Positions 1 through 64,000 of a stretch of 64,000 nt of DNA are shown one piece after another. The DNA is from Frigoribacterium sp. VKM Ac-2836. Lineage in GTDB: Bacteria; Actinomycetota; Actinomycetes; Actinomycetales; Microbacteriaceae. Where the stretch lies: positions 744,001-808,000 of the forward strand of contig NZ_JABRPK010000002.1 in NCBI RefSeq assembly GCF_013248995.1. Reading direction: 5' to 3'. Numbering within the stretch: position 1 is the first letter of the stretch; every line of letters begins with the position of its first letter. The translations under genes were made by a program, and so were the position numbers. A model generated the notes under the pieces. It had not been told where the DNA came from. It ran no database searches and saw nothing but the letters and a program-made list of their open reading frames with translations.

Positions 1-1
1 C

Positions 2-214
2 GGCGCGCAGGCCCTGTCTGTCCGCGTGCTCGAGGCCGCTCCGAGCCTCGCGAAGATGAACCGTCGCTCCGCCGACGACATGGCCGTCATCGTCGAGGAC
101 CTCGTCAAGGTGCTCGACAAGGCCGGCGGCGACCTGCGTCACGGTCGCTACCCGCAGAACGGAGCCCGCATCGCCGTGCTGCTCCGCACCGTCGCGGACT
201 CGTTCGATGCCTGA
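2..214 (+). CDS. C-terminal fragment of an unidentified protein
   Basis: The frame is open from the window edge to the TGA at 212-214, so only about the last 70 residues are visible. They are a mixed-charge, probably helical segment (SLAKMNRRSADDMAVIVEDL, then a short basic stretch and VLLRTVADSFDA). I see no signal peptide, membrane segment or known motif. The stop lies inside the start region of the next gene (ATG at 207), an 8-base overlap that suggests one transcript and translational coupling with the DUF3027 gene. A GTG at 26 could start a short 62-residue protein, but there is no ribosome-binding site and the frame runs on upstream, so I treat it as partial. Function not recognised. 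Confidence 0.6.
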   Translation, partial: GAQALSVRVLEAAPSLAKMNRRSADDMAVIVEDLVKVLDKAGGDLRHGRYPQNGARIAVLLRTVADSFDA

Positions 215-833
215 GGCCGCCACGCGCACGCCCTGGTCCGGACTCGCCCGCCGGGCCCTCGTCGAGATCACCCCCGACGAGACCATCGGTGCCGAGGCCG
301 AGCCGATCGACGACGAGGCCGGCGTCACCTCGGTGCGCTTCGCCACGCTGCTGCCCGGCTACCCCGGCTGGCACTGGACCGTCAGCGTCGCCCATCTCGA
401 GGGCGAGGAGCCCTCGGTGCTCGAGGCCGAGCTCTTGCCGGGTGACAGTGCCCTGCTGGCCCCGGACTGGGTGCCGTGGGCCGACCGCCTCGCCGAGATG
501 AAGGCCCAGGAGGCGCACGACGGTGACGAATCCGACGAACCGGACGACGACGACGACTCGGACGACGACTCGGACGACGACGACTCGGACGACGACGACG
601 AGGCGGAGGACGACTCCGACGACGACGTCCACGGGTCGATCGTGCACGGCGGCGACGTCGACGGCGTCGACATCGACGACCTCGTCGACGACGGGGACGA
701 CTCCGACGGGGCCGACGAGGGGGGCTCGCCCGTCGTGCCGGGCGCGCACCCCGAGGCCGACCTCGACGACGACTCGCACGACGACGACTGGGACGGCGAG
801 GACGAGGACCCCTTGAGCAGGCGACGCAAGTAG
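207..833 (+). CDS. DUF3027 family protein with hyperacidic tail
   Basis: A 208-residue protein. The first ~105 residues match my recollection of the actinobacterial DUF3027 family (VRFATLLPGYPGWHWTVSVA, then LLAPDWVPWADRLAEMK). The remainder is a disordered tail made almost only of Asp, Ser and Glu, with runs of four or five Asp between residues ~110 and 145, ending in a basic SRRRK. The tail DNA is a near-repeat of GAC/TCG codons, which makes very long false ORFs on the other strand. The start overlaps the end of the preceding gene. The family has no firm biochemical role that I can state; the tail suggests nucleic-acid mimicry or metal/protein binding (inference). It ends 42 bases before a strong bidirectional hairpin. 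Confidence 0.8.
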   Translation: MPEAATRTPWSGLARRALVEITPDETIGAEAEPIDDEAGVTSVRFATLLPGYPGWHWTVSVAHLEGEEPSVLEAELLPGDSALLAPDWVPWADRLAEMKAQEAHDGDESDEPDDDDDSDDDSDDDDSDDDDEAEDDSDDDVHGSIVHGGDVDGVDIDDLVDDGDDSDGADEGGSPVVPGAHPEADLDDDSHDDDWDGEDEDPLSRRRK

Positions 834-874
834 TCGACAGAGCCTGATCTGCGCCTCCGGCGTCCCGAGCGGGA

Positions 875-918
875 CACGACGAAGGCCCCGACACGATCGT
901 GTCGGGGCCTTCGTCGTG
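875..918. terminator. Bidirectional terminator hairpin
   Basis: A perfect 22-bp palindrome (CACGACGAAGGCCCCGACAC and its complement, centred at 896/897) lies between the convergent DUF3027 and serC genes, 42 bases past one stop and 13 bases before the other. There is no U-tract, as is common for actinobacterial hairpins. The position fits termination of both transcripts. Confidence 0.8.
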
Positions 919-930
919 CGGGTGGGACGT

Positions 931-2076
<1,146 letters not shown>

Positions 2077-2131
2077 TCATGCAGCCGGTAGGCTGACGGG
2101 GTAGTCCACGTGTTCCACCGGGAGGCCCCTG

Positions 2132-2824
2132 TTGACCGATCTCGTCGACACCACAGAGATGTACCTGCGCACGATCCTCGACCTCGAAGAAGAGAACATC
2201 GTGCCGTTGCGTGCGCGCATCTCCGAGCGTCTCGGCCACTCCGGTCCGACCGTGTCCCAGACCATCGCCCGCATGGAACGCGACGGTCTCGTCGTCGTCT
2301 CCGGCGACCGGCACCTCGAGCTGACGCACGACGGGCGCACGAAGGCGACACACGTCATGCGCAAACACCGCCTGGCCGAGCGCCTGCTGGCCGACGTCAT
2401 CGGCCTCGACTGGGCCTACGTCCACGACGAGGCCTGTCGGTGGGAGCACGTCATGAGCGAACAGGTCGAGCGTCGCCTGCTCGACATGCTCGACCACCCG
2501 ACCGAGTCCCCCTACGGCAACCCCATCCCCGGGCTCGACGAACTCGGCGACTCGCCCGCGGGGCGATTCCTCGACGGAGTCGTCAACCTCGTGGCCGTGC
2601 TCGCCGAGAACCCCGAGGGCGTCACGCGTCCGATCCGCCGCCTCGCGGAGCCTGTCCAGTTCGAGCCCGAACTGCTGCAACAGCTCCAGGGCGCGGGAGT
2701 GCTGCCCGGTGGCATCGCGACCGTCCGTTCGGCGGGCTCGTACGTCTTCGTCGAGGTCGAGGGGCACGACGAGGGTCTCGAACTGCCCACCGAGGTCGCG
2801 CAGCACATCTACGTGGGGCTCTGA
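2132..2824 (+). CDS. ideR: IdeR/DtxR-type iron-dependent regulator
   Basis: A 230-residue metal-dependent repressor. The N-terminal winged helix (about 26-53, LRARISERLGHSGPTVSQTI) is followed by the dimerisation and metal-binding domain and a C-terminal SH3-like domain. Every ligand known from IdeR/DtxR is present at the same number: Met10, Cys102, Glu105, His106 for the primary site and His79, Glu83, His98 for the ancillary site, so it should sense Fe(II) and repress iron-uptake genes. Start is TTG at 2132, six bases after GGAGG (2121-2125); no better start is in frame. No obvious target gene lies in this window. A Mn-specific DtxR relative is less likely given Cys102. Confidence 0.92.
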   Translation: MTDLVDTTEMYLRTILDLEEENIVPLRARISERLGHSGPTVSQTIARMERDGLVVVSGDRHLELTHDGRTKATHVMRKHRLAERLLADVIGLDWAYVHDEACRWEHVMSEQVERRLLDMLDHPTESPYGNPIPGLDELGDSPAGRFLDGVVNLVAVLAENPEGVTRPIRRLAEPVQFEPELLQQLQGAGVLPGGIATVRSAGSYVFVEVEGHDEGLELPTEVAQHIYVGL

Positions 2825-2947
2825 CCGCACCGTCGGGCACGCGGGTTTCTTGCGTCCAGACGCTGCGCCTCCTCCGTTCTTCGCCGCATCACGCAGTCCT
2901 TTACCGATTCGTTACAAATATCCTCCTGGCGGATGATTTCACAGGGC

Positions 2948-3092
2948 CGCCTGGGCTACAGTCGCTGAGTCCCCAGGCCGCTGAACCGGCCGCCGGACCC
3001 GTGGCAGGACGTCTCTCACGCCCGTCTCCTGCCGTGTGTCGTTGCGATCGGAACGAACGGACGGGTCAGCTTCCCGAAAGCTGTCGAGACGC
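2948..3092 (+). promoter_or_regulatory. Candidate cyclic-di-AMP (ydaO/yuaA) riboswitch
   Basis: The 280-base leader ahead of the NlpC/P60 gene carries elements I associate with actinobacterial ydaO elements: TCGCTGAGTCC, then GCTGAACCGGCC, then CCGGACCCGTGGCAGGAC, and a late AGCTGTCGAGACGCAGGAG just before the start. Wall hydrolases of the NlpC/P60 and Rpf type are the classic genes under this riboswitch in Actinobacteria. I cannot fold or score it here, so the boundaries are approximate. Confidence 0.45.
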
Positions 3093-3107
3093 AGGAGACC
3101 CAACCCC

Positions 3108-3983
3108 TTGACGCTTCCCGGCTCAGATCACACCCCCGACGTGCGCCCGAACCGCACCGTCACCACCCGGACCCCCGCCGACCTGCCGACCCGTTCGTCC
3201 CTGCGCCGCGCGCAGGCCGCCGCGGCTGCCGCCCCCGCCACCCGCTCGGGCCGCCCGTCGGTCAAGCGCAGCGTGGTCTCGGTCACCGTGATGACGCTCA
3301 CCGCCGGCCTGATCGGCACGATGGCCTTGCCGGCCTTCGCGTCGAACCCTGGCGCGGTGAACGACCCCAGCGTCGGTGCGGCCTCGACGACCGCCTCGAC
3401 CAGCCACGCGCAGAGTGTCGCGGTCGGCGAGGACGTCGCCCTCGCCGACGCCACCCGCGACGGCTACACGGCGACGTCGCAGGCAGACCTCAACGCGGCG
3501 GCCCTGGCCACCCAGCGCGAGGCCCAGCGTGCCGCACTGGCCGCGAGCTACGCCAGCTACACGGGCCCGACGGCCGCCGAGAACGTGGCCGCGGCCTCGT
3601 CCGCTGCGGCGACCGGTACCGTGGCGACGCCGGGTGCGTTCAGCCTCAGCGCCGTGTACAACACCGCTCTGCAGTACGTCGGCACGCCCTATGTCTTCGG
3701 CGGAGCGACCCCGGCAGGGTTCGACTGCTCGGGCTTCGTGATGTACGTCTACTCGCAGTACGGCATCTCGTTGCCGCACTCGGTCACTCGCCAGGGCGCG
3801 ATGGGCACGCCGATCTCGGCGGCCGAGGCGCAGCCCGGCGACGTCGTGATCTTCAACGACGGGTCGCACGACGGCTTCTACGCCGGCAACGGCATGATCC
3901 TCGACGCGCCCAAGCCCGGCGGCTCGGTCAGCGTCCGCCCGCTGTGGACCTCCGCCGTGCACTACGTGCGATACGGGGCGTAG
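3108..3983 (+). CDS. Secreted NlpC/P60 peptidoglycan endopeptidase
   Basis: With the TTG start at 3108 (AGGAG at 3093-3097) the protein is 291 residues: a long Arg/Ala-rich cytoplasmic N-terminus, one hydrophobic export segment (VVSVTVMTLTAGLIGTMA) ending ALPAFAS, an Ala-rich probably coiled stretch, and a C-terminal NlpC/P60 domain. The catalytic Cys207 sits in AGFDCSGFVMYVYS and the likely His254 in SHDGFYAG. The family cleaves D-Glu to meso-DAP or related stem-peptide bonds during cell separation and growth. A GTG at 3036 would add 24 residues without a ribosome-binding site. The structured leader suggests control by c-di-AMP. The motif CGCGCCTCCT lies a few bases after the stop. Confidence 0.9.
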   Translation: MTLPGSDHTPDVRPNRTVTTRTPADLPTRSSLRRAQAAAAAAPATRSGRPSVKRSVVSVTVMTLTAGLIGTMALPAFASNPGAVNDPSVGAASTTASTSHAQSVAVGEDVALADATRDGYTATSQADLNAAALATQREAQRAALAASYASYTGPTAAENVAAASSAAATGTVATPGAFSLSAVYNTALQYVGTPYVFGGATPAGFDCSGFVMYVYSQYGISLPHSVTRQGAMGTPISAAEAQPGDVVIFNDGSHDGFYAGNGMILDAPKPGGSVSVRPLWTSAVHYVRYGA

Positions 3984-4017
3984 GCGACCCGCGCCTCCTG
4001 CGCCTGAACACCCTGTG

Positions 4018-4051
4018 AAGAGCCGCCCTGCCCCTTGGCAGAGCGGCTCTT
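4018..4051 (+). terminator. Terminator after the NlpC/P60 gene
   Basis: A 9-bp perfect stem AAGAGCCGC/GCGGCTCTT with a 16-base loop starts 34 bases past the NlpC/P60 stop and is followed by TCGGGGCTTA. It fits termination of the hydrolase transcript. Confidence 0.65.
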
Positions 4052-4101
4052 CGGGGCTTAGCCTGGCGCTCTCGGAGTTCCGCTGAGACCAGGAGCGTCA
4101 G

Positions 4102-4173
4102 ATGACTCGTACGACCGCCACCCGCACCATGGGTGTGCTGTCGCACGAGCACATACGACACCCCGCCATGTGA
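4102..4173 (+). CDS. Small upstream ORF (23 aa), possible leader peptide
   Basis: ATG at 4102 follows AGGAGCG with good spacing and encodes a 23-residue peptide (MTRTTATRTMGVLSHEHIRH then PAM) ending with TGA at 4171-4173. Five of the first nine residues are Thr and three His fall within five positions. The stop is three bases before the stem of a canonical intrinsic terminator (4177-4204), the layout expected of an attenuation leader for the HNH gene 84 bases further on. It could also be an independent small protein or chance. Confidence 0.45.
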   Translation: MTRTTATRTMGVLSHEHIRHPAM

Positions 4174-4176
4174 CAG

Positions 4177-4204
4177 AGCACCGTCCCCGTGACGGTGCTT
4201 TTTT
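4177..4204 (+). terminator. Canonical intrinsic terminator / candidate attenuator
   Basis: AGCACCGTC (4177-4185) and GACGGTGCT (4191-4199) form a perfect 9-bp stem with a 5-base loop, followed by six T (4199-4204). It is the only classic U-tract terminator I noticed in the window and it lies between the 23-codon uORF and the HNH gene rather than after a full-length gene. Confidence 0.8.
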
Positions 4205-4287
4205 CGTATCGGTGGGCCCGTCGGTCCTGCGCAGCCCCGAGAGATCGAATCCCTGGAAGCCGTCCAGGGTGCTTCGAAAGGGAAAGC

Positions 4288-4782
4288 ATGCGCACTCTCG
4301 TCCTGAACGCCGGTTACGAGCCCCTCGCCGTGGTGTCCGACCGGCGGGCCCTCGTCCTCGTCATGAGCCAGAAGGCGACCGTCGTGGCCGCCGATGCGGA
4401 ACACCCCGTGCTCGGGGCGGTGACGTCATGGGATCGGCCGTCGGTGATCGTGCTGACACGGTACGTGCGCATCCCGCACACCCGGCAGATCCCCGTCTCG
4501 AGGCGGGGTGTGATGCGGCGCGACTCGCATCGCTGCGCCTACTGCGGGCGGTCGGCGACGACGATCGACCACGTGCAGCCCCGGTCGCGGGGTGGCGCGG
4601 ACAGCTGGGAGAACCTCGTCGCGTGCTGCCTCAAGTGCAACAACCTGAAGAGCGACCGCACCCCCCACGAGATGGGGTGGACGTTGCTCTTCACGCCGAA
4701 GCCGCCGCACGGGGTGGGCTGGGTCGTGCGCGGCATGGAGCGCACGCAGGCGGACTGGGACGAGTACCTCGCCGCTGCGTGA
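4288..4782 (+). CDS. HNH endonuclease (zinc-finger type)
   Basis: 164 residues starting at ATG 4288, preceded by AAAGGGA. The C-terminal half is a compact HNH module: zinc ligands Cys83/Cys86 (CAYCG) and Cys114/Cys117 (CCLKCNN), with IDHVQPRSRGG giving the core Asp94-His95 and SWENL giving Asn109. The N-terminal ~70 residues (MRTLVLNAGYEPLAVVSDRR) are typical of stand-alone actinobacterial HNH proteins, which are probably nucleases of unknown physiological target. It may be controlled by the upstream uORF/terminator. Nothing indicates an intein, an intron or a restriction partner nearby. Confidence 0.88.
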   Translation: MRTLVLNAGYEPLAVVSDRRALVLVMSQKATVVAADAEHPVLGAVTSWDRPSVIVLTRYVRIPHTRQIPVSRRGVMRRDSHRCAYCGRSATTIDHVQPRSRGGADSWENLVACCLKCNNLKSDRTPHEMGWTLLFTPKPPHGVGWVVRGMERTQADWDEYLAAA

Positions 4783-4802
4783 GGCTTGAGGCCGCTCGTC
4801 TG

Positions 4803-4870
4803 CCATGAACCACATCGGGGACGATGCACCCCGTTGTCTCGGGGTTCATCGTCCCCAATAGGGTTCATGG
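4803..4870. repeat. Long intergenic hairpin A
   Basis: About 68 bases fold on themselves: CCATGAACC with GGTTCATGG at the ends, GGGGACGATG with CATCGTCCCC inside, and CCCC/GGGG at the tip, separated by short unpaired steps. It lies between the HNH gene and tRNA-Arg, 21 bases past the HNH stop. It could act as a terminator but is larger and more regular than one. Compare the hairpins at 41561 and 46425. Confidence 0.7.
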
Positions 4871-4916
4871 CGGGGCGGACGGCAGGAGGCGCGGCTTCGG
4901 TAGACTCGGACGGTCA

Positions 4917-4991
4917 GCCTCTGTAGCTCAATGGAAGAGCAGTTCCGTCCTAAGGAAAGGGTTGGGGGTTCGAGTCCCTCCAGGGGCACCA
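4917..4991 (+). tRNA. tRNA-Arg (anticodon CCT)
   Basis: A complete cloverleaf: acceptor GCCTCTG/CAGGGGC, D-arm TAGCTCAATGGAAGAGCA, anticodon loop GTCCTAA giving anticodon CCT, T-arm GGTTCGAGTCC, discriminator A and an encoded CCA (4989-4991). It reads AGG codons, which are rare in such GC-rich genomes. Its 3' part is duplicated at 6199-6234, marking it as an integration site. Confidence 0.93.
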
Positions 4992-5333
4992 GAACGTGGG
5001 GGTTTGCCCTAGCGAGGACACGGGCAAGATCGGGCTGTGTCGTTGAGTGCGACGAGCGCGCGCTGCCACCCCCTCGGCCCAGTCCACCATCGTGTCGACG
5101 AGGACGTTGAGTGCGACCTCTGAATCATCGACGAGCGGAGCCACATCAGGCGTGTAGGGGTTCAGGGGGTTGCCGTTGTCCCTCTGGCAACCGGCTTCGT
5201 GCTCGTCAGTCCCTTCTCTGTACTGCACCGACGGGTTGACCTGCGGTACCCAACCGTCGATGGTCTGGGGTCGCATGCGGTGGAACTCGGTGTTCCTGCG
5301 GTCTAGGACTGCACGCCAAGTCTCGTTCTTCAT
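4950..5333 (-). CDS. Hypothetical protein running into the tRNA
   Basis: A 127-codon frame beginning ATG 5333 (MKNETWRAVLDRRNTEFHRM) whose last ~14 codons are antisense to tRNA-Arg (the giveaway WCPWRDSNPQPFP end). The part inside the island has a balanced composition (…VDDSEVALNVLVDTMVDWAE…) and lower GC than its surroundings, so it may be a real island gene whose 3' end was fixed by integration at the tRNA. I recognise no domain, the ribosome-binding site is weak, and an integrase it is not: no tyrosine-recombinase motif is present. A chance frame remains possible. Confidence 0.35.
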   Translation of the reverse strand: MKNETWRAVLDRRNTEFHRMRPQTIDGWVPQVNPSVQYREGTDEHEAGCQRDNGNPLNPYTPDVAPLVDDSEVALNVLVDTMVDWAEGVAARARRTQRHSPILPVSSLGQTPTFWCPWRDSNPQPFP

Positions 5334-5497
5334 GCCTGTCCATGCGCGGCACGCTGCCGATAACTCGGAAACTGCAATACAGACCTGTCAGTAACAATTC
5401 AGTTTCGATGACAGGTGTTGCCTAGGACGTGTATGGGATCGCTTCTAACGTGGCTCGGACCTTGGCAACACGGCTGAGGCGAACGAAGGAGAGCACT

Positions 5498-5749
5498 GTG
5501 AAGTTCAAGAAGATGACCTTTGCGTTGACCACCGTCGGGATCGCTCTTGGGGGCATGTTCATCGCGGCACCGGCATCGGCTGCCACGCCGGGGCTAGTAA
5601 CCATTCAGAAGGAGTGCGCCTACCTCAACGGCGCGCACTGCACTGGTTGGTACCCCAACAACGACACGTGCAAGGACATCGCCCACCACGGCACGGACCA
5701 CCAGGTCGCGACCTGCCTGGCGTGGTCTGGCTATGGGTCACGCGGGTAG
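5498..5749 (+). CDS. Small secreted four-cysteine peptide
   Basis: GTG at 5498, just after AAGGAGAG, gives 83 residues; the frame also extends upstream to 5429 but without a better start. Residues 1-28 are a clear Sec signal (KFKK, a hydrophobic core, APASA), leaving a mature peptide of ~55 residues with Cys40, Cys48, Cys58 and Cys73 in ECAYLNGAHCTGWYPNNDTC and VATCLAW. Even cysteine number and export suggest two disulfides. The likely partner, a 59-residue membrane protein, begins nine bases later. I cannot place it in a family; secreted toxin, bacteriocin-like peptide or surface factor are all open. Confidence 0.75.
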   Translation: MKFKKMTFALTTVGIALGGMFIAAPASAATPGLVTIQKECAYLNGAHCTGWYPNNDTCKDIAHHGTDHQVATCLAWSGYGSRG

Positions 5750-5758
5750 GGTCGAACG

Positions 5759-5938
5759 ATGTTCTGGTGGATACTGATTGCGGCAATCATTATCGGCATG
5801 GCGCTGCTCTGGTTGTTCCTCCACAAATACACCGACTTCGGGTCGCGCTCACGGCAGTACGAGGGCAGCGATCCTGAGACGGCTCAGGCCCTCCGGCAGG
5901 CAGAAATGGATGCAGCGAAGGGGCGTATGTACTTCTGA
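5759..5938 (+). CDS. Small single-pass membrane protein (59 aa)
   Basis: ATG at 5759 to TGA at 5936-5938. The N-terminus is a strong membrane segment (MFWWILIAAIIIGMALLWLF) followed by LHKYTDFGSRSRQYEG and a charged soluble tail rich in Ala, Glu and Gln (PETAQALRQAEMDAAKGRMYF region). It follows the secreted four-cysteine peptide by nine bases in the tRNA island, suggesting one transcript and a shared job, for example immunity or membrane anchoring of that peptide (inference). No family recognised. Composition and codon use support real coding. Confidence 0.6.
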   Translation: MFWWILIAAIIIGMALLWLFLHKYTDFGSRSRQYEGSDPETAQALRQAEMDAAKGRMYF

Positions 5939-6468
5939 CTCCGGCCTCTGCGAACGTCCCTGGCTGCTCTGCGCAGCTGGGGCGTTTGTCTGTCCGGGCC
6001 CCCTGCCGGCGCTAGCTGGTGGGCGACCTGCGGGGGCCGTGGCGGACGGCGAGGGTGTCGGCGGCGGCGAATCGGCCGTCGCCGTCGTCGTCCTCTGCGA
6101 TGTGGGGGACCGCCGGCGAGGCGGTGATGGTCCGCTGGGCCCGGAGTTCGGGGGAGCAGCGAGCTTCGTGGCAATGCTTGAAACGGAGTCAACTTGAAGA
6201 AAGGGTTGGAGGTTCGAGTCCCTCCAGGAGCACCTGAACATGGGCGATCGCTTTCTTCACGATGTCCGCGCTGCAACCGTCCCGCGTTTATCCCGCGAAA
6301 ACTCACGACGGTTGATGGGGGCGATCCCCTGCTCGAAGGCCTGACCGTCGGTCGGGCGGGGTGCCGCGTCACAGGAAGGCACCGGCCGTCTCGCCGCAGT
6401 GCTGGTCTCGCCTCGCTTCGGCTGAGACCGCAACCTTGACCGACTGTGACGAACGCCTCGTCCCGGAC
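5939..6468. other. Gene-free stretch at the island's right edge
   Basis: No convincing gene for ~530 bases. Positions 5939-6180 return to very high GC; one minus-strand frame reads HCHEARCSPELRAQRTITAS and …AEDDDGDGRFAAADTLAVRH before a stop near 6012, and is broken at the partial tRNA, so it may be the 3' remnant of a chromosomal gene cut by the insertion. 6199-6234 is the att-like tRNA fragment. 6235-6468 holds no ORF, hairpin or repeat I can support. Confidence 0.5.
6199..6234 (+). repeat. att-like partial duplicate of tRNA-Arg 3' end
   Basis: GAAAGGGTTGGAGGTTCGAG followed by TCCCTCCAGGAGCACC matches tRNA positions 4955-4990 except for two G-to-A changes. It lacks the acceptor 5' half, D-arm and anticodon, so it cannot be a tRNA. 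Confidence 0.85.
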
Positions 6469-7098
6469 TCAGTGTCCCAATGGATTCGCCCGGACCGGAG
6501 GGGCCAGCTGCGACGATGTGGGAGCGCGGTGCGCTGTCTGCGACCGGAACAGGCGGAGCCCGGACTCCAGGGCCTCGTTCGGGGACGAATCCGATCGAGC
6601 CGACCACCACGCCAGGGTCGCCGTGACTGCGGCCGTGTACGTGTGTGCCCTGATCGTCACCCCGAGTGCGTCCGCATCGAGCCCTTCCTTCTCTGCGATG
6701 AACCGGGCCACGAAGGCCGTGACGGCCGCGATGCGGGTCGCTCCTTCTCCGGCGAGGGCGGGGTTGGCGGTGATGACGTGCAACCTTCTCCGGGTGACCT
6801 CGAGGGATTCCTCGATGAAGCTCACCGCGGCCCGGTACCCCGCCTCCAGGGTCTCGTCGACGGTGAGGTCCGCGTCGGAGCTCGAGAGGCTCGCCCGCAG
6901 TCTGTCCGTGAACTCGTCGAGGCCCCCCCAGACGAGCGAGGCCTTGGTGGGGAACAGGCGGAACAGCGATCGACGACTGATGCCGGCGGCCGTGGCGATG
7001 TCGTCCATGGAGACCGCGTCGAACCCCTGCGTGTCGAAGAGCCGGAGGGCGACGAGGGCGACCGCTTCGGGATCGATGGATCTAGGTCGTCCGGTCAT
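6469..7098 (-). CDS. TetR-family transcriptional regulator
   Basis: 209 residues. The N-terminal helix-turn-helix is textbook TetR (DDIATAAGISRRSLFRLFPT at ~32-51), and the C-terminal ligand domain resembles the MftR/acyl-CoA-like group (KASLVWGGLDEF, RRLHVITANPAL). It is divergent from an SDR gene 79 bases away; the shared gap contains a 13-bp palindrome (7117-7129) that is a natural operator. Expected role: repressor of the SDR and of itself, inducer unknown. The protein ends in a Pro/Ala-rich tail. Confidence 0.9.
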   Translation of the reverse strand: MTGRPRSIDPEAVALVALRLFDTQGFDAVSMDDIATAAGISRRSLFRLFPTKASLVWGGLDEFTDRLRASLSSSDADLTVDETLEAGYRAAVSFIEESLEVTRRRLHVITANPALAGEGATRIAAVTAFVARFIAEKEGLDADALGVTIRAHTYTAAVTATLAWWSARSDSSPNEALESGLRLFRSQTAHRAPTSSQLAPPVRANPLGH

Positions 7099-7116
7099 TG
7101 CGGTCGCCTCCTATAA

Positions 7117-7129
7117 AGCACTGAGTGCT
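7117..7129. promoter_or_regulatory. Putative TetR operator
   Basis: AGCACTGAGTGCT, a perfect 6-bp-arm palindrome with a one-base centre, embedded in TATAAAGCACTGAGTGCTAG, halfway between the divergent TetR and SDR genes. It overlaps the only AT-rich segment that could serve as a -10 box. Confidence 0.6.
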
Positions 7130-7177
7130 AGAACTGTAGGTGCGCTGATCGCGCACATCTCACTGAGGAGAAGTCTC

Positions 7178-7939
7178 ATGGCTGGTTCATCGACTGCCGA
7201 CCGTTTCGTCGGCAAGACCATCATCGTCACGGGCGCAGGCTCGGGCATCGGCCGCGCCACGGCCACCCGGATAGCCGCCGAGGGAGGTCGGGTCATCGCG
7301 ACCGACGTCGTCGTCGACCGACTGGCCGCCTTGTCAGACGAACTCGCGGGCTTCGACGTGACGACCGTCGTCGGAGACGTCGCGACCGCGGACACGATCG
7401 ACGCGATCCTCGCCGCGGCGGGGGGCACCGTCGACGGCCTGGCGAACGTGGCCGGCATCATGGACGCCTTCCTGCCGCCCAGCGAGGTCGACGACGCGAC
7501 CTGGGAGCGCGTCTTCAGCGTGAACGTCACCGGGCCCATGCGGCTGACCCGCGGCGTCCTGCCCCTGATGATCGAGGCGGGACGAGGGGCCATCGTGAAC
7601 GTCGCGTCGGAGGCCGCCCTCCGCGCCTCGGCCTCGGGTGCCGCGTACACGGCGTCCAAGCACGCGATCGCCGGCTACACGAAGAGCGTGGCGTTCTTCC
7701 ACGGACCGCAGGGGATCCGCGCCAACGCCGTCGCCCCCGGGGCCGTCGCGACCAACATCGAGGCGCCCATGAAGAGCGAGTACGCGGCGGGTCGGGTGGG
7801 TCCGATCATGCAGGCCGTCCTGCCGCCCACGGCTGAACCGGAACGGCTGGCCGCTGCCATCACGTGGCTGCTCAGCGACGACTCCGACAACGTCAACGGG
7901 GTCGTGCTGCCGAGTGACGGAGGCTGGTCCACGGTCTGA
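7178..7939 (+). CDS. Short-chain dehydrogenase/reductase
   Basis: 253 residues from ATG 7178 (GAGGAG just upstream); an in-frame open stretch back to 6446 is not coding. Classical SDR motifs: TGAGSGIG cofactor loop (~16-23), Asp in ATDVV suggesting NAD(H) preference, NVAG, catalytic Ser in NVASEAA and YTASK. The C-terminus has PGAVATNI and LPSDGGWSTV. It oxidises or reduces an unidentified alcohol/ketone in the cytoplasm. Divergent partner of the TetR gene, which probably regulates it. Confidence 0.9.
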   Translation: MAGSSTADRFVGKTIIVTGAGSGIGRATATRIAAEGGRVIATDVVVDRLAALSDELAGFDVTTVVGDVATADTIDAILAAAGGTVDGLANVAGIMDAFLPPSEVDDATWERVFSVNVTGPMRLTRGVLPLMIEAGRGAIVNVASEAALRASASGAAYTASKHAIAGYTKSVAFFHGPQGIRANAVAPGAVATNIEAPMKSEYAAGRVGPIMQAVLPPTAEPERLAAAITWLLSDDSDNVNGVVLPSDGGWSTV

Positions 7940-8023
7940 GGGCTCTGGTCTCATCGGATGCGGATCGTCTGGGGGTCGTCCGTCGTAGGACGAGCCCCCA
8001 GGCACGAGCTGCTCCCAGGCTGT

Positions 8024-8523
8024 TTAGCCTCGATCGGAGAGGTACTGGTCTTCGTAGGCCGAGATCTGGGCGATGCGACGGCGGTGGCGCTCGTCACCGC
8101 TGAAGTCTTCGTCGAGGAACGCGCGGACCAAGATGAGGCACTCCGTCTTCGAGTGCTGGCGTGCACCGATCGCGATGACGTTCGCGTCGTTGTGCTGTCG
8201 GGCCAGTCGTGCAGTGCTCTCGTTCCAGACGAGGGCGGCTCGGACCGCAGTCACCTTGTTGGCCGCGATCTGTTCTCCGTTGCCCGATCCACCGATGACC
8301 ACGCCGAAGGACGCCGCGCCGGACACCGCGTCCCGGGCCACGCCCTGAGCGGCCGCGATGCAGAAGCCGGGTAGTCGTCTTCTGGGTCGAAGCTTTCGGG
8401 CCCGTGGTCGATCACGTCGTAGCCTGCACTCGCGAGGGAGGCCGTGAGATAGGCGCTGAGTTCCAGGCCGGCATGATCCGTGCCGATGTGGACACGCACG
8501 GATGGGACCGCTCGGTTCGTCAT
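8024..8523 (-). pseudogene. rpiB: Frameshifted RpiB/LacAB-type sugar-phosphate isomerase
   Basis: From ATG 8523 the frame reads VRVHIGTDHAGLELSAYLTA and …DHGPESFDPEDDYP and then goes out of frame. The rest of the enzyme continues in another minus frame from about 8372: FCIAAAQGVARDA, VVIGGSGNGEQIAANK, RQHNDANVIAIGARQ and a normal C-terminus. A single-base change near 8370-8380 explains it. Intact RpiB interconverts ribose-5-P and ribulose-5-P (or related sugars such as erythrulose phosphates). It sits two bases downstream of a truncated aldolase, so both are decayed members of one sugar-phosphate operon. A sequencing error could also produce the shift. Confidence 0.8.
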
Positions 8524-8525
8524 CG

Positions 8526-8805
<280 letters not shown>

Positions 8806-8810
8806 GGTCA

Positions 8811-8987
8811 GTGGCGCTGTTCTTGTTGATTGTCGCGTCGCTCGTGGCCATCGCGGCGGTGACGCTCCTCGTTCTGGACCCGTCACGAACGGGCATGTAC
8901 TTCACCTTGGCCGGCGCATTCATCACGGTCTATCTCAACGCCCGGAACTTTGAAACGAGGCCAGGCCGCTCGATAGAGGATCCCTGA
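8811..8987 (+). CDS. Small two-helix membrane protein (58 aa)
   Basis: GTG at 8811 opens a frame with two hydrophobic stretches (VALFLLIVASLVAIAAVTLL and MYFTLAGAFITVYLNA) ending NFETRPGRSIEDP. The last codons lie in the first copy of the dispersed ~125-bp repeat. It begins right where the truncated aldolase loses similarity, so it belongs to the DNA that replaced the aldolase 5' part. No family recognised; similar small membrane proteins follow in this region. No clear ribosome-binding site. Confidence 0.4.
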   Translation: MALFLLIVASLVAIAAVTLLVLDPSRTGMYFTLAGAFITVYLNARNFETRPGRSIEDP

Positions 8988-9095
8988 CGGGGAACCCGAG
9001 CAAGCTCAGGAACCCCGCCATCGGCAGCGGGGTCTGGGCTGCCCTCGCAAGATACCCGTATGGCGGGCCTGCTCCTGGTGCCCGGTGAAGGATAC
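8971..9095. repeat. Dispersed repeat, copy 1
   Basis: Begins CGATAGAGGATCCCTGACGG and includes CAGGAACCCCGCCATC, GCGGGGTCTGGGCTG and TATGGCGGGCCTG. It aligns along most of its length with 11190-11320 and 16225-16350. No ORF of its own; short inverted segments around CCCCGCC/GGCGGGG could pair. Lies directly downstream of two minus-strand genes' 3' ends. Confidence 0.7.
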
Positions 9096-9116
9096 TGAAC
9101 CGCGCGCTGGCTGCCC

Positions 9117-9689
9117 TTAGCGGTGCGCCCGCGTCAGGGCCTTTTCGATGTCTTCGGCAACTGCTCGCGGCTCTCCGGTCAGAAGGGTCACCGGATCACC
9201 GGTGTCCGTCTCGACGACAACCCATCGGCCGGACGCAAAGGCTCGGCCGTTGCCTGGCGTCACGGTCACGCTGTGGAGAGACTCTGTGGCCCATTCTTCG
9301 GCTGGCGCTCCTCGAAGGCGAGCGACCAGGCTCGGCCGGTATCGGAAACGCTGCGTCGACATGGAGAACTGGCCCGATAATCCCACTCCGCCCTTGGGCC
9401 GGATACGGCTGGCGACAGTTCCCCACAGCATTTCTTCTCCCGGGTGGACGGGGAGAGTTCGCCAGGAGCCCAGCGCCCGGAACTGCGCGACGTACGTTGT
9501 GCCGGCTGCTAGCCATACGACGAAGAGAACCACGCAGGCGATTCGGAACCCGCCGCGGTCCTCATTGAGTAGAAGAGACGAGAACACGAGCACCCCGATC
9601 GATCCCTGCAGGATCAACTGCGTCAGCATCGACTTGCGGAGGGTGCTTTCAGACCGGCCCCTAGGTGGTTCGACGCGACGTTGAGTCAT
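9117..9689 (-). CDS. Membrane-anchored hypothetical protein
   Basis: 190 residues from ATG 9689 (AAGG six bases upstream); a GTG at 9695 is an alternative. Two membrane segments near the N-terminus (LTQLILQGSIGVLVFSSLLL, then IACVVLFVVWLAAGTTYVAQ) form a hairpin, followed by a ~120-residue cytoplasmic or extracytoplasmic domain with FSMSTQRFRYRPSLVARL and SLHSVTVTPGNGRAFASGRW, a pattern reminiscent of small PH-like folds that follow paired helices. I do not recognise the family. First of a minus-strand series of small membrane proteins. Confidence 0.6.
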   Translation of the reverse strand: MTQRRVEPPRGRSESTLRKSMLTQLILQGSIGVLVFSSLLLNEDRGGFRIACVVLFVVWLAAGTTYVAQFRALGSWRTLPVHPGEEMLWGTVASRIRPKGGVGLSGQFSMSTQRFRYRPSLVARLRGAPAEEWATESLHSVTVTPGNGRAFASGRWVVVETDTGDPVTLLTGEPRAVAEDIEKALTRAHR

Positions 9690-9763
9690 GGCCACACCTT
9701 GTCACCTCGAGCCCGACGAGTTGCACGTCCAAGTGGCCTCGTGGAGTGTCCCATCGGCAATCC

Positions 9764-10033
9764 CTAGGAAGACTGGGGAGGTGTCGCCTCGACCCTCGAT
9801 GGCTGGCGTACAGCACGGCGGTGCCTACCTGCCCACTTGGAGAAGAGGACGGCACCGACAAAGAGCGCGACAATGACGGCGACCAGCAGCGTCCAGCGCC
9901 AGGCGGCCGATCGATCGTCCTGGACGAAGTTGTAGAGCAGAATGCTCCCGCTGACCGCGACGAGCGCGTAACCCACCCCTGCGAGGCCTTCCCACCACAA
10001 GGGCTTAAGACGCGTTGGGATTGGGTCGTACAT
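9764..10033 (-). CDS. Small two-helix membrane protein
   Basis: 89 residues from ATG 10033 (MYDPIPTRLKPLWWEGLAGV); the frame is open further upstream to 10186 but that part is unlike protein. Two membrane segments (GLAGVGYALVAVSGSILLYN and WRWTLLVAVIVALFVGAVLF) enclose the short loop FVQDDRSAAW; the C-terminus is basic and Pro/Gln-rich. Unrecognised. Neighbours on the same strand are similar in size and topology, 74 bases downstream and 124 bases upstream. Confidence 0.55.
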   Translation of the reverse strand: MYDPIPTRLKPLWWEGLAGVGYALVAVSGSILLYNFVQDDRSAAWRWTLLVAVIVALFVGAVLFSKWAGRHRRAVRQPSRVEATPPQSS

Positions 10034-10157
10034 CGCTCGACCATAGGCGCATTCCTGGTGCCTCGATCCCTCAGCGCGAGCCCGATAGGGGCTTCCCTTG
10101 CGGGCCGCAGCTCGCAGGGCGTTTGGGGTAATGCGGGGCATCGGGCGTGCCGGTTTT

Positions 10158-10658
10158 TTAGCGGTTGGTGCGCGTCCAGACCGCAACGACGTTCTGGCCG
10201 CCGACCTGTCCCTGGCCGTACTGGAGGTAGCCCCGCCTCTCCGAAGAGACGACGATCGACTCGGCCCCGAGGTCCAGGAGCTCCTGCTCGACCTCCGTGG
10301 AGTACCCGGGGCTGTCCGGCAATTGCTCGATGACCCAGCCGTCGGGCACCTCGACGGCGCCCTCGACGTACTCGATACCCATGCCCAGCATCGAATGCTC
10401 CACGGCCCCTGAGGCGATGACCTTGGCCCCCTCGGGGAAATCCACCCTTGTCACGGCGCTGATGGTCTCGAGCGGCACGTCGTGGCAGCGCGTGGAGAAG
10501 GGGTTGCAGACGCCGTACTCGCCCGGCTCGTTTAGCTTCGTGTTCACCGCGATGATCGGCGCTGCCACGACACCCGCGACGATGAGCCCGATGACCAAGC
10601 ACAGGCCGACGAGCAGAAGCAGCTGCCGGCCGAGGCGGGGCGGGGCGTACTCGTCCAT
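10158..10658 (-). CDS. Single-pass membrane-anchored hypothetical protein
   Basis: 166 residues from ATG 10658 (GAGG eight bases before); a GTG at 10685 is possible. An acidic cytoplasmic tip (MDEYAPPRLGRQ) precedes one membrane helix (LLLLVGLCLVIGLIVAGVVA) and a ~120-residue outside domain with two cysteines (YGVCNPFSTRCHDVP) probably disulfide-bonded, then IEYVEGAVEVPDGWVIEQLP. Topology suggests a surface-exposed sensor or anchor. No family recognised. Confidence 0.6.
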   Translation of the reverse strand: MDEYAPPRLGRQLLLLVGLCLVIGLIVAGVVAAPIIAVNTKLNEPGEYGVCNPFSTRCHDVPLETISAVTRVDFPEGAKVIASGAVEHSMLGMGIEYVEGAVEVPDGWVIEQLPDSPGYSTEVEQELLDLGAESIVVSSERRGYLQYGQGQVGGQNVVAVWTRTNR

Positions 10659-10734
10659 CTGCTCATCCTCGATGACTGCGACCACGGACGCGTCCGTCTG
10701 GCGCCCGAGAGGGGTGCGCCCTGCGGATGACTCG

Positions 10735-10890
10735 TCAGACGGAAGTGTCCCAGGTGAGGAAGACCACCCCGACGAGGATCGGCACCAGGGAGAGCAGCGC
10801 GATGATCACGCCACCGACGACGCTCGCTGCGCGCTTGTCCATCGCCAGCCAGATGCCGCCGACTACGCCGAGAGCGCCGACGATGATCAA
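10735..10890 (-). CDS. Two-helix mini membrane protein (~51 aa)
   Basis: Two hydrophobic helices (MIIVGALGVVGGIWLAMDKR and VVGGVIIALLSLVPILVGVV) with LTWDTSV at the end. The start is uncertain: TTG 10890 is given, but the AAAGGA box lies 22 bases upstream of it, so a start a few codons earlier is possible; an in-frame alternative would need a non-standard codon. Resembles the mini protein at 16482-16655 in size and layout, suggesting a small paralogous family. Confidence 0.4.
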   Translation of the reverse strand: MIIVGALGVVGGIWLAMDKRAASVVGGVIIALLSLVPILVGVVFLTWDTSV

Positions 10891-10937
10891 GGTCGGGAGA
10901 ACGCCACAGGGGTCCTTTCGAGAGCGTCGATGACCAG

Positions 10938-11243
10938 CTAAGAGATGGAGATGCCCGGCTCGACCGTCACCAGCAGCACCACAGCACCGAGCAGAAGCGG
11001 TACCAGCGATCCGATGACGATCACTACGCTGGCGGCGACGCTGATCTTCGTACTGACGACCGCGCGATTCCGAATGAGGAACACGCCGGCACAGAGGCCG
11101 ATGAGGCCTGCGGTAAGGCACACGAGCGCGAGGGGTGCGGTGCAGATCCTGTCATGAGATGGCTCGTCGATCGCTTCAGAGGCTGTCCCAGATGGAGATC
11201 CCTGACGCGGAACCTGAGCGACCCCAGGAACCCCGCCATTCAC
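10938..11243 (-). CDS. Two-helix small membrane protein
   Basis: Up to 101 residues. The helices ALVCLTAGLIGLCAGVFLIR and VAASVVIVIGSLVPLLLGAV flank a short basic loop RNRAVVSTKIS; the protein ends VEPGISIS. The first ~20 codons from ATG 11243 come out of repeat copy 2, so the true start may be the GTG at 11123 or a codon between them. Adjacent (47 bases) to a protein of the same build. Unrecognised. Confidence 0.4.
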   Translation of the reverse strand: MNGGVPGVAQVPRQGSPSGTASEAIDEPSHDRICTAPLALVCLTAGLIGLCAGVFLIRNRAVVSTKISVAASVVIVIGSLVPLLLGAVVLLVTVEPGISIS

Positions 11244-11320
11244 AGCGAGGTCTGGGCTGCGTCCGCAACCTAGCCGTACATCGGCTTCGCGCCTAGTGCG
11301 CGTTGGAGGATCGATGACCG
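11190..11320. repeat. Dispersed repeat, copy 2
   Basis: Shares GATCCCTGACG, GAACCTGAGCGA, CCCAGGAACCCCGCCATT, GAGGTCTGGGCTGCGTCCGC, CAACC, CGTACATCGGCTTCGCG and CTAGTGC with copies 1 and 3. It sits between two minus-strand genes and supplies the 5' codons of the downstream small membrane ORF, as expected for an insertion. Confidence 0.75.
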
Positions 11321-11321
11321 G

Positions 11322-12152
11322 TCAGCGGTCGTGATCTCGTCGTAGAGCGTCGATCACGGTTGTCGCGTCGTCGGTTGCGAAGCGCAGCTCCGTCACGCGA
11401 TGGGCCTTCGAGCGGGGTGAGGCGTTCAGGCGAAGCGAAACCGGTGCGCTGAGGGTGACCGCGATGTTGCATCCCGCGAGGGTTGCGATGCGCGCTCTCG
11501 TTCCCTCAACTGCCGGGGACGTCGTCGTCCCGTCGTGATGCACGCGGGCCGACGCGATGTCCTTTCGGGGCACCGTAGCGACGACATGGTGGCCCGTGCG
11601 GATGACGAGGTCGGTCTCGGTCAGATAATGCGGGTGCTGCCACCTGACAGCAATGAAACCGAGCAACAAGACGACACCGTAGACACTCAGTGCCGTCAGC
11701 GCTGTGGCGAGAGCCGGGTACGGGAGAACGAGGTGGAGCACCGCGATCTCGACGCCGCTTGCCGCGATGAAGGCCGCCGGGAGAACCAACGTCCCGTTCT
11801 TCGCAGGCACAGGCAGCGCGCCGATCGGAACCGTCGGAGGTCGTCGCCGCGCCACCCACGCTAGGGCTCGAAGGGCCGCGACCTCGTGCCCGATGGCACG
11901 CGCGATGGGAGCAGGTGGGAGCGCTCGGGCGATGCGCTGCCAGCCAGCCCGGAGGGGCTCACCCCGGCGGCGGAGGATGACCCCGGTGACGAGCAACGTC
12001 ATCCACAGGAGATCGAGCTCGAGCAGGAGCAGCACGAAACTGGCCTCGCTGTGCCCCGTCGACCTCGTTGCGATCATGGACGCCGCCGTCAGGGCCATCA
12101 GGATGAGTCCGCACCTGGCGGCTCGGCTACCCGTGACAACTGCCCCTTGCAT
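11322..12152 (-). CDS. Polytopic membrane protein with C-terminal soluble domain
   Basis: 276 residues from ATG 12152; the open frame continues to 12263 but without a start signal, and no ribosome-binding site precedes 12152 either, so translation may be leaderless. Four membrane segments (about 8-30, 40-60, 120-140, 145-170: e.g. SFVLLLLELDLLWMTLLVTG, LATALTALSVYGVVLLLGFI) are separated by a basic cytoplasmic loop (GWQRIARALPP…ARRRPPTV). The C-terminal ~100 residues (YLTETDLVIRTGHHVVATVP, DIASARVH) look like a bacterial PH-like domain. Function unknown. Confidence 0.6.
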   Translation of the reverse strand: MQGAVVTGSRAARCGLILMALTAASMIATRSTGHSEASFVLLLLELDLLWMTLLVTGVILRRRGEPLRAGWQRIARALPPAPIARAIGHEVAALRALAWVARRRPPTVPIGALPVPAKNGTLVLPAAFIAASGVEIAVLHLVLPYPALATALTALSVYGVVLLLGFIAVRWQHPHYLTETDLVIRTGHHVVATVPRKDIASARVHHDGTTTSPAVEGTRARIATLAGCNIAVTLSAPVSLRLNASPRSKAHRVTELRFATDDATTVIDALRRDHDR

Positions 12153-12388
12153 GTCATCAGAGTAAGAAGCGCGGCACCGGGGCGCATCCCCAGAATGGGC
12201 TAGATCTCCTCGAGAGGCGCCCGGTAGCTCAGGCCGTAGGCAAGGCCAAACCTGCGAGAACAAGCGTGGCCACGGACTGGCTGAGCTGAGCCCACCAGGG
12301 GCGTTGTTCCGTCGATCAAGCGGGTCGCGATCGGGGTCGGTGTCGTTGCCCTCCGGGTCAACTTTCTTCGTAGCTCCGCCCCCAAGGG

Positions 12389-12607
12389 ATGACTGCGGCC
12401 GAGGTCACGGCAGAGATCGAGGGCGCAAACATAGGCCCCATCCTGGGTTCCTTCTCCGACCCCCGATTCGTCTATGCCAACGCCACACTGAACGGGCTGA
12501 CCGTGCACGTCGTCGGCAGCTACTGGTGAGCCTGCGCCGAAGACCATGAGTCGGCCGCCGTCTCCGTGTGCGGCAAGGTCCACGACGATCTCAGGCCCGG
12601 ACTGTGA
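12389..12607 (+). pseudogene. Probable gene remnant with in-frame stop
   Basis: One frame reads MTAAEVTAEIEGANIGPILG then SFSDPRFVYANATLNGLTVH VVGSYW, meets TGA at 12527, and continues in the same frame with ACAEDHESAAVSVCGKVHDD and LRPGL to a second TGA. Composition on both sides of the first stop looks coding, so this is probably the remainder of a lost gene; a stop upstream at ~12371 and the AAGGG touching the ATG argue against an intact gene. The rest of 12153-12693 holds no gene I can support. Confidence 0.4.
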
Positions 12608-12693
12608 TGTCCGGTGTGTGTGAGGGCGGGGAGCATGTGGGTGACAGCCCTCGGGCTAGTCATTAGCGTGGGACGTCAGAGGGGGATTTTTTC

Positions 12694-13050
12694 ATGACCG
12701 TTTGGACTGTGATCGCATTTGCCGCTGTCGCGGCCGCCGCACTCGCGCTGTTGGCGCCGCACGCCCGCACGAGTCCTATCGAGGCGCTGCGCCTGTTCAG
12801 GTTGCAGGCCGTCGACACTGATGCATCACGTCGTGCCGCCACCTGGGCCCTGACCCCCCTTGCGGCACTGTCGATCTGCGTGAGCCTCATTGGTCTCGCC
12901 GTGAACCGTGGTGGGCCAGGCTCCGGAGTGACGTCCTTCGTTGCGCTGCTCCTCGCCGGCGCTGCACTGGCCGCCGGCCATGTCGCTGCGCTTCGCGCCA
13001 GAAAGGTTGAGACGTCCCGTTCTCACCGGCGGAGTGATCTCGCCCGATAG
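12694..13050 (+). CDS. Small three-helix membrane protein
   Basis: 118 residues from ATG 12694, with a G-rich ribosome-binding site (GAGGGGG) before a T-run. Helices: VWTVIAFAAVAAAALALLAP, TWALTPLAALSICVSLIGLA and VTSFVALLLAGAALAAGHVA; the tail is basic (ARKVETSRSHRRSD). Unrecognised. The stop is inside the head sequence CGATAGAGGATCGCTGA, shared with the dispersed repeat. Confidence 0.6.
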   Translation: MTVWTVIAFAAVAAAALALLAPHARTSPIEALRLFRLQAVDTDASRRAATWALTPLAALSICVSLIGLAVNRGGPGSGVTSFVALLLAGAALAAGHVAALRARKVETSRSHRRSDLAR

Positions 13051-13202
13051 AGGATCGCTGATCGGACCCACTCTGTGACCGCTGGCTGCGGCTGCGGTGG
13101 CGATCGGGACCAGCGTCTCGAGGTGATCTGTCGTGAAGGTGTCAGGTGCGTGTCGGGTCGATGTCGTGGACCCTGGGGCTGCGCGTTCTTAGTGTGAGGT
13201 GC

Positions 13203-13700
13203 ATGAACGAGACACGCATCGTCGATCTTCGAACCCAGATGGGTTGGACCCAGGAGCGCCTCGCAGACGAGAGCGGCGTGACGGTCCGCACCGTCCAGAG
13301 GCTCGAGGCGGGCAACGACGGGAGCCTCGACACGCTGTCGCGAGTGGCGAAGGCGTTCGGTGTCCCGGTTCGTGATCTCTTCGTCACTGTCGCCGAGGAC
13401 GACTACGGCCGCTCGGTCGCCGCCCTCGACGAGCGGACGACTCGCCAGCAGGAACGGCGGGGCCGTGTCGAGGAGGGCTTCCGGGCTCTGTACTACGGGG
13501 TGGGCGTTCTCTTCACCATCGCCGTCGTCGTCGCAGTCGCCACCGACGTCGTGCCGAACGTCGCGATCTTCTCGATTCCCGCCTACTGGGTCGCCGGGTG
13601 GCTGCTGTCGATGTTCTTGTTCCTCGTCGTCCTCAGCCCTCGCCTGGACCGCGCCTTTCCTCTCTCCCGTGCCGCCACGGACGAGGTGTCGAGCAGGTAG
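13203..13700 (+). CDS. XRE-type regulator with C-terminal membrane helices
   Basis: 165 residues from ATG 13203. The N-terminal HTH_3 domain (LRTQMGWTQERLADESGVTV, RTVQRLEAG, 9-65) binds DNA; a charged, probably coiled linker (LDERTTRQQERRGRVEEGFR) leads to two membrane helices (ALYYGVGVLFTIAVVVAVAT and FSIPAYWVAGWLLSMFLFLV). This membrane-tethered arrangement places DNA binding at the membrane, possibly to sense a membrane signal. It closes the region of small membrane proteins, which are candidate targets. The stop is followed by another repeat head (GATAGGGAATCGCTGA). Confidence 0.85.
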   Translation: MNETRIVDLRTQMGWTQERLADESGVTVRTVQRLEAGNDGSLDTLSRVAKAFGVPVRDLFVTVAEDDYGRSVAALDERTTRQQERRGRVEEGFRALYYGVGVLFTIAVVVAVATDVVPNVAIFSIPAYWVAGWLLSMFLFLVVLSPRLDRAFPLSRAATDEVSSR

Positions 13701-13830
13701 ACACAGCGTCTGATAGGGAATCGCTGAGCGAACGCCTTGGCCAGCCGGCCCCGCCCAGCCAGCCCGGTCCGTCTCGCGTTCGCCTCTTCGTCTTCGATCC
13801 CCTCACGCATGCCCCGTCCAGTCCAAGCAG

Positions 13831-13860
13831 CGACTTTTCCGACAGTTGCATGAAAAGTCG
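13831..13860. promoter_or_regulatory. Putative TetR operator
   Basis: Inverted repeat CGACTTTTC (13831-13839) and GAAAAGTCG (13852-13860), nine-bp arms with a 12-base spacer, 12 bases ahead of the TetR start. It is the only strong palindrome in the gap and probably the autoregulatory site. Confidence 0.65.
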
Positions 13861-13872
13861 TAGGATGGAGCC

Positions 13873-14469
13873 GTGCAGAACAGCCCACCGGAACGAGCGA
13901 CGGACCCCCGACCCGCGCGGACGCGTGCTGCGATCGTCGGTGCCGTCGAGAAGCTCGTCGCCGACCCGCAGGGTGAGATCACGGTCAACGCCGTCGCGAG
14001 GGCGGCTGGGGTGAGCCGCAGCTCGTTCTATGCCCAGTTCGCTGACCTCGACGACCTTGCCGTGGCGATGCTGGTCGACACGTTCCGCGACATCGGGCTC
14101 GACGACCTCGAGGGGCGCAAAGCTCCGGATGCAGACCTCTGGACGTTGGCGCGCGCGTCGAACCGTCGGCTTGTCGCTCACATCGGCCAGCGCTCTGCCT
14201 TCTACCGGGCATCGCTCGAGTGGCGCCTCTCGGGTCGCGTCCACGAGAGCGTCGTCTCCGCCTATGCGCAACAGGTGCTCGCCACCATGGCCGCCCTCGG
14301 CGAACGCGTCCCGGCGCACGTCGTCCACGAAGATGCCGCGCGGTTCGTTGCCGGGGGCGCCATCGCCCTGCTCACCGGCTGGCTGCGCGACGACGCCCCG
14401 GCCGGACAGGACGCGATGGCCGAACGCCTGGTGGCCGTCATGCCGGACTGGCTGGTCGGAACCGCCTAA
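13873..14469 (+). CDS. TetR-family transcriptional regulator
   Basis: 198 residues from GTG 13873. HTH at ~35-60 (VNAVARAAGVSRSSFYAQFA) and a ligand domain with LARASNRRLVAHIGQRSAFY, the form seen in TetR proteins adjacent to dehydrogenases. It is co-directional with two SDR genes (82 bases to the first) and preceded by a matching inverted repeat, so it likely represses itself and the SDR pair until a substrate appears. Inducer unknown. Confidence 0.88.
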   Translation: MQNSPPERATDPRPARTRAAIVGAVEKLVADPQGEITVNAVARAAGVSRSSFYAQFADLDDLAVAMLVDTFRDIGLDDLEGRKAPDADLWTLARASNRRLVAHIGQRSAFYRASLEWRLSGRVHESVVSAYAQQVLATMAALGERVPAHVVHEDAARFVAGGAIALLTGWLRDDAPAGQDAMAERLVAVMPDWLVGTA

Positions 14470-14550
14470 CCCACCGCTTCTCCGCCGGCCTCGGCGGAGC
14501 TCGCGCGCCTCCCCGGTGCGCTGACGTCAACGACGACGAAAGGGAACACC

Positions 14551-15333
14551 ATGAGCAGGACCTACGTGATCACCGGAACCGCATCCGGCATCGGCAAGGC
14601 CACCGCCGAACGACTCCGGGCCGACGGCCACACCGTGATCGGGGTCGACATCAAGGACGCCGACATCACCGTCGACCTCAGCACCGACGACGGCCGTACG
14701 GCGCTCGTCCGAGAGGTCGAGCAGCGCGCCGGCACCATCGACGGCGTCATCGCCGTGGCCGGCCTCGTCGCGGCGAGCCCCGTCACCGTCGGGGTCAACT
14801 ACTTCGGCGCCGTCGCCACGCTCGAGGGACTCCGCCCACTGCTCGCCAGCTCAGACGCCCCGCGCGCCGTGGTCGTGGCATCGCTCGCGGCCCTCGAGGA
14901 GGTCGACGACGCCCTCTACGAGCGCCTCATCGCCGATGACGAGCCCGGTGCGCGGGCCGAGGCGGAGCGGATCGGCACGACGACGAACGCCGCCGGGTCG
15001 AGCGACATCTACTCCACCACCAAGAAGGCCATCGCCCAGTGGGTCCGCACCCATGCCGCGGACGGGGACTGGGCCGGTGCTGGCATCGCCCTGAACGCCG
15101 TTGCCCCCGGCGTCATCGAGACGCCCATGACCGCCGCTGCGCTGCAGACCGCAGAAGGGCGGGCGGCCCTCGACGCCGGCGCGCCGTCGCCCCTCAACGG
15201 CCCCGCCGCCCCTCCCGCGGCACCCGCGGCCCTCCTCGCCTGGCTCACCAGCGCGGAGAACACGCACGTCACCGGTCAGATCGTCTTCATCGACGGAGGC
15301 GCGGAGAGCATCCGCCGCCCGAACCTCATCTGA
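14551..15333 (+). CDS. SDR, 3-alpha-hydroxysteroid dehydrogenase-like
   Basis: 260 residues from ATG 14551 with GAAAGGGAA upstream. Motifs: TGTASGIGKATAE (cofactor loop), GVDIKDADI (acidic, NAD-type), AVAG in place of NNAG, and the catalytic Tyr-Lys in IYSTTKKAIAQWV, with PGVIETPM downstream. The insertion between the Ser and Tyr regions (DALYERLIADDE…GTTTNAAGSSD) is the layout of 3-alpha-HSD/carbonyl reductases. It probably works in series with the next SDR, 28 bases later, under the upstream TetR. Substrate not determinable. Confidence 0.88.
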   Translation: MSRTYVITGTASGIGKATAERLRADGHTVIGVDIKDADITVDLSTDDGRTALVREVEQRAGTIDGVIAVAGLVAASPVTVGVNYFGAVATLEGLRPLLASSDAPRAVVVASLAALEEVDDALYERLIADDEPGARAEAERIGTTTNAAGSSDIYSTTKKAIAQWVRTHAADGDWAGAGIALNAVAPGVIETPMTAAALQTAEGRAALDAGAPSPLNGPAAPPAAPAALLAWLTSAENTHVTGQIVFIDGGAESIRRPNLI

Positions 15334-15361
15334 CCCCCTCGCGACAGGAAGAAGGAACGAC

Positions 15362-16129
15362 ATGGCACGACTCAGCGACAAGGTCGCCATCATCACCGGC
15401 GCCGCCAGCGGCATGGGACTCGCCGGAGCCCAGCTATTCGCACAAGAGGGCGCCACGGTCGTCCTGACCGACGTCTCCGAGGAGGCGCTGCAGCGAGAGG
15501 CCGCCGCGATCCGTGACCGAGGCGGCCGGGCCACCGCGATCGTGCTCGACGTCACGTCGCCCGATTCGTGGGCGGCCGTCGTCGACCAGGTGGTCACGGA
15601 GCACGGGCGCGTCGACGTGCTCGTCAACAACGCCGGCATCCACATCGCCAAGGGCATCCTCGAGGCCGAGCTCGACGACTGGAACAAGGTCATGGCCGTG
15701 AACACCACCGGCGTCTGGCTCGGCATGAAGTCCGTCATCCCGCACATGCAGCGACAGGGCGCCGGGTCGATCGTGAACGTCTCCTCCATCGCCGCGATCG
15801 TCGGCGGTGTCGCGGACGCTGGAGGCGCGGCCTACTCCGCCTCGAAGGGCGCCGTCCGCTCCCTGACAAAGCACGCCGCCCAGTGGTTCGGCGGAGACGG
15901 CATCCGGGTCAACTCCATCCACCCCGGCTCGGTCTTCACTGGTCTAGCCGCTGCCGCGGGCATGACGATGGAGACCATGGCAGAGCAGCTCGGCGGTGAG
16001 GTGCCCTTGCCGCCTCACGTCGGCGAACCGAACGACATCGGCTACGGGATGCTCTACCTCGCCTCCGATGAGGCCAAGTACGTCACCGGTGAGGAACTCG
16101 TCATCGACGGCGGCTGGACGACACACTAG
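15362..16129 (+). CDS. SDR family oxidoreductase (BKR/glucose-DH type)
   Basis: 255 residues from ATG 15362 (GAAGAAGGAACG upstream). TGAASGMG cofactor loop, LTDVSEE (NAD-type acidic residue), NNAGIH, IVNVSSIAA with the catalytic Ser, YSASKGAV with Tyr/Lys, PGSVFTGL and the C-terminal GEELVIDGGWTTH. Length and motifs match the 3-oxoacyl-ACP reductase-like SDRs used in sterol, cyclohexanol and sugar oxidation. Follows the other SDR in one operon and is closed by the hairpin at 16183-16219. Confidence 0.9.
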   Translation: MARLSDKVAIITGAASGMGLAGAQLFAQEGATVVLTDVSEEALQREAAAIRDRGGRATAIVLDVTSPDSWAAVVDQVVTEHGRVDVLVNNAGIHIAKGILEAELDDWNKVMAVNTTGVWLGMKSVIPHMQRQGAGSIVNVSSIAAIVGGVADAGGAAYSASKGAVRSLTKHAAQWFGGDGIRVNSIHPGSVFTGLAAAAGMTMETMAEQLGGEVPLPPHVGEPNDIGYGMLYLASDEAKYVTGEELVIDGGWTTH

Positions 16130-16182
16130 GCCACTCGGAAGCAACCCTCGGTTAGGTGGATGTCGTGGCCTGCTGACAAATT

Positions 16183-16219
16183 CAGAACGGCCGACCCTGG
16201 AGCGGGGCCGGCCGTTCTG
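16183..16219 (+). terminator. Terminator after the SDR operon
   Basis: CAGAACGGCCG (16183-16193) pairs perfectly with CGGCCGTTCTG (16209-16219) around a 15-base loop, 54 bases past the SDR stop and followed by TGTTCCG. Confidence 0.75.
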
Positions 16220-16224
16220 TGTTC

Positions 16225-16350
16225 CGATAGGGGATTCCTGACGGGGAATCTGAGTGAACCCAGGAACCTCGCCATCAGCGGGGTCTGAGCTGCGTCCGCA
16301 ACCCAGCTGTACATCGGCTTCGCGACTAGTGCCCGTTCAAGGCTCGTCTC
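16225..16350. repeat. Dispersed repeat, copy 3
   Basis: Starts CGATAGGGGATTCCTGACGG and contains GAACCCAGGAACCTCGCCATC, GCGGGGTCTG, GCTGCGTCCGCAACCCAGC, TGTACATCGGCTTCGCGACT and AGTGC, all shared with copies 1 and/or 2. It abuts the terminator of the SDR operon and the stop of a DsbA remnant. Short 5' heads of the same repeat occur alone at ~13046 and ~13711. Confidence 0.75.
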
Positions 16351-16364
16351 TCGGGCCTGGAACG

Positions 16365-16481
16365 TCATGGGCGGCCGGTGACAGCGTTGACTAACGCTGC
16401 GCGTAGCTCGTCGGGTGTGGACAGGTCGATCGATTCGTCATTGAGGACAATCGTGGGTGTCGCCTCGACGCCGGTCGGGCG
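16365..16481 (-). pseudogene. C-terminal remnant of a DsbA-like thiol oxidoreductase
   Basis: Thirty-eight codons read RPTGVEATPTIVLNDESIDL then STPDELRAALVNAVTGRP and stop. GV-x-x-TPT followed by a hydrophobic strand and a final helix is the cis-Pro segment and C-terminus of thioredoxin-fold DsbA/thioredoxin_4 proteins. The CxxC active site and export signal are missing, and a TAG stop bounds the fragment upstream. A deletion remnant. Confidence 0.6.
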
Positions 16482-16655
16482 CTAGGCCGGGCCCGGGAGT
16501 GCCAGGAGTGCGACCGCGAGCAGAGTCGCCACCGCTCCCAGCGCGATGATCGCCACGCCGGGCACGGCGCTGCCGTCGTCTCGCCGACGGACGATCAGGA
16601 CGCCGCCGACGATACCGACGAGCCCGAGGGCGAGAAGGGTGATCGAGAACGCAAT
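16482..16655 (-). CDS. Two-helix mini membrane protein (~57 aa)
   Basis: The frame encodes IAFSITLLALGLVGIVGGVL, IVRRRDDGSAVPG and VAIIALGAVATLLALAVALL-like helices (end LLALPGPA), i.e. two membrane segments around a charged loop. GGAAGG lies six bases before an ATT at 16655; no ATG/GTG/TTG is in frame at a useful distance, so initiation at ATT or loss of the start are both possible. Similar in organisation to the mini protein at 10735-10890. Stop is immediately followed by the DsbA remnant. Confidence 0.35.
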   Translation of the reverse strand: MAFSITLLALGLVGIVGGVLIVRRRDDGSAVPGVAIIALGAVATLLAVALLALPGPA

Positions 16656-16814
16656 GAAGGACCTTCCGGGTGGTGGTGGCCGGGGAGCCGAGCGATGCGC
16701 GGCGGATGTCGCCGCTCGAGCCTAGGTGACGCGAGAGGGGGTGTGACGACGCACGGCCGGGGCCGGCGCTGCACGTTCAACTTGACGTTATCGCGCAGAT
16801 CACGCATGGGTATT

Positions 16815-16829
16815 TGCGCGTACCGCGCA
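16815..16829. promoter_or_regulatory. Candidate operator before the Nramp operon
   Basis: TGCGCG-TAC-CGCGCA, a perfect 6-bp-arm inverted repeat 45 bases upstream of the transporter start, downstream of a TTGACG (16781-16786 region) that could be a -35 box. No regulator gene is adjacent on this side. Confidence 0.4.
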
Positions 16830-16873
16830 GGTCATGACATGCTCGATCGATTCCGACTGTCAAGGGAGACACC

Positions 16874-18340
16874 GTGAACACGAGCCAGAACGGCCCGCCG
16901 ACGACCGACCTGCCCCCCACCGTCGCGGCCGACGCGACGTCACGGCCCGTCCCGTCCGGCGACGTGCGTGACCCGTACGCACTGCGTCCCGAGGACGTGG
17001 CGGCGTCTCCCGGCACGTTCCTCCAGCGGTTCCGCTACCTGGGGCCGGGCCTGATCCTCTCGGCGGCCGTCGTCGGCTCGGGCGAGCTGATCACGACGAC
17101 GGCGCTGGGCTCGAAGGCCGGCTTCGTCCTGCTCTGGCTCGTCATCGTCAGCACGGGCGTGAAGGTCTGGGTGCAGATGGAACTCGCGCAGTGGGCGATC
17201 CTCCACGGCAAGACCGCGCTGCAGGGCTTCAGCGAGGTCGGACCCCGGACGGGTCGCGGCGGGTGGATCAACTTCTTGTGGATCCTGATGGACTTCGCCA
17301 AGGTGCTCCAACGCGGCGGCATCATCGGTGGTGCCGTGGCGTGTCTCTCGATCATGGTGCCGGTGGCGGGCGAGCCTCTCAGCACCCCGTCCCTCTGGTT
17401 CTGGACGGTCGTGGTGCTCGTGGCCGCGGTGACGCTGATGCTCTCCGGCCGCTACGGCATGGTCGAGCGGATCTCGCTGGTGTCGGTCGTGCTCTTCACG
17501 CTCATCACGGTGGCTCTCGCGGTCGGCTTGCCCCTCACCCCGTTCGGCTACGACGGGGGTGACCTCGCGACCGGCCTCACGTTCGCACTCCCGGCCGGTG
17601 CGATCGGCTTCGCCATCGCCATGTTCGGCATCACCGGCGTCGGTGCCGACGAGATGACGACCTACACCTACTGGTGCCTCGAGAAGGGATACGCCCGCTG
17701 GACCGGGCCCGACGACGGCACCGAGGAGCGCGCCCGCCGAGCCGAGGGCTGGATCAAGGTCATGCGGCTCGACGTGCTCGTCTCCTGGGTGATCTGCACG
17801 CTCTGCACCCTGTCGTTCTACGTGATCGGCGCCGCCGTGCTGAACCCTCAGGGTCTGGTCCCCGAGGGCAACCAGATGATCGTGACCCTGTCGCGGATGT
17901 ACTCCGACACCCTCGGCACGGCCGGCTACTGGGTGTTCCTGGTCGGGGTGTTCTTCGTCCTGTTCTCGACGCTCGTCGCCTCGACGGCGTCCGTGCCCCG
18001 GCTGTGGTCCAACACGCTCGCGATCCTGGGCTTCTACCGCTGGGAGGACGTCACGACGCGACTCCGGATCATCCGGGTGCTCACCGTCGTCATGCCGGTC
18101 ATCTGGGCCGCGAGCTTCCTCGTGATCAAGTCGCCCGTGCTGATGGTCCAGATCGGCGGGGTCGCCGGGGGCGTGTTCCTGCTCGCGGTGGTGATCGCCG
18201 TCTGGAAGCTGCGCCGCTCGGTGCCGCGGCGGTTCCGCCGCTCGGCCTTCTGGACGATCGCCCTCACCTTCAGCAGCATCGCGGTCGCCGCGGTCGGCGT
18301 CTACACGGTGCTCACCGTCGTCGGCGTGGAGTTCTCGTGA
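16874..18340 (+). CDS. Nramp-family transporter, divergent subgroup
   Basis: 488 residues from GTG 16874 with eleven or so membrane helices after a ~45-residue Pro/Thr-rich N-terminus. Helix 1 begins FRYLGPGLILSAAVVGSGEL; canonical Mn/Fe transporters have DPGN here, so the metal-binding Asp/Asn are absent and the substrate may not be Mn or Fe. Helix 6 (FGITGVGADEMTTYTYWCLE) likewise lacks the usual MPH Met. The stop overlaps the start of a 2-hydroxyacid dehydrogenase by four bases, so the two are translationally coupled: import of a substrate (possibly an organic anion or Mg-like complex) and its oxidation is a reasonable reading. Confidence 0.82.
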   Translation: MNTSQNGPPTTDLPPTVAADATSRPVPSGDVRDPYALRPEDVAASPGTFLQRFRYLGPGLILSAAVVGSGELITTTALGSKAGFVLLWLVIVSTGVKVWVQMELAQWAILHGKTALQGFSEVGPRTGRGGWINFLWILMDFAKVLQRGGIIGGAVACLSIMVPVAGEPLSTPSLWFWTVVVLVAAVTLMLSGRYGMVERISLVSVVLFTLITVALAVGLPLTPFGYDGGDLATGLTFALPAGAIGFAIAMFGITGVGADEMTTYTYWCLEKGYARWTGPDDGTEERARRAEGWIKVMRLDVLVSWVICTLCTLSFYVIGAAVLNPQGLVPEGNQMIVTLSRMYSDTLGTAGYWVFLVGVFFVLFSTLVASTASVPRLWSNTLAILGFYRWEDVTTRLRIIRVLTVVMPVIWAASFLVIKSPVLMVQIGGVAGGVFLLAVVIAVWKLRRSVPRRFRRSAFWTIALTFSSIAVAAVGVYTVLTVVGVEFS

Positions 18341-19344
18341 GCGGGGTCGAGACCACGCGTCCCGAGCGGGCGGGGTCGACGGGTGCGCCCCGCGTGCTCG
18401 TGACCACGCCGAGCTTCGGTCAGCAGTCGCCGAGACCGTGGGAGGCGCTGGTCGCCGCCGACCTGGAGGTCTGCCTTCCCGAGGGGACGCACCCGCTCTC
18501 GGCCCCCGACCTCGCGGCGGAACTGGCCCGCACCGGTGCCCAGGCGGTCGTCGTCGGGCTCGACGCCGTCGACGCGTCGGTCTTCGCCGCCGCGCCGGCC
18601 CTGCGTGTCGTCGCCAAGCACGGCGTCGGCGTCGACAACATCGACCTGGATGCCGCACGCGCGGCCGGGGTCGTCGTCGTGAACGCCCCCGGCAGCAACT
18701 CGGGGGCGGTCGCCGACCTCGCCCTCGGGGCGATGCTCGCGCTCGCCCGGCACCTGGTGCCCGCCCACGCGTCGATGATCGCCGGTCGGTGGGATCGCTT
18801 CCCCGGCGTGGAGCTGACGGGCCGGACGCTCGGCCTCGTGGGTTTCGGACGCATCGGGCAGGCGGTCGCCCGCCGCGCCTCCGGATTCGACATGGACGTC
18901 GTGGCCTTCGACCCGTTCGTGCCGACCGAGGTGTCGGACGCCGCCGGGGTGCGCCGCGCCTCCCTCGACGAGGTCGTCACGGGCTCGGACTTCGTCAGCT
19001 TGCACCTGCCGGGCACCCCCGGTGCGGCACCACTCGTCGGCGCCCGTCTGATCGAGGGCATGCGCCCCGGCGCGTACTTCGTCAACGCGGCCCGCGGTGG
19101 ACTCGTCGACGAGGAGGCGCTGGTCGCCGCCCTGCGCGACGGTCGTCTCGCGGGCGCCGCCCTCGACGCCTTCGCCCAGGAGCCGCCCGGGGCCGACGAC
19201 CCGCTCGTCACCGCACCCAACGTGCTGCTCACCCCGCACATCGGCGCGTTCACGGACGTCGCCAACGCCGCCATGGGCGTCTCCGTGGCCGAGGACGTCG
19301 CCCGGGTGCTCGCCGGGCAGCCCGCTCGGAACGTGGTCGCCTGA
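18337..19344 (+). CDS. D-2-hydroxyacid dehydrogenase (phosphoglycerate-DH-like)
   Basis: 335 residues from GTG 18337 inside GTGA, overlapping the transporter stop. Catalytic-domain start VLVTTPSFGQQS, HGVGVDNIDLDAA, cofactor motif LVGFGRIGQAVA (GxGxxG), Asp-containing AFDPFVP for NAD, catalytic Arg in NAARGGLVDEEAL, Glu in FAQEPP and His in TPHIGAFT. Typical for the NAD-dependent family acting on 2-hydroxy acids such as glycerate or phosphoglycerate. Coupled to an Nramp-like transporter; converges on the LacI gene with 12 bases between stops. Confidence 0.9.
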   Translation: MSGVETTRPERAGSTGAPRVLVTTPSFGQQSPRPWEALVAADLEVCLPEGTHPLSAPDLAAELARTGAQAVVVGLDAVDASVFAAAPALRVVAKHGVGVDNIDLDAARAAGVVVVNAPGSNSGAVADLALGAMLALARHLVPAHASMIAGRWDRFPGVELTGRTLGLVGFGRIGQAVARRASGFDMDVVAFDPFVPTEVSDAAGVRRASLDEVVTGSDFVSLHLPGTPGAAPLVGARLIEGMRPGAYFVNAARGGLVDEEALVAALRDGRLAGAALDAFAQEPPGADDPLVTAPNVLLTPHIGAFTDVANAAMGVSVAEDVARVLAGQPARNVVA

Positions 19345-19356
19345 GCAGGGACCGGA

Positions 19357-20379
19357 TCAGGCGCTCTCGCGCCACATGATCTCGGTCGGCAGCAGCAGCC
19401 CGGTGCGTGTCTCGTCGGTGCCGCCGAGCTGGTCGAGGACCTGGCGGGCAGCCCGCCGGCCCAGTTCTTCGGCGGGCTGACGCACGGTCGACAGCGGAGG
19501 CATGCAGCGCAGCGCCCACGAGCTGTCGTCGAAGCCGACGATGCCGAGGTCGCCGGGCACCGAGATGCCCCGGCGGTGGAGCACGTCGAGGGCCCCCGCG
19601 GCGACGGCGTCCGACGCGGCGAAGACCCCGTCGACCCGGGCGTCCCGCTCGAGCAGCTCGGTCATGCCGTCGACGCCGGCCGCGTAGCTGTAGAACGGGT
19701 GACGCACCACGAGGTCCGGGTCGTAGCCGTCGCCGAGCGCTGCCCGGAAGCCTGCGAGGCGGTCCTCGCCCGAGTCGCGGTCGAGCCCCGAGGCGAGCAT
19801 GCCGATCCGGGTGCGCCCCGTCGACACGAGTCGGCGCACGATCGCCTCGGCGGCGGCCTGGTTGTCGATTCCGATGAACGGGATGTCGGGGGCGTCGCTC
19901 GGGTGGCCCACGAACGAGGCGGCCAGCCCGAGTTCGGCTACGGCCTGCGAGATGGGGTCGCCGGTCCGTGCGGACAAGATGATCGCCCCGTCGACGAAGC
20001 CACCGCGCAGGTACTCGACCACGCGGTCGCTGTCGCGCTGGGAGTCGATCATCAGCGTGACGAGCTGATGGTCGGCCTGCGACAGGACGGCGTTGGTGCC
20101 GATCAAGATGTTGCCGATGTTCGGGTCGTCGAGTACGACCGAATGCGGTTCGTGGACGATCAGGGCGATGGCCCGTGATCGTTGGGTCACGAGGTTGCGC
20201 GCGGCCGCGTTGCGGACGTAGCCCACCTTGGCGACGGCGGCCTCGACGGCCTCGCGTGCCTGGTGCGACACGTACGGCTCGTTGTTCAGCACGCGCGACA
20301 CGGTGCCCCGGGAGATGCCGGCCTCGGCGGCCACGTCGTGGATCGTGGCACGCCGACGCGGAGATCTCGGACCGGGCAT
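19357..20379 (-). CDS. LacI-family transcriptional regulator
   Basis: 340 residues from ATG 20379; the frame runs on to 20466 but the family starts here (RRRATIHDVAAEAGISRGTV then SRVLNNEP, the HTH and hinge helix). The periplasmic-binding-like domain carries GIDNQAAAEAIVRRLVSTGR, GRTRIGMLASG and VGFDDSSWALRCMPPLSTVR; the last is the usual LacI effector/dimer region. It is divergent from the sugar ABC importer, whose promoter region holds two near-identical inverted operators, so it most likely represses that operon and responds to its sugar. Confidence 0.92.
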   Translation of the reverse strand: MPGPRSPRRRATIHDVAAEAGISRGTVSRVLNNEPYVSHQAREAVEAAVAKVGYVRNAAARNLVTQRSRAIALIVHEPHSVVLDDPNIGNILIGTNAVLSQADHQLVTLMIDSQRDSDRVVEYLRGGFVDGAIILSARTGDPISQAVAELGLAASFVGHPSDAPDIPFIGIDNQAAAEAIVRRLVSTGRTRIGMLASGLDRDSGEDRLAGFRAALGDGYDPDLVVRHPFYSYAAGVDGMTELLERDARVDGVFAASDAVAAGALDVLHRRGISVPGDLGIVGFDDSSWALRCMPPLSTVRQPAEELGRRAARQVLDQLGGTDETRTGLLLPTEIMWRESA

Positions 20380-20482
20380 GTCGGTCACCCTAGCGGAGGC
20401 GGAGACGCTCGGGACCGTCGCCTCGCGGCGAAGGGACGACGACCGGTTGGGTAACCGAACGATCACGGAAGGCCTCTCCGCT

Positions 20483-20573
20483 TTGACAAACCAGCGGCCG
20501 TGGGCTTAGCTCTGTGAACGTTCCCAGAAAGTGCTCGTCGATTCGTCGGGTCGCCGTCTGGGAACGATCACAG
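20483..20573 (+). promoter_or_regulatory. Promoter and paired LacI operators of the ABC importer
   Basis: TTGACA (20483-20488), a 17-base spacer and TTAGCT (20506-20511) form a good promoter. Immediately after lies CTGTGAACGTTCCCAG (20512-20527), and at 20558-20573 CTGGGAACGATCACAG, which equals the reverse complement of the first with one change. A third half-site TGTGAACC starts at 20580. Operators placed at and below the start site, 46 bases apart centre to centre, fit strong repression by the divergent LacI protein. Confidence 0.8.
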
Positions 20574-20650
20574 AAACTCTGTGAACCTTCGCCGTCGAGG
20601 GGCCTCCGGCCGTTCGTGAAGGACACCCGCCGAAGAAGCCGAGGCCTCGT

Positions 20651-21583
20651 GTGACCCAGACTCCTGCCGAGACCGCCGTCGTCGCGCGGCGATCCACACG
20701 CTCGACGAGAGCGCGGAAGCCGTTCCGGTACCGCAAGGCGATCGCACTCTTCATCGTCCCCTTCGCGGCCCTCTTCACGGCGTTCTACCTGACGCCGATC
20801 CTCTACGCCGTCTTCCAGTCGCTGCAGAAGGTCGAACGCGAGGGCACGTTCGGCGCGCCGACCCAGGTCTTCGGCGGCCTCTCGCAGTACGCGTTGGTCT
20901 TCCAGAACGCCGAGTTCTGGTCATCGATCGGCCGGGTGTTGCTCTTCGGCGTCGTCCAGGTCCCGGTGATGCTGCTGCTCGCCCTGCTCTTCGCGCTGCT
21001 GCTCGACTCGCCACTGCTCCGCGGCAAGCGCTTCTTCCGCCTCGCGTTCTTCGCCCCGTACGCCGTGCCCGGCGTCATCGCGGCGATCATGTGGGGCTAC
21101 CTCTACTCACCGAGCCTCTCGCCGTTCTCGGCCGTCACGTCGCGGGCCGGTCTGCTCGACGGCGGCACGGTGCTCTGGGCCGTGGCCAACGTCGTCACCT
21201 GGGTGTTCGTCGGGTACAACATGCTCATCATCTACTCGTCGCTGCTCGCGATCCCCACGGAGATCTACGAGGCGGCTCGGCTCGACGGGGCCTCGCAGTG
21301 GCGCATCGCCGTCTCGATCAAGATCCCCTTGGTCGTCCCGGCGATCGTGTTGACCGCCGTCTTCTCGGTCATCGGCACCCTGCAACTGCTGACCGAACCG
21401 CTCGTCTTCCGCCAGTTCACGTCGACCATCTCGTCGACCTTCACGCCGAACATGCTCGTCTACTCGACGTCGTCGGTGCCCAACTTCAACCTCGCGGCGG
21501 CATTCAGTGTCGTCCTCGCGGTCGCCACGTTCATCCTCTCGATCGGATTCCTCCGGTTGACCCAGCGGAAGGCCGACCAGTGA
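20651..21583 (+). CDS. Sugar ABC transporter permease (MalF/UgpA type)
   Basis: 310 residues from GTG 20651. Six membrane helices (AIALFIVPFAALFTAFYLTP first) and the cytoplasmic EAA loop EIYEAARLDGASQWRIAVSI, with KIPLVVPAI following, which contacts the ATPase. Part of a CUT1-type carbohydrate importer with the next two genes. No ATPase is encoded in the operon, so a shared MsiK-like ATPase elsewhere is expected. Under the two operators at 20512-20573. Confidence 0.92.
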   Translation: MTQTPAETAVVARRSTRSTRARKPFRYRKAIALFIVPFAALFTAFYLTPILYAVFQSLQKVEREGTFGAPTQVFGGLSQYALVFQNAEFWSSIGRVLLFGVVQVPVMLLLALLFALLLDSPLLRGKRFFRLAFFAPYAVPGVIAAIMWGYLYSPSLSPFSAVTSRAGLLDGGTVLWAVANVVTWVFVGYNMLIIYSSLLAIPTEIYEAARLDGASQWRIAVSIKIPLVVPAIVLTAVFSVIGTLQLLTEPLVFRQFTSTISSTFTPNMLVYSTSSVPNFNLAAAFSVVLAVATFILSIGFLRLTQRKADQ

Positions 21584-22506
21584 CCGTCGACGCTCCCATC
21601 CGTCCCGCCCAGTCGTTCGACGACGCGACGCCCCCTTCTCGCCGACGTGGCGGAGGGCCCCGCGAGAGCGTGATGTCGCGCACGGCCGCCATGGTGATCA
21701 TGGGCGCCTTCACGCTGTACTTCCTCGTGCCGATCTTCTGGCTGCTGGTGTCGTCGACGAAAACGCTCGACAACTTCAACTCGAGCGCCGCCCTGTGGTT
21801 CTCGCCGACCTCTGCTCAGGACTTCGTCGGGAACGTCGGCCGGCTGTTCACCTACAACGACGGCATCTTCCCGCGGTGGATGCTCAACAGCATCGTCTAC
21901 GCGACGGTCGCCGGCGCGCTCGGCACGATCTTGTCGGCGATGTGCGGTTACGCCTTGGCCAAGTACCGCTTCTGGGGTCGAGAGGCCCTGTTCAACATCT
22001 TCCTGGGTGGTGTGCTCGTGCCGGCTACGGCTCTGGCGCTCCCTCTCTTCCTGATCTTCAGCAAGGTCGAACTGACCGACACCTTCTGGGCGGTCTTCCT
22101 GCCCAGCATCGTGAGCCCGTTCGGTGTGTACCTCAGTCGCATCTACGCGGCGTCGAGCGTGCCCGACGAGATCGTCGAGGCCGCCCGCATCGACGGCTCG
22201 AGCGAGCTGCGCACCTTCTTCACGGTGGCGATCCGGTTGATGTCGCCGGCGCTCGTGACGGTGTTCCTGTTCCAGTTCGTCGCGATCTGGAACAACTTCT
22301 TCCTGCCCCTGGTGATGCTGCGCTCGCAGGAGCTCTTCCCCGTGACCCTCGGCCTCTACACCTGGAACTCCAACGTGAGCCAGTACCCCGAACTGCGCAC
22401 CCTGGTGCTCGTCGGCGCCTTGGTCTCGATCGTCCCCCTGCTCGTCGCCTTCCTCAGCCTGCAGCGCTTCTGGCGCAGCGGCCTGGGGTCCGGCGGCCTC
22501 AAGTAG
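21580..22506 (+). CDS. Sugar ABC transporter permease (MalG/UgpE type)
   Basis: 308 residues from GTG 21580 in GTGA, overlapping the first permease's stop by four bases. After a ~30-residue Pro/Arg-rich N-terminus come six helices and the EAA loop PDEIVEAARIDGSSELRTFF, then TVAIRLMSPALVTVF. Ends LQRFWRSGLGSGGLK, the usual MalG-like C-terminus. Forms a heterodimer with the preceding permease. A 129-base gap separates it from the binding-protein gene. Confidence 0.92.
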   Translation: MTVDAPIRPAQSFDDATPPSRRRGGGPRESVMSRTAAMVIMGAFTLYFLVPIFWLLVSSTKTLDNFNSSAALWFSPTSAQDFVGNVGRLFTYNDGIFPRWMLNSIVYATVAGALGTILSAMCGYALAKYRFWGREALFNIFLGGVLVPATALALPLFLIFSKVELTDTFWAVFLPSIVSPFGVYLSRIYAASSVPDEIVEAARIDGSSELRTFFTVAIRLMSPALVTVFLFQFVAIWNNFFLPLVMLRSQELFPVTLGLYTWNSNVSQYPELRTLVLVGALVSIVPLLVAFLSLQRFWRSGLGSGGLK

Positions 22507-22635
22507 CCGTCCCCTTCCCGCTCGTCCCGTCCTGATCCACCGACCCGCACCTCCTCGACCTCCACTCCGCAAGGCAACGACGTCGTTCCCTCCCGTGGCC
22601 GGCCCCTCCGGCTCCGCACTCCGATTGGAAACCAG

Positions 22636-23964
22636 ATGAAGAAATCCCGAGTCCTCACGATCGCGGCAGCAGCCGTGGTCTCGACCATCGCCCTAGCCGG
22701 ATGCAGCTCCGGCAGTGGGGCCGACGGCGCCTCCGGCGACTCCGCCTCGTGCGAGGCGTCCTCCGGCAAGGTCACCCTGAACTTCACGACCTGGGTGCCG
22801 AACATGGACAAGGTCGTCGCCCTCTGGAACGAGGAGAACCCCGACATCCAGGTCAAGGTCTCGATCGTGCCGAACGGCAACAGCGGCACCTACCAGAACT
22901 TCTTCAACCAGCTGCAGGCCGGCAACGCCCCCGACATCGGCCAGGTCGAGTACGACACCCTGCCCGCCTTCCGCGTGCAGGACGGCCTCGCGAACATCGC
23001 CTCGTGCGAGGGCGTCTCCGCCGCGAAGGCCGACTACTCCGACGGCCTCTGGAACCAGGTCACCTTCGGCGAGGACGACTCCGTCTACGCCATCCCGCAG
23101 GACTCCGGTCCCATGGCGCTGTACTACCGCAAGGACCTCTTCGAGCAGGCCGGCCTCGACGTCCCCACCACGTGGGAGCAGTACGCCGAGGACGCCGTGA
23201 ACATCAAGGAGCTGGGCGGCAGCATCACCAACTTCGCCAAGGGCGACGTGAACCAGTTCGCCGGTCTGGTCTCTCAGGCCGGTGGCCAGTGGTTCGACAC
23301 CGCCAACGGCACCTGGAAGGTCGACATGGGCGACGAGGCCTCGACCAAGGTCGCCGACTACTGGCAGGACCTCATCTCGAAGGACCTCGTCACGACCCTG
23401 CCGAGCTTCACCGACGAGTGGAACAACGCGTACAACACCGACCAGGACTGGACCTGGGTCTCGGCCGTCTGGGGTGCCAACACCATCTCGAGCGGCGCCC
23501 CCGACACGTCGGGCAAGTGGGCCGTCGCACCCATGCCGCAGTGGAAGGACGGCGAGTCCGCGTCGGCCGCCTGGGGCGGATCGTCGAACGTCGTCTTCAA
23601 GGGCAGCGAGCACCCCGCCGAGGCGTCGAAGTTCCTCGTGTGGCTGAACACCTCGACCGAGTCGCTCGAGGCGCTGAACAAGGAGGCCAACCTCTACCCG
23701 GCCTCCACGACCGGTGCCGACCTGCCGGCCCTGACCTCGGGCGTCGAGTTCTACGGCGACCAGGCCATCTACGAGGACTTCGCGAAGGCTGCCGAGAACA
23801 TCCAGCCCTTCACCTGGGGCCCGACGATGACGCAGACCTACAGCGACATCTCGGATGGTTTCGGGGCGGCCGCCTCGGGTGACGGCACCCTGCTCGACGC
23901 TCTGACGTCGGGCCAGGAGAAGACCGTGGCCGCGATGAAGGCCCAGTCGATCACCGTCGAGTAG
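22636..23964 (+). CDS. Sugar ABC transporter substrate-binding lipoprotein
   Basis: 442 residues from ATG 22636. Lipoprotein signal with the lipidated Cys23 (STIALAGC|SSGSG), then an extracellular solute-binding family 1 domain: VTLNFTTWVPNMDKVVALWN, NFFNQLQAGNAPDIGQVEYD, DDSVYAIPQDSGPMALYYRK and WGGSSNVVFKGSEHPAEASK. Captures an unidentified carbohydrate for the two upstream permeases. Placed last in the operon behind a 129-base spacer that contains the palindrome AACGACGTCGTT (22576-22587). Closed by the hairpin at 23978-24016. Confidence 0.93.
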   Translation: MKKSRVLTIAAAAVVSTIALAGCSSGSGADGASGDSASCEASSGKVTLNFTTWVPNMDKVVALWNEENPDIQVKVSIVPNGNSGTYQNFFNQLQAGNAPDIGQVEYDTLPAFRVQDGLANIASCEGVSAAKADYSDGLWNQVTFGEDDSVYAIPQDSGPMALYYRKDLFEQAGLDVPTTWEQYAEDAVNIKELGGSITNFAKGDVNQFAGLVSQAGGQWFDTANGTWKVDMGDEASTKVADYWQDLISKDLVTTLPSFTDEWNNAYNTDQDWTWVSAVWGANTISSGAPDTSGKWAVAPMPQWKDGESASAAWGGSSNVVFKGSEHPAEASKFLVWLNTSTESLEALNKEANLYPASTTGADLPALTSGVEFYGDQAIYEDFAKAAENIQPFTWGPTMTQTYSDISDGFGAAASGDGTLLDALTSGQEKTVAAMKAQSITVE

Positions 23965-23977
23965 TAGCGACCACCCG

Positions 23978-24016
23978 AGGAGGTGCGGTGTCGGTTCTGC
24001 CGGCACCGCACCTCCT
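23978..24016 (+). terminator. Terminator of the sugar ABC operon
   Basis: AGGAGGTGCGGTGTCGG (23978-23994) pairs with CCGGCACCGCACCTCCT (24000-24016), 17 bp with one G-T pair and a 5-base loop, 14 bases past the stop. Its outer part is a variant of the AGGAGGCGCGG motif found in many other places of the window. Confidence 0.85.
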
Positions 24017-24039
24017 TCTCGTCCGGGCGGGGGCGTCGG

Positions 24040-24555
24040 TCACGCGGCGTCCGGTGCGGTGTCGCCGACCAGCGTGCGCCCGAGCGACACCGTGCCGGCG
24101 TCGTCGGCGTAGTGGCCGTACGCGGCGATCGGCCGGTACCCCGCCGATTCGTAGAGGCGGATCGCGGTGTCGTGGGCCACGTTGGTCTCGATCACCATCG
24201 CGGTGACGCCGGCGGCCGCGGCCGACCGTTCGAGCCAGTGCAACACGAGCCGGGACAGCCCTCGCCCGCGCCGGTCGGGACGGACGTACATGCGCTTCAG
24301 CTCGGCCCGACCGTCGGGCAGCAGGCGCCAGGCTCCCAGGGCCACGGGCTCGCCGGTCGCGTAGGCCACGGCGAACGTGCCTCTCGGCAGCTCGAACTCG
24401 GAGCGGTCGATGGGGCTGTCGTCGCGCCCGCCGTAGATCTCGACGTACAGCTCTTGCAGCCCCTCGACGAGCAGCTGCACGTCGGGATGGTCGTAGGGGC
24501 GGGGTTCGATGCTCGTCGCGGGCGCCGGAGTGGTCACCGGACCATCTTCGCCCAT
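24040..24555 (-). CDS. GNAT-family N-acetyltransferase
   Basis: 171 residues from ATG 24555 (GTG 24537 is an alternative; neither has a good ribosome-binding site). The GNAT core is clear: RAELKRMYVRPDRRGRGLSR (motif A, acetyl-CoA pyrophosphate loop RRGRGLS), VLHWLERSAAAAGVTAMVIE, and NVAHDTAIRLYESAGYRPIA (motif B). The N-terminal acceptor region has VQLLVEGLQELYVEIYGG. Acceptor unknown. Faces the ABC operon's terminator. Confidence 0.85.
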   Translation of the reverse strand: MGEDGPVTTPAPATSIEPRPYDHPDVQLLVEGLQELYVEIYGGRDDSPIDRSEFELPRGTFAVAYATGEPVALGAWRLLPDGRAELKRMYVRPDRRGRGLSRLVLHWLERSAAAAGVTAMVIETNVAHDTAIRLYESAGYRPIAAYGHYADDAGTVSLGRTLVGDTAPDAA

Positions 24556-24596
24556 CGTCGGAGGTCGGGCTCGGTCTGGTGGGGGCGGCCCGGTGC

Positions 24597-24745
24597 GGGG
24601 CGAGGCGGCGTATCTCGAGTCGTCCACCGAGCGGAACCGGGCGCTCTACCGGCGGCTGGGGTTCGTCGAGCTGGCGGAGATCCGCGGGCTGCCGGGCGGC
24701 ACGCCCGCCGCGATGTGGCGCCCGGCCCGGACCGTGTCCGGCTGA
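24597..24745 (+). pseudogene. C-terminal remnant of a second GNAT acetyltransferase
   Basis: The frame reads AAYLESSTERNRALYRRLGF, VELAEIRGLPGGTPAAMWRP and ends ARTVSG. AYLE-S-x-x-N-x-x-LYRRLGF is the hallmark last part of GNAT domains that begin with a longer acyl-CoA fold; nothing of that fold is found upstream, where sequence instead belongs to the opposite-strand GNAT gene. A deletion left only ~50 codons. Confidence 0.7.
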
Positions 24746-24814
24746 GGCCCGACAGTCTCGGGTCGCCCTGCCGAGGCGCCCGTCGACGTGGGGCCCGGAG
24801 CCACGTCCGGTTCG

Positions 24815-25888
24815 TCACCTGTCTCTCACGTAGCGGAGCAGGGACGCCTCTCGGATGGATGCGACGCCGAGGACGAGACCGATGATCACACCCACCACGC
24901 CGAGGGCGACGGTCCGGGCCGCGTCGAGATCGATGGGAACCGCGTCGCCCGGTCGGAGGCCTGCCGTGACCGTCAGCACCAGGGCGGCCGTCCAGAGCGT
25001 CGCCGCCGTCGTCCAGACGGCCGCCTGGACGAGCTGGGAGCCGGCCTGGGCGAGGACCGAGACCCCGATGTGCCGGTCGGACGCGAGCGAGCTCCGTCGC
25101 CGCCAGGTCGAGGCCGCCCCCAACGCGAGGCCGAGTCCGCTCGCCACCGCGGGGCCCCATCCGCCCAGAGCGACGGGCCCGGGGCGGAAGGTCGACCCGA
25201 GCGTGCTGTTCAGCTGCCCAAGGGTGGGGTGTGCCGAGGTCTCGGCACCGGAGTCGGGCAGGAGCGTCCGCCCGAGCGCGGCCACGGCCTCGTCGTCAGC
25301 GGGCCACGACGTCGCCCAGCAGGCGTCGAACGGCCCGTCGTCGACCTGGGTCACGGAGAGCGCGCTGTAGGCGAGCGAGGGATCACGCCCGTCGTCGGGG
25401 TACCGGAACACCCCCTGCACGGGCACGGTCCCGCCCGGTGTCGCGAGCAGGCCGGGACCGGTGAGGCCCACGGCCCGCGCGGCCTCGTCGCTGACGACCG
25501 GGCCGAGCCCGTCGGCCGTGCCGTCGAGAGAGAGCAGTGCGGCGAAGCCAGGCGTCGTGACGTGGGTCGGGACGCCGGCTCTCGGCAGCGCGGCGGCCAC
25601 CAGGTCGGTCGGCGAGGACCGGATGGCGCCGGCGGCCCGGACGGTGGGCAGGGCGACGAGGGAGTCGCAGGCGTGACCGTCGATGCGGCCCTCGGCGGAT
25701 TCGACCAGGGTGGCTGCTCCGCTGGACGTCCACCGGTCGGCCTCGTCCACCGCGGAGCGAAGGCTCACCGCCTGGGAGGCGGCGACGCCGCCGACCGCGA
25801 GGACGAACAGTGCGACCCAGAGCAGTGTCATCGTGGTGCCCGAGACGACGTCGCGAACGGCCTCGCGAGCGATCTCACGGGCCTTCAC
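24815..25888 (-). CDS. FtsX/MacB-like ABC transporter permease
   Basis: 357 residues from GTG 25888 within GTGA, overlapping the ATPase stop by four bases. One N-terminal helix (VSGTTMTLLWVALFVLAVGG), a large ~200-residue outside domain, then three C-terminal helices (VALGGWGPAVASGLGLALGA, LVQAAVWTTAATLWTAALVL, TVALGVVGVIIGLVLGVASI). That 1+3 layout is the MacB/FtsX mechanotransmission type, which works on periplasmic or envelope substrates rather than pumping through the membrane. Last gene of the five-gene overlapping operon. Likely role: release or immunity toward the operon's secreted peptide (inference). Confidence 0.82.
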   Translation of the reverse strand: MKAREIAREAVRDVVSGTTMTLLWVALFVLAVGGVAASQAVSLRSAVDEADRWTSSGAATLVESAEGRIDGHACDSLVALPTVRAAGAIRSSPTDLVAAALPRAGVPTHVTTPGFAALLSLDGTADGLGPVVSDEAARAVGLTGPGLLATPGGTVPVQGVFRYPDDGRDPSLAYSALSVTQVDDGPFDACWATSWPADDEAVAALGRTLLPDSGAETSAHPTLGQLNSTLGSTFRPGPVALGGWGPAVASGLGLALGAASTWRRRSSLASDRHIGVSVLAQAGSQLVQAAVWTTAATLWTAALVLTVTAGLRPGDAVPIDLDAARTVALGVVGVIIGLVLGVASIREASLLRYVRDR

Positions 25889-26481
25889 CGTGTCGCTCCG
25901 AGGTCGAGCACGTCGTCACAGGCGTCCCGTGTCGCGGCGTCGTGCGTGGCGACGAGCACCGCGGTGCCGTGATCGGCGAGCGAACCGAGGACGCGGTTGA
26001 CCTCGGCGGCCGTCCGACGGTCCAACTGCGCGGTGGGTTCGTCGACCAGCAGGACGTCGGGCCCGGCGGCGATCCCCCGAGCGAGCATCAAGCGTTGCGC
26101 TTCGCCGCCGGACAACTCGGAGAACCGGGCCCCACCGCGAGGGGACAGCTCGAACCGTGCCAGCAAGGCCTCCGCCCGGCGATCGGCGTCGCGTCGGGAC
26201 GCTCCGGTCGCCAGGAACGCCAAGGAGACGTGGTCGAGGGCGCTTCGGCGGGGGACGCCGTGCGGGTTCTGGAACACCCAGCCGACCCGGGTGCCCTCGG
26301 GGCGTGTGACCTGGCCGAAGCGTGGTGTCAGCATGCCGGCGACGATCGCCATGAGCGTGGACTTGCCCGACCCGCTCGGCCCCACGACGGCGCAGACCGT
26401 GCCGCCCTCGAGGGTGCGGTCGATACCGGTGAACAGCGCAGGCCCGTCACCGAACGCGTGGCCGACCCCGTTCAGCGTCAC
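25885..26481 (-). CDS. ABC transporter ATP-binding protein (LolD/MacB type)
   Basis: 198 residues from GTG 26481, overlapping the adaptor gene's stop in GTGA; the frame extends upstream, but only this start fits. Walker A GPSGSGKSTL, Q-loop VFQNPHGVP, signature LSGGEAQRLMLARG, Walker B VLLVDEPTAQLD, and the switch His in VATHD. Short length (about 200) matches the LolD/MacB/FtsE group that partners FtsX-like permeases. Overlaps the permease by four bases, so the two are made in a fixed ratio. Confidence 0.92.
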   Translation of the reverse strand: MTLNGVGHAFGDGPALFTGIDRTLEGGTVCAVVGPSGSGKSTLMAIVAGMLTPRFGQVTRPEGTRVGWVFQNPHGVPRRSALDHVSLAFLATGASRRDADRRAEALLARFELSPRGGARFSELSGGEAQRLMLARGIAAGPDVLLVDEPTAQLDRRTAAEVNRVLGSLADHGTAVLVATHDAATRDACDDVLDLGATR

Positions 26482-27533
26482 CGGCACGAGATGCCACCGT
26501 CGGGGTGAGGCGTGACCGACGACACCGAGACGCCGTCGGGCGGGACGACGAAGGATTGCCCCAACTGCGACCCGACCACCTCGACGAGGACGGGCGACAG
26601 GGCGGTGCCGGAGGTGTCGACGGGCTGTAGGCACGCCGTCCCGTCACGCAGGCCGACGAGGGCGCCGGGTGGCACGACCGAGACCCGGACGGGTTCGGCG
26701 AGGGACCAGCGCGCCGAGATGGTCGGGGTCTCTTGTCCCCTCGATGCGGCGTATTCGCGCGTGGCGGCGAGACGCGAAAGGTCCGCAGGATCGGTGACCA
26801 TCCCCTCGGGCGTGATGCCGACCGTCACGTCGGCCACGCTCACCACGCGATCGCCGGGAGAGGCGTCGAGGGGCGGCTCGTCGAGTCGGATGGATTGCAA
26901 CTCGACGGGGAGGCGGACGAGCTCGTCGCCGCTGTCGACCCGCGACCCCACCACGCCCGGGCAGCCCTCTGTCTGGACCCTGGGGGCCGGAATCCATGCG
27001 ACGGCGTCGACCGGGACCGGATCGGTGGCCGCCATCGGCACGCCTCGGGCGGTCAAGTACGCGCGGACGGCCCGTTGCGTGCCGGCGCCGAAAATGCCGT
27101 CCACGCTGATGGACGCGCCCGACCGGGTCAACTCACTCTGCAACCCACGGACGTCGTCGCCCCGGTCACCGGCCTCGAGCGCACGCCAGAGGGGCACCGC
27201 GGTCGCGAGGGCGACCACGGGGGCGCCGTCGACGGTGGCGACGACGTCACCGCTCGAGATCTCACCCCCCGCCGAGCAGGACAGCCCGGTGAGGACGCCC
27301 GGTCGGGGCGAGACGATCATGCGTGCCGACCCGGTCCGCGGTACGAGCTGGACTTGACGTTCGTCGACGTCGTCGCGTGACTCGACCGGAACCGCCGCGG
27401 TGACGGCGGGTGAGCTCAGGGCGGTCGGTCGGTCGTGCGGGAGGAGCAGCACGGTCGCCCCGGCACCGATCGCGAGCGCCGTCGCGGCCACGAGTCCGAC
27501 CAGCGACGCGGTCGGTCGCCGGATCGGCGTCAT
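26478..27533 (-). CDS. Membrane-anchored adaptor with peptidoglycan-binding domain
   Basis: 351 residues from ATG 27533 in ATGA. One N-terminal helix (ASLVGLVAATALAIGAGATV), a strand-rich region (MIVSPRPGVLTGLSCSAGGE, SSGDVVATVDGAPVV) resembling a lipoyl/HlyD hairpin, then a PG_binding_1 domain (GDDVRGLQSELTRSGASISV, DGIFGAGTQRAVRAYLTARG), then a second strand-rich part. This is the actinobacterial HlyD-like adaptor architecture, able to link an ABC permease to the wall. Overlaps its neighbours by four bases on both sides, tying it to the lipoprotein and ATPase genes. Confidence 0.82.
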   Translation of the reverse strand: MTPIRRPTASLVGLVAATALAIGAGATVLLLPHDRPTALSSPAVTAAVPVESRDDVDERQVQLVPRTGSARMIVSPRPGVLTGLSCSAGGEISSGDVVATVDGAPVVALATAVPLWRALEAGDRGDDVRGLQSELTRSGASISVDGIFGAGTQRAVRAYLTARGVPMAATDPVPVDAVAWIPAPRVQTEGCPGVVGSRVDSGDELVRLPVELQSIRLDEPPLDASPGDRVVSVADVTVGITPEGMVTDPADLSRLAATREYAASRGQETPTISARWSLAEPVRVSVVPPGALVGLRDGTACLQPVDTSGTALSPVLVEVVGSQLGQSFVVPPDGVSVSSVTPHPDGGISCR

Positions 27534-28138
27534 CGCTCGTACCAGAGGCCGAGAGGGTCCCTGTCGCAGGCCTGGGCCGCTTCGGACATTGGGTCGAACG
27601 GGAAGTCGCCTGTCTCGTTGTCGGCCTCCCAGTCTTTCCGGCCGTAGCTCGGCTCGACCACCCCGGCCGTGACGAGGCATTCGACCTCGATCGTCGCCTC
27701 GTCGAGCCGAGCGGGGTTTCGTCGCGTCTGCTCGAACAGGAAGGTCACCTGTGCGTCGAATCTCGTTTCGCAGGCTTCGAGTGCGGCGTTGGACTGTTCG
27801 AAGGGCATGCCGGGACTCCCGCCGTCTCGGCCGCCGACGTCGAAACCGCCCTCGCGACGGTAAGTGATCGAGAGACCGGAATCGGCGAGACAGCGGCGGA
27901 CCCCGTCGTGGGCCTGCTCGAGTTCGGTCGGCGTGACGACCCCGTCGGCCAGGATCTCTCGTTCGCTGTCGCTCTCGCTTTTCTCGAGCGCCATGGCGAA
28001 TTCGTCTGCCCACGGGCCGGCGTGCTCCTGTGCCTCGGCGTCGAGCCGTGCGGAGTCGGTCGGCTGGGGGCCGGCACACCCGACCACGGTGCCGAGCACG
28101 GCGACGGCCACAGCCGTCGCCACAGCCGTCGATCTCAC
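27530..28138 (-). CDS. Hypothetical lipoprotein of the peptide operon
   Basis: 202 residues from GTG 28138 in GTGA. Lipoprotein signal with Cys21 (AVLGTVVGC|AGPQ), then a mostly helical, acidic domain with three further cysteines (VRRCLADSGLS, ALEACETRFD, VECLVTAGVV) and CDRDPLGLWYER at the end. I recognise no family. Four-base overlaps join it to the upstream secreted peptide gene and the downstream adaptor, so the lipoprotein probably handles the peptide outside the membrane, as an immunity or chaperone-like factor (inference). Confidence 0.7.
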   Translation of the reverse strand: MRSTAVATAVAVAVLGTVVGCAGPQPTDSARLDAEAQEHAGPWADEFAMALEKSESDSEREILADGVVTPTELEQAHDGVRRCLADSGLSITYRREGGFDVGGRDGGSPGMPFEQSNAALEACETRFDAQVTFLFEQTRRNPARLDEATIEVECLVTAGVVEPSYGRKDWEADNETGDFPFDPMSEAAQACDRDPLGLWYER

Positions 28139-28413
28139 CGCGCCGTCATCCCGTAGGACACCACGTTCACCCAGCAGGCCGCCTGTTTCGACCACTTGCC
28201 ACGGGTCACCCACGGGCCGTACCGGGTGTTCGACTGACGAATCGCGTTCCAGTGTCGTGCCCTGGTGCACGAATTGTTCTTGCCCATCGACCGGGTGACG
28301 CTGCCGTAGCAGGCGGCCTGTGCCTCGGGTGCCGTCGCGACGTCCGCCGCGATCGTGCCCCCGGCCAGGACGATGGTGACCGCGGCCGCGATCGCGAATC
28401 TCTTGATGAGCAC
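28135..28413 (-). CDS. Small secreted three-cysteine peptide, first gene of the operon
   Basis: 92 residues from GTG 28413 behind GAGGGAGGAAG. A Sec signal (LIKRFAIAAAVTIVLAGGTI, cleavage near EAQA33) leaves ~59 residues, basic and rich in Trp, Ser and Asn, with Cys35, Cys49 and Cys80 (ACYGSVTRSMGKNNSC, …RARHWNAIRQSNTRYGPWVT…, AACWVNVVSYG). Size, export, charge and linkage to an ABC/adaptor set resemble class II or lactococcin-972-like bacteriocins, but I see no match to a named family. The odd cysteine number permits an intermolecular disulfide. Ends in a 4-base overlap with the lipoprotein gene. Confidence 0.75.
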   Translation of the reverse strand: MLIKRFAIAAAVTIVLAGGTIAADVATAPEAQAACYGSVTRSMGKNNSCTRARHWNAIRQSNTRYGPWVTRGKWSKQAACWVNVVSYGMTAR

Positions 28414-28426
28414 GTGCTTCCTCCCT

Positions 28427-28481
28427 CTGACGAAACCGTTCCGTCAGGCGTGAAGCTAACGTTAAAAAGATGACCTATCAA
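28427..28481 (-). promoter_or_regulatory. Candidate promoter and operators of the peptide operon
   Basis: On the minus strand TTGATA (28481-28476), a 16-base spacer and TTAGCT (28459-28454); the -10 is identical to that of the sugar importer. TAACGTTA (28457-28464) overlaps the -10, and CTGACG/CGTCAG (28427-28432 and 28442-28447) forms an inverted repeat between promoter and ribosome-binding site. Either may bind a regulator not encoded here. This is the most AT-rich spot in the neighbourhood. Confidence 0.5.
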
Positions 28482-28681
28482 GGGTGAAATGTCGATCACC
28501 GAGGCTGCCCACCGATGGCCGGGGCAGGCCGCGCCTCCTGCGTTCGCGGCCTGCGCCTCCGGGCTTCGGTGGGGTCGCCCAGACGCGCCATGTATCTTCA
28601 TGTCGAGAGATCTCTGCGCGGTAGCGTAGGGAGAGCACCACCGAGCACACGCATGCCCGACAACGAGGGAGCACCTGCCGC

Positions 28682-30892
<2,211 letters not shown>

Positions 30893-30907
30893 GGCGCGAA
30901 GCCCTCG

Positions 30908-30951
30908 ACGGCAGGAGGCGCGGTGCCGGTCGGCACCGCGCCTCCTGCCGT
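30908..30951 (+). terminator. Terminator of icd built from inverted CGCGCCTCCT motifs
   Basis: A perfect 21-bp stem (ACGGCAGGAGGCGCGGTGCC… 30908-30928 and its complement 30931-30951) with a two-base loop, 15 bases past the icd stop. Each arm contains one copy of the dispersed 10-mer, in opposite orientations. Confidence 0.9.
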
Positions 30952-31037
30952 CCGCCGGGTCATGCCGGGGCCCCGGTCAGGCCTGGGCCCCGTCACGACG
31001 GGACGAGGATCACTCTCTAGTATGACGATCACATACC

Positions 31038-31053
31038 AGTATTGTGAAATACT
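31038..31053. promoter_or_regulatory. Palindrome overlapping the start of the CPBP gene
   Basis: AGTATT-GTGA-AATACT, a perfect 6-bp-arm palindrome ending six bases before the ATG at 31060, in an AT-rich tract that also holds AGTATGACGATCACATAC. Since no ribosome-binding site precedes the ATG, the transcript may be leaderless and this site may lie on the -10 region. Confidence 0.5.
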
Positions 31054-31059
31054 ACTGCT

Positions 31060-31839
31060 ATGACCAATCAGGCGACAGGACACCAGACAGCATCCGCCGG
31101 GCGCCCCGCAGGCTTCCTCGATCGGGTCCGGGCGGAGCAACTACCGACCCGCTTCCGGTGGCAGGCCAGAGACTGGGTGGCGCTGCTCGCGGTGCCGTCG
31201 ATCTTCGTCTCGGGGTGGCTCACCACGATGATCACGAACGACGTCGCCGTCGGTACGGTCGTGGACACCGTCCTCCGGATCGCACTCTTCGTCGTGCTCG
31301 TCGTCGCCAACCGTGCGTTGCTCGCGCGGCACTGGCGCGCCTTCTGGGCCGCGCCGTGGCTCAGTGTCGGCCTCGTCGTCGTGGGCATGGTCGCGCTCCA
31401 GATCGCGATCAGTTCGTCGGGTAGTGCGCTGCGGTCCCTCGGCGGCCTCGATCCCGGTGACGACCAGGGGCCCGTCCCGTCGATGGCGTTCGGTGTCCTC
31501 TTGTTCACGTCGCTCAACCCGATGGTCACCGCCCTGATCGAGGACTTCACCTTCCGTCACACCCTGCTACTGAAGTTTCCCGTGTGGAACCGATTCGTGT
31601 TCGCCGCCGTCCTGACCGTCGCGAACGCCGTCCTCTTCGGTGCGGTCCACATCGACAACTTCGGTGGCGAGTGGCTGCTGACGCTGTCCTTCGCCGCCGC
31701 GGGGCTGGTGATGAACCTGACCTACCTGTGGACCCGCAACATCTGGCACGTGCTCCTCATGCACGGTGTCAACAACTTCATCCTCGCCGGCCCCGTCGGC
31801 GTGGTCATCCTGCACGTGTTGCAGGCTGCCGTGGTGTGA
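31060..31839 (+). CDS. CPBP-family intramembrane metalloprotease
   Basis: 259 residues from ATG 31060, about six membrane helices. The Abi/CPBP motifs are present: motif 1 EDFTFRH (Glu161, Arg166; the more common form is EExxxR, so the second Glu is Asp here), motif 2 FGAVHI (His197) and motif 3 LMHGVNNF (His235, Asn239). Family members are CaaX-like or self-immunity proteases in the membrane. It is alone, with a palindromic operator at its promoter. Involvement with the peptide operon 2.6 kb away is possible but not shown. Confidence 0.85.
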   Translation: MTNQATGHQTASAGRPAGFLDRVRAEQLPTRFRWQARDWVALLAVPSIFVSGWLTTMITNDVAVGTVVDTVLRIALFVVLVVANRALLARHWRAFWAAPWLSVGLVVVGMVALQIAISSSGSALRSLGGLDPGDDQGPVPSMAFGVLLFTSLNPMVTALIEDFTFRHTLLLKFPVWNRFVFAAVLTVANAVLFGAVHIDNFGGEWLLTLSFAAAGLVMNLTYLWTRNIWHVLLMHGVNNFILAGPVGVVILHVLQAAVV

Positions 31840-31877
31840 CGATGACACGGCGTGGATGCCGTCGTACGCGCGCGGCC

Positions 31878-32831
31878 TCAGGGGTGCAGGGCTCTTCGGG
31901 CGGTGGTGCGGACGGCCACGGTGACGGCGTCGAGCAGGGGTGAGGCGAGGGTCCAGCGTTGCCAGAAGAGTGGCACGTCGACCGGGTCGTCGGGGGCCAG
32001 TTCGACCAAGCGGCCGGCGTCGAGTTCGGGGGTGGCCTGGGCCTCGGGCAGCATGCCCCAACCGAGCCCCAAGACGACGGCCCGGGCGAAGTCGGCCGAC
32101 GCGGGCACGTGGTGCCGGGGCGAGAGCGGTTCGCGACCGGTGAGGCGCCGGACGAAGTCGTGCTGCAGGGCGTCGGTCCGGTCGAAGACGACCATCGGGG
32201 CGCGGTCGAGGGGGGCGAGGTCGAGCCTTCCGAGGCGGGGCGTCTCGGGGTCGTGCGGAACACCGGCCAGCCACCTGTCGACGAAACCGGGGCTCGCGAC
32301 GGCTCGGTACCGCATGACCCCGAGCGGTTCTGAGCTGCAGCCCTGCACGGGCTCCCGGGTCGCGGTGACGGCGGCGAGCACGTCCCCCGACCGCAGCAGC
32401 TCGGCCGTGTGCTGCTGGTCGGCCCGACGCAGGTCGAAGACGACCCGGACCGCCGGCGGGACGGCGGCCAGTGCGTCGAGGAACCAGGTCGCGGTCGAGT
32501 CGGCGTTGACCGCGATCGGCAGGGTCGTGGGCGCGGGGTCGTTCGACGCGGTGTCGTCCTCGTCGCGTGGGCCGGTGCCGAGCCGGGCGAGGGCGTCCGA
32601 GGTGAGCAGGTCGATCTGCCGGGCATGACGCAACAACACGTCGCCGGCCTCCGTGGTCTCGACCGGGGTGGAGCGGCGCAGCAACACCTGTCCGGCCGCC
32701 CGTTCGAGCTGCTTGATGCGTTGCGACACCGCGGACTGCGTCACGTGCAGGCGTCGCGCGGCCGCCTCGAAGGTGCCCTCGTCGACGATCGTGCGCAAGG
32801 TGTCGAGCTGATCAAGTGCGAACCTGGTCAT
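31878..32831 (-). CDS. lysG: LysR-type regulator of the lysine/arginine exporter (LysG/ArgP)
   Basis: 317 residues from ATG 32831. N-terminal HTH LDQLDTLRTIVDEGTFEAAA then RRLHVTQSAVSQRIKQLERA, and the co-inducer domain with LPIAVNADSTATWFLDAL, VLRSGDVLAAVT-like and VLGLGWGMLPEAQA, as in LysG/ArgP (IciA) proteins. It is divergent from a LysE exporter across 69 bases, the classic lysEG layout where basic amino acids act as co-inducers. The gap contains the LysR-type T-N11-A opportunity ATGCAGCATCACGAACAT. Confidence 0.9.
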   Translation of the reverse strand: MTRFALDQLDTLRTIVDEGTFEAAARRLHVTQSAVSQRIKQLERAAGQVLLRRSTPVETTEAGDVLLRHARQIDLLTSDALARLGTGPRDEDDTASNDPAPTTLPIAVNADSTATWFLDALAAVPPAVRVVFDLRRADQQHTAELLRSGDVLAAVTATREPVQGCSSEPLGVMRYRAVASPGFVDRWLAGVPHDPETPRLGRLDLAPLDRAPMVVFDRTDALQHDFVRRLTGREPLSPRHHVPASADFARAVVLGLGWGMLPEAQATPELDAGRLVELAPDDPVDVPLFWQRWTLASPLLDAVTVAVRTTARRALHP

Positions 32832-32900
32832 GAGCAGAGCTTATGCAGCATCACGAACATGAGTTGGTGCGATGCCCCCGGGCGGTCCTAGCGTGGCCAC

Positions 32901-33545
32901 ATGACCTTCGCGACCGTGCTGCCCGCCGTCCTCTTCGGCTTCGGCACGAGCCTCGCCCTGATCGTCGCGATCGGCGCGCAGAACGCCTACGTGCTGCGCG
33001 TCGGGCTGCAGGCGGCGACCCGTGCCGTCGTGCCGGTCGTCGTGGTCTGCGCCGTGAGCGACGCCGTGCTGATCAGCGCCGGGGTGGCCGGAATCGGGGC
33101 TCTCGTCGAGGCGGCCCCGCGGGCGGTGCTCGTGGTGCAACTCGTCGGCGCGGGATTCTTGCTGGTCTACGGCGCCTTCGCCGCCACACGGGCGATCCGG
33201 CCGACGGGCGCCTTGACGGTCGACGTCGACGGCGCGTCCCCGACGGCACCCGCCCGGATCGTCCCGGCCGTGCTCGGCGCCCTCGCGTTCACCTGGCTGA
33301 ACCCGCACACCTACCTCGACACCGTCGTCTTCCTCGGTTCGGTCGCGAACCACCAGCCGCCCGAGCTGCGCTGGTGGTTCGCCGCCGGGGCGATCACGGG
33401 CAGCCTCGTATGGTTCTCGGCGCTGGGGTTCGGCGCGCGCCTCCTGCGTCCGCTGTTCGCGAAGCCGGGCGCCTGGCGGGTGCTCGACGGGGTCATCGCC
33501 GTCGTGATGGTCGCCCTCGGGGTGCGGCTGCTGACGGGCATCTGA
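32901..33545 (+). CDS. lysE: LysE/ArgO-type basic amino acid exporter
   Basis: 214 residues from ATG 32901, six membrane helices. Starts VLFGFGTSLALIVAIGAQNA with the conserved GAQNAYVLR and has LGALAFTWLNPHTYLDTVVF, the NPxxYLDT signature of LysE/ArgO, between helices 3 and 4. Exports lysine and/or arginine when peptides raise their cytoplasmic level. Paired with the divergent LysR gene. One CGCGCCTCCT motif lies inside the coding sequence (GARLLRPLF). Confidence 0.93.
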   Translation: MTFATVLPAVLFGFGTSLALIVAIGAQNAYVLRVGLQAATRAVVPVVVVCAVSDAVLISAGVAGIGALVEAAPRAVLVVQLVGAGFLLVYGAFAATRAIRPTGALTVDVDGASPTAPARIVPAVLGALAFTWLNPHTYLDTVVFLGSVANHQPPELRWWFAAGAITGSLVWFSALGFGARLLRPLFAKPGAWRVLDGVIAVVMVALGVRLLTGI

Positions 33546-33579
33546 GGCCCGTGGTCGGCCGCGGTCGGCGCCTCCGGCC

Positions 33580-35037
33580 TCAGGCCGGGCGCTCGGCGAT
33601 CGCGCGCTGCCAGCGGACGAGCATCACGCGCGCGTAGTGCACGGCCGAGACGTAGTGGAAGACGAGGCCGACCAGGAAGACCAGGTACCCCACGCCGATC
33701 ACGCCGGTCCACTCGGGCCCGTCGAGCGCCACGCCGAGCAGCAGCACCGCGAGACCGACGAAGCAGAGGCCCGTGCGGAGGCGGCCCGCCCACCACACCG
33801 GCACGGCGGGATCGCCGCGGAACGCCAGGACGGCGCCGATCGCGAGCAGCACGTCGGGCACGAGCAGCAGCACGGCCTCCTGCCAGCCGAAGACGTCGGC
33901 CGTCGCGAACGCCACGGCGACCACGACGACGGTCAGCCGGTCGGCCACGGGATCGAGCCACGACCCGAGCACCGAGACCGAGTCGGTGCGCCGGGCCACG
34001 AACCCGTCGAGCCAGTCGGTCGCGAACACGACCCCGATCACGACGAGGGCCGGCCACCAGAGCTCGGCGATCAGCAGCCCGGCGAAGACCGGCAACAGCA
34101 GGAGGCGCGCGGCCGTGATCGCGTTCGGCACGGTCCGCCAGTCGTCCACCTCGAAGAGGCGGTGGCGCAGGGCGCCGAGCCGGCGGGACGACAGGTGCTC
34201 GGCGACGAACTCGCCCGAGGCCGAGGCCCCGGCGACGACGGGATCGGCCAGGGCGTGCCCGGCCGCGTGGACCACGGACGAGACCGGCCCGCGGGCGTCG
34301 GCCCGCGCCTCCTCGTCCGAGGTGTCGGCGCGCGCTGCGTCGGCGCCGGCCGTCCGGTCGTCGGCCGCGACGGTCTCGTCGACGGCGCCGGTGGATGCGC
34401 CCGAGGCGGCATCGGCCGCGGCGGCGCGACGGCGACGCACGAGTCGCACGACGAAGACGATCGCCACGATCACGGCGGCCCCGATCAATGCCCAGGACGA
34501 GAACTGCCCGAGGTACTCCTGCGCGGCCTCGAGGGACGACCGCAGCAGGAACCCGATGCCGACGTAGACGGCTGCCCAGGTCAGCGCCCCGCCGAACGAC
34601 GCGGGCAGGAACGACCGGTAGGGCACCTTCGCGACCCCGGCCGCCGCCGGGGTGAGGGTGCGGACCACGGGCACGAGGCGCGTGAGGAAGACGGCAGCGG
34701 CCCCTCGTCGCTCGAGGACGGCGACGGCACGGTCCCAGCTGTCCACGCCGATCTTGCGGATGATGCGGGTGTCACGGAACCCCGTGCCGAAGCGGCGGCC
34801 CAGCAGGTAGCCGACGTGGTCACCGAGCGAGCCGCCGATCGCCACGGAGACGAAGAAGGCGACCGCCGGCCACGGGCTGTCGAAGGTCGCGGCGAGCAGC
34901 AGCACGATCGTCTCGCCCGGCACGAAGACACCCAGGCCCAACCCCGACTCGGTGAACGAGAAGAGCGCGCCCAACGCCCAGACGAGCGGGGTCGGCAGCG
35001 ACGAGCCGACGTCGGTGATCCACCCGATGAGGTCCAT
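33580..35037 (-). CDS. DedA-CDP-alcohol phosphatidyltransferase fusion
   Basis: 485 residues from ATG 35037. Residues ~1-190 are a DedA/SNARE-associated membrane domain (GVFVPGETIVLLLAATFD, GGSLGDHVGYLLGRRFG, FLTRLVPVVRTLTPAAAG). A charged Ala/Asp linker (~205-265) leads to a CDP-alcohol phosphatidyltransferase domain with the full D-x2-D-G-x2-A-R…G-x3-D-x3-D motif around residue 340 (ATDWLDGFVARR, LGSWLDPVADRLTV). DedA proteins are now seen as lipid transporters or scramblases, so joining one to a phospholipid synthase could couple head-group transfer to lipid movement. The stop codon lies in the small hairpin CCGGCC-TCA-GGCCGG. Confidence 0.9.
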   Translation of the reverse strand: MDLIGWITDVGSSLPTPLVWALGALFSFTESGLGLGVFVPGETIVLLLAATFDSPWPAVAFFVSVAIGGSLGDHVGYLLGRRFGTGFRDTRIIRKIGVDSWDRAVAVLERRGAAAVFLTRLVPVVRTLTPAAAGVAKVPYRSFLPASFGGALTWAAVYVGIGFLLRSSLEAAQEYLGQFSSWALIGAAVIVAIVFVVRLVRRRRAAAADAASGASTGAVDETVAADDRTAGADAARADTSDEEARADARGPVSSVVHAAGHALADPVVAGASASGEFVAEHLSSRRLGALRHRLFEVDDWRTVPNAITAARLLLLPVFAGLLIAELWWPALVVIGVVFATDWLDGFVARRTDSVSVLGSWLDPVADRLTVVVVAVAFATADVFGWQEAVLLLVPDVLLAIGAVLAFRGDPAVPVWWAGRLRTGLCFVGLAVLLLGVALDGPEWTGVIGVGYLVFLVGLVFHYVSAVHYARVMLVRWQRAIAERPA

Positions 35038-35147
35038 CCCGCCAGGCTAGGGGAGCGCTGCTGAGGGGGCGTCGCCCGGGGGACGGAGGCGGGTCGGTCC
35101 GGGGGACGGGGTCGCCTCCGCCGCGAGTCGTCGGGGTCGCCGGACGG

Positions 35148-35804
35148 TCAGCGTGGCCGACGAGCCCGTGCTCGAGGTGACGGTCGTTGTTTCCAGAAGC
35201 GGCCGGCCAGGCGTGCGAGGCCGACCAGGGCGATCGAGAGCACGACGAGGGCCACGAGCAGCACCACCATGTAGACCGCCACGGGACCGTAGCCGCCCAG
35301 CGCCTCCGGGTCGAAGAAGGGGTACGGGTAGAACGCGGTGATCGCGCCCCGGACGAGCGTGTACACGCTGTACACCACGGGCACGACGAGCCCGACGGCA
35401 GCGGCCGACCAGGGCAGGCGGCGCCCGACCGGCAGCACGATCCAGTCGACCAGCACGGCGACGGGCATCACCATGTGCACGACGACGTTGACCCAAGGGA
35501 GGACGCCTCCGGCCACCTCGGTCAGCAGCAGGTTGAAGACGAGGCCGACGAAGATCATGTCGACGACCGAGATCAGCCGCACGGTGTCCCAGGCGCGGCT
35601 GCCGGGGCGTCGCCGGAGCGTCCGGACACCACCCACGACGAACACGACGACGGCGAACAGGTTGCCGAGGTTCGTGAAGTACGAGAAGAAGTTGACGACG
35701 TCGAAGTGGTTCTCGAGGTGGACGGCGAACTGCGTACCGACCGCGATCAGCGCGAGCGCCGCGAAGACGAACCGGTACGGGACCATCAGCTGAGCGCGCG
35801 TCAT
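35148..35804 (-). CDS. Pr6Pr family membrane protein
   Basis: 218 residues from ATG 35804, six membrane helices, matching the Pr6Pr/FAR-17a-like family (YRFVFAALALIAVGTQFAVH, VNFFSYFTNLGNLFAVVVFV, LPWVNVVVHMVMPVAVLVDW, YPYPFFDP). Conserved His and Asn residues face the bilayer; some relatives (AIG1/ADTRP) are integral-membrane esterases, but bacterial members are uncharacterised. 110 bases upstream of the DedA fusion on the same strand. Basic C-terminal tail. Confidence 0.82.
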   Translation of the reverse strand: MTRAQLMVPYRFVFAALALIAVGTQFAVHLENHFDVVNFFSYFTNLGNLFAVVVFVVGGVRTLRRRPGSRAWDTVRLISVVDMIFVGLVFNLLLTEVAGGVLPWVNVVVHMVMPVAVLVDWIVLPVGRRLPWSAAAVGLVVPVVYSVYTLVRGAITAFYPYPFFDPEALGGYGPVAVYMVVLLVALVVLSIALVGLARLAGRFWKQRPSPRARARRPR

Positions 35805-35845
35805 GTCCTCACCCTAGTGACGCCCCGTCTGGCTGCCGGCATCGT

Positions 35846-35873
35846 GTCGCACCGCCGAATCTGGCGGTGCGAC
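35846..35873. repeat. Intergenic hairpin B (REP-like)
   Basis: GTCGCACCGCC (35846-35856) and GGCGGTGCGAC (35863-35873) form a perfect 11-bp stem, followed by GTTCAGCTGGTGGTGCGAC. The whole segment is homologous to part of hairpin C at 41561-41622 (GTCGCACCGCCGA…GGTGCGACGTTCAG…GTGGTGCGAC), 5.7 kb away. Confidence 0.75.
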
Positions 35874-35947
35874 GTTCAGCTGGTGGTGCGACGCGAGCGC
35901 CCCGTCCGGCGAGCAGGGTCAGGGGCGAGCAGGGTCAGGTGTCGGAC

Positions 35948-36394
35948 TCAGGCCTGCTCGATCTTCTCGATCAGGGCGGCCTTGGTGTACCGCGAGACGT
36001 TCGTGACCCCCTTGGTGCGGGCGAGGGCGCGCAGGGCGACGAGGGTCTGCGCGTGCAGATCGACGTGGGCGTCGTGCCCGTCGGGCCGCGGCACGGTGGT
36101 CTCGTCGACCTCGGGCAGCGGCGGGGTGTAGATCGAGCGAGGCTCGGCGGGCGTGGGCGAGGCGCCCGTCGCGGCCTCGCCGGCGCCCTTGGCCGTCTTC
36201 TTCGCGTCCTTCAGCCCGGCCGCGGCGTCGTCGAGGGCGTTCTCGAGCGGTTTCACCGAGGGGCGCGACTTCTTGGCGAGCTTCTTCGCCCGGCGCTTGG
36301 CCTCGGCGACGGCCGCCCGGGCGTCGGTGACGGCGTCCTCGGCCTTGTCGTAGGCCTTGGCGGCGGATTTCTTGAGCTTCTTCTGGTCGGCCAC
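35948..36394 (-). CDS. Lysine/alanine-rich protein with Rho-N/SAP-like C-terminus
   Basis: 148 residues from GTG 36394 (GAGAGGGG upstream). The first ~80 residues are a histone-H1-like series of Lys/Ala helices (ADQKKLKKSAAKAYDKAEDA, AKRRAKKLAKKSRPSVKP); a Pro-rich link follows; the last 35 (TLVALRALARTKGVTNVSRY then TKAALIEKIEQA) match the Rho-termination-factor N-terminal/SAP-like fold. Both ends suggest nucleic-acid binding, so a nucleoid-associated protein is the best guess. Single gene between the hairpin B region and the sortase gene. Confidence 0.7.
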   Translation of the reverse strand: MADQKKLKKSAAKAYDKAEDAVTDARAAVAEAKRRAKKLAKKSRPSVKPLENALDDAAAGLKDAKKTAKGAGEAATGASPTPAEPRSIYTPPLPEVDETTVPRPDGHDAHVDLHAQTLVALRALARTKGVTNVSRYTKAALIEKIEQA

Positions 36395-36464
36395 GGGATC
36401 GGCCCCTCTCTCGAACGTGCGGAAATCGTGCGTCCGAGAGTGGCCTGAGGACCTGGGACGACTG

Positions 36465-37094
36465 TCAGGCGACGGGCTCGGCGAACACGACCCGGTTCTG
36501 GTCGTAGTGGCCGGAAGCGCGGTCGAAGACGCCACCGCAGGTGATCAACCGCAGCTGGTCGGTCGGCTGGGCGCCGAAGACGCGCGTGGTCGGGAACTCG
36601 GCCTTGGGCACGTCCACCACCTCGGTGACGACGTAGCCGACGACACCGCCGTCGACCGTGGTCACGTCGACCCGGTCGCCGAGGACGAGTTCGTCGAGAC
36701 GCGCGAACACGGCCGGCCCCGAGGCCGAGTCGACGTGTGCCGCGATGACGGTCGGTCCGCGCCCACCGGGTGTGCCGCCGCCGGTGAACCAGCCGACGTC
36801 GTCCGCGTCGGAGGGCACCTCCATGGCGCCGTCCTCGGCGATGCCGAGGTCGATCAACGGGGCGTCGAGTCCGATCGCGGGCACCGAGACGGCGGCCGGG
36901 GCCACCCCCTCGCCGACGCCCTTAGCTGCGCCTTCACCCACCGCAGGAGGCGCGGTGCCGGTCGCCGTCGGAGCCCCGGTCGCCCCCGCCCCCGGGGTCG
37001 TCGTCGGCGTCGGCGCGACCGGCCCGGGCGACGCGCACCCGGTCAGGGCAAGCACGACGGCGACGACGACCAGCGGGGGCAGGGAGCGCCGCAC
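36465..37094 (-). CDS. Class F (or E) sortase, lipoprotein-like
   Basis: 209 residues from ATG 37094. An export/lipobox signal (VVVAVVLALTGC20), a Thr/Pro/Ala-rich spacer, then a sortase barrel: His120 in VIAAHVDS, Cys186 in LRLITCGG and Arg201 in YDQNRVVFAEPV, the full catalytic triad. It starts one base after the stop of the CHRD protein, which is therefore the probable substrate. One CGCGCCTCCT motif is embedded in the disordered spacer ([13 protein letters not shown]), not in the fold. Lipid anchoring in place of a membrane helix is unusual for a sortase. Confidence 0.88.
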   Translation of the reverse strand: MRRSLPPLVVVAVVLALTGCASPGPVAPTPTTTPGAGATGAPTATGTAPPAVGEGAAKGVGEGVAPAAVSVPAIGLDAPLIDLGIAEDGAMEVPSDADDVGWFTGGGTPGGRGPTVIAAHVDSASGPAVFARLDELVLGDRVDVTTVDGGVVGYVVTEVVDVPKAEFPTTRVFGAQPTDQLRLITCGGVFDRASGHYDQNRVVFAEPVA

Positions 37095-37095
37095 G

Positions 37096-37815
37096 TCAGG
37101 CCTGCGTCGTGCGGTGACGGCGGGTCAGGACGTACGCTCCCGCACCGAGCAGGGCCAGGGCCCCGACACCGCCGGCCGCGAGGCCGAGACCGGAGGCCGT
37201 CCCGGTGTCCGCCGCCGCGCCTCCCAGTCCGGTGTCGACCCCGCCGACGGGTACCTGGGTCAGCTGGCCGCGGACGACACCGGCCGCGAACGAGGCCGTG
37301 TGCGAGTCGCCCGTGAAGCCGGCGGGGTTCGCCTCGAGCTGCTTCAGGCTGAAGCCGGTGCCCGTGTCGGCACCCGCCGCGCTCATGACACCCGTGGTGA
37401 ACGGGCCCTGCAGGCAGCCGCTGCTCGTGCGCGTCCCGTCACCGCGGTCGACCGGGTTCGGGAACGCGATGCGCGGCGGGCCGGCCTGGCCCTGGGCCGC
37501 CTCGTGGATGTGCGTCGCCGTCTTGGCCGGGCTCTGGTAGTCGCCGGTGACGCCGCGCAGGGTGATGTCGTAGCAGATGACCTCGGTGTCGCTGTTGACC
37601 CGGAAGTCGAACGTACCGGTCGCACCGGTCTCGCCCGCGGTGGCGACACCGTCGTTGTTGATCACCTGGTCGGGCGTCGCCATGACCGTGTAGGCGCTCG
37701 TGAAGGTGGAGGGCTCGGGCACCTCGGTCTCGGCGAACGCGGGCGTCGCGATCAACGTGAACGCGGCGGTGGCGGCACCACCGATGGTGAGGTTGCGGAC
37801 TGCTCTCTTCGACAT
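37096..37815 (-). CDS. Secreted CHRD-domain protein with C-terminal anchor
   Basis: 239 residues from ATG 37815. Signal peptide ending TPAFA, a CHRD-like domain with ICYDITLRGVTGDYQSPAKT, ATHIHEAAQGQAGPPRIAFP and SGCLQGPF, a short linker, and a C-terminal helix GLGLAAGGVGALALLGAGAY followed by VLTRRHRTTQA. There is no LPxTG; instead PVGGVDTG lies ahead of the helix, a DTG-type motif I associate with class F sortase substrates. Adjacent to the sortase (one base apart) and divergent from an ECF sigma factor. Confidence 0.8.
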   Translation of the reverse strand: MSKRAVRNLTIGGAATAAFTLIATPAFAETEVPEPSTFTSAYTVMATPDQVINNDGVATAGETGATGTFDFRVNSDTEVICYDITLRGVTGDYQSPAKTATHIHEAAQGQAGPPRIAFPNPVDRGDGTRTSSGCLQGPFTTGVMSAAGADTGTGFSLKQLEANPAGFTGDSHTASFAAGVVRGQLTQVPVGGVDTGLGGAAADTGTASGLGLAAGGVGALALLGAGAYVLTRRHRTTQA

Positions 37816-38029
37816 GGTCGTGATGCCTCTCGTCGGGGCGGCCTCCGGTCGGACGCCGCTCGAAGGGGCCTACGCCGAGCGGGGCCCGTGCGTTCATCAC
37901 GGGGCGAACTTTCTCGTCCGGTTCGTCGATGAACGTCCTGGGGGCGGCCGACGTATGCCCTTCCGGAGTCCGTGCCGCACACGGCAGGACCCGTGCGGGG
38001 CACGGATAAGCTGACGGGAGGTCGAGCAG

Positions 38030-38617
38030 ATGGTGGTCGTCCTGACGTCCGACGCACCGGTGGTGTCACCGGTGGCACCCGACTCGAGCCCGTGGAGGCC
38101 CGTCCCGATGAGCGAGCGGCCGCCCGGCCTCGACGTCCCGTCCGCGTTCGTCCAGCACGGCTCCGCCCTGCTCGGCTTCGCCGTCAACGCCCTGCACGAT
38201 CGCGCCCTCGCCGAGGACTGCGTGCAAGAGACGTTCGTCCGTGCCTGGCGGGCCCGGGACTCGTTCGACCCCGACCGCGGCAGCGTCCGCACCTGGTTGT
38301 TCGCGATCGAGCGCCGCGTCGTGCTCGACGTGCACCGGGCCCGGTCGCGCACTCCGTCGGTCGTACCGTACGACCACGCACCCGAACCCGTGGCGAGCGT
38401 GGCCGACCCGCTCGAGCGCCTGGGCGTGGCCGAGGGCCTCGCCCGCCTCAGCGAGGACCACCGGGCGGCCGTGGTGGCCGTCCACCTCGAGGGGCTCAGC
38501 TACCGCGAGGTGTCCGATCGCACGGGCGTCCCCGTGGCGACCCTGCGCACCCGCGTCTTCCACGCGCTGCGCGCCCTGCGCACCCACCTCGACGACCAGG
38601 AGACGACCGATGACTGA
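38030..38617 (+). CDS. ECF-family RNA polymerase sigma factor
   Basis: 195 residues from ATG 38030 (GGAGGTCGAGCAG upstream; ATG 38108 is an alternative). Sigma region 2 (LLGFAVNALHDRALAEDCVQ then ETFVRAWRARDSFDPDRGSV and WLFAIERRVV) and region 4 (LSEDHRAAVVAVHLEGLSYR, VPVATLRTRVFHALRAL) are complete. Overlaps the anti-sigma gene by eight bases. Divergent from the CHRD/sortase pair across 214 bases, so those surface genes are the likeliest regulon members; the gap holds GAACTTTCTCGTCCGGTTCGTC as a candidate ECF promoter. Confidence 0.9.
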   Translation: MVVVLTSDAPVVSPVAPDSSPWRPVPMSERPPGLDVPSAFVQHGSALLGFAVNALHDRALAEDCVQETFVRAWRARDSFDPDRGSVRTWLFAIERRVVLDVHRARSRTPSVVPYDHAPEPVASVADPLERLGVAEGLARLSEDHRAAVVAVHLEGLSYREVSDRTGVPVATLRTRVFHALRALRTHLDDQETTDD

Positions 38618-39389
38618 CCTCACGCCCGAGGGGGGTGCCGACGCCCGTCGCGACGAACTGATGGCCGCGGCGCTCGCGGACGACCTCTCGCCGAGCGAAC
38701 GCGTCGAGTTCGACGCGCTGCGTGCCGCCGACCCGTCGATCGATGCCGAACTGGCATCGCTCGGGGTGGTCACGAGGGGGCTCTCGGGCTTCGGGAGCTG
38801 GGACGAGGTCGTCCCGAGCGACGGGCTGCGCGAGCGCGTCGAGAGCGTCGGACGCGACGGCGCCAGCGACGCCGCCGGCGACACGTCCGCCACCGTCCCG
38901 GGCCCGGTGCCGGTCGCGCACGTCGGCCCGCGTGTCGCGGCGGCCCGCTCGGGCCGCGGACGCCGTCCGCTGCTCGTCGCGGTCGGGGCCGCCGCGTGCC
39001 TGGCGATCGGGGCCGGAGGCGGAGCCCTGCTCGCGACGCCCCGCGACACGGTCGTGGCCGGTCCGGCCGGAACCCTCGGGGCCGTCGAGCACGTCGACTT
39101 CGTGGGTCAACCCGCCGGAGTCGACCTCGTCGGTGATCTCGTGGCGCACACCTGGGGGACCGAGACCGTGCTCAGCGTCGACGGCCTGCCCACCGGCTCG
39201 GCGTTCACCGTCGTCGTGGTGGGCGAGGACGGACGCGAGTACGAATCCGGGGCTTTCCTCGGGTCGGACGTGCCCGTCGACTGCCGGCTCAATGCCGCCG
39301 TGCTCCGGCCCGACGTGGCGTCGGTCGAGATCCGCGCGGCCGACGGCGACGACATCGCCGTGGCCTCGGTGCCTCCGGTCGCGAGCTGA
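38610..39389 (+). CDS. Transmembrane anti-sigma factor
   Basis: 259 residues from ATG 38610. A cytoplasmic helical anti-sigma domain (RRDELMAAALADDLSPSERV then EFDALRAADPSIDAELASLG), one membrane helix (LLVAVGAAACLAIGAGGGAL at ~135-155) and an outside RskA-like beta domain (VLSVDGLPTGSAFTVVVVGE, GSDVPVDCRLNAAVL). No zinc-finger HxxxCxxC is present, as in RskA/RsmA-type factors. Holds the ECF sigma factor inactive until regulated proteolysis in response to an envelope signal (family knowledge). Its stop codon is within an inverted motif pair shared with the converging gene. Confidence 0.85.
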   Translation: MTDLTPEGGADARRDELMAAALADDLSPSERVEFDALRAADPSIDAELASLGVVTRGLSGFGSWDEVVPSDGLRERVESVGRDGASDAAGDTSATVPGPVPVAHVGPRVAAARSGRGRRPLLVAVGAAACLAIGAGGGALLATPRDTVVAGPAGTLGAVEHVDFVGQPAGVDLVGDLVAHTWGTETVLSVDGLPTGSAFTVVVVGEDGREYESGAFLGSDVPVDCRLNAAVLRPDVASVEIRAADGDDIAVASVPPVAS

Positions 39390-39448
39390 CCCGCGCCTCC
39401 CGGACCCGCCCGACCGCACCTCAGACCACGGTCAAGGAGGCGCGGGTC
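39388..39448. terminator. Inverted motif pair between converging genes
   Basis: GACCCGCGCCTCC (39388-39400) and GGAGGCGCGGGTC (39436-39448) are perfect complements 35 bases apart; one arm touches the anti-sigma stop and the other is within the last ten codons of the oxidoreductase (ATRASLTVV). It could terminate both transcripts. Confidence 0.6.
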
Positions 39449-40458
39449 GCCTCGATGGTCGCGAGCAGCGACCTCGAGTCGGCCAGGGAGTGCAGGGGCG
39501 AGTCGCGGAGCCCGGCGTCGACGTAGGACGCGAGGGCCGTCGCCTGATAGGCCAGGCCCCGGCGGCCGGTCGGGACGGACGGATCGCTCCAGACGGCTGA
39601 CCCGGCACCGGTGGTCAGCTCGAACGTCGCGGGGAAGACGAGGTTCTGCACGGTGCGGATCGACCCGGTCGTGCCGGCGATCGTGCCGAGTCCGGGGGAG
39701 GTCGTGAGCAGGCTCGTCGCCGCGGTGGCGAGCACCCCGTCGGCCGTGCGGGTGACGACGGCCGCGTCGAGGTCGACGCCGTCGGCCCGGGTCGAGCCGG
39801 TGGCGTGCCACTCGACGGGGTGGCCGGTCGCGAACTGGGTGAACCAGAAGGCGTAGACGCCGATGTCGAGCAGCGCGCCGCCGCCGAGCGCCGGGTCGCT
39901 CATGCGTCCGCCGGCCGAGAGGTCGTTGGCCCACGCGACGTCCGCGGTCGCGAGCCGCACGTCGCCGATCGCGCCCGTGGCGACCAGCTCGGCGATGACC
40001 GTGGTGTGCGGCAGGTAGCGCGTCCAGAGGGCCTCCATCGCGAGGACCCCGGCCGCGCTCGCCGCGGCGGCGATCTCGTCGGCCTCGGCCGTGCTGGTCG
40101 CCATGGGCTTCTCGATCAGGACGTGCTTGCCGGCCCGGATCGCGGTCAGGGCATCCGGCAGGTGGCGGGTGTGGGGCGTGGCCACGTAGACGACGTCGAC
40201 GTCCGGGGAGGCGACCAGCGCCTCCTTCTCGCCGTGAGCCGTGTCGACGCCGTGGGCGCGGGCGAACGCCTCGGCCCGGCCGAGGCTGCGCGAGGCCACG
40301 GCGACCACTCGTTGATCGGTGTGCGCGTGCAGGGCGTCGGTGAAGTCCCCGGCGATCTCGCCCGGACCGATCACACCCCAGCGCAGGGCCGGCCCGCCGC
40401 GGAGCGGGACCGCCGTCGAGGCGGGGAAGGTCGGGGTGCTAGGCGTCTGCGTGGTCAT
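39421..40458 (-). CDS. Gfo/Idh/MocA-family oxidoreductase
   Basis: 345 residues from ATG 40458 (GAGGAGACC upstream); two earlier in-frame Met codons have no signal. Rossmann domain RWGVIGPGEIAGDFTDAL, AVASRSLGRAEAFA, VVYVATPHTRHLPDALTA and the EKP motif HVLIEKPMA with catalytic Lys; the second domain has ALWTRYLPHTTVIAELVATG (trans-dihydrodiol/glucose-fructose-type branch) and GALLDIGVYAFWFTQFATG. NAD(P)-dependent oxidation of a sugar or related polyol. Alone on its strand; the promoter region includes a six-copy GCGGGT tract. Confidence 0.88.
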   Translation of the reverse strand: MTTQTPSTPTFPASTAVPLRGGPALRWGVIGPGEIAGDFTDALHAHTDQRVVAVASRSLGRAEAFARAHGVDTAHGEKEALVASPDVDVVYVATPHTRHLPDALTAIRAGKHVLIEKPMATSTAEADEIAAAASAAGVLAMEALWTRYLPHTTVIAELVATGAIGDVRLATADVAWANDLSAGGRMSDPALGGGALLDIGVYAFWFTQFATGHPVEWHATGSTRADGVDLDAAVVTRTADGVLATAATSLLTTSPGLGTIAGTTGSIRTVQNLVFPATFELTTGAGSAVWSDPSVPTGRRGLAYQATALASYVDAGLRDSPLHSLADSRSLLATIEATRASLTVV

Positions 40459-40500
40459 GCGGTCTCCTCGGGTCACGTCGTCGTGCGTGCGTCCATCTTC

Positions 40501-40536
40501 GCGGGTGCGGGTGCGGGTGCGGGTGCGGGTGCGGGT
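40501..40536. repeat. Hexanucleotide microsatellite (GCGGGT)6
   Basis: Six uninterrupted copies of GCGGGT lie in the 136-base gap between the divergent oxidoreductase (start 40458) and the PLDc_N protein (start 40595). Slippage would alter promoter spacing of either gene. Confidence 0.9.
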
Positions 40537-40594
40537 GCTCGCCCGGCTCGGCGGCCCTTGACGGGGGCACGGTGCGGCACCCTAGGCTGGGCTC

Positions 40595-40828
40595 ATGAGC
40601 GCGTGGGGTGACTGGGGTCCGGCCGTGGCGGCGATCGTCGTGGCCGTCCTGTACCTCGTGATCGTGGTCGCCATCGTGCGTGCCGTCCGGCGGCGATCCG
40701 ACACGACGCAACTCGAGCGCACGGTCTGGACGGTCGCCGCCGTCCTCTTCCCCGTCGGCGCCGGCGCGGTCTGGCTGCTTCTCGGCCCGCACCCGCTGGG
40801 TCTTCGCATCGACCGCGAGCAGGGCTGA
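40595..40828 (+). CDS. PLDc_N-type small membrane protein
   Basis: 77 residues from ATG 40595 with two membrane segments: AVAAIVVAVLYLVIVVAIVR and, after the charged loop RRSDTTQLER, TVWTVAAVLFPVGAGAVWLL LGPHP. The second part matches the phospholipase-D nuclease N-terminal (PLDc_N) module found alone in many Actinobacteria or ahead of cardiolipin synthases. No catalytic domain. Function unknown; probably a membrane scaffold. Confidence 0.8.
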   Translation: MSAWGDWGPAVAAIVVAVLYLVIVVAIVRAVRRRSDTTQLERTVWTVAAVLFPVGAGAVWLLLGPHPLGLRIDREQG

Positions 40829-40904
40829 GCAGGCCGGGCACTGCTCCCGTCGTGACATCTCGGCAGGCCGACCGGGTGTCGGTGGCCGCACCTAGCCTGC
40901 GGGG

Positions 40905-41504
40905 ATGACCCGACCGACACCCCGACCCGACGGCTGCCGAGGAGGCGCGGGTCGGCTGGCAGACGACTCCTGCGGTCGACCGGTGGACCCGTCCTCGCCG
41001 GTGCCGCTCTGCGACCGACACCTCGCGCTCGCCGCCGACTGGGTGGCCTCGCTCGAGGGCTCGGGCGAGGGCGTGACCGACCTGCTGCCGTCACCGTGTC
41101 TCGCGTGCGGGTCTCGGCTCGGCGCGCACTGGCCGTCGGGGTGGCTCTGCGCCGTCTGCGAGTGGCGTCACGGCGACGTGCCCGACGGCGACCTGGGGGT
41201 CGTGCGAGTGGACGTCGTCTACTACATCCGGTTCGACGACCGCATCAAGATCGGCACGTCGTCGAATCCCCGGCAGCGCCTGGGCACGCTCTGGCACGAC
41301 GAGCTGCTCGCCTTCGAGCGGGGCGACCGCCTGGTCGAACGGCGGCGGCACGGGCAGTTCACGGCCTCCCGATTCGGACGCACCGAGTGGTTCGCACGCA
41401 GCACCGAGCTCGACGCCCATGTGGCGGCGCTCGCCGAGGGCGTCGACGACCCGTGGCAGCGCTACGCTCGCTGGCGCAGCGAGGCGCTCGCCCTGCGCGG
41501 CTGA
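40905..41504 (+). CDS. GIY-YIG nuclease-like protein with Cys-rich N-terminus
   Basis: 199 residues from ATG 40905. Residues ~35-85 hold a zinc-ribbon-like set of cysteines (PLCDRH, CLACGSRLG, WLCAVCEWRH). The C-terminal domain is GIY-YIG/T5orf172-like: VDVVYYIRFDDRIKIGTSSN, PRQRLGTLWHDELLAFERGD, VERRRHGQF and RTEWFARSTELDAHV, with the Tyr-Tyr, Arg and Glu expected for catalysis. First of three nucleic-acid-related genes (with 41642-42784 and the UvrA paralogue). Contains one AGGAGGCGCG motif in its variable N-terminus. Confidence 0.82.
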   Translation: MTRPTPRPDGCRGGAGRLADDSCGRPVDPSSPVPLCDRHLALAADWVASLEGSGEGVTDLLPSPCLACGSRLGAHWPSGWLCAVCEWRHGDVPDGDLGVVRVDVVYYIRFDDRIKIGTSSNPRQRLGTLWHDELLAFERGDRLVERRRHGQFTASRFGRTEWFARSTELDAHVAALAEGVDDPWQRYARWRSEALALRG

Positions 41505-41560
41505 CCCGCCCGGGGCCCGCCCGGGGCCCGCCCGGGGCCTGCAGCCCGGGCCTGCCGCAT

Positions 41561-41622
41561 CGCACCACGTCCTGAACGTCGCACCGCCGATCTTCATGGT
41601 GCGACGTTCAGGACGTGGTGCG
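41561..41622. repeat. Long perfect intergenic hairpin C
   Basis: A 25-bp perfect inverted repeat: CGCACCACGTCCTGAACGTC GCACC (41561-41585) and its exact complement (41598-41622) around GCCGATCTTCAT. It lies between converging genes (stops at 41504 and 41642) and contains a segment homologous to hairpin B. Just upstream, 41508-41540 is a threefold 11-bp tandem of CGCCCGGGGCC. Confidence 0.9.
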
Positions 41623-41641
41623 ACACCGGCCCGGGCGGGGT

Positions 41642-42784
41642 TCAGGGGCGGAGATACGCGTCGACGAGCAGGGGGCCGCGGATGGCGCGCAGCTCGTCGA
41701 GCAGCAGGGGCACCGTCTGCCGGGTCAGCCCGGAGAGCTGCAGGTCGTGAGGCCCGAGCGGGGGCAGCTTGCCGGTGCGCAGCCGCACGACCTGCCATCC
41801 GGCGGCACGGAGGGCTGCGTCCTTGCGACGGTCGGCGGTCTCGCGGTGCCCCACGTGTTCGAGCCCGTGCCGCCCCGTGGAGTCGTACTCGATCGCGACC
41901 CGCAGTTCGGCGAGCACGATGTCGGGCCACACCTCGACGTGGTCGAAGAACGGACGCCCCACGCGGACGGCGTTCAGACCGGGCTCGAACTCGAGCCGGG
42001 CGGTCAGCTCGGCCCGCAGCTCGGCCTCGACCGCCGACGCCGGCTTCGGCGCACACGCGCTGACGAAGGGGGTGCCGGACGGCAGTGTCGGCGTCTTGTC
42101 GCACACCGGCCGGGAGGCGCGGGTCGGCCGGGACGCGCGGGTCGGCCGGGCGACGCGGTCAGGCAGGGAGGCGCCGGTCGGCTGGGAGGCGCCGGTCGGC
42201 TGGGAGGCGCCGGTCGGCCGGGAGGCGCGGGTGGGCCGTTCCGCGCCGCCGGGCTCGGGCGCAGGGGGCGCGTCCACCCGCGGCGTCGTCGACGGGAGGC
42301 CCGTGCTCGCGGCGCGACGACGCCGGGGCGGGGGTGTCGTGGCTGCGGGCCCCGCACCTCCGGTGCTGGGGCCGGCGGCGACGTCGGACCAGGCGGCCGG
42401 CCCCGGAACGGCTGCGGCCCGCGCGCGGACCACCGCCGCCGGCGCCATCGGTGGACGCATCGGCAGCGCACGCGGCTTCGCGAGCTCGCTGCACTCGGGG
42501 CACCACGACGACCGTCGTCGCTCGCGACCCGGCCGGTGCCGTTGTTCGTCGGGGGTGGCGACGAACACGTGGCCCGCGTCGCAGAGCCAGCACAGCCACA
42601 CGTCGGCCGCGGGCGGGATCTGGCTGAGCACGATGCCGCCGTTGTGTTCGGGACGGTACTGCCGCACGAGCACCGGGTACGACGCCCAGGCCTCGCGGTA
42701 GCTGCCCACGGGGTAGGGCACGGCGAGGCCGCGCGACGTCCGGCGTCGCGCCCACCAGGCGGCGATCGGCTCGGGCACGCGCAC
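41642..42784 (-). CDS. Zinc-ribbon protein with DUF559/Vsr-like nuclease domain
   Basis: About 380 residues from GTG 42784 (GTG 42778 also possible); the open frame continues to 42889 across a promoter-like region. The N-terminal part has a treble-clef/zinc-ribbon (VWLCWLCDAGHVFVATPDEQ … SSWCPECSELAKPR). The C-terminal ~130 residues look like the restriction-endonuclease fold of DUF559/Vsr proteins: LEFEPGLNAVRVGRPFFDHV, EVWPDIVLAELRVAIEYDST (D and ExD-like acids), RKDAALRAAGWQVVRLRTG. Between them lies a disordered stretch built from the dispersed DNA motif (TRASRPTGASQPTGASQP). Divergent from the UvrA paralogue. Confidence 0.75.
   Translation of the reverse strand: MRVPEPIAAWWARRRTSRGLAVPYPVGSYREAWASYPVLVRQYRPEHNGGIVLSQIPPAADVWLCWLCDAGHVFVATPDEQRHRPGRERRRSSWCPECSELAKPRALPMRPPMAPAAVVRARAAAVPGPAAWSDVAAGPSTGGAGPAATTPPPRRRRAASTGLPSTTPRVDAPPAPEPGGAERPTRASRPTGASQPTGASQPTGASLPDRVARPTRASRPTRASRPVCDKTPTLPSGTPFVSACAPKPASAVEAELRAELTARLEFEPGLNAVRVGRPFFDHVEVWPDIVLAELRVAIEYDSTGRHGLEHVGHRETADRRKDAALRAAGWQVVRLRTGKLPPLGPHDLQLSGLTRQTVPLLLDELRAIRGPLLVDAYLRP
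42110..42232. repeat. In-gene tandem tract of the dispersed motif
   Basis: Eight or so imperfect 15-base units of the type GGGAGGCGCCGGTCGGCT / GGGACGCGCGGGTCGGCC in a row, keeping the reading frame of the minus-strand gene and encoding (R/Q)PT(R/G)AS repeats. Five units contain the core GGAGGCGC. Confidence 0.85.
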
Positions 42785-42873
42785 ACGATACGACGGGCCA
42801 CCGACACTCGCCGCACCCCGTCGGGACGAGGGGGCGCGGGCCGACGTCGCCGCGCACCCGTAGCATCGACCGG

Positions 42874-45318
<2,445 letters not shown>

Positions 45319-45330
45319 CCCGTCGGGAGC

Positions 45331-45366
45331 CGAGGAGGCTCGGTGCAGCCGACCCGCGCCTCCTCG
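45331..45366. terminator. Motif-based hairpin between converging genes
   Basis: CGAGGAGGC-CGG (from 45331) faces CCGCGCCTCCTCG (ending 45366), an imperfect stem 13 bases past the UvrA-like stop and 26 bases before the SDR stop. One arm is an exact CGCGCCTCCT copy, the other a variant. Confidence 0.65.
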
Positions 45367-45392
45367 TCACCTCTCGATCGGGCGGAGCGGCG

Positions 45393-46292
45393 CTACGGCG
45401 AGACCATGCCACCGTTCACGTTGAGCGTCTCGCCGGCGACGAAGCTCGACTCGGCCGACGCGAGGAACACGTAGGCGGGCGCCTGCTCGGCGGGCTGACC
45501 GGCGCGGCCGAGCGGAGCCTCGCTCGAGCCGAACTCGGGCAGCGACTCGGGGTCGACGCCGTCGGTCACCTGCAGCACGGTCCAGGTCGGGCCGGGCGCG
45601 ACGACGTTGACGCGGATGCCCTTCGAGATGAGCTGCTGCGCCATGCCCTTCGACAGGTTGTTGACCGCCCCCTTGGTGGCCGCGTAGTCGAGACGGTCGG
45701 GGGCAGGCGTGTGGGCCTCGGCCGAGGCGGTGTTGATGATCGTCGATCCGGGGGCCAGGTGCGGCACGGCGGCCTTGACGATCCAGAACGGGGCGTAGAC
45801 GTTGGTGCGGAAGGTCAGGTCGAACTGTTCGTCGGTGATGTCGGCGATGTCCTCGTGCCAGACCTGCTTGCCGGCGACGTTGACGACGGCGTCGAGGCCG
45901 CCGAGTCCGTCGACCGCCTTCTCGACGAGTTCACGACAGAAGGAGGCGCTGGTCAGGTCGCCGGGGATCGCCACGGCCTTCTGGCCCGCGGCCTCGATCA
46001 GCGCGATCACGTGGTCGGCGTCGGACTGCTCGCTCGGCAGGTAGTTCAGGGCGATGTCGGCGCCTTCACGGGCGTAGGCGATCGCGACGGCGGCACCGAT
46101 GCCCGAGTCCGCTCCGGTGATCAGGGCCTTGCGGCCGGTCAGGCGTCCGGTGCCGCGGTACGTCTCTTCGCCGAGGTCGGGTACGGGCGTCATCTGCGAC
46201 TGCAGGCCGGGCTCGTCCTGGTGCTGCACCTCGGGGCTGATCGTCGGGTAGAGCGAGCGCGGGTCGGCGAAGGTGTACTGGTCGCGGGTCAT
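45393..46292 (-). CDS. SDR family oxidoreductase (general-stress type)
   Basis: 299 residues from ATG 46292 (GAGAGGAC upstream). An N-terminal extension of ~45 residues (YTFADPRSLYPTISPEVQHQ DEPGLQSQM) precedes the Rossmann core, as in YhdF/GSP39-type stress SDRs: ITGADSGIGAAVA, NYLPSEQSDAD, VVNVAGKQVW, INTASAEAHT with Ser, DYAATKGAV with Tyr/Lys, PGPTWTVLQ and FVAGETLNVNGGMVSP. These are stress-inducible NAD(P)-dependent enzymes with unclear substrates. Converges on the UvrA paralogue. Confidence 0.9.
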   Translation of the reverse strand: MTRDQYTFADPRSLYPTISPEVQHQDEPGLQSQMTPVPDLGEETYRGTGRLTGRKALITGADSGIGAAVAIAYAREGADIALNYLPSEQSDADHVIALIEAAGQKAVAIPGDLTSASFCRELVEKAVDGLGGLDAVVNVAGKQVWHEDIADITDEQFDLTFRTNVYAPFWIVKAAVPHLAPGSTIINTASAEAHTPAPDRLDYAATKGAVNNLSKGMAQQLISKGIRVNVVAPGPTWTVLQVTDGVDPESLPEFGSSEAPLGRAGQPAEQAPAYVFLASAESSFVAGETLNVNGGMVSP

Positions 46293-46424
46293 GCGGAGTC
46301 CTCTCAGGTTCGCCGTGCCGGTGGCGGAGGGTGTCACGGCGGCACGATGCGGTGCACGGTACGCCGGGTGGACTCCGTGCCGTACCCCGCCGCCTCCGCG
46401 CCCGACCGCGCACCTCTCGACGAA

Positions 46425-46480
46425 CGAGTGGCCCCGAATGGTCGTCCGCTCGGTAGCGGAGGACCGTTCGGGACCACTCG
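46425..46480. repeat. Long intergenic hairpin D with regular mismatches
   Basis: Two 26-base arms (CGAGTGGCCCCGAATGGTCG… and …GACCGTTCGGGACCACTCG) pair around a four-base loop CGGT with three single mismatches, spaced between paired blocks of 7, 6, 4 and 6. It lies in the 208-base gap between the SDR gene start (46292) and the DUF4190 stop (46501). Confidence 0.8.
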
Positions 46481-46500
46481 ACGGCGTACGCGGCGTGCGG

Positions 46501-46794
46501 CTAGAAGTTCTGCGTCATGATCAGCGCGCCGGCGATCATCGAACCGATGTTGGCCAGGATGCCGATGAAGCCGAGCACGATGCCGACGGTCGCGAGGGTG
46601 CGGGCGGCGGGCTCGCGCTTGCGCGACAGGAAGCCGAGCACCACGGCGGCGATGGCGAAGAGGATCCACAGCACGGGCAGGAACAGGCAGAAGACGATGC
46701 TGATGATGCCGAAGACGAGCGACAGGATGCCCATCGTCTTCTTGCTCGTCGTGGCGGGGCCGCTGGCTCCGGGGTAGGGGGTGGCGTCACTCAT
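46501..46794 (-). CDS. DUF4190-type small membrane protein
   Basis: 97 residues from ATG 46794. A soluble N-terminus (SDATPYPGASGPATTSKKTM) and three helices: GILSLVFGIISIVFCLFLPV, LWILFAIAAVVLGFLSRKRE and LATVGIVLGFIGILANIGSM. GILSLVFGI and VLGFLSRKR are the DUF4190 pattern. No known activity; often found as stand-alone membrane proteins. Single gene. Confidence 0.82.
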   Translation of the reverse strand: MSDATPYPGASGPATTSKKTMGILSLVFGIISIVFCLFLPVLWILFAIAAVVLGFLSRKREPAARTLATVGIVLGFIGILANIGSMIAGALIMTQNF

Positions 46795-46934
46795 GTCGGG
46801 TCTCCTCGGGATCGGGATGAGGTTTTCTCGTCGAATCTAGTGACGTTCGGGTGGCGAGGGCCGCCTGATCGTTCGCGTCACGGAAGACCCGGTGACCGTC
46901 GGCGCGGATCGGTCGCCGTCTGGGCGCGCGGCCG

Positions 46935-47321
46935 TCAGCGGCTGACGGCGAACGTCGGGGGAGGCGCGTCCACCGTCGTCGCGGTGCCGCACGCGATCGC
47001 GCGGCTGATCCGCTCGACCAGTTGGTCCGGCACGGGACGGCCCCAGCCGAAGGCGACCGTGTCCTTCGCGCGTCGGTGCGGGGAGACGTCGCCTTCGAGG
47101 GTTTCGTCGAACCGGGGCACGGGATAGATGCCGAGGTGCCGGGTCCAGGCCGCGAAGTACAGCGTCCGCCCGTCGTCGAACCGGATCGAGGGCATCCCGT
47201 ACCGCAGGCTCTCCACGCCGCCGGCACACCCCGCGTGGATGGCTCGTCTCACCCGTTCGAGGGCTTCCCGCTTCTCGGGCGGGAATCCTGCGATGTACTG
47301 ATCGACCACGCTGTCGTTCAT
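46935..47321 (-). CDS. DUF1801/YdhG-like protein
   Basis: 128 residues from ATG 47321; the frame is open upstream but unlikely coding. Matches the DUF1801 fold (frataxin/YdhG-like): VVDQYIAGFPPEKREALERV, ESLRYGMPSIRFDDGRTLYF, RHLGIYPVPRFDETLEGD and DTVAFGWGRPVPDQLVERIS. Members include putative iron chaperones, but the activity of this branch is not established. Single gene. Confidence 0.85.
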   Translation of the reverse strand: MNDSVVDQYIAGFPPEKREALERVRRAIHAGCAGGVESLRYGMPSIRFDDGRTLYFAAWTRHLGIYPVPRFDETLEGDVSPHRRAKDTVAFGWGRPVPDQLVERISRAIACGTATTVDAPPPTFAVSR

Positions 47322-47406
47322 GACGAGTCCTCTCGTTCGCTGGGCACCAGTGTGCGACGGAACGGCCCGGACCGCCAGCCCCCGGGCCGCTCGACGGGGA
47401 GGCGGT

Positions 47407-47628
47407 CTACTCCCCGTTCGCGACGGTCTCGATCCAATCGGTGGCTTCGTCCGACAGGTGGAAACCGTCCGCATCGTGCCGACCGACCCACCACGCATCC
47501 GATGCGATGTCACCGCCGGCGGCCACGATGCTCTCGAGGATGTCAGGAGCCACCGCGTCACCATTGCGGGCGATGAGCGATGCCCGGGCCCGATCGTCCA
47601 ACGTCGCCCACCATTCCAAGGTCTTCAT
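47407..47628 (-). CDS. Small hypothetical protein, second of an overlapping pair
   Basis: 73 residues from ATG 47628 in ATGA, overlapping the previous stop by four bases. Sequence MKTLEWWATLDDRARASLIA, RNGDAVAPDILESIVAAGGD and WWVGRHDADGFHLSDEATDW: acidic, Trp-rich, probably a small helical domain. No family recognised. Strict coupling to a short helical partner gives the two-gene, toxin-antitoxin-like format, without a recognised toxin fold. Confidence 0.55.
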   Translation of the reverse strand: MKTLEWWATLDDRARASLIARNGDAVAPDILESIVAAGGDIASDAWWVGRHDADGFHLSDEATDWIETVANGE

Positions 47629-47888
47629 GTCGACAGTGTCGCCCTCGACGGCGCACGCGAGGGGGTTTCGGTGCTGTCGAGTTCGGCGATGTCCGACTGG
47701 ATGTCGCCGAATCGTGTCCATGCTTCGGCCGTGGTGATCTCCGCTCGGGCGAGCGACGCGATGATGCGCTCCAGTCGGGTCGTCAGCTGGTTGACGACGT
47801 CGACGTCGCGACCCGACCGGGTCTCCAGGTCGTGGATGATCTGGGCCCTGGTCGAGACCAAGGCGGACTGCATGACGTCGGCTCGCAT
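47625..47888 (-). CDS. Small helical hypothetical protein, first of an overlapping pair
   Basis: 87 residues from ATG 47888. Mostly one or two amphipathic helices (MQSALVSTRAQIIHDLETRS, VDVVNQLTTRLERIIASLAR, EAWTRFGDIQSDIAELDSTE), suggestive of a coiled coil or dimerisation protein, with a Ser/Thr/Arg tail. Unrecognised. The downstream 73-residue gene starts within its stop codon. Upstream, 47970-48020 carries a short stretch (GAGGTCTGGGCTG-ACTGCAAC) like the middle of the dispersed repeat. Confidence 0.55.
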   Translation of the reverse strand: MRADVMQSALVSTRAQIIHDLETRSGRDVDVVNQLTTRLERIIASLARAEITTAEAWTRFGDIQSDIAELDSTETPSRAPSRATLST

Positions 47889-48101
47889 GCGACGACTCCC
47901 GGATGCTCGCTGGTGCCGGTGTTCGGGGGGAGTAGATGAACGAGGCGGCCGGTGGGGTCCGGCCGTGCTGGATCAGCGAGGTCTGGGCTGACTGCAACAG
48001 AAGTTACGCCCGGATCGCGGTATGCACCAGCACGCACCCGCCCGTCGTCGCCGACCTCGGCGTCGGGAGACCCCCGCGCCTCCCCGGCACCGCGCCTCCT
48101 G

Positions 48102-48162
48102 GACGACGGGCGTCCCCGCCCGCACGGCTCCTCGTGAGAGGGCGCGCGGACGGGGACGTCGT
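48102..48162 (-). terminator. Probable terminator of the surface-protein gene
   Basis: GACGACGGGCGTCCCCGCCCGC pairs imperfectly with GCGCGCGGACGGGGACGTCGT across 18 bases, 12 bases beyond the minus-strand stop at 48174. Two direct copies of the CGCGCCTCC motif (48076 and 48092) lie next to it. The rest of 47889-48173 has no gene. Confidence 0.5.
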
Positions 48163-48173
48163 GGCGCCGGGCG

Positions 48174-51100
48174 TCACTCGGCGCGGCGACCCCGGATCGG
48201 GCCGGTGACGCGACGACCGCGACGCGAGAGCGCCAGGCCGAGGGCGACCCCGAGCAGGGCCATGGCCGCGATGCCGAGCACGGAGGCGCTGCCGGTGAAG
48301 GCGAGCTGCGTCGCCGTCAGGATCATCGGGAACGTCACGGTGACGACGGCCTGGACCGTCACCCCGGCCGTGTCGGTCACGCGGTACTGCACCGAGGCCT
48401 TCGAGTCGAAGCCGGCCTCGGGGGTGAACACGACGCTGCCGTCGACGACCGTCCAGGTGCCCGTACCGGGCACGGCCAGCGTGCTGACCCCGTCACCGGT
48501 CGCCGGGTCGACGATCACGACGGTGCCGCGGTCGAAGGTCGCACCCTGGGTGGGGCTGTCGTTCGCCGTGACGTCGACCGTGACGGCGTGGTCGGTCGTG
48601 CCGCGCTGCTCGTCGTCGACCGCGACGGCCGCACCGAGCACGGTGATGGTCACCGTCGCACGGGACGTCTGCCCCGAGGCGTCGGTCGCCGTGTAGTCGA
48701 ACGGGTCGACCCCGACGAAGCCGACGTCCGGCAGGTACTCGTACGAGCCGTCGCGCTGCATCGTCACGGTGCCGTGTGCGGGCTCCGAGGCCAGGGTGAC
48801 CCAGAGAACCGACCCGTCGTCGTTGCCCAGCACGCCGCCGACCTTGCCCGACACCAGGCGTTGCCCGGCGATCGTCGTGCCCTGGTCGTCCACGGCCTTG
48901 ACGCCCACGGTGATGCGGACCGCGGCGGTGACGCTGCCGCTGTCGCGGTCGGTGACCGTGTAGGTGACGGCGTCCGGGCCGGAGTAGCCGGCCGTCGGCG
49001 CGTAGACCAGGCGACCACCGGCGTCGATGGTGACCGTGCCGTGGGTGGCGGTGCCCGTCGTGGTGACGTGCAGGCCCGTGCCCAGGTCGTTGCCCAGCAC
49101 GCCGGGGGCGGACACGGTCAGTGTCGTGTCGGCCGGGGTCGAGGCCTCGTCGTCGACCGCCGTCGGCAGCACCGTGATGGTGACGGTGCCCGTGCGGGTC
49201 TGCCCCTCGGTGTCGGTCGCCGTGTAGGTGAAGGCGTCCACACCCGAGAAGCCGGCCGTCGGCGTGTAGACGTACGAACCGTCCTTCGCCAGGGCGACCG
49301 TGCCGTGGGCGGGGCGCCCGTCGAGCGTCGCGGTCAGCGAGCTGCCCGAGTCGTTCGAGAGCACGCCGTGTGCGGCGTCGACGGTGAGCGGTGTGCCGGC
49401 GTGGGTCGTTCCGGCGTCGTCCACGGCGAGGGCGCCGACGACGATCGTGGCGGTGGCCTTCGTGGCGTGGCCCGACGCGTCGGCCGCGGTGTACTCGACC
49501 CGGTCGGTTCCCGAGAAGCCCGCGTCCGGCGTGTAGACGAACGTCCCGTCCGCGCGGGTGGCGATCGTGCCGTGCGCCGGGGTGCCGACGCTCGTCACGG
49601 TCAGGCCGGTGCCGAGGTCGTTCACGAGCAGGCCGGGGGCCGGCACGGTGAGCGTGGTCGCGGCGGGCGTCGTGTAGCGGTCGTCGATCGCCCGGGGCGC
49701 CACGGTGACGGTGACCGTCGCGGTGTCGGTGCCGCCGTCACGGTCGGTGACCGTGTAGACCACGATGTCGTCGCCCGAGAACCCGGGTGCCGGCGTGTAG
49801 TCGAACGTGCCGTCCGGAGCGATCGTCACGGTGCCGTGCGGCGCCGGGGTGACCCCGGAGACGGTCAGGCCGGTGCCGACGTCGTTGCCGACCACGCCCG
49901 GGGTGACGACCGTCACGTGACCGCCGGCCACGACGGTGGCGACGTCGTCGACGGCCTTCGGGGCGACCACGATCGTCACGGTGCCCGTGCCCTTCTGACC
50001 GGCGCCGTCGGTGACCTCGTAGCCGAAGGTGTCCTTGCCCGAGGTGCCGGGCGTCGGCGTGTAGGTGTACGAGCCGTCGGGGCCCATGGTCACGGAGCCG
50101 GTCTTCGGCCGGTCGGTGACCTTCGCCGTGAGGTCGGTGCCCGTGTCGTTCGTCAGCACGCCGTGCGCGGCGTCCACGACGAGGGGCTGGTCGGCGACCG
50201 TGCCGCCGACGGGTGAGTCGTCGACCACGATCGGACCGACGTGGATCGTCACGGTCGCTACGTCCGAGCCGCTGGACGGGTCGGTGGCGCGGTAGCTCAG
50301 CTGGTCGGTGCCCGAGAAGCCGTCGGCGGGCGCGTAGGTGATGGTGCCACCGGCCGCGATCGTCACGGTGCCGTGGGCCGGGGCGTCGACGAGCTCGGCG
50401 CGCAGGTCGGTGCCCAGGTCGTTGCCGAGTACGCCGGGCGCCGCGACCGTGACCGCGGTGTCGGCCTTCGTCGACGTCACGTCGTCGACGGCGTCGGGCA
50501 CGACGACGACGGTCACGATACCCGTGCTCTTCTGCCCCTCGGCGTCCGTCGCCGTGTAGGTGAAGCCGTCGGTGCCCGAGAAGCCCGTCGCGGGGGTGTA
50601 GACGTACGAGCCGTCCTTCGCGACGGTCACGTCACCGTGGCGGGGGGTGCCGTCGAGCGCAGCCGAGAGGCCGGTGCCGCGGTCGTTCGCGAGCACGCCC
50701 GTCGCGGCGTCGACCGACAGGGGCCGGCCCGCGGTGGCGGTGCCCTGGTCGGCCACGGCCAGGTCGCCGACGATCACCCAGGCGCGGGCCGTCGCGGTCC
50801 GACCCGAGGCGTCGGTCATCTGGTACTCGAACGAGTCGGTGCCCGAGGTGCCGGAGTCCGGCGTGTAGCTCCAGGTGCCGTCGGCGTCCACCGTCACGGA
50901 GCCGTGCGAGGGGCTGCCGTGGTCGGTGACGCGGAGGCCGATGCCGAGGTCGTTGCCGAGCAGGCCGGGCGCCGCGATCGACACGATCGTGCCGTTCGGG
51001 GTCTCGGCCTGGTCGTCCACGGCCAGCGGCTTCACGGTGATCGTCACCGTCGCGGTCGAGGTGCGGCCCGCGGCGTCGGCGACCTGGTAGGTCACCGTGT

Positions 51101-53612
51101 CGGTGCCCGAGAAGCCGGGTGCCGGCGTGTAGTCGAACTCGCCGGTCGGGGCGATCGTCGCGGTGCCGTGCTGCGGCTCGGCCACGACGGCGGCCGTCAG
51201 GCCCGTGCCGAGGTCGTTGCCGAGCACGCCGGGCCCGTCGACGTGGGCGTTACCGCCCGCCGTGACCTGCACGGCGTCGTCGACGGCCTTCGGGGCGACC
51301 GCCACGGTGGCCGTCGCGGTGCTCGTGACCCCGTTGCCGTCGGTCAGGGTGTACGTGAACGAGTCCGTGCCCGAGAAGCCCTTCTCGGGCGTGTGGACGA
51401 ACGAGCCGTCCGGCGACACCACGACGGTGCCGTGCGAGGGGGCGGTGGCGACCGCGGCGGTCAGGGGACCGGTGCCGCCGTCGTTCGCCAGCAGGCCGCG
51501 GCCGGCCGGGACGTCGAGGGGCGCATCCGCGACGGCGTCGACCGAGTCGTCGGAGGCGCGGGGGGCGACCGTCACGGTGACCGTGGCGGTGGCGGTGTCG
51601 GTGCCGCCCTGACCGTCGGTGACGGTGTAGTCGACGGTGTCGGTGCCCGAGAAGTCGTCCGCCGGTGAGTAGAGCACGTCGCCCGCAGGGGTGACCGACG
51701 CGGTGCCGTGGCCCGGCGTCGAGACGGCGGTGACCTTCGTGTCGGTGCCGTCGTCGTTCGCGGTGAGGGCGCTGCCGGTGATGGTCGTCGGGGTGCCCGC
51801 CACCGCGGTGGCCGTGTCGTCGACGGCGGTGGGCAGCACGGTGATGGTCACCGTGCTCGTGGTGCTCTCGCCTGCGGCGTCGGTCGCCGTGTAGGTGAAC
51901 GAGTCGGTGCCCGAGAAACCGTCGGCCGGGACGTACCGGAAAGAACCGTCGCGCCCGAGCACGAGGGAGCCGTGCGAGGGGCGGGTGGTGACGGCGGCGG
52001 TCAGCCCGCTGCCCGAGTCGTTCGACAGAACGCCCGCGGCGGCGTCGACCACGAGGGCCTGCCCGGCACGCGAGGTCGCGACGTCGTCGCTGCCGGCCGG
52101 GGTGACGGTGATCGTGACCGTCGAGGTCGACGTGCCACCGCCTCCGTCGGTCGTCGTGTACCGGAAGGTGTCGGTGCCCGAGAAGCCCACGGCCGGCGTG
52201 TAGACGTACGAGCCGTCGGCCGCGACCGAGGCCTCGCCGTGCGCCGGCCGGGTGTTCGAGGTGACGGTGAGGTCCGTGCCGGCGTCGTTGGAGAGGACGC
52301 CCGGCACGGCGACCGTCAGAGTGCTTCCGGAGGCGGTGGTCCCGGTGTCGTCGGAGGCCGCGGCCGAGAGCGCCACCACGGTGTTGGAGAAGGTGCAGAC
52401 CACGTCGGTGCCGTCGGCGGTGGTCGCCGACGGGAAGGTGAACCGGGCGACGTCGCCGACGCCGTCGGCGACGAGCGCGCTCGTGTCGGTGGCCGGGTCC
52501 TTGTTCACGTTGAGGCAGGACCATGTCGTGCGGTAGTCCGCGAGGCGTGTGGTGCCCGCCGCGGACTGCGTCACGGTGTACTGGCGCTGGGGGATCGTCA
52601 GGGCGGCACCCGCGACCTGGTCCTGGACGCCCGTCTTCTTGCCGGCCGTGGTCGTCCGGTTGCCGGGGTTGCTCTCGTCGACGCCGCCGCCCGAGACGGC
52701 GAGGGCGAACTGGTCGCCGCTCTTCCAGCGGGACGTCACGTCGGCCGCGCCGGTGAGTGTGTTGGCGTAGTTGCAGCTCGCGAGGTCGGTCAGGTCGAAC
52801 CCGGCGGACGTCGGGATCGCCTGGCCCACCTGCTGACCCGAGGCCGGGTCGAGCTTGATGATCGACCTGGCACTCGAGACGTAGAGGTAGCCGTCCGAGG
52901 TGAAGGCGATGCCGGGGCTGTTCGTCCGGGTGGGCAGGGTCGCCACGAGCGAGGTCTCGAGGGCGGGAGCGCCGGCGGCCTCTTTCTCGGTGGGGATCGT
53001 GGTCTCGTCGACCCGTCGCACCTGGTTGCCGGTCACGACGAAGAGCAGGCCGCGGGTGCTGAAGGCGAAGTCGCCGTTCCGGTCGCCGATCAGCCCGCCG
53101 ATGGTGCCGACGCGCCCGATCTTCGTGCCGGTGCCGGCGGGGTCGTACGCGCCGAGGGCCGCGCTGGCCCCGTTGCTGCCGTAGTAGTAGATGCCCGTGG
53201 CGGGGTTGACCGCGCCTCGGATCAGGGTCTGCGCCGAGTCGATGTCCGCCACCGTGGTGACCTTGCCCGAGGTGGTCGAGTAGCGGGCGAGCGTGCTGCC
53301 ACCGTTCTGCATCGCGTAGGCGTCGATGCCGTTTCGGCTGATTCCGAGCGCGTTGTTGGCGGGCGCGAGCGGGTTGGTGCCCGCGAGGACCGGGGTCGCC
53401 GCGCCGGTCGTCGCGTCGATGGACACGAACTGGCCGTCGTTCCCCGTGGCGTAGAGGGTGTTCTGATCGCAGGACAGCGAGTCGGCGGCCCGCGCCGGCG
53501 TCGGCGAGACGGCCTGCGTGACGGCGACGGCCGCGAGCAGGGAGGCGGTGGCGAAGGCGGCGAACGAGAGGGCGCGACGGCGGGGGCGCGCAGGGGCGCG
53601 GAGAAGCGACAT
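48174..53612 (-). CDS. Giant cadherin-like repeat surface protein, LAFTG-anchored
   Basis: 1,812 residues from ATG 53612 (GAGGA upstream). A Sec signal (RRRALSFAAFATASLLAAVA … PARAA) is followed by a ~370-residue domain resembling a beta-propeller (SLSCDQNTLYATGNDGQFVS, TFSNTVV at its end). From ~415 come fourteen ~88-residue Ig-like/cadherin_5-type repeats (AVDD…GVLGNDLGTGL…HGTVTI…YTPAPGFSGTDTVTYTVTD…TVTV), then one CshA-type repeat (AVAVDDEQRGTTDHAVTVDV). The C-terminus has LAFTG at ~1769, a helix (VLGIAAMALLGVALGLAL) and SRRGRRV: a sortase signal. Expected role is adhesion or biofilm formation. Near-identical repeat DNA makes recombination between units likely. Confidence 0.9.
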   Translation of the reverse strand: MSLLRAPARPRRRALSFAAFATASLLAAVAVTQAVSPTPARAADSLSCDQNTLYATGNDGQFVSIDATTGAATPVLAGTNPLAPANNALGISRNGIDAYAMQNGGSTLARYSTTSGKVTTVADIDSAQTLIRGAVNPATGIYYYGSNGASAALGAYDPAGTGTKIGRVGTIGGLIGDRNGDFAFSTRGLLFVVTGNQVRRVDETTIPTEKEAAGAPALETSLVATLPTRTNSPGIAFTSDGYLYVSSARSIIKLDPASGQQVGQAIPTSAGFDLTDLASCNYANTLTGAADVTSRWKSGDQFALAVSGGGVDESNPGNRTTTAGKKTGVQDQVAGAALTIPQRQYTVTQSAAGTTRLADYRTTWSCLNVNKDPATDTSALVADGVGDVARFTFPSATTADGTDVVCTFSNTVVALSAAASDDTGTTASGSTLTVAVPGVLSNDAGTDLTVTSNTRPAHGEASVAADGSYVYTPAVGFSGTDTFRYTTTDGGGGTSTSTVTITVTPAGSDDVATSRAGQALVVDAAAGVLSNDSGSGLTAAVTTRPSHGSLVLGRDGSFRYVPADGFSGTDSFTYTATDAAGESTTSTVTITVLPTAVDDTATAVAGTPTTITGSALTANDDGTDTKVTAVSTPGHGTASVTPAGDVLYSPADDFSGTDTVDYTVTDGQGGTDTATATVTVTVAPRASDDSVDAVADAPLDVPAGRGLLANDGGTGPLTAAVATAPSHGTVVVSPDGSFVHTPEKGFSGTDSFTYTLTDGNGVTSTATATVAVAPKAVDDAVQVTAGGNAHVDGPGVLGNDLGTGLTAAVVAEPQHGTATIAPTGEFDYTPAPGFSGTDTVTYQVADAAGRTSTATVTITVKPLAVDDQAETPNGTIVSIAAPGLLGNDLGIGLRVTDHGSPSHGSVTVDADGTWSYTPDSGTSGTDSFEYQMTDASGRTATARAWVIVGDLAVADQGTATAGRPLSVDAATGVLANDRGTGLSAALDGTPRHGDVTVAKDGSYVYTPATGFSGTDGFTYTATDAEGQKSTGIVTVVVVPDAVDDVTSTKADTAVTVAAPGVLGNDLGTDLRAELVDAPAHGTVTIAAGGTITYAPADGFSGTDQLSYRATDPSSGSDVATVTIHVGPIVVDDSPVGGTVADQPLVVDAAHGVLTNDTGTDLTAKVTDRPKTGSVTMGPDGSYTYTPTPGTSGKDTFGYEVTDGAGQKGTGTVTIVVAPKAVDDVATVVAGGHVTVVTPGVVGNDVGTGLTVSGVTPAPHGTVTIAPDGTFDYTPAPGFSGDDIVVYTVTDRDGGTDTATVTVTVAPRAIDDRYTTPAATTLTVPAPGLLVNDLGTGLTVTSVGTPAHGTIATRADGTFVYTPDAGFSGTDRVEYTAADASGHATKATATIVVGALAVDDAGTTHAGTPLTVDAAHGVLSNDSGSSLTATLDGRPAHGTVALAKDGSYVYTPTAGFSGVDAFTYTATDTEGQTRTGTVTITVLPTAVDDEASTPADTTLTVSAPGVLGNDLGTGLHVTTTGTATHGTVTIDAGGRLVYAPTAGYSGPDAVTYTVTDRDSGSVTAAVRITVGVKAVDDQGTTIAGQRLVSGKVGGVLGNDDGSVLWVTLASEPAHGTVTMQRDGSYEYLPDVGFVGVDPFDYTATDASGQTSRATVTITVLGAAVAVDDEQRGTTDHAVTVDVTANDSPTQGATFDRGTVVIVDPATGDGVSTLAVPGTGTWTVVDGSVVFTPEAGFDSKASVQYRVTDTAGVTVQAVVTVTFPMILTATQLAFTGSASVLGIAAMALLGVALGLALSRRGRRVTGPIRGRRAE

Positions 53613-53676
53613 GGGGTTGTGTCCTCGGGTGGGGGCGTCCGGCCGGGTCGGATCCGGTCGGACGTCGGTCCTGCTC

Positions 53677-53770
53677 GACATGCGGGGGTTCAGGCGCCCG
53701 CATGTCGCCCCCACGGGTACGGGGGCTCCACGGAAGTGGATGTTTCGACAATAAAGCTTCTTGTTTGTCG
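53677..53770 (-). promoter_or_regulatory. Structured 5' leader with three stacked hairpins
   Basis: Three adjacent stem-loops precede the surface-protein gene: GACATGCGGG/CCCGCATGTC (53677-53706), GCCCCC/GGGGGC (53707-53726) and TCCAC-GGAA-GTGGA (53727-53740), with no spacer between them. Beyond them (53746-53770) CGACAATAAAGCTTCTTGTTTGTCG-like sequence is AT-rich with inverted CGACAA/TTGTCG ends, likely the promoter/operator. An RNA-level switch or mRNA stabiliser is plausible; I do not recognise a riboswitch class. Confidence 0.55.
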
Positions 53771-53852
53771 AGCGGAGTCCCCAGAGCGGGGGGCATCGAT
53801 GTCCGCCTTGTGGGGGACGTGTGGGTACTCGGCCGAGGTCTACCCTCGTCGC

Positions 53853-55322
53853 ATGGCATCCAATGACGGATCGCGCTCCGTGTTGCGCAAGAAGCCCATC
53901 GTCGAGATCGAGGACGAAGTCGGGGGCAGCGGGCTGTTCAAGAGTCTCGGCCTGTGGCAGCTCACGGCGATCGGTGTCGGCGGCATCATCGGCGTCGGCA
54001 TCTTCTCGTTGGCGGGTCTCGTCGCGCACGGCGACGACGCCAACCCGGGCGTCGGCCCGGCCGTCCTCTTCTCGTTCCTGATCGCGGGGCTGGCCTCGGC
54101 CGCCGCCGCTCTCTCGTACGCCGAGTTCGCCGGCATGGTGCCCCGGGCCGGCTCGGCCTACACCTATGGGTACGTCGCGCTGGGTGAGATCGTCGGCTGG
54201 TTCATCGGCTGGGATCTCTTGCTCGAGTACGTCGCGATCGTCGCCGTCGTGGCGATCGGGATCTCGGGGTACTTCGACGCCTTCCTCTCGGGCCTCGGCG
54301 TGCATCTGCCGACCTGGATGACCTCGACGCCCGACGAGGGGCAGGGCGGAATCGTCAACGTGCCGGCCATCGTGGTCTGCCTGCTCGTGACGTTCATCCT
54401 CAGCCGGGGGTCGAAGGCCTTCGGCCGGTTCGAGATCGTCGCCGTCGGTCTCAAGGTGCTGCTGGTCCTCTTCATCATCGGGCTCGGACTGTTCCACATC
54501 GACACGCAGAACTGGTCACCGTTCGTGCCGAACGGCTTCGGACCGGTGTTCACCGGGGCGGCGACCGTGTTCTTCGCCGTCTTCGGCTACGACGCGATGA
54601 GCACGGCGGCGGAGGAGAGCGTCGACGGCAAGAAGCACATGCCGAAGGCGATCATCCTGTCGTTGATCATCGCCATGGTGCTCTACGTCCTCGCCACGCT
54701 CGTCCTGACCGGGATGCAGGACTACCGCGAGATCGACCCGGCGGCCGGATTCGCCTCGGCGTTCCAGAGCGTCGGGCTGCCGATGGTCGCCACGATCATC
54801 TCGGTCTTCGCCGTGATCTCGATCCTCACGGTGATGCTGACCTTCTTGCTGGGGGTCACGCGCGTCTGGTTCTCGATGAGTCGCGACGGCCTGCTGCCCG
54901 GCTGGTTCGCGCGGACCGACCGACGCGGCGTCCCGCAGCGGGTGACCTGGATCGCCGGTGTCGCCTCGGCCCTACTCGCCGGGGTCTTCCCGATCCGCGA
55001 GGTCGCCGACCTCACGAACATCGGCATCCTCGCGGCGTTCGTCGTGGTCTGCGTCGCCGTCATCGTGTTCCGGTACAAGAAGCCCGAGGCACCCCGTACC
55101 TTCCGGTTGCCGTTCATGCCCTTCGTGCCTGCCTTCGGCGTGATCGCGAGTGGGTTCCTGATCTCTCAGCTGCACTGGGAGACCTGGCTGCGCTTCGTGA
55201 TCTGGCTCGCCGTGGGACTCGCCCTCTACTTCGGTTACGGACGACGGCACTCGCTCATGAATCCCAACAGTCCGCGTCTGAAGGGCGCGGGCCGGGGCGG
55301 CGACGGGACCCGCCCCTCCTGA
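53853..55322 (+). CDS. APC-family amino acid permease (CAT/YfnA type)
   Basis: 489 residues from ATG 53853; the same frame is open far upstream opposite the surface gene but that is not coding. About twelve helices: LWQLTAIGVGGIIGVGIFSL (GIGAIIGAGIF-like substrate loop), AGSAYTYGYVALGEIVGWFI GWDLLLEY, FFAVFGYDAMSTAAEESVDG KKHMPKAI, and SILTVMLTFLLGVTRVWFSM SRDGLLPGW. Typical cationic/branched-chain amino acid transporters. Divergent from the surface protein; the two share the 240-base promoter region. Confidence 0.92.
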   Translation: MASNDGSRSVLRKKPIVEIEDEVGGSGLFKSLGLWQLTAIGVGGIIGVGIFSLAGLVAHGDDANPGVGPAVLFSFLIAGLASAAAALSYAEFAGMVPRAGSAYTYGYVALGEIVGWFIGWDLLLEYVAIVAVVAIGISGYFDAFLSGLGVHLPTWMTSTPDEGQGGIVNVPAIVVCLLVTFILSRGSKAFGRFEIVAVGLKVLLVLFIIGLGLFHIDTQNWSPFVPNGFGPVFTGAATVFFAVFGYDAMSTAAEESVDGKKHMPKAIILSLIIAMVLYVLATLVLTGMQDYREIDPAAGFASAFQSVGLPMVATIISVFAVISILTVMLTFLLGVTRVWFSMSRDGLLPGWFARTDRRGVPQRVTWIAGVASALLAGVFPIREVADLTNIGILAAFVVVCVAVIVFRYKKPEAPRTFRLPFMPFVPAFGVIASGFLISQLHWETWLRFVIWLAVGLALYFGYGRRHSLMNPNSPRLKGAGRGGDGTRPS

Positions 55323-55367
55323 GCGGGGTCACCGAGCCGGCCGACGCGACCGGCACCTCGCGCGGGG

Positions 55368-56810
55368 TCAGCGACGCGGTCGGCGCCCGCGAGGTCCGCG
55401 ACGGCCGGCGGCGACCGTCGGGATCGACGTCGTGACGACCGCCACGGACGTGGTGATCACCGCGAGGGACGACGTCGACAGGGTGGCCTGGGCGTGGCCG
55501 GTCGACGGGAACCCACGGCGGCCGGCGACGATCACGACGAGGCTGATCGCGACGATGGCCGCCGCCGCGAACGGCACCGTGGCGAGGCCCGACATCCCGT
55601 AGACCTGGCCGCCGATCGCGGCACCGGCCGCGATGCCGACGTTCGACCCCGCGTTGATCAACGCGCCCGCGATGTCGGGGCTGACCCCGCCGGTGCGGAT
55701 CGCCGCTGCCATGAAGAGCGTGCCGGTCGTGCCGTTGGCCGCCATCCACAGACCGGCGACGACGAAGGTGCCGACGAGCGACCCGTGGACGAACGGCAAA
55801 GCGGCGAGGGCACCGATCATCACCGCGACCGCGACGATCAGGGTCTGCCGGGGCGCCCGGTCGACGAAGGCGCCGGCCGCGAGCAGGCCGACCACGCCCG
55901 TGCCGCCCAGGACCAGCAGGGCGCCGCCCACGAGGTCCTCGCCGAGCCCGGCCCCCGTCAGGTACGGGCCGATGAAGGTGTAGACCACGTAGTGACCGGC
56001 GAACAGCATGAGGTCGGCCACGACCACGGCCAGCAGCCCCGAGCGGGCCCACGACCGGACCGAGCCGACGTGCGGCGACGATTCGCCCTGGACGTGCGGC
56101 AGGAAGACGGCGGCGACCACGGCGAGCACGGCCGTGGCGACAGCGACCGCGCCGACGGCGGGGCGCCAGCCGAGCTGGTCGCCGACCGTCGTCGCGAGCG
56201 GAACGCCGACGACGAAGCCCAACGAGCTGCCCGAGTACACGAACGCGATCGCCCGCCCGGCCAGGCGGGGCGGCACGATCCGCGTCGCGTAGGCCGACGC
56301 CACCGAGAAGAAGAGGGCGTGGGCGATGCCGCCGACCACTCGGCCGGTCAGCAGGACCCCGAAGCTCGGGGCGAGCGCCACCATCAGGTTCGACGCCGTG
56401 TAGCCGACCAGGGTCGTGACCAGCACGGCCTTGCGCGGGAAGCGTGCCGTGGCCCAGGTGAGCGGCAGGGCGAGTGCGGCGACCGCGACGGCGTAGACCG
56501 TCACGACGACACCCATGCGGGCTTCGCTCACGCCGAGGTCGGTGCTCATGGTCGAGAGCAGTCCGACCGGGCTCAGCTCGGTGGTGATCGCGAAGAAGGT
56601 CGCCAGGCCGAGCACGGCGATGCCGACGATGCCGGAGGCCGTCAGCCGGTGCGGCTGAGGCGTCGGACGGTCGTGGTGCGGGGGCGTCGTCGACGGGCGG
56701 GCGGGGGCCGCGGCGGGCGTGCTCGCTGCGGACGGGCTCGTGGTGTGGGACGGGCTCGTGGTGTGGGACGGGCTCGTGGTGTGGGACGGGCGCTGAAGGG
56801 TGTCGGTCAC
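55368..56810 (-). CDS. MFS efflux transporter (AraJ/Cmx type)
   Basis: 480 residues from GTG 56810 (GGAGG seven bases upstream). A disordered N-terminus with three identical SHTTSP units precedes twelve helices. MFS signatures: LGVSEARMGVVVTVYAVAVA and LTWATARFPRKAVLVTTLVG (motif A region), GRVVGGIAHALFFSVASAYA (motif B), SSLGFVVGVPLATTVGDQLG (motif C, drug antiporters). Closest in pattern to Cmx chloramphenicol and AraJ/purine-nucleoside exporters. A Thr/Ser-rich, then Arg-rich tail follows helix 12. Divergent from the mycoredoxin gene. Confidence 0.9.
   Translation of the reverse strand: MTDTLQRPSHTTSPSHTTSPSHTTSPSAASTPAAAPARPSTTPPHHDRPTPQPHRLTASGIVGIAVLGLATFFAITTELSPVGLLSTMSTDLGVSEARMGVVVTVYAVAVAALALPLTWATARFPRKAVLVTTLVGYTASNLMVALAPSFGVLLTGRVVGGIAHALFFSVASAYATRIVPPRLAGRAIAFVYSGSSLGFVVGVPLATTVGDQLGWRPAVGAVAVATAVLAVVAAVFLPHVQGESSPHVGSVRSWARSGLLAVVVADLMLFAGHYVVYTFIGPYLTGAGLGEDLVGGALLVLGGTGVVGLLAAGAFVDRAPRQTLIVAVAVMIGALAALPFVHGSLVGTFVVAGLWMAANGTTGTLFMAAAIRTGGVSPDIAGALINAGSNVGIAAGAAIGGQVYGMSGLATVPFAAAAIVAISLVVIVAGRRGFPSTGHAQATLSTSSLAVITTSVAVVTTSIPTVAAGRRGPRGRRPRR
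56734..56787. repeat. Three perfect 18-bp tandem repeats in the MFS gene
   Basis: GGGCTCGTGGTGTGGGAC repeated three times exactly, keeping frame and coding SHTTSP units in the cytoplasmic N-terminus. Copy number probably varies between strains. Confidence 0.9.
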
Positions 56811-57146
56811 GGGAGTACCTCCGGGCCCGTGGCGCGTGCGCATGACGAAGAAGTCGTCGGGGGCATCGTGGGGGCCGGCGGCCGACTCGTGGTCGGCCCC
56901 GGATCTGCACGATGCAGCACACTCGTCGCGGGCCATGCTGCTGGCGGGTGGTTTGGGGGGATTGCCACTCCACGACGAGGGCGCTCCTCCAGTGTGACAT
57001 ACCACCCCGTGGCCTCCGCAAGACCCCCGGTCGAAAAAACCGAACGTCGTTCGCTCGTGGTCGGTGGAGGGGTCACGTGGACCGTGGGCGACGAGGAGGC
57101 GCGGCCGGCGTGCCCGAGGGTCGTCAGCGCGCGTAGCCTGGTCGCC

Positions 57147-57395
57147 ATGAGCACCGACACCGCCCCCGACCGCATCCTGATGTTCGGCGCCGAGTGGTGC
57201 CGCGACTGTCGTCGCTCGAAGGCGCTGCTCGACCGGGAAGGCGTGGCCTACGACTACGTCGACCTCGAGGCCGTCGCCGACGGTGCCGACCGCGCCTACG
57301 CGATCAGCGGCCGGACGCAGATCCCCGTCGTGGTCTTCCCCGACGGCAGCCACCTGGTCGAGCCCACGGACGCCGAACTCACCGCCAAGATCTAG
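57147..57395 (+). CDS. Mycoredoxin/glutaredoxin-like protein
   Basis: 82 residues from ATG 57147. Thioredoxin fold with the active site Cys18-Arg-Asp-Cys21 (GAEWCRDCRRSKALL), cis-Pro in GRTQIPVVVFPDGSHLVEPT and the short glutaredoxin-like length typical of actinobacterial Mrx1 proteins, which reduce mycothiol mixed disulfides. The stop overlaps the stop of the converging DUF6314 gene by four bases (CTAG). Confidence 0.88.
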   Translation: MSTDTAPDRILMFGAEWCRDCRRSKALLDREGVAYDYVDLEAVADGADRAYAISGRTQIPVVVFPDGSHLVEPTDAELTAKI

Positions 57396-57829
57396 CTCGG
57401 CAGGCGCTCGTAGCTCGTCAGGGCGTCGTACGACTTCGCCGGGCCGCGCACCGTCCAGCGTTCGTCGAACGACGTGGGCGAGAGCAGCCGGGTCTCGACC
57501 CGATAGCTGTCCGGCGCGCAGGGGTGGTGCGCCTCCCAAGCACCCGTCCCCAGGTCGAGGTCGACGAAGTGCCGCCCGTCGGCGAAACGCACCTCGAGCG
57601 AGCCGTCCCCCCGGGCCGCGTAACCGAGCCGCCGGGTGGCGGGCGTCCGCCGGTCGCCCACGACGAGCTCGCCGGTCTCGTCGTAGGTCGCCACGAGGTC
57701 GGAGGCCGTTCGCGCCTCCTCGATCGTCGCGGTGCCGTCGAAGCGGGCGCGCTCGCCCGTGCGGTGGTCGTCGATGGTGCGGGTGACGGCCCACCGGCCG
57801 AGCAGGAGCGGGAGCGTCTCAGCCGGCAT
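57392..57829 (-). CDS. DUF6314 family protein
   Basis: 145 residues from ATG 57829. A lipocalin-like beta-barrel pattern: LLLGRWAVTRTIDDHRTGER, ARFDGTATIEE, GRHFVDLDLGTGAWEAHHPC and the family's closing DSYRVETRLLSPTSFDERWT VRGPAKSYDALTSYER. Activity unknown; members may bind hydrophobic ligands. The start overlaps the 3' end of the regulator gene by 11 bases on the same strand, so the two may be co-transcribed. One CGCGCCTCCT motif lies in the coding sequence (IEEARTAS). Confidence 0.85.
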   Translation of the reverse strand: MPAETLPLLLGRWAVTRTIDDHRTGERARFDGTATIEEARTASDLVATYDETGELVVGDRRTPATRRLGYAARGDGSLEVRFADGRHFVDLDLGTGAWEAHHPCAPDSYRVETRLLSPTSFDERWTVRGPAKSYDALTSYERLPS

Positions 57830-59252
57830 GTCGGTCGAGGAACTCGTAGACCTCGGTGTCCTCGACCCCGGGGAAGGTGCCGGACGGCAACGGTGCCAAC
57901 ACGTGCGCGTGCAGGCGGGCGCTTGGCCAGGCCGCGTCGCGCCACCTCGCCGTGAGTGCGGCCGGGGGGCGACGGCAGCAGGACTCCTCGGGGCAGGTCG
58001 AGGTCTCCCGGCGTTCGGTGTCGCGTCCGCGGAACCATTTCGCGTCGGCGAACGGGACGCCCACCGTGATCGAGAACTCGTCGTGCTCCGTCGTGCCGGT
58101 CTGCGAGGCCGACCAGAACGTACCGGCCGGGGTGTCGTCGTACTGGTAGTGCTCGGTGGTGCGGTTCGTCCGGGCGAAGGCCGTGCGCGCGGCCCAGTGC
58201 CGACAGACCAGCTGTCCCTCGACGGCGCCGGTGACGTCGGTCGGCAGGGGCAGTCCGTCGTTCTCGGCCGCCTTGGCGATCGCGCCGTCGCCCGTGACCC
58301 GCAAGAAGTGCATCCGGATGCCGAGATGCGACGTCAGCAGGTTGCTCATGCGCATCGCCGCCGCCTCGTGGGTGACGCCGAAGCCGTCACGGAAGTCCTC
58401 GACCGAGAGATCGCGCTGCGCCTTGGCCTTCTGCAACGAGTCCACCGCCGCGTCGAGCGGCATGAGACAGGCGGACGAGAAGTAGTTGATCTCGAGCCGC
58501 TGCTTGAGGAACTCGGCGTAGGTGGACGGCCGTTCGTGGCCGAGCAGGCGGTGTGCCATCGCCTGGAGGGCCAGCGCCCGCAGGCCGTGGCCACCCGGGA
58601 TCGAGGCGGGCGGCAGGTAGATGCGCCCGTTGGCCAGGTCGATCACCGACCGGGCCGAGTGCGGTAGGTCGGCGACGTGCATGATCTCGAGCCCCAGGCT
58701 GCGAGCCATGCGACTCACCCCGCTGTGCGACAGGGCGCCCGAGGTGTGTCCCACGGTGCGCAACAGCTCGGCGGCCGCCTCCTCGACGTAGGGCAGATGG
58801 GAGTCGCGTCCCCGCATCCAGAGCCGGAGCTCGGTGTTCGCCCGCCGCGCCTCCTCGGGGGTGGCGCTGGCCTCGCTGTGCCGCCGGGCGAGCTCGCGGT
58901 GCAGCCCGAGGATCGTCTGCAGCACCGGCGTGCTCATGCCCTTGTTCGCCTTCACCTCGGGCAGACCGAGCGAGCGGTACAACGACCCGCGCTGCGCCTG
59001 GGCGAGTTCGATCTCGAGCGCCGCTCGCTCGCTGGGCGGTTCGGCCGCGAGCAGCGTCGCGAGCGGCACGTCGAGGGCGGCGGCCAGGGCTCGGACCAGT
59101 CCCACCTTGGGCTCGCGGCGCCCGGTCTCGACCAGCGAGAGCTGACTGGCACTGATCTCGACCCGGGCGGCGAGCTGGTCGAGGGTCAGGCCGCGGGCGG
59201 TGCGGGCGTGCCGGACGGCCTGGCCGAGCAGCAGGGGGTCGGCATCGACCAC
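57819..59252 (-). CDS. ScfR/RamB-type XRE regulator
   Basis: 477 residues from GTG 59252; the frame stays open upstream across the divergent promoter. HTH_3 domain at ~8-65 (VRHARTARGLTLDQLAARVE, ISASQLSLVETGRREPKV), then a long linker, an IrrE-like region (HVADLPHSARSVIDLANGRI, LALQAMAHRLLGHERPS) and the DUF2083/short-chain-fatty-acyl regulator end with cysteines (LVCRHWAARTAF, TCPEESCCRRPPA). RamB and related proteins control acetate and glyoxylate metabolism. Its divergent neighbours gap and pckG are gluconeogenic, a fitting target. Confidence 0.88.
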   Translation of the reverse strand: MVDADPLLLGQAVRHARTARGLTLDQLAARVEISASQLSLVETGRREPKVGLVRALAAALDVPLATLLAAEPPSERAALEIELAQAQRGSLYRSLGLPEVKANKGMSTPVLQTILGLHRELARRHSEASATPEEARRANTELRLWMRGRDSHLPYVEEAAAELLRTVGHTSGALSHSGVSRMARSLGLEIMHVADLPHSARSVIDLANGRIYLPPASIPGGHGLRALALQAMAHRLLGHERPSTYAEFLKQRLEINYFSSACLMPLDAAVDSLQKAKAQRDLSVEDFRDGFGVTHEAAAMRMSNLLTSHLGIRMHFLRVTGDGAIAKAAENDGLPLPTDVTGAVEGQLVCRHWAARTAFARTNRTTEHYQYDDTPAGTFWSASQTGTTEHDEFSITVGVPFADAKWFRGRDTERRETSTCPEESCCRRPPAALTARWRDAAWPSARLHAHVLAPLPSGTFPGVEDTEVYEFLDRHAG

Positions 59253-59388
59253 GGGGGCACCCCTCTCGGGTGGTCCTCTTTGACAAGAACGAAAGAACAT
59301 TTGATCTTTACGCATCGGTCCCCTGTGGATCAAGCATTCAGGCCGCCATCGTGGAGAACGACCGCTTTCGACGACGAGAGAAGAGACC

Positions 59389-61109
59389 ATGCCATCGACC
59401 TCCATCGCCCCCACGGAATCGCTCGACGACGGTGCGGCCCGGTACGACGCCCGCCAGGCCGCGTGGGCCGAGCGCATCGCCCTGGCCGAGTCGATGATCC
59501 CGGTGATCGGTCGGCTCTGGCGCCGTGACGGCGTGGTCGTGTCGATCCACGGGCGCAGCCTGCTCGACCGGTCGCCCGTCGGCGTGCTCAAGCTGCACCG
59601 CTTCGCCCGCCAGCTCGACGAGCACGAACTCGACCCTGCGGAGACCCTCGGGGTGCTCCAGGTGCTCGACGGTCTCGAGCTCGGGCCCGCGTCGATCGAC
59701 CTCGCCCGGCTGAGCTCCCGACACCGGGCCGTCTCGGGTGGGCAGCCCGCCCGGTCGCTCGCCGAGGTCGTGCGCACGGAGCTCGCCGAGGTGGTCGGAG
59801 GCCGCGGTGAGGGTGGCCCGGCACCCCGGGACGTCGTGCTCTACGGCTTCGGCCGCATCGGTCGGCTCGTCGCGCGGCTGCTGATCGAGCACGCCGGCGA
59901 GCGGGGAGGTGCTCGGCTGCGTGCGGTCGTCGTGCGTCGGGGCTCGGCCGACGATCTCGTCAAGCGGGCCAGCCTGCTGCGTCGCGACTCGATCCACGGC
60001 CCGTTCGCCGGCACCATCGTCGTCGACGAGGGTGCCGACACGATCGTGGCGAACGGCACGACCATCCAGGTGATCTACTCGGACGACCCCGCGACCGTCG
60101 ACTACGAGCGGTACGGCATCCGTGACGCGATCGTGGTCGACAACACGGGGCGGTGGCGCGACGAGCCGTCGCTCCGGCGACATCTGGAGGCGCGGGGCGC
60201 GTCGCGCGTGCTGCTCACGGCCCCCGGCAAGGGCGCGATGCCGAACGTCGTGTTCGGCGTCAACCACGAGACGGTGGGCGACGCCGTCGTGGTCGCCGCG
60301 GCGTCCTGCACGACGAACGCGATCACGCCGGTGCTGGCCGCGCTGGACGATCGCTGGGGTGTCGAGTCGGGACACATCGAGACCGTCCACGCGGTGACGA
60401 ACGACCAGAACCTGACCGACAACTTCCACCCCGGCGACCGACGCGGTCGATCGGCCTCGCTCAACATGGTGCTGACCGAGACGGGGGCGGCGAAGGCCGT
60501 GGCCAAGGCGTTGCCGCAGCTCGCCGGGCGCCTGACGGGCAGTGCGATCAGGGTACCCACGGCCGACGTCTCGGTCGCCGTGCTGAACCTGCGGCTGAGG
60601 ACGCCCGTCGCGCGCGACGAGCTCAACGCGCATCTGCGTCGGGCCTCGCTGGATTCGCCCCTGCGTCGGCAGATCGACTACGTCGAGTCGCCCGAGGTCG
60701 CGTCGACGGACTTCGTCGGCTCGCGCCACGCGGGCGTCGTCGACGGACTCGCCACGGTGGTCTCCCGAGATGGGGACGACGACGGGTCCGGCGGCGACGG
60801 CTCGGGCCGCCGGGTCGTGCTCTACGTCTGGTACGACAACGAGTTCGGCTACAGCTGCCAGGTCGTCCGCCTGCTCGAGCACCTCGCCGGAGGCACGCCC
60901 CCGTCCCTGCCCCGCCCCGCCCGCACCAGGTCCGGTTCGACCGACGAGGCCGCACCCGCGGTGCTCGCCGCGTCCCGGACGGCATCCCCCTCCCCGGCTG
61001 ATCCGGTACGTACCGGATCAGGGAAAGAAAGATCTGCATCCCCTTCGGCGGCGGCCCCGCTGACCGGACCGACCGGCGACCTGCTCGACTCGACCCTGGA
61101 GGCAACGCG

Positions 61110-61113
<4 letters not shown>
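59389..61113 (+). CDS. gapB: Long-form glyceraldehyde-3-phosphate dehydrogenase (GapB-like)
   Basis: 574 residues from ATG 59389, much longer than glycolytic GAPDH (~335). A ~145-residue N-terminal helical extension precedes the Rossmann motif VVLYGFGRIGRLVARLLIEH; the catalytic Cys (~306) is in AAASCTTNAITPVL and the His/phosphate part in TVHAVTNDQNLTDNFHPGDR. C-terminally, VLYVWYDNEFGYSCQVVRLL is complete, then ~70 disordered residues follow. This resembles Corynebacterium GapB, which works in gluconeogenesis. Overlaps pckG by four bases (ATGA), so the two reactions are co-expressed; ScfR-type regulator divergent. Confidence 0.92.
60999..61020. promoter_or_regulatory. 22-bp perfect palindrome in the gapB tail
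   Basis: TGATCCGGTAC and its exact complement abut at 61009/61010, within codons of the disordered C-terminus and 90 bases before the pckG start. It could be an operator for an internal pckG promoter, or an intergenic-type hairpin absorbed into the coding region. Confidence 0.6.
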
Positions 61114-63047
<1,934 letters not shown>

Positions 63048-63063
63048 CCGGGCCCGAGACGTC

Positions 63064-63103
63064 ACGACGCGCCGCTCAGACCCCCACCTGAGCGGCGCGT
63101 CGT
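63064..63103. terminator. Bidirectional terminator between pckG and terC
   Basis: ACGACGCGCCGCTCAG (63064-63079) and CTGAGCGGCGCGTCGT (63088-63103) form a perfect 16-bp stem with loop ACCCCCAC, 16 bases past pckG and 30 bases before the TerC stop. Confidence 0.88.
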
Positions 63104-63133
63104 GTCATCTCGCCGGCAGCCGCGTGCCGAGGC

Positions 63134-64000
63134 CTAGTGGCGCGTCGGGTCGTCGGAGTCCTTGGCGACCGTGACCTTCTCGCCGTCGATCTCGTCTCGC
63201 TTGGCCTTCTCGGCGTCGCCTCGGGTCTTGGCGAGGCTGGCGACCGTGGCCACCGTGATGGTCGCGCCGATGAAGAGCAGCGAGAACCAGATCGGAATCT
63301 CGGGCACCCACAGCAGCGGCTCGCCGCCGTTGATGAAGGGCACCTCGTTGACGTGCAGGGCGTGGAAGACCAGCTTGACGCCGATGAAGGCGAGGATGAT
63401 CGCGAGGCCCTGCGACAGGTACACGAGACGCTCGAGCAGACCACCGATCAGGAAGTACAGCTGGCGCAGGCCCATCAGGGCGAAGGCGTTGGCGGTGAAC
63501 ACGATGTACGCCTCGTTGGTCAGGCCGTAGATCGCGGGGATCGAGTCGAGGGCGAACACCAGGTCGACGAATCCGATCGCGATGACGCAGAGCAGCAGCG
63601 GCGTGACGAAGCGCTTGCCGCCCTTCTTGATCGTGAACTTGTCCTCGTTGAACTCGTCGTGCACGGGCAGCACGCGGCGGGCGATCTTGACGAAGGCGTT
63701 GTCGGCCGCGTTGCCGCCGTGGTCGCCCTTGATCTGTTGGTAGGCCAGCACGAAGAGCAGGGCGCCGAAGAGGTAGAAGACCCACGAGAAGTTCTCGATC
63801 AGCGCGGCACCGGCGGCGATGAAGCCGGCTCGCATGACGAGCGCGATCACGATGCCGATCATCAGCACCTTCTGCTGGTACATGCGTGGCACGGCGAAGC
63901 CGGTCATGATCAGCAAGAACACGAACAGGTTGTCGATCGAGAGCGCCTTCTCGGTGAGGTAGCCGGCGAAGTACTCGCCACCGAAGCCCCAGCCGCTCGT
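63134..64000 (-). CDS. TerC/Alx-family membrane protein, partial
   Basis: The C-terminal 288 residues are in the window; the 5' end lies beyond 64000. At least seven helices with TerC features: GGEYFAGYLTEKALSIDNLF VFLLIMTGF, AGAALIENFSWVFYLFGALL, LLCVIAIGFVDLVFALDSIP AIYGLTNEAYIVFTANAFAL and LRQLYFLIGGLLERLVYLSQ G. Acidic residues in DNLF and ALDS line the supposed metal pathway. The charged tail KAKRDEIDGEKVTVAKDSDD follows. Family members export Mn or act in metal/tellurite tolerance. Confidence 0.93.
   Translation of the reverse strand, partial: TSGWGFGGEYFAGYLTEKALSIDNLFVFLLIMTGFAVPRMYQQKVLMIGIVIALVMRAGFIAAGAALIENFSWVFYLFGALLFVLAYQQIKGDHGGNAADNAFVKIARRVLPVHDEFNEDKFTIKKGGKRFVTPLLLCVIAIGFVDLVFALDSIPAIYGLTNEAYIVFTANAFALMGLRQLYFLIGGLLERLVYLSQGLAIILAFIGVKLVFHALHVNEVPFINGGEPLLWVPEIPIWFSLLFIGATITVATVASLAKTRGDAEKAKRDEIDGEKVTVAKDSDDPTRH

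What the first reader, a model, noticed from the sequence alone, without database searches (positions are those of the whole stretch)
24815..28481. Five-gene, four-overlap operon: secreted cysteine peptide, lipoprotein, wall-binding adaptor and MacB-like ABC pair
Every junction of the operon is a 4-base ATGA/GTGA overlap (28138, 27533, 26481, 25888), so the products are made in fixed ratio. The first gene is a 92-residue precursor with a Sec signal and a basic, Trp-rich ~59-residue mature peptide with three cysteines. It is followed by a cysteine-containing lipoprotein of no known family, a membrane-anchored protein with a peptidoglycan-binding domain, and a LolD/FtsX-like ABC pair. Known lactococcin-972-type and other bacteriocin loci couple a secreted peptide to ABC immunity or export, but neither the peptide nor the lipoprotein matches a family I know. 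It may be an undescribed secreted peptide system: antimicrobial, signalling or wall-modifying.
Basis: partly seen in the sequence, partly recalled or inferred. Interest (0 to 1): 0.85.

Follow-up and report, generated by a model that had tools for sequence, protein, structure and literature searches.

The report
Modular bacteriocin operon with immunity lipoprotein
Five overlapping genes most likely make and resist a small secreted bacterial toxin of a so far unnamed family, and in one pair of relatives the toxin and its partner lipoprotein have changed together while the transporter beside them stayed much the same.

Summary
In detail: five genes (24815-28413, minus strand) joined by four 4-base overlaps encode a 92-residue Sec precursor (59-residue mature peptide, three Cys), a lipoprotein (LIP), a peptidoglycan-binding adaptor and an ABC pair. 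They fill a 3.8-kb island missing from the matching site of one congener. The LIP-adaptor-ABC cassette recurs in relatives. In 21 of 50 loci examined it follows a lactococcin-972-type peptide; in 11, window included, a 3-Cys peptide ("C3") without Pfam match. A search with the C3 profile alone added four genomes; all four have LIP directly behind C3. Lactococcin-972 peptides are less strict: of 14 found independently, 8 sit in LIP cassettes and 6 do not, five of these beside the classical membrane protein and ABC genes. At one shared locus of two congeneric genomes, mature peptide (43% identity) and LIP (49%) have diverged far more than signal peptide (91%), adaptor (81%), ATPase (89%) and permease (78%). 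At another, peptide plus LIP are present in one genome and missing in another beside the same ABC tail. Best reading: an unmodified bacteriocin, LIP its cognate immunity protein, the ABC tail clearing it. Lactococcin-972 membership fails. Activity is unproven. New variant of a known kind.

The parts
28135..28413 (-). C3 peptide gene: 92-aa precursor; signal residues 1-33 (28315-28413), mature 59 aa (28138-28314) with three Cys
   Evidence: homologues directly upstream of the lipoprotein in 10 other genomes, 6 of them found through LIP and 4 through the peptide alone; AF2 model all-beta, pLDDT 78.6, pTM 0.58
27530..28138 (-). LIP: lipoprotein (lipobox VVG|C) with four further invariant Cys; inferred cognate immunity protein
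   Evidence: 41-row alignment: invariant C1, C63, C103, N121, P122, C134, C171, P175; no credible Pfam/NCBIfam family; AF2 pLDDT 91.5, no PDB match at E<=0.001
26478..27533 (-). PGB: N-terminally anchored MacA-like adaptor with a peptidoglycan-binding domain between two halves that read like a barrel-sandwich (lipoyl-like) domain
   Evidence: PG_binding_1 in 20 of 27 homologues, HlyD_D23 weakly in 2 of 27; anchor and barrel-sandwich halves read by eye (inference)
25885..26481 (-). ABC ATPase of the LolD/YbbA/MacB/FtsE kind
   Evidence: PF00005 89.6 bits; best single-domain solved relatives YbbA and LolD
24815..25888 (-). ABC permease, FtsX-like
   Evidence: 7 of 26 homologues match PF02687 FtsX, best 4e-6; window member alone 0 matches
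24769..28571 (.). inserted island holding the five genes, between icd and the remnant of an acetyltransferase gene
   Evidence: comparison with G013/L120, which lacks it
24760..24768 (.). left copy of 9-bp direct repeat GGGTCGCCC at the island edge
28572..28580 (.). right copy of the 9-bp direct repeat; 28572 is the first base of the renewed match to the empty site
28427..28447 (-). hairpin CTGACGGAA-CGG-TTTCGTCAG just upstream of the ribosome-binding site of the peptide gene; role unknown
   Evidence: z -0.36 for the window leader, so not remarkable by energy

Best explanation
The operon is a chromosomal bacteriocin locus of modular build. Head: a small Sec-secreted, unmodified, all-beta peptide (C3) is released by signal peptidase, and a membrane-anchored lipoprotein (LIP) made from the next gene binds that particular peptide at the producer's own surface and neutralises it. 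Tail: a MacAB-like machine (a peptidoglycan-binding adaptor, an ATPase and an FtsX-like permease) of broader specificity clears the peptide or peptide-target complexes from the membrane. [quoted passage not shown] Shown here: the gene order, its recurrence, the C3-LIP linkage, the strong divergence of mature peptide and LIP at one fixed locus, their joint presence or absence at another, and the island. Inferred: toxicity, immunity by LIP, clearance by the ABC tail, and the target.
For: (1) C3 and LIP are linked: a scan with the mature C3 profile alone in 398 family genomes gave 11 genomes with a hit at E<=1.8e-6; the four in no earlier hit list (L165-L168) all have C3 directly upstream of a LIP, three of four with the full tail. 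The other seven had been found through LIP. (2) The same cassette carries lactococcin-972 peptides: 17 of 18 first candidates pass Pfam PF09683, further ones come from an in-house HMM, 21 of 50 loci in all; and of 14 PF09683 matches found without LIP in 100 family genomes, 8 lie in such cassettes. (3) Five of the other six stand before a 656-737-aa protein and an ATPase; four of the five proteins match bact_immun_7tm TIGR01654, and the three ATPases scanned rank TIGR03608 (lactococcin-972 ABC) first, though none reaches the cut-off. The LIP cassette thus looks like an alternative partner module for the same peptides. (4) L064 and L165 are one locus in two genomes of one genus code, flanks 87-90% identical in DNA, yet mature peptide 43% (dN 0.62) and LIP 49% (dN 0.52) against signal 91%, adaptor 81% (0.13), ATPase 89% (0.06), permease 78% (0.14). 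(5) L086 and L094 share a locus; similarity breaks only across peptide+LIP (about 1.03 kb in L086, 0.1 kb in L094) and resumes at the adaptor; L094 has neither peptide nor LIP. (6) Heads without tail in the fetched stretch: L087, L095 (lactococcin type + LIP) and L167 (C3 + LIP). (7) Streptococcin B, lactococcin-972-like, is reported active (PMC11796350, passages).
Against: No activity data exist for any C3 peptide that I know of or found. C3 fails PF09683; homology to lactococcin 972 is only a hint (hhalign E 0.021, 2 of 200 column shuffles as high). The C3 model has no PDB match at E<=0.001. Lactococcin-972 peptides do occur without LIP: 6 of 14, and L188 shows neither partner module. Faster divergence of peptide and LIP is not general: among five pairs with permease identity 50-57% LIP is the least conserved of the four proteins in one only; peptides compared there were at 58% (L077/L082, L072/L074), above the permease; in L085/L088 the peptide is 95% and LIP 83% identical; in L069/L070 all are high. 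In L064/L165 dS too jumps at the mature part (0.12 to 0.53) and LIP has dS 1.3, so exchange by recombination, or of one of the two LIP copies of L064, fits as well as coevolution. The cargo label needs only 2 changes on the LIP, permease and ATPase trees and 3 on the adaptor tree: cassettes mostly travel whole. LIP also diverges fast where no peptide was recognised (L083/L086). G048 and G161, with tail-less heads, carry a tail elsewhere.
Confidence: 0.7

Rival explanations
1. Same bacteriocin, different division of labour: the ABC tail is the real immunity (as inferred for lcn972 orf2-orf3), and LIP is an export or folding helper or a passive scavenger.
For: [quoted passage not shown] 36 of 41 peptide loci of the survey keep the tail; the classical lactococcin-972 loci found here have an ABC module and no LIP.
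Against: Peptide+LIP occurs without the tail in the fetched stretch of L087, L095, L167, L085 and L088; the tail stays similar while peptide and LIP diverge or vanish. B and C gene functions are stated as unverified in any lactococcin-972 locus (PMC11796350, passages).
Confidence: 0.17
2. The peptide is a signal or kin-recognition pheromone: LIP is its receptor and the ABC tail relays or imports it.
For: Cognate ligand-receptor pairs also co-diversify; lipoprotein plus ABC can serve peptide sensing (both recalled); nothing in the operon proves killing.
Against: No further gene, so no regulator, was recognised in the island 24769-28571; the same cassette carries Pfam lactococcin-972 bacteriocins; the ATPase and permease are of the LolD/MacB/FtsX kind.
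Confidence: 0.08
3. The peptide acts on the producer's own wall (remodelling or stress factor) rather than on rivals.
For: The adaptor binds peptidoglycan by domain match; lactococcin-972-like bacteriocins act on lipid II and septum formation (PMC11796350, passages).
Against: Patchy distribution: peptide in 1 of 16 genomes of the genus, diverged or lost at fixed loci, part of an island here; dN/dS of the mature part about 1.2 in L064/L165, untested for significance.
Confidence: 0.05

Closest known systems
Lactococcin 972 family bacteriocin loci (lcn972-orf2-orf3 of L. lactis pBL1; streptococcin B scbABC)
   Same: Small Sec-secreted, unmodified peptide followed by ABC-type genes thought to confer immunity; the window's cassette type carries Pfam Lactococcin_972 peptides in many relatives; C3 is all-beta by prediction, as lactococcin 972 is described (PMC11796350, passages).
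   Different: The window peptide fails PF09683 and has three Cys; there are an added lipoprotein and a peptidoglycan-binding adaptor; the classical large bact_immun_7tm membrane protein is missing; the ATPase scores 108 bits for TIGR03608 (cut-off 254.85), fifth in the list, against 206-212 bits and first rank for three ATPases of classical loci in this family of bacteria.
Curtobacterium sp. APC 4022 lactococcin-972-like Pep1 cluster (PMC10456417)
   Same: As described: core peptide, two ABC genes and two hypothetical genes, the same count and kinds as in the cassette studied here.
   Different: The core peptide is called lactococcin-972-like there; the hypothetical genes are not analysed in the passages read, so identity with LIP and adaptor is an inference.
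MacAB/LolCDE-type ABC systems
   Same: Adaptor plus LolD/YbbA-like ATPase and FtsX-like permease.
   Different: ATPase and permease on separate chains; the adaptor carries a peptidoglycan-binding domain; no outer membrane partner (the last from general knowledge of these Gram-positive bacteria).
Lantibiotic immunity LanI lipoprotein + LanFEG ABC transporter
   Same: Works alike: a peptide-specific lipoprotein plus an ABC transporter protects the producer (recalled; nisI and nisFEG appear in a reference title in PMC4055356).
   Different: No lanthionine enzyme was recognised in the island; LIP matches no LanI or other immunity family and its predicted fold has no PDB match at E<=0.001.

Membership tests
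Lactococcin 972 family (peptide) | Pfam PF09683 match of the structural peptide | tested here: not met
   window peptide: no credible Pfam match; none of 10 non-lactococcin peptides matches PF09683 at E<=1, 17 of 18 lactococcin-like ones do; the PF09683 search of the window's own genome finds another locus (C3:370435), not this one
Lactococcin 972 family (peptide) | sequence-profile relationship to the family | tested here: inconclusive
   hhalign E 0.021, probability 2.3%; 2 of 200 column-shuffled controls score as high; alignment limited to 16 columns around a G-x-W-[AS] motif
Lactococcin 972 family (peptide) | beta-sandwich fold | tested here: inconclusive
   AF2 gives five strands, pLDDT 78.6, pTM 0.58; no PDB match at E<=0.001 and no lactococcin-972 entry among the 50 of 1281 rows shown
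Lactococcin 972 locus, classical type | ABC ATPase of subfamily TIGR03608 | tested here: not met
   108.4 bits, cut-off 254.85; control ATPases of classical loci also miss the cut-off but score 206-212 bits and rank it first
Lactococcin 972 locus, classical type | large bacteriocin-associated membrane protein (TIGR01654) | tested here: not met
   no match listed for the window's non-ATPase proteins; 4 of 5 controls from classical loci match below cut-off
Lactococcin 972 locus, classical type | unmodified Sec-exported peptide encoded first in an operon with ABC genes | tested here: met
   no modification enzyme recognised in the island; chemistry of the real product not tested
Lactococcin 972 family | acts by binding lipid II | not testable with these tools
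   needs purified peptide
C3 peptide family (defined here) | Sec signal, C-x(12-17)-C-x(28-33)-C mature peptide, directly upstream of LIP | tested here: met
   exactly three Cys in 10 of 10 members readable in one frame, including L167, whose profile match runs over a stop codon; 11 of 11 confident hits next to LIP, 4 of them independent of LIP; the eleventh member (L066) is split over two frames
MacA-type adaptor | barrel-sandwich/HlyD domains plus membrane anchor | tested here: inconclusive
   HlyD_D23 in 2 of 27 homologues at best E 0.012; PG_binding_1 in 20 of 27
FtsX/MacB permease | PF02687 match | tested here: inconclusive
   7 of 26 homologues, best 4e-6; window member itself none
LanI-type immunity lipoprotein | match to a LanI family model | tested here: not met
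   41 LIP members against NCBIfam at E<=0.1: no immunity family among the four listed

The most novel reading that the evidence does not exclude
C3 is a new class of unmodified, cysteine-containing beta bacteriocins; the odd, invariant number of cysteines (three) suggests disulfide-linked homodimers. LIP is a new immunity-protein fold whose specificity is matched to each mature peptide. The loci work as plug-in weapons: a toxin+immunity head that is replaced or diversified at fixed chromosomal sites in front of a constant MacAB-like tail that tolerates several peptide families (lactococcin 972, C3, a 'YAQHG' type and others), a second solution beside the classical lactococcin-972 immunity module.
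Probability: 0.4. Interest if true: 0.78.

Novelty: new variant of a known kind. Interest (0 to 1): 0.64.

Why it matters
The functions of the partner genes are stated to be unverified in any lactococcin-972 locus (PMC11796350, passages). The survey names a concrete, testable candidate immunity factor, a lipoprotein family with a confidently predicted fold that found no PDB match, and shows in one locus that it has diverged with the mature peptide while the transporter has not. It also gives an unnamed peptide family and a search rule (small secreted peptide directly before LIP) that should find bacteriocin candidates which peptide profiles alone miss, such as C3 and the YAQHG type.

Tried and rejected
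Chance or mis-called ORFs: rejected, because the frames recur in the same order in other genera and the profile search found the peptide at the same place in four more genomes. Anti-phage defence: PADLOC matches only the generic ATPase. Plasmid carriage: no tblastn match of LIP (E<=1e-3), peptide (E<=1) or adaptor (E<=1e-10) in 72,556 plasmid records. Class-wide search with the 3-row peptide alignment: 13 of 394 genomes passed E<=0.01; all but the window's own are weak (best 5e-4) and were taken as noise without further check; likewise the G019 hit (E 8e-4, in a 445-aa frame). Sigma-70 promoter scan: none; the one terminator-like site lies on the other strand inside the peptide gene. Rfam: none. 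Frequent swapping of cargo between whole cassettes: not supported by the trees. Leader hairpin: mean z -1.76 for 7 C3 leaders, -1.11 for 17 lactococcin-type, -0.13 for 5 others; left as a remark. Two Foldseek searches gave no usable match. The same control shows a classical alternative module, so I left the odds as they were.

Papers: PMC11796350, PMC12328743, PMC4055356, PMC12823222 and PMC10456417 were seen as passages only; all others as search listings, some cut (40 of 125 and 15 of 333 shown). That nothing listed names this lipoprotein or C3 is no proof of absence from print; subscription journals are mostly not held.

Limits: the first 40 regions were chosen by me from the stronger places (matches in 44 and 69 of 299 genomes); others (for example in G239, G323, G210, G269, G232) were not fetched. 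Of the 50 loci, 46 were chosen through LIP or adaptor (the window among them) and 4 through C3, so the finding that all 41 loci with a peptide have LIP is partly built in. Peptides were recognised by an ad hoc signal-peptide rule, by eye and by HMMs. LIPs of L063 and L100 were read. L080 is counted as a candidate peptide; one search does not say which of 18 fails PF09683, and by its sequence I take it to be L080. Two LIP rows (shortened copy in L070, partial copy in L075) were dropped before the trees; those two plus L080 and L068 before A5. The trees do not hold L165-L173, found later. Gene names icd, acetyltransferase (GNAT), TetR and histidine kinase are read by eye, not from a family search.


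Full report
What is there. The window lies at G000:C3:744001-808000. Pfam recognises the adaptor (PG_binding_1) and the ATPase, not the peptide, the lipoprotein or the window's permease. With homologues, 7 of 26 permeases match FtsX and 20 of 27 adaptors match PG_binding_1.

It is an inserted unit. The peptide is absent from the 15 other genomes of the genus searched. Nine congener regions were fetched. In one, G013, icd (name read by eye) is followed by an acetyltransferase gene, a TetR-like gene and a second acetyltransferase gene; in the others icd has other neighbours or was not found in the stretch. Against G013 the match of the window stops at 28572 and resumes at 24726; between lies the operon, with 46 bases after the last stop and 158 before the first start. 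The window has also lost the TetR-like gene and most of the first acetyltransferase gene. GGGTCGCCC stands at both edges (24760-24768, 28572-28580) and the empty site reads GGGCCGTCC there, so the repeat may be a duplicated or recombined target. I estimate by hand that some shared 9-mer between two such stretches is expected about 0.4 times by chance; the repeat counts only because it sits exactly where the alignment resumes.

The cassette elsewhere. LIP homologues occur in 44 of 299 family genomes at E<=0.01 and adaptor homologues in 69 of 299 at E<=1e-6; a LIP profile found 6 of 394 genomes of the class at E<=1e-5. I fetched 40 regions around stronger hits, then nine more; with the window, 50 loci. 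The order LIP-adaptor-ATPase-permease is the same wherever all four were found. In front of LIP usually stands a small secreted peptide. Of 18 that looked like lactococcin 972, 17 pass Pfam PF09683; an HMM built from them found more in L098, L077 and L089 and L169, 21 loci in all. In the window and its kin it is another peptide, C3: exactly three Cys in 10 of 10 members readable in one frame, C-x(12-17)-C-x(28-33)-C, no Pfam match (on the members known then). Others carry a 'YAQHG' type (the window genome's second locus L063, and L170-L172 of another family code) or singletons (L085/L088, L100, L102, L080). Over 50 loci: 21 lactococcin-type, 11 C3, 4 YAQHG, 5 others, 9 without a recognised peptide. 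All 41 with a peptide have LIP and 36 of the 41 the tail; the two loci without LIP have no recognised peptide. 46 of the 50 were chosen through LIP or adaptor, so this alone proves little.

Tests that did not depend on LIP. The mature C3 profile was run over 398 family genomes. Eleven genomes have a hit at E<=1.8e-6; seven more have only hits of 0.003-0.01, taken as noise. Seven of the eleven were known from LIP. The four others (G790, G771, G764, G719) all have C3 directly upstream of a LIP, three of four with the whole tail; the fourth, L167, has no tail in the stretch and its match runs over a stop codon. With the 3-row profile no credible C3 hit besides the window's own appeared in 394 genomes of the class. 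For lactococcin 972 the link is looser: PF09683 gave 14 matches in 10 of 100 family genomes. Eight lie in LIP cassettes of the survey; six do not, and no LIP was found within the 11-12 kb around any of the six. Five of the six precede a 656-737-aa protein and an ATPase: four of these five proteins match bact_immun_7tm (TIGR01654) and three ATPases scanned rank the lactococcin-972 ABC (TIGR03608) first, all below cut-off. The sixth, L188, shows neither. So lactococcin-972 peptides use two partner modules here, the classical one and the LIP cassette; C3 was seen only with LIP. The window's genome holds one of each kind: a classical lactococcin-972 locus (L191), a YAQHG cassette (L063) and the C3 cassette.

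Two natural experiments. First, L064 (G158) and L165 (G790) carry the same genus code and have the operon at the same place: DNA flanks match at 87-90% on both sides. The signal peptide is 91% identical, adaptor 81%, ATPase 89%, permease 78%, but the mature peptide 43% and LIP 49% (the closer of two LIP copies in L064; the other 39%). dN is 0.62 and 0.52 for mature peptide and LIP against 0.06-0.14 for the tail. dN/dS of the mature peptide is about 1.2 (0.616/0.527), not tested for significance; dS also rises from 0.12 in the signal to 0.53 in the mature part, and is 1.3 in LIP, so exchange by recombination is as possible as fast change in place. Second, L086 and L094 share a locus in another genus. 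Similarity (82% before, 77% after, tail included) breaks only across 1.03 kb of L086 that holds a lactococcin-972 peptide and LIP; L094 has 0.1 kb there and neither gene. L083, at the same place, has a LIP (47% identical to that of L086) and no recognised peptide, but also lacks about 3 kb further upstream, so it is a less clean comparison.

How general the divergence is. In the five pairs with LIP on both sides and permease identity of 65% or more (two share L066, so not all independent), LIP is the least conserved of LIP, adaptor, ATPase and permease. In the five pairs at 50-57% it is so in one only. Peptides are not always fast: 90% in L069/L070, 95% in L085/L088, 58% in L077/L082 and in L072/L074, as conserved as the permease or more where there is one.

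What follows. A secreted peptide and the lipoprotein beside it have diverged together at one locus and are present or absent together at another, while the transporter stays; C3 was always seen with LIP. That is the pattern of a toxin and its specific immunity protein. [quoted passage not shown] The ABC tail resembles MacAB-type machines and is best read as a clearing pump of broad specificity, since it serves several peptide families; the peptide needs no dedicated exporter because it has a Sec signal.

Trees. On trees of 43 LIPs and 32 permeases (quick method) the label lactococcin-type versus C3 needs 2 changes (shuffled means 8.0 and 6.3; 0 of 500 shuffles as low); ATPase 2, adaptor 3 (controls printed for LIP and permease only). 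Eight of nine C3 LIPs form one group (SH-aLRT 89); L090 stands apart. Whole cassettes usually travel with their cargo, and trees alone would not single out LIP.

Structure. C3 is predicted as five beta strands (pLDDT 78.6, pTM 0.58, six rows) without a PDB match at E<=0.001. LIP is predicted with high confidence (pLDDT 91.5, pTM 0.80, 41 rows) as a helical domain with one hairpin, again without a PDB match (best E 0.18) and without a sequence relative in the PDB at E<=1. Whether C3 is a far branch of lactococcin 972 is open: hhalign E 0.021, 2 of 200 column-shuffled controls as high, over 16 columns around a shared G-x-W-[AS] motif.

Prior knowledge. In print, seen as passages: lactococcin 972 with orf2-orf3 as putative immunity ABC (PMC4055356); [quoted passage not shown] a Curtobacterium cluster of a lactococcin-972-like core gene, two ABC genes and two hypothetical genes (PMC10456417); a lactococcin-972-family prediction in Frigoribacterium (PMC12823222). 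Seven literature searches listed no title or abstract start that describes the lipoprotein, C3 or the head/tail pattern.

Verdict. Ordinary in kind (a bacteriocin operon), but with an unnamed peptide family, an unnamed lipoprotein family whose predicted fold found no PDB match, and comparative evidence for the lipoprotein as immunity factor. New variant of a known kind, interest 0.64.

Noticed in passing
L063 (G000:C3:1086000-1096500): The window's own genome has a second cassette: two tandem LIPs, adaptor, ATPase and permease, preceded by a 95-aa secreted peptide of another (YAQHG) type that also stands before LIP in L170-L172 of a different family code.
   Followed up: partly
L191 (G000:C3:365000-376000): The window's own genome also has a classical lactococcin-972 locus without LIP: a PF09683 peptide, a 700-aa protein and an ATPase whose best NCBIfam match is the lactococcin-972 ABC (206 bits, cut-off 254.85).
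   Followed up: partly
window 24509-24745: Remnant of an acetyltransferase gene: its C-terminal end matches the full gene between icd and a TetR-like gene in congener G013; the TetR-like gene and most of this gene are missing in the window.
   Followed up: partly
L066 (G212:C17): Decaying C3 locus: the peptide and the permease are each split over two frames; described only.
   Followed up: no
L070 4158-4589: A second, internally shortened LIP copy (143-aa frame) upstream of the C3 peptide gene, not found in the otherwise similar locus L069.
   Followed up: no
L085 and L088: A two-Cys secreted peptide and LIP followed directly by a large ABC exporter-like gene (about 680 aa; type read by eye) instead of the adaptor and ABC pair; one search lists no adaptor for these two genomes.
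   Followed up: no
window 28427-28447 and leaders of L064-L066, L069, L070, L090: Each of seven C3 genes has a predicted stem-loop shortly before its start, of different sequence; L069 and L070 differ by what look like compensating changes. Mean z -1.76 over the 7 leaders, so weak.
   Followed up: partly
L099: Adaptor-ATPase-permease without LIP or recognised peptide, downstream of what reads like a histidine kinase gene; perhaps a stress-response version of the same tail.
   Followed up: no
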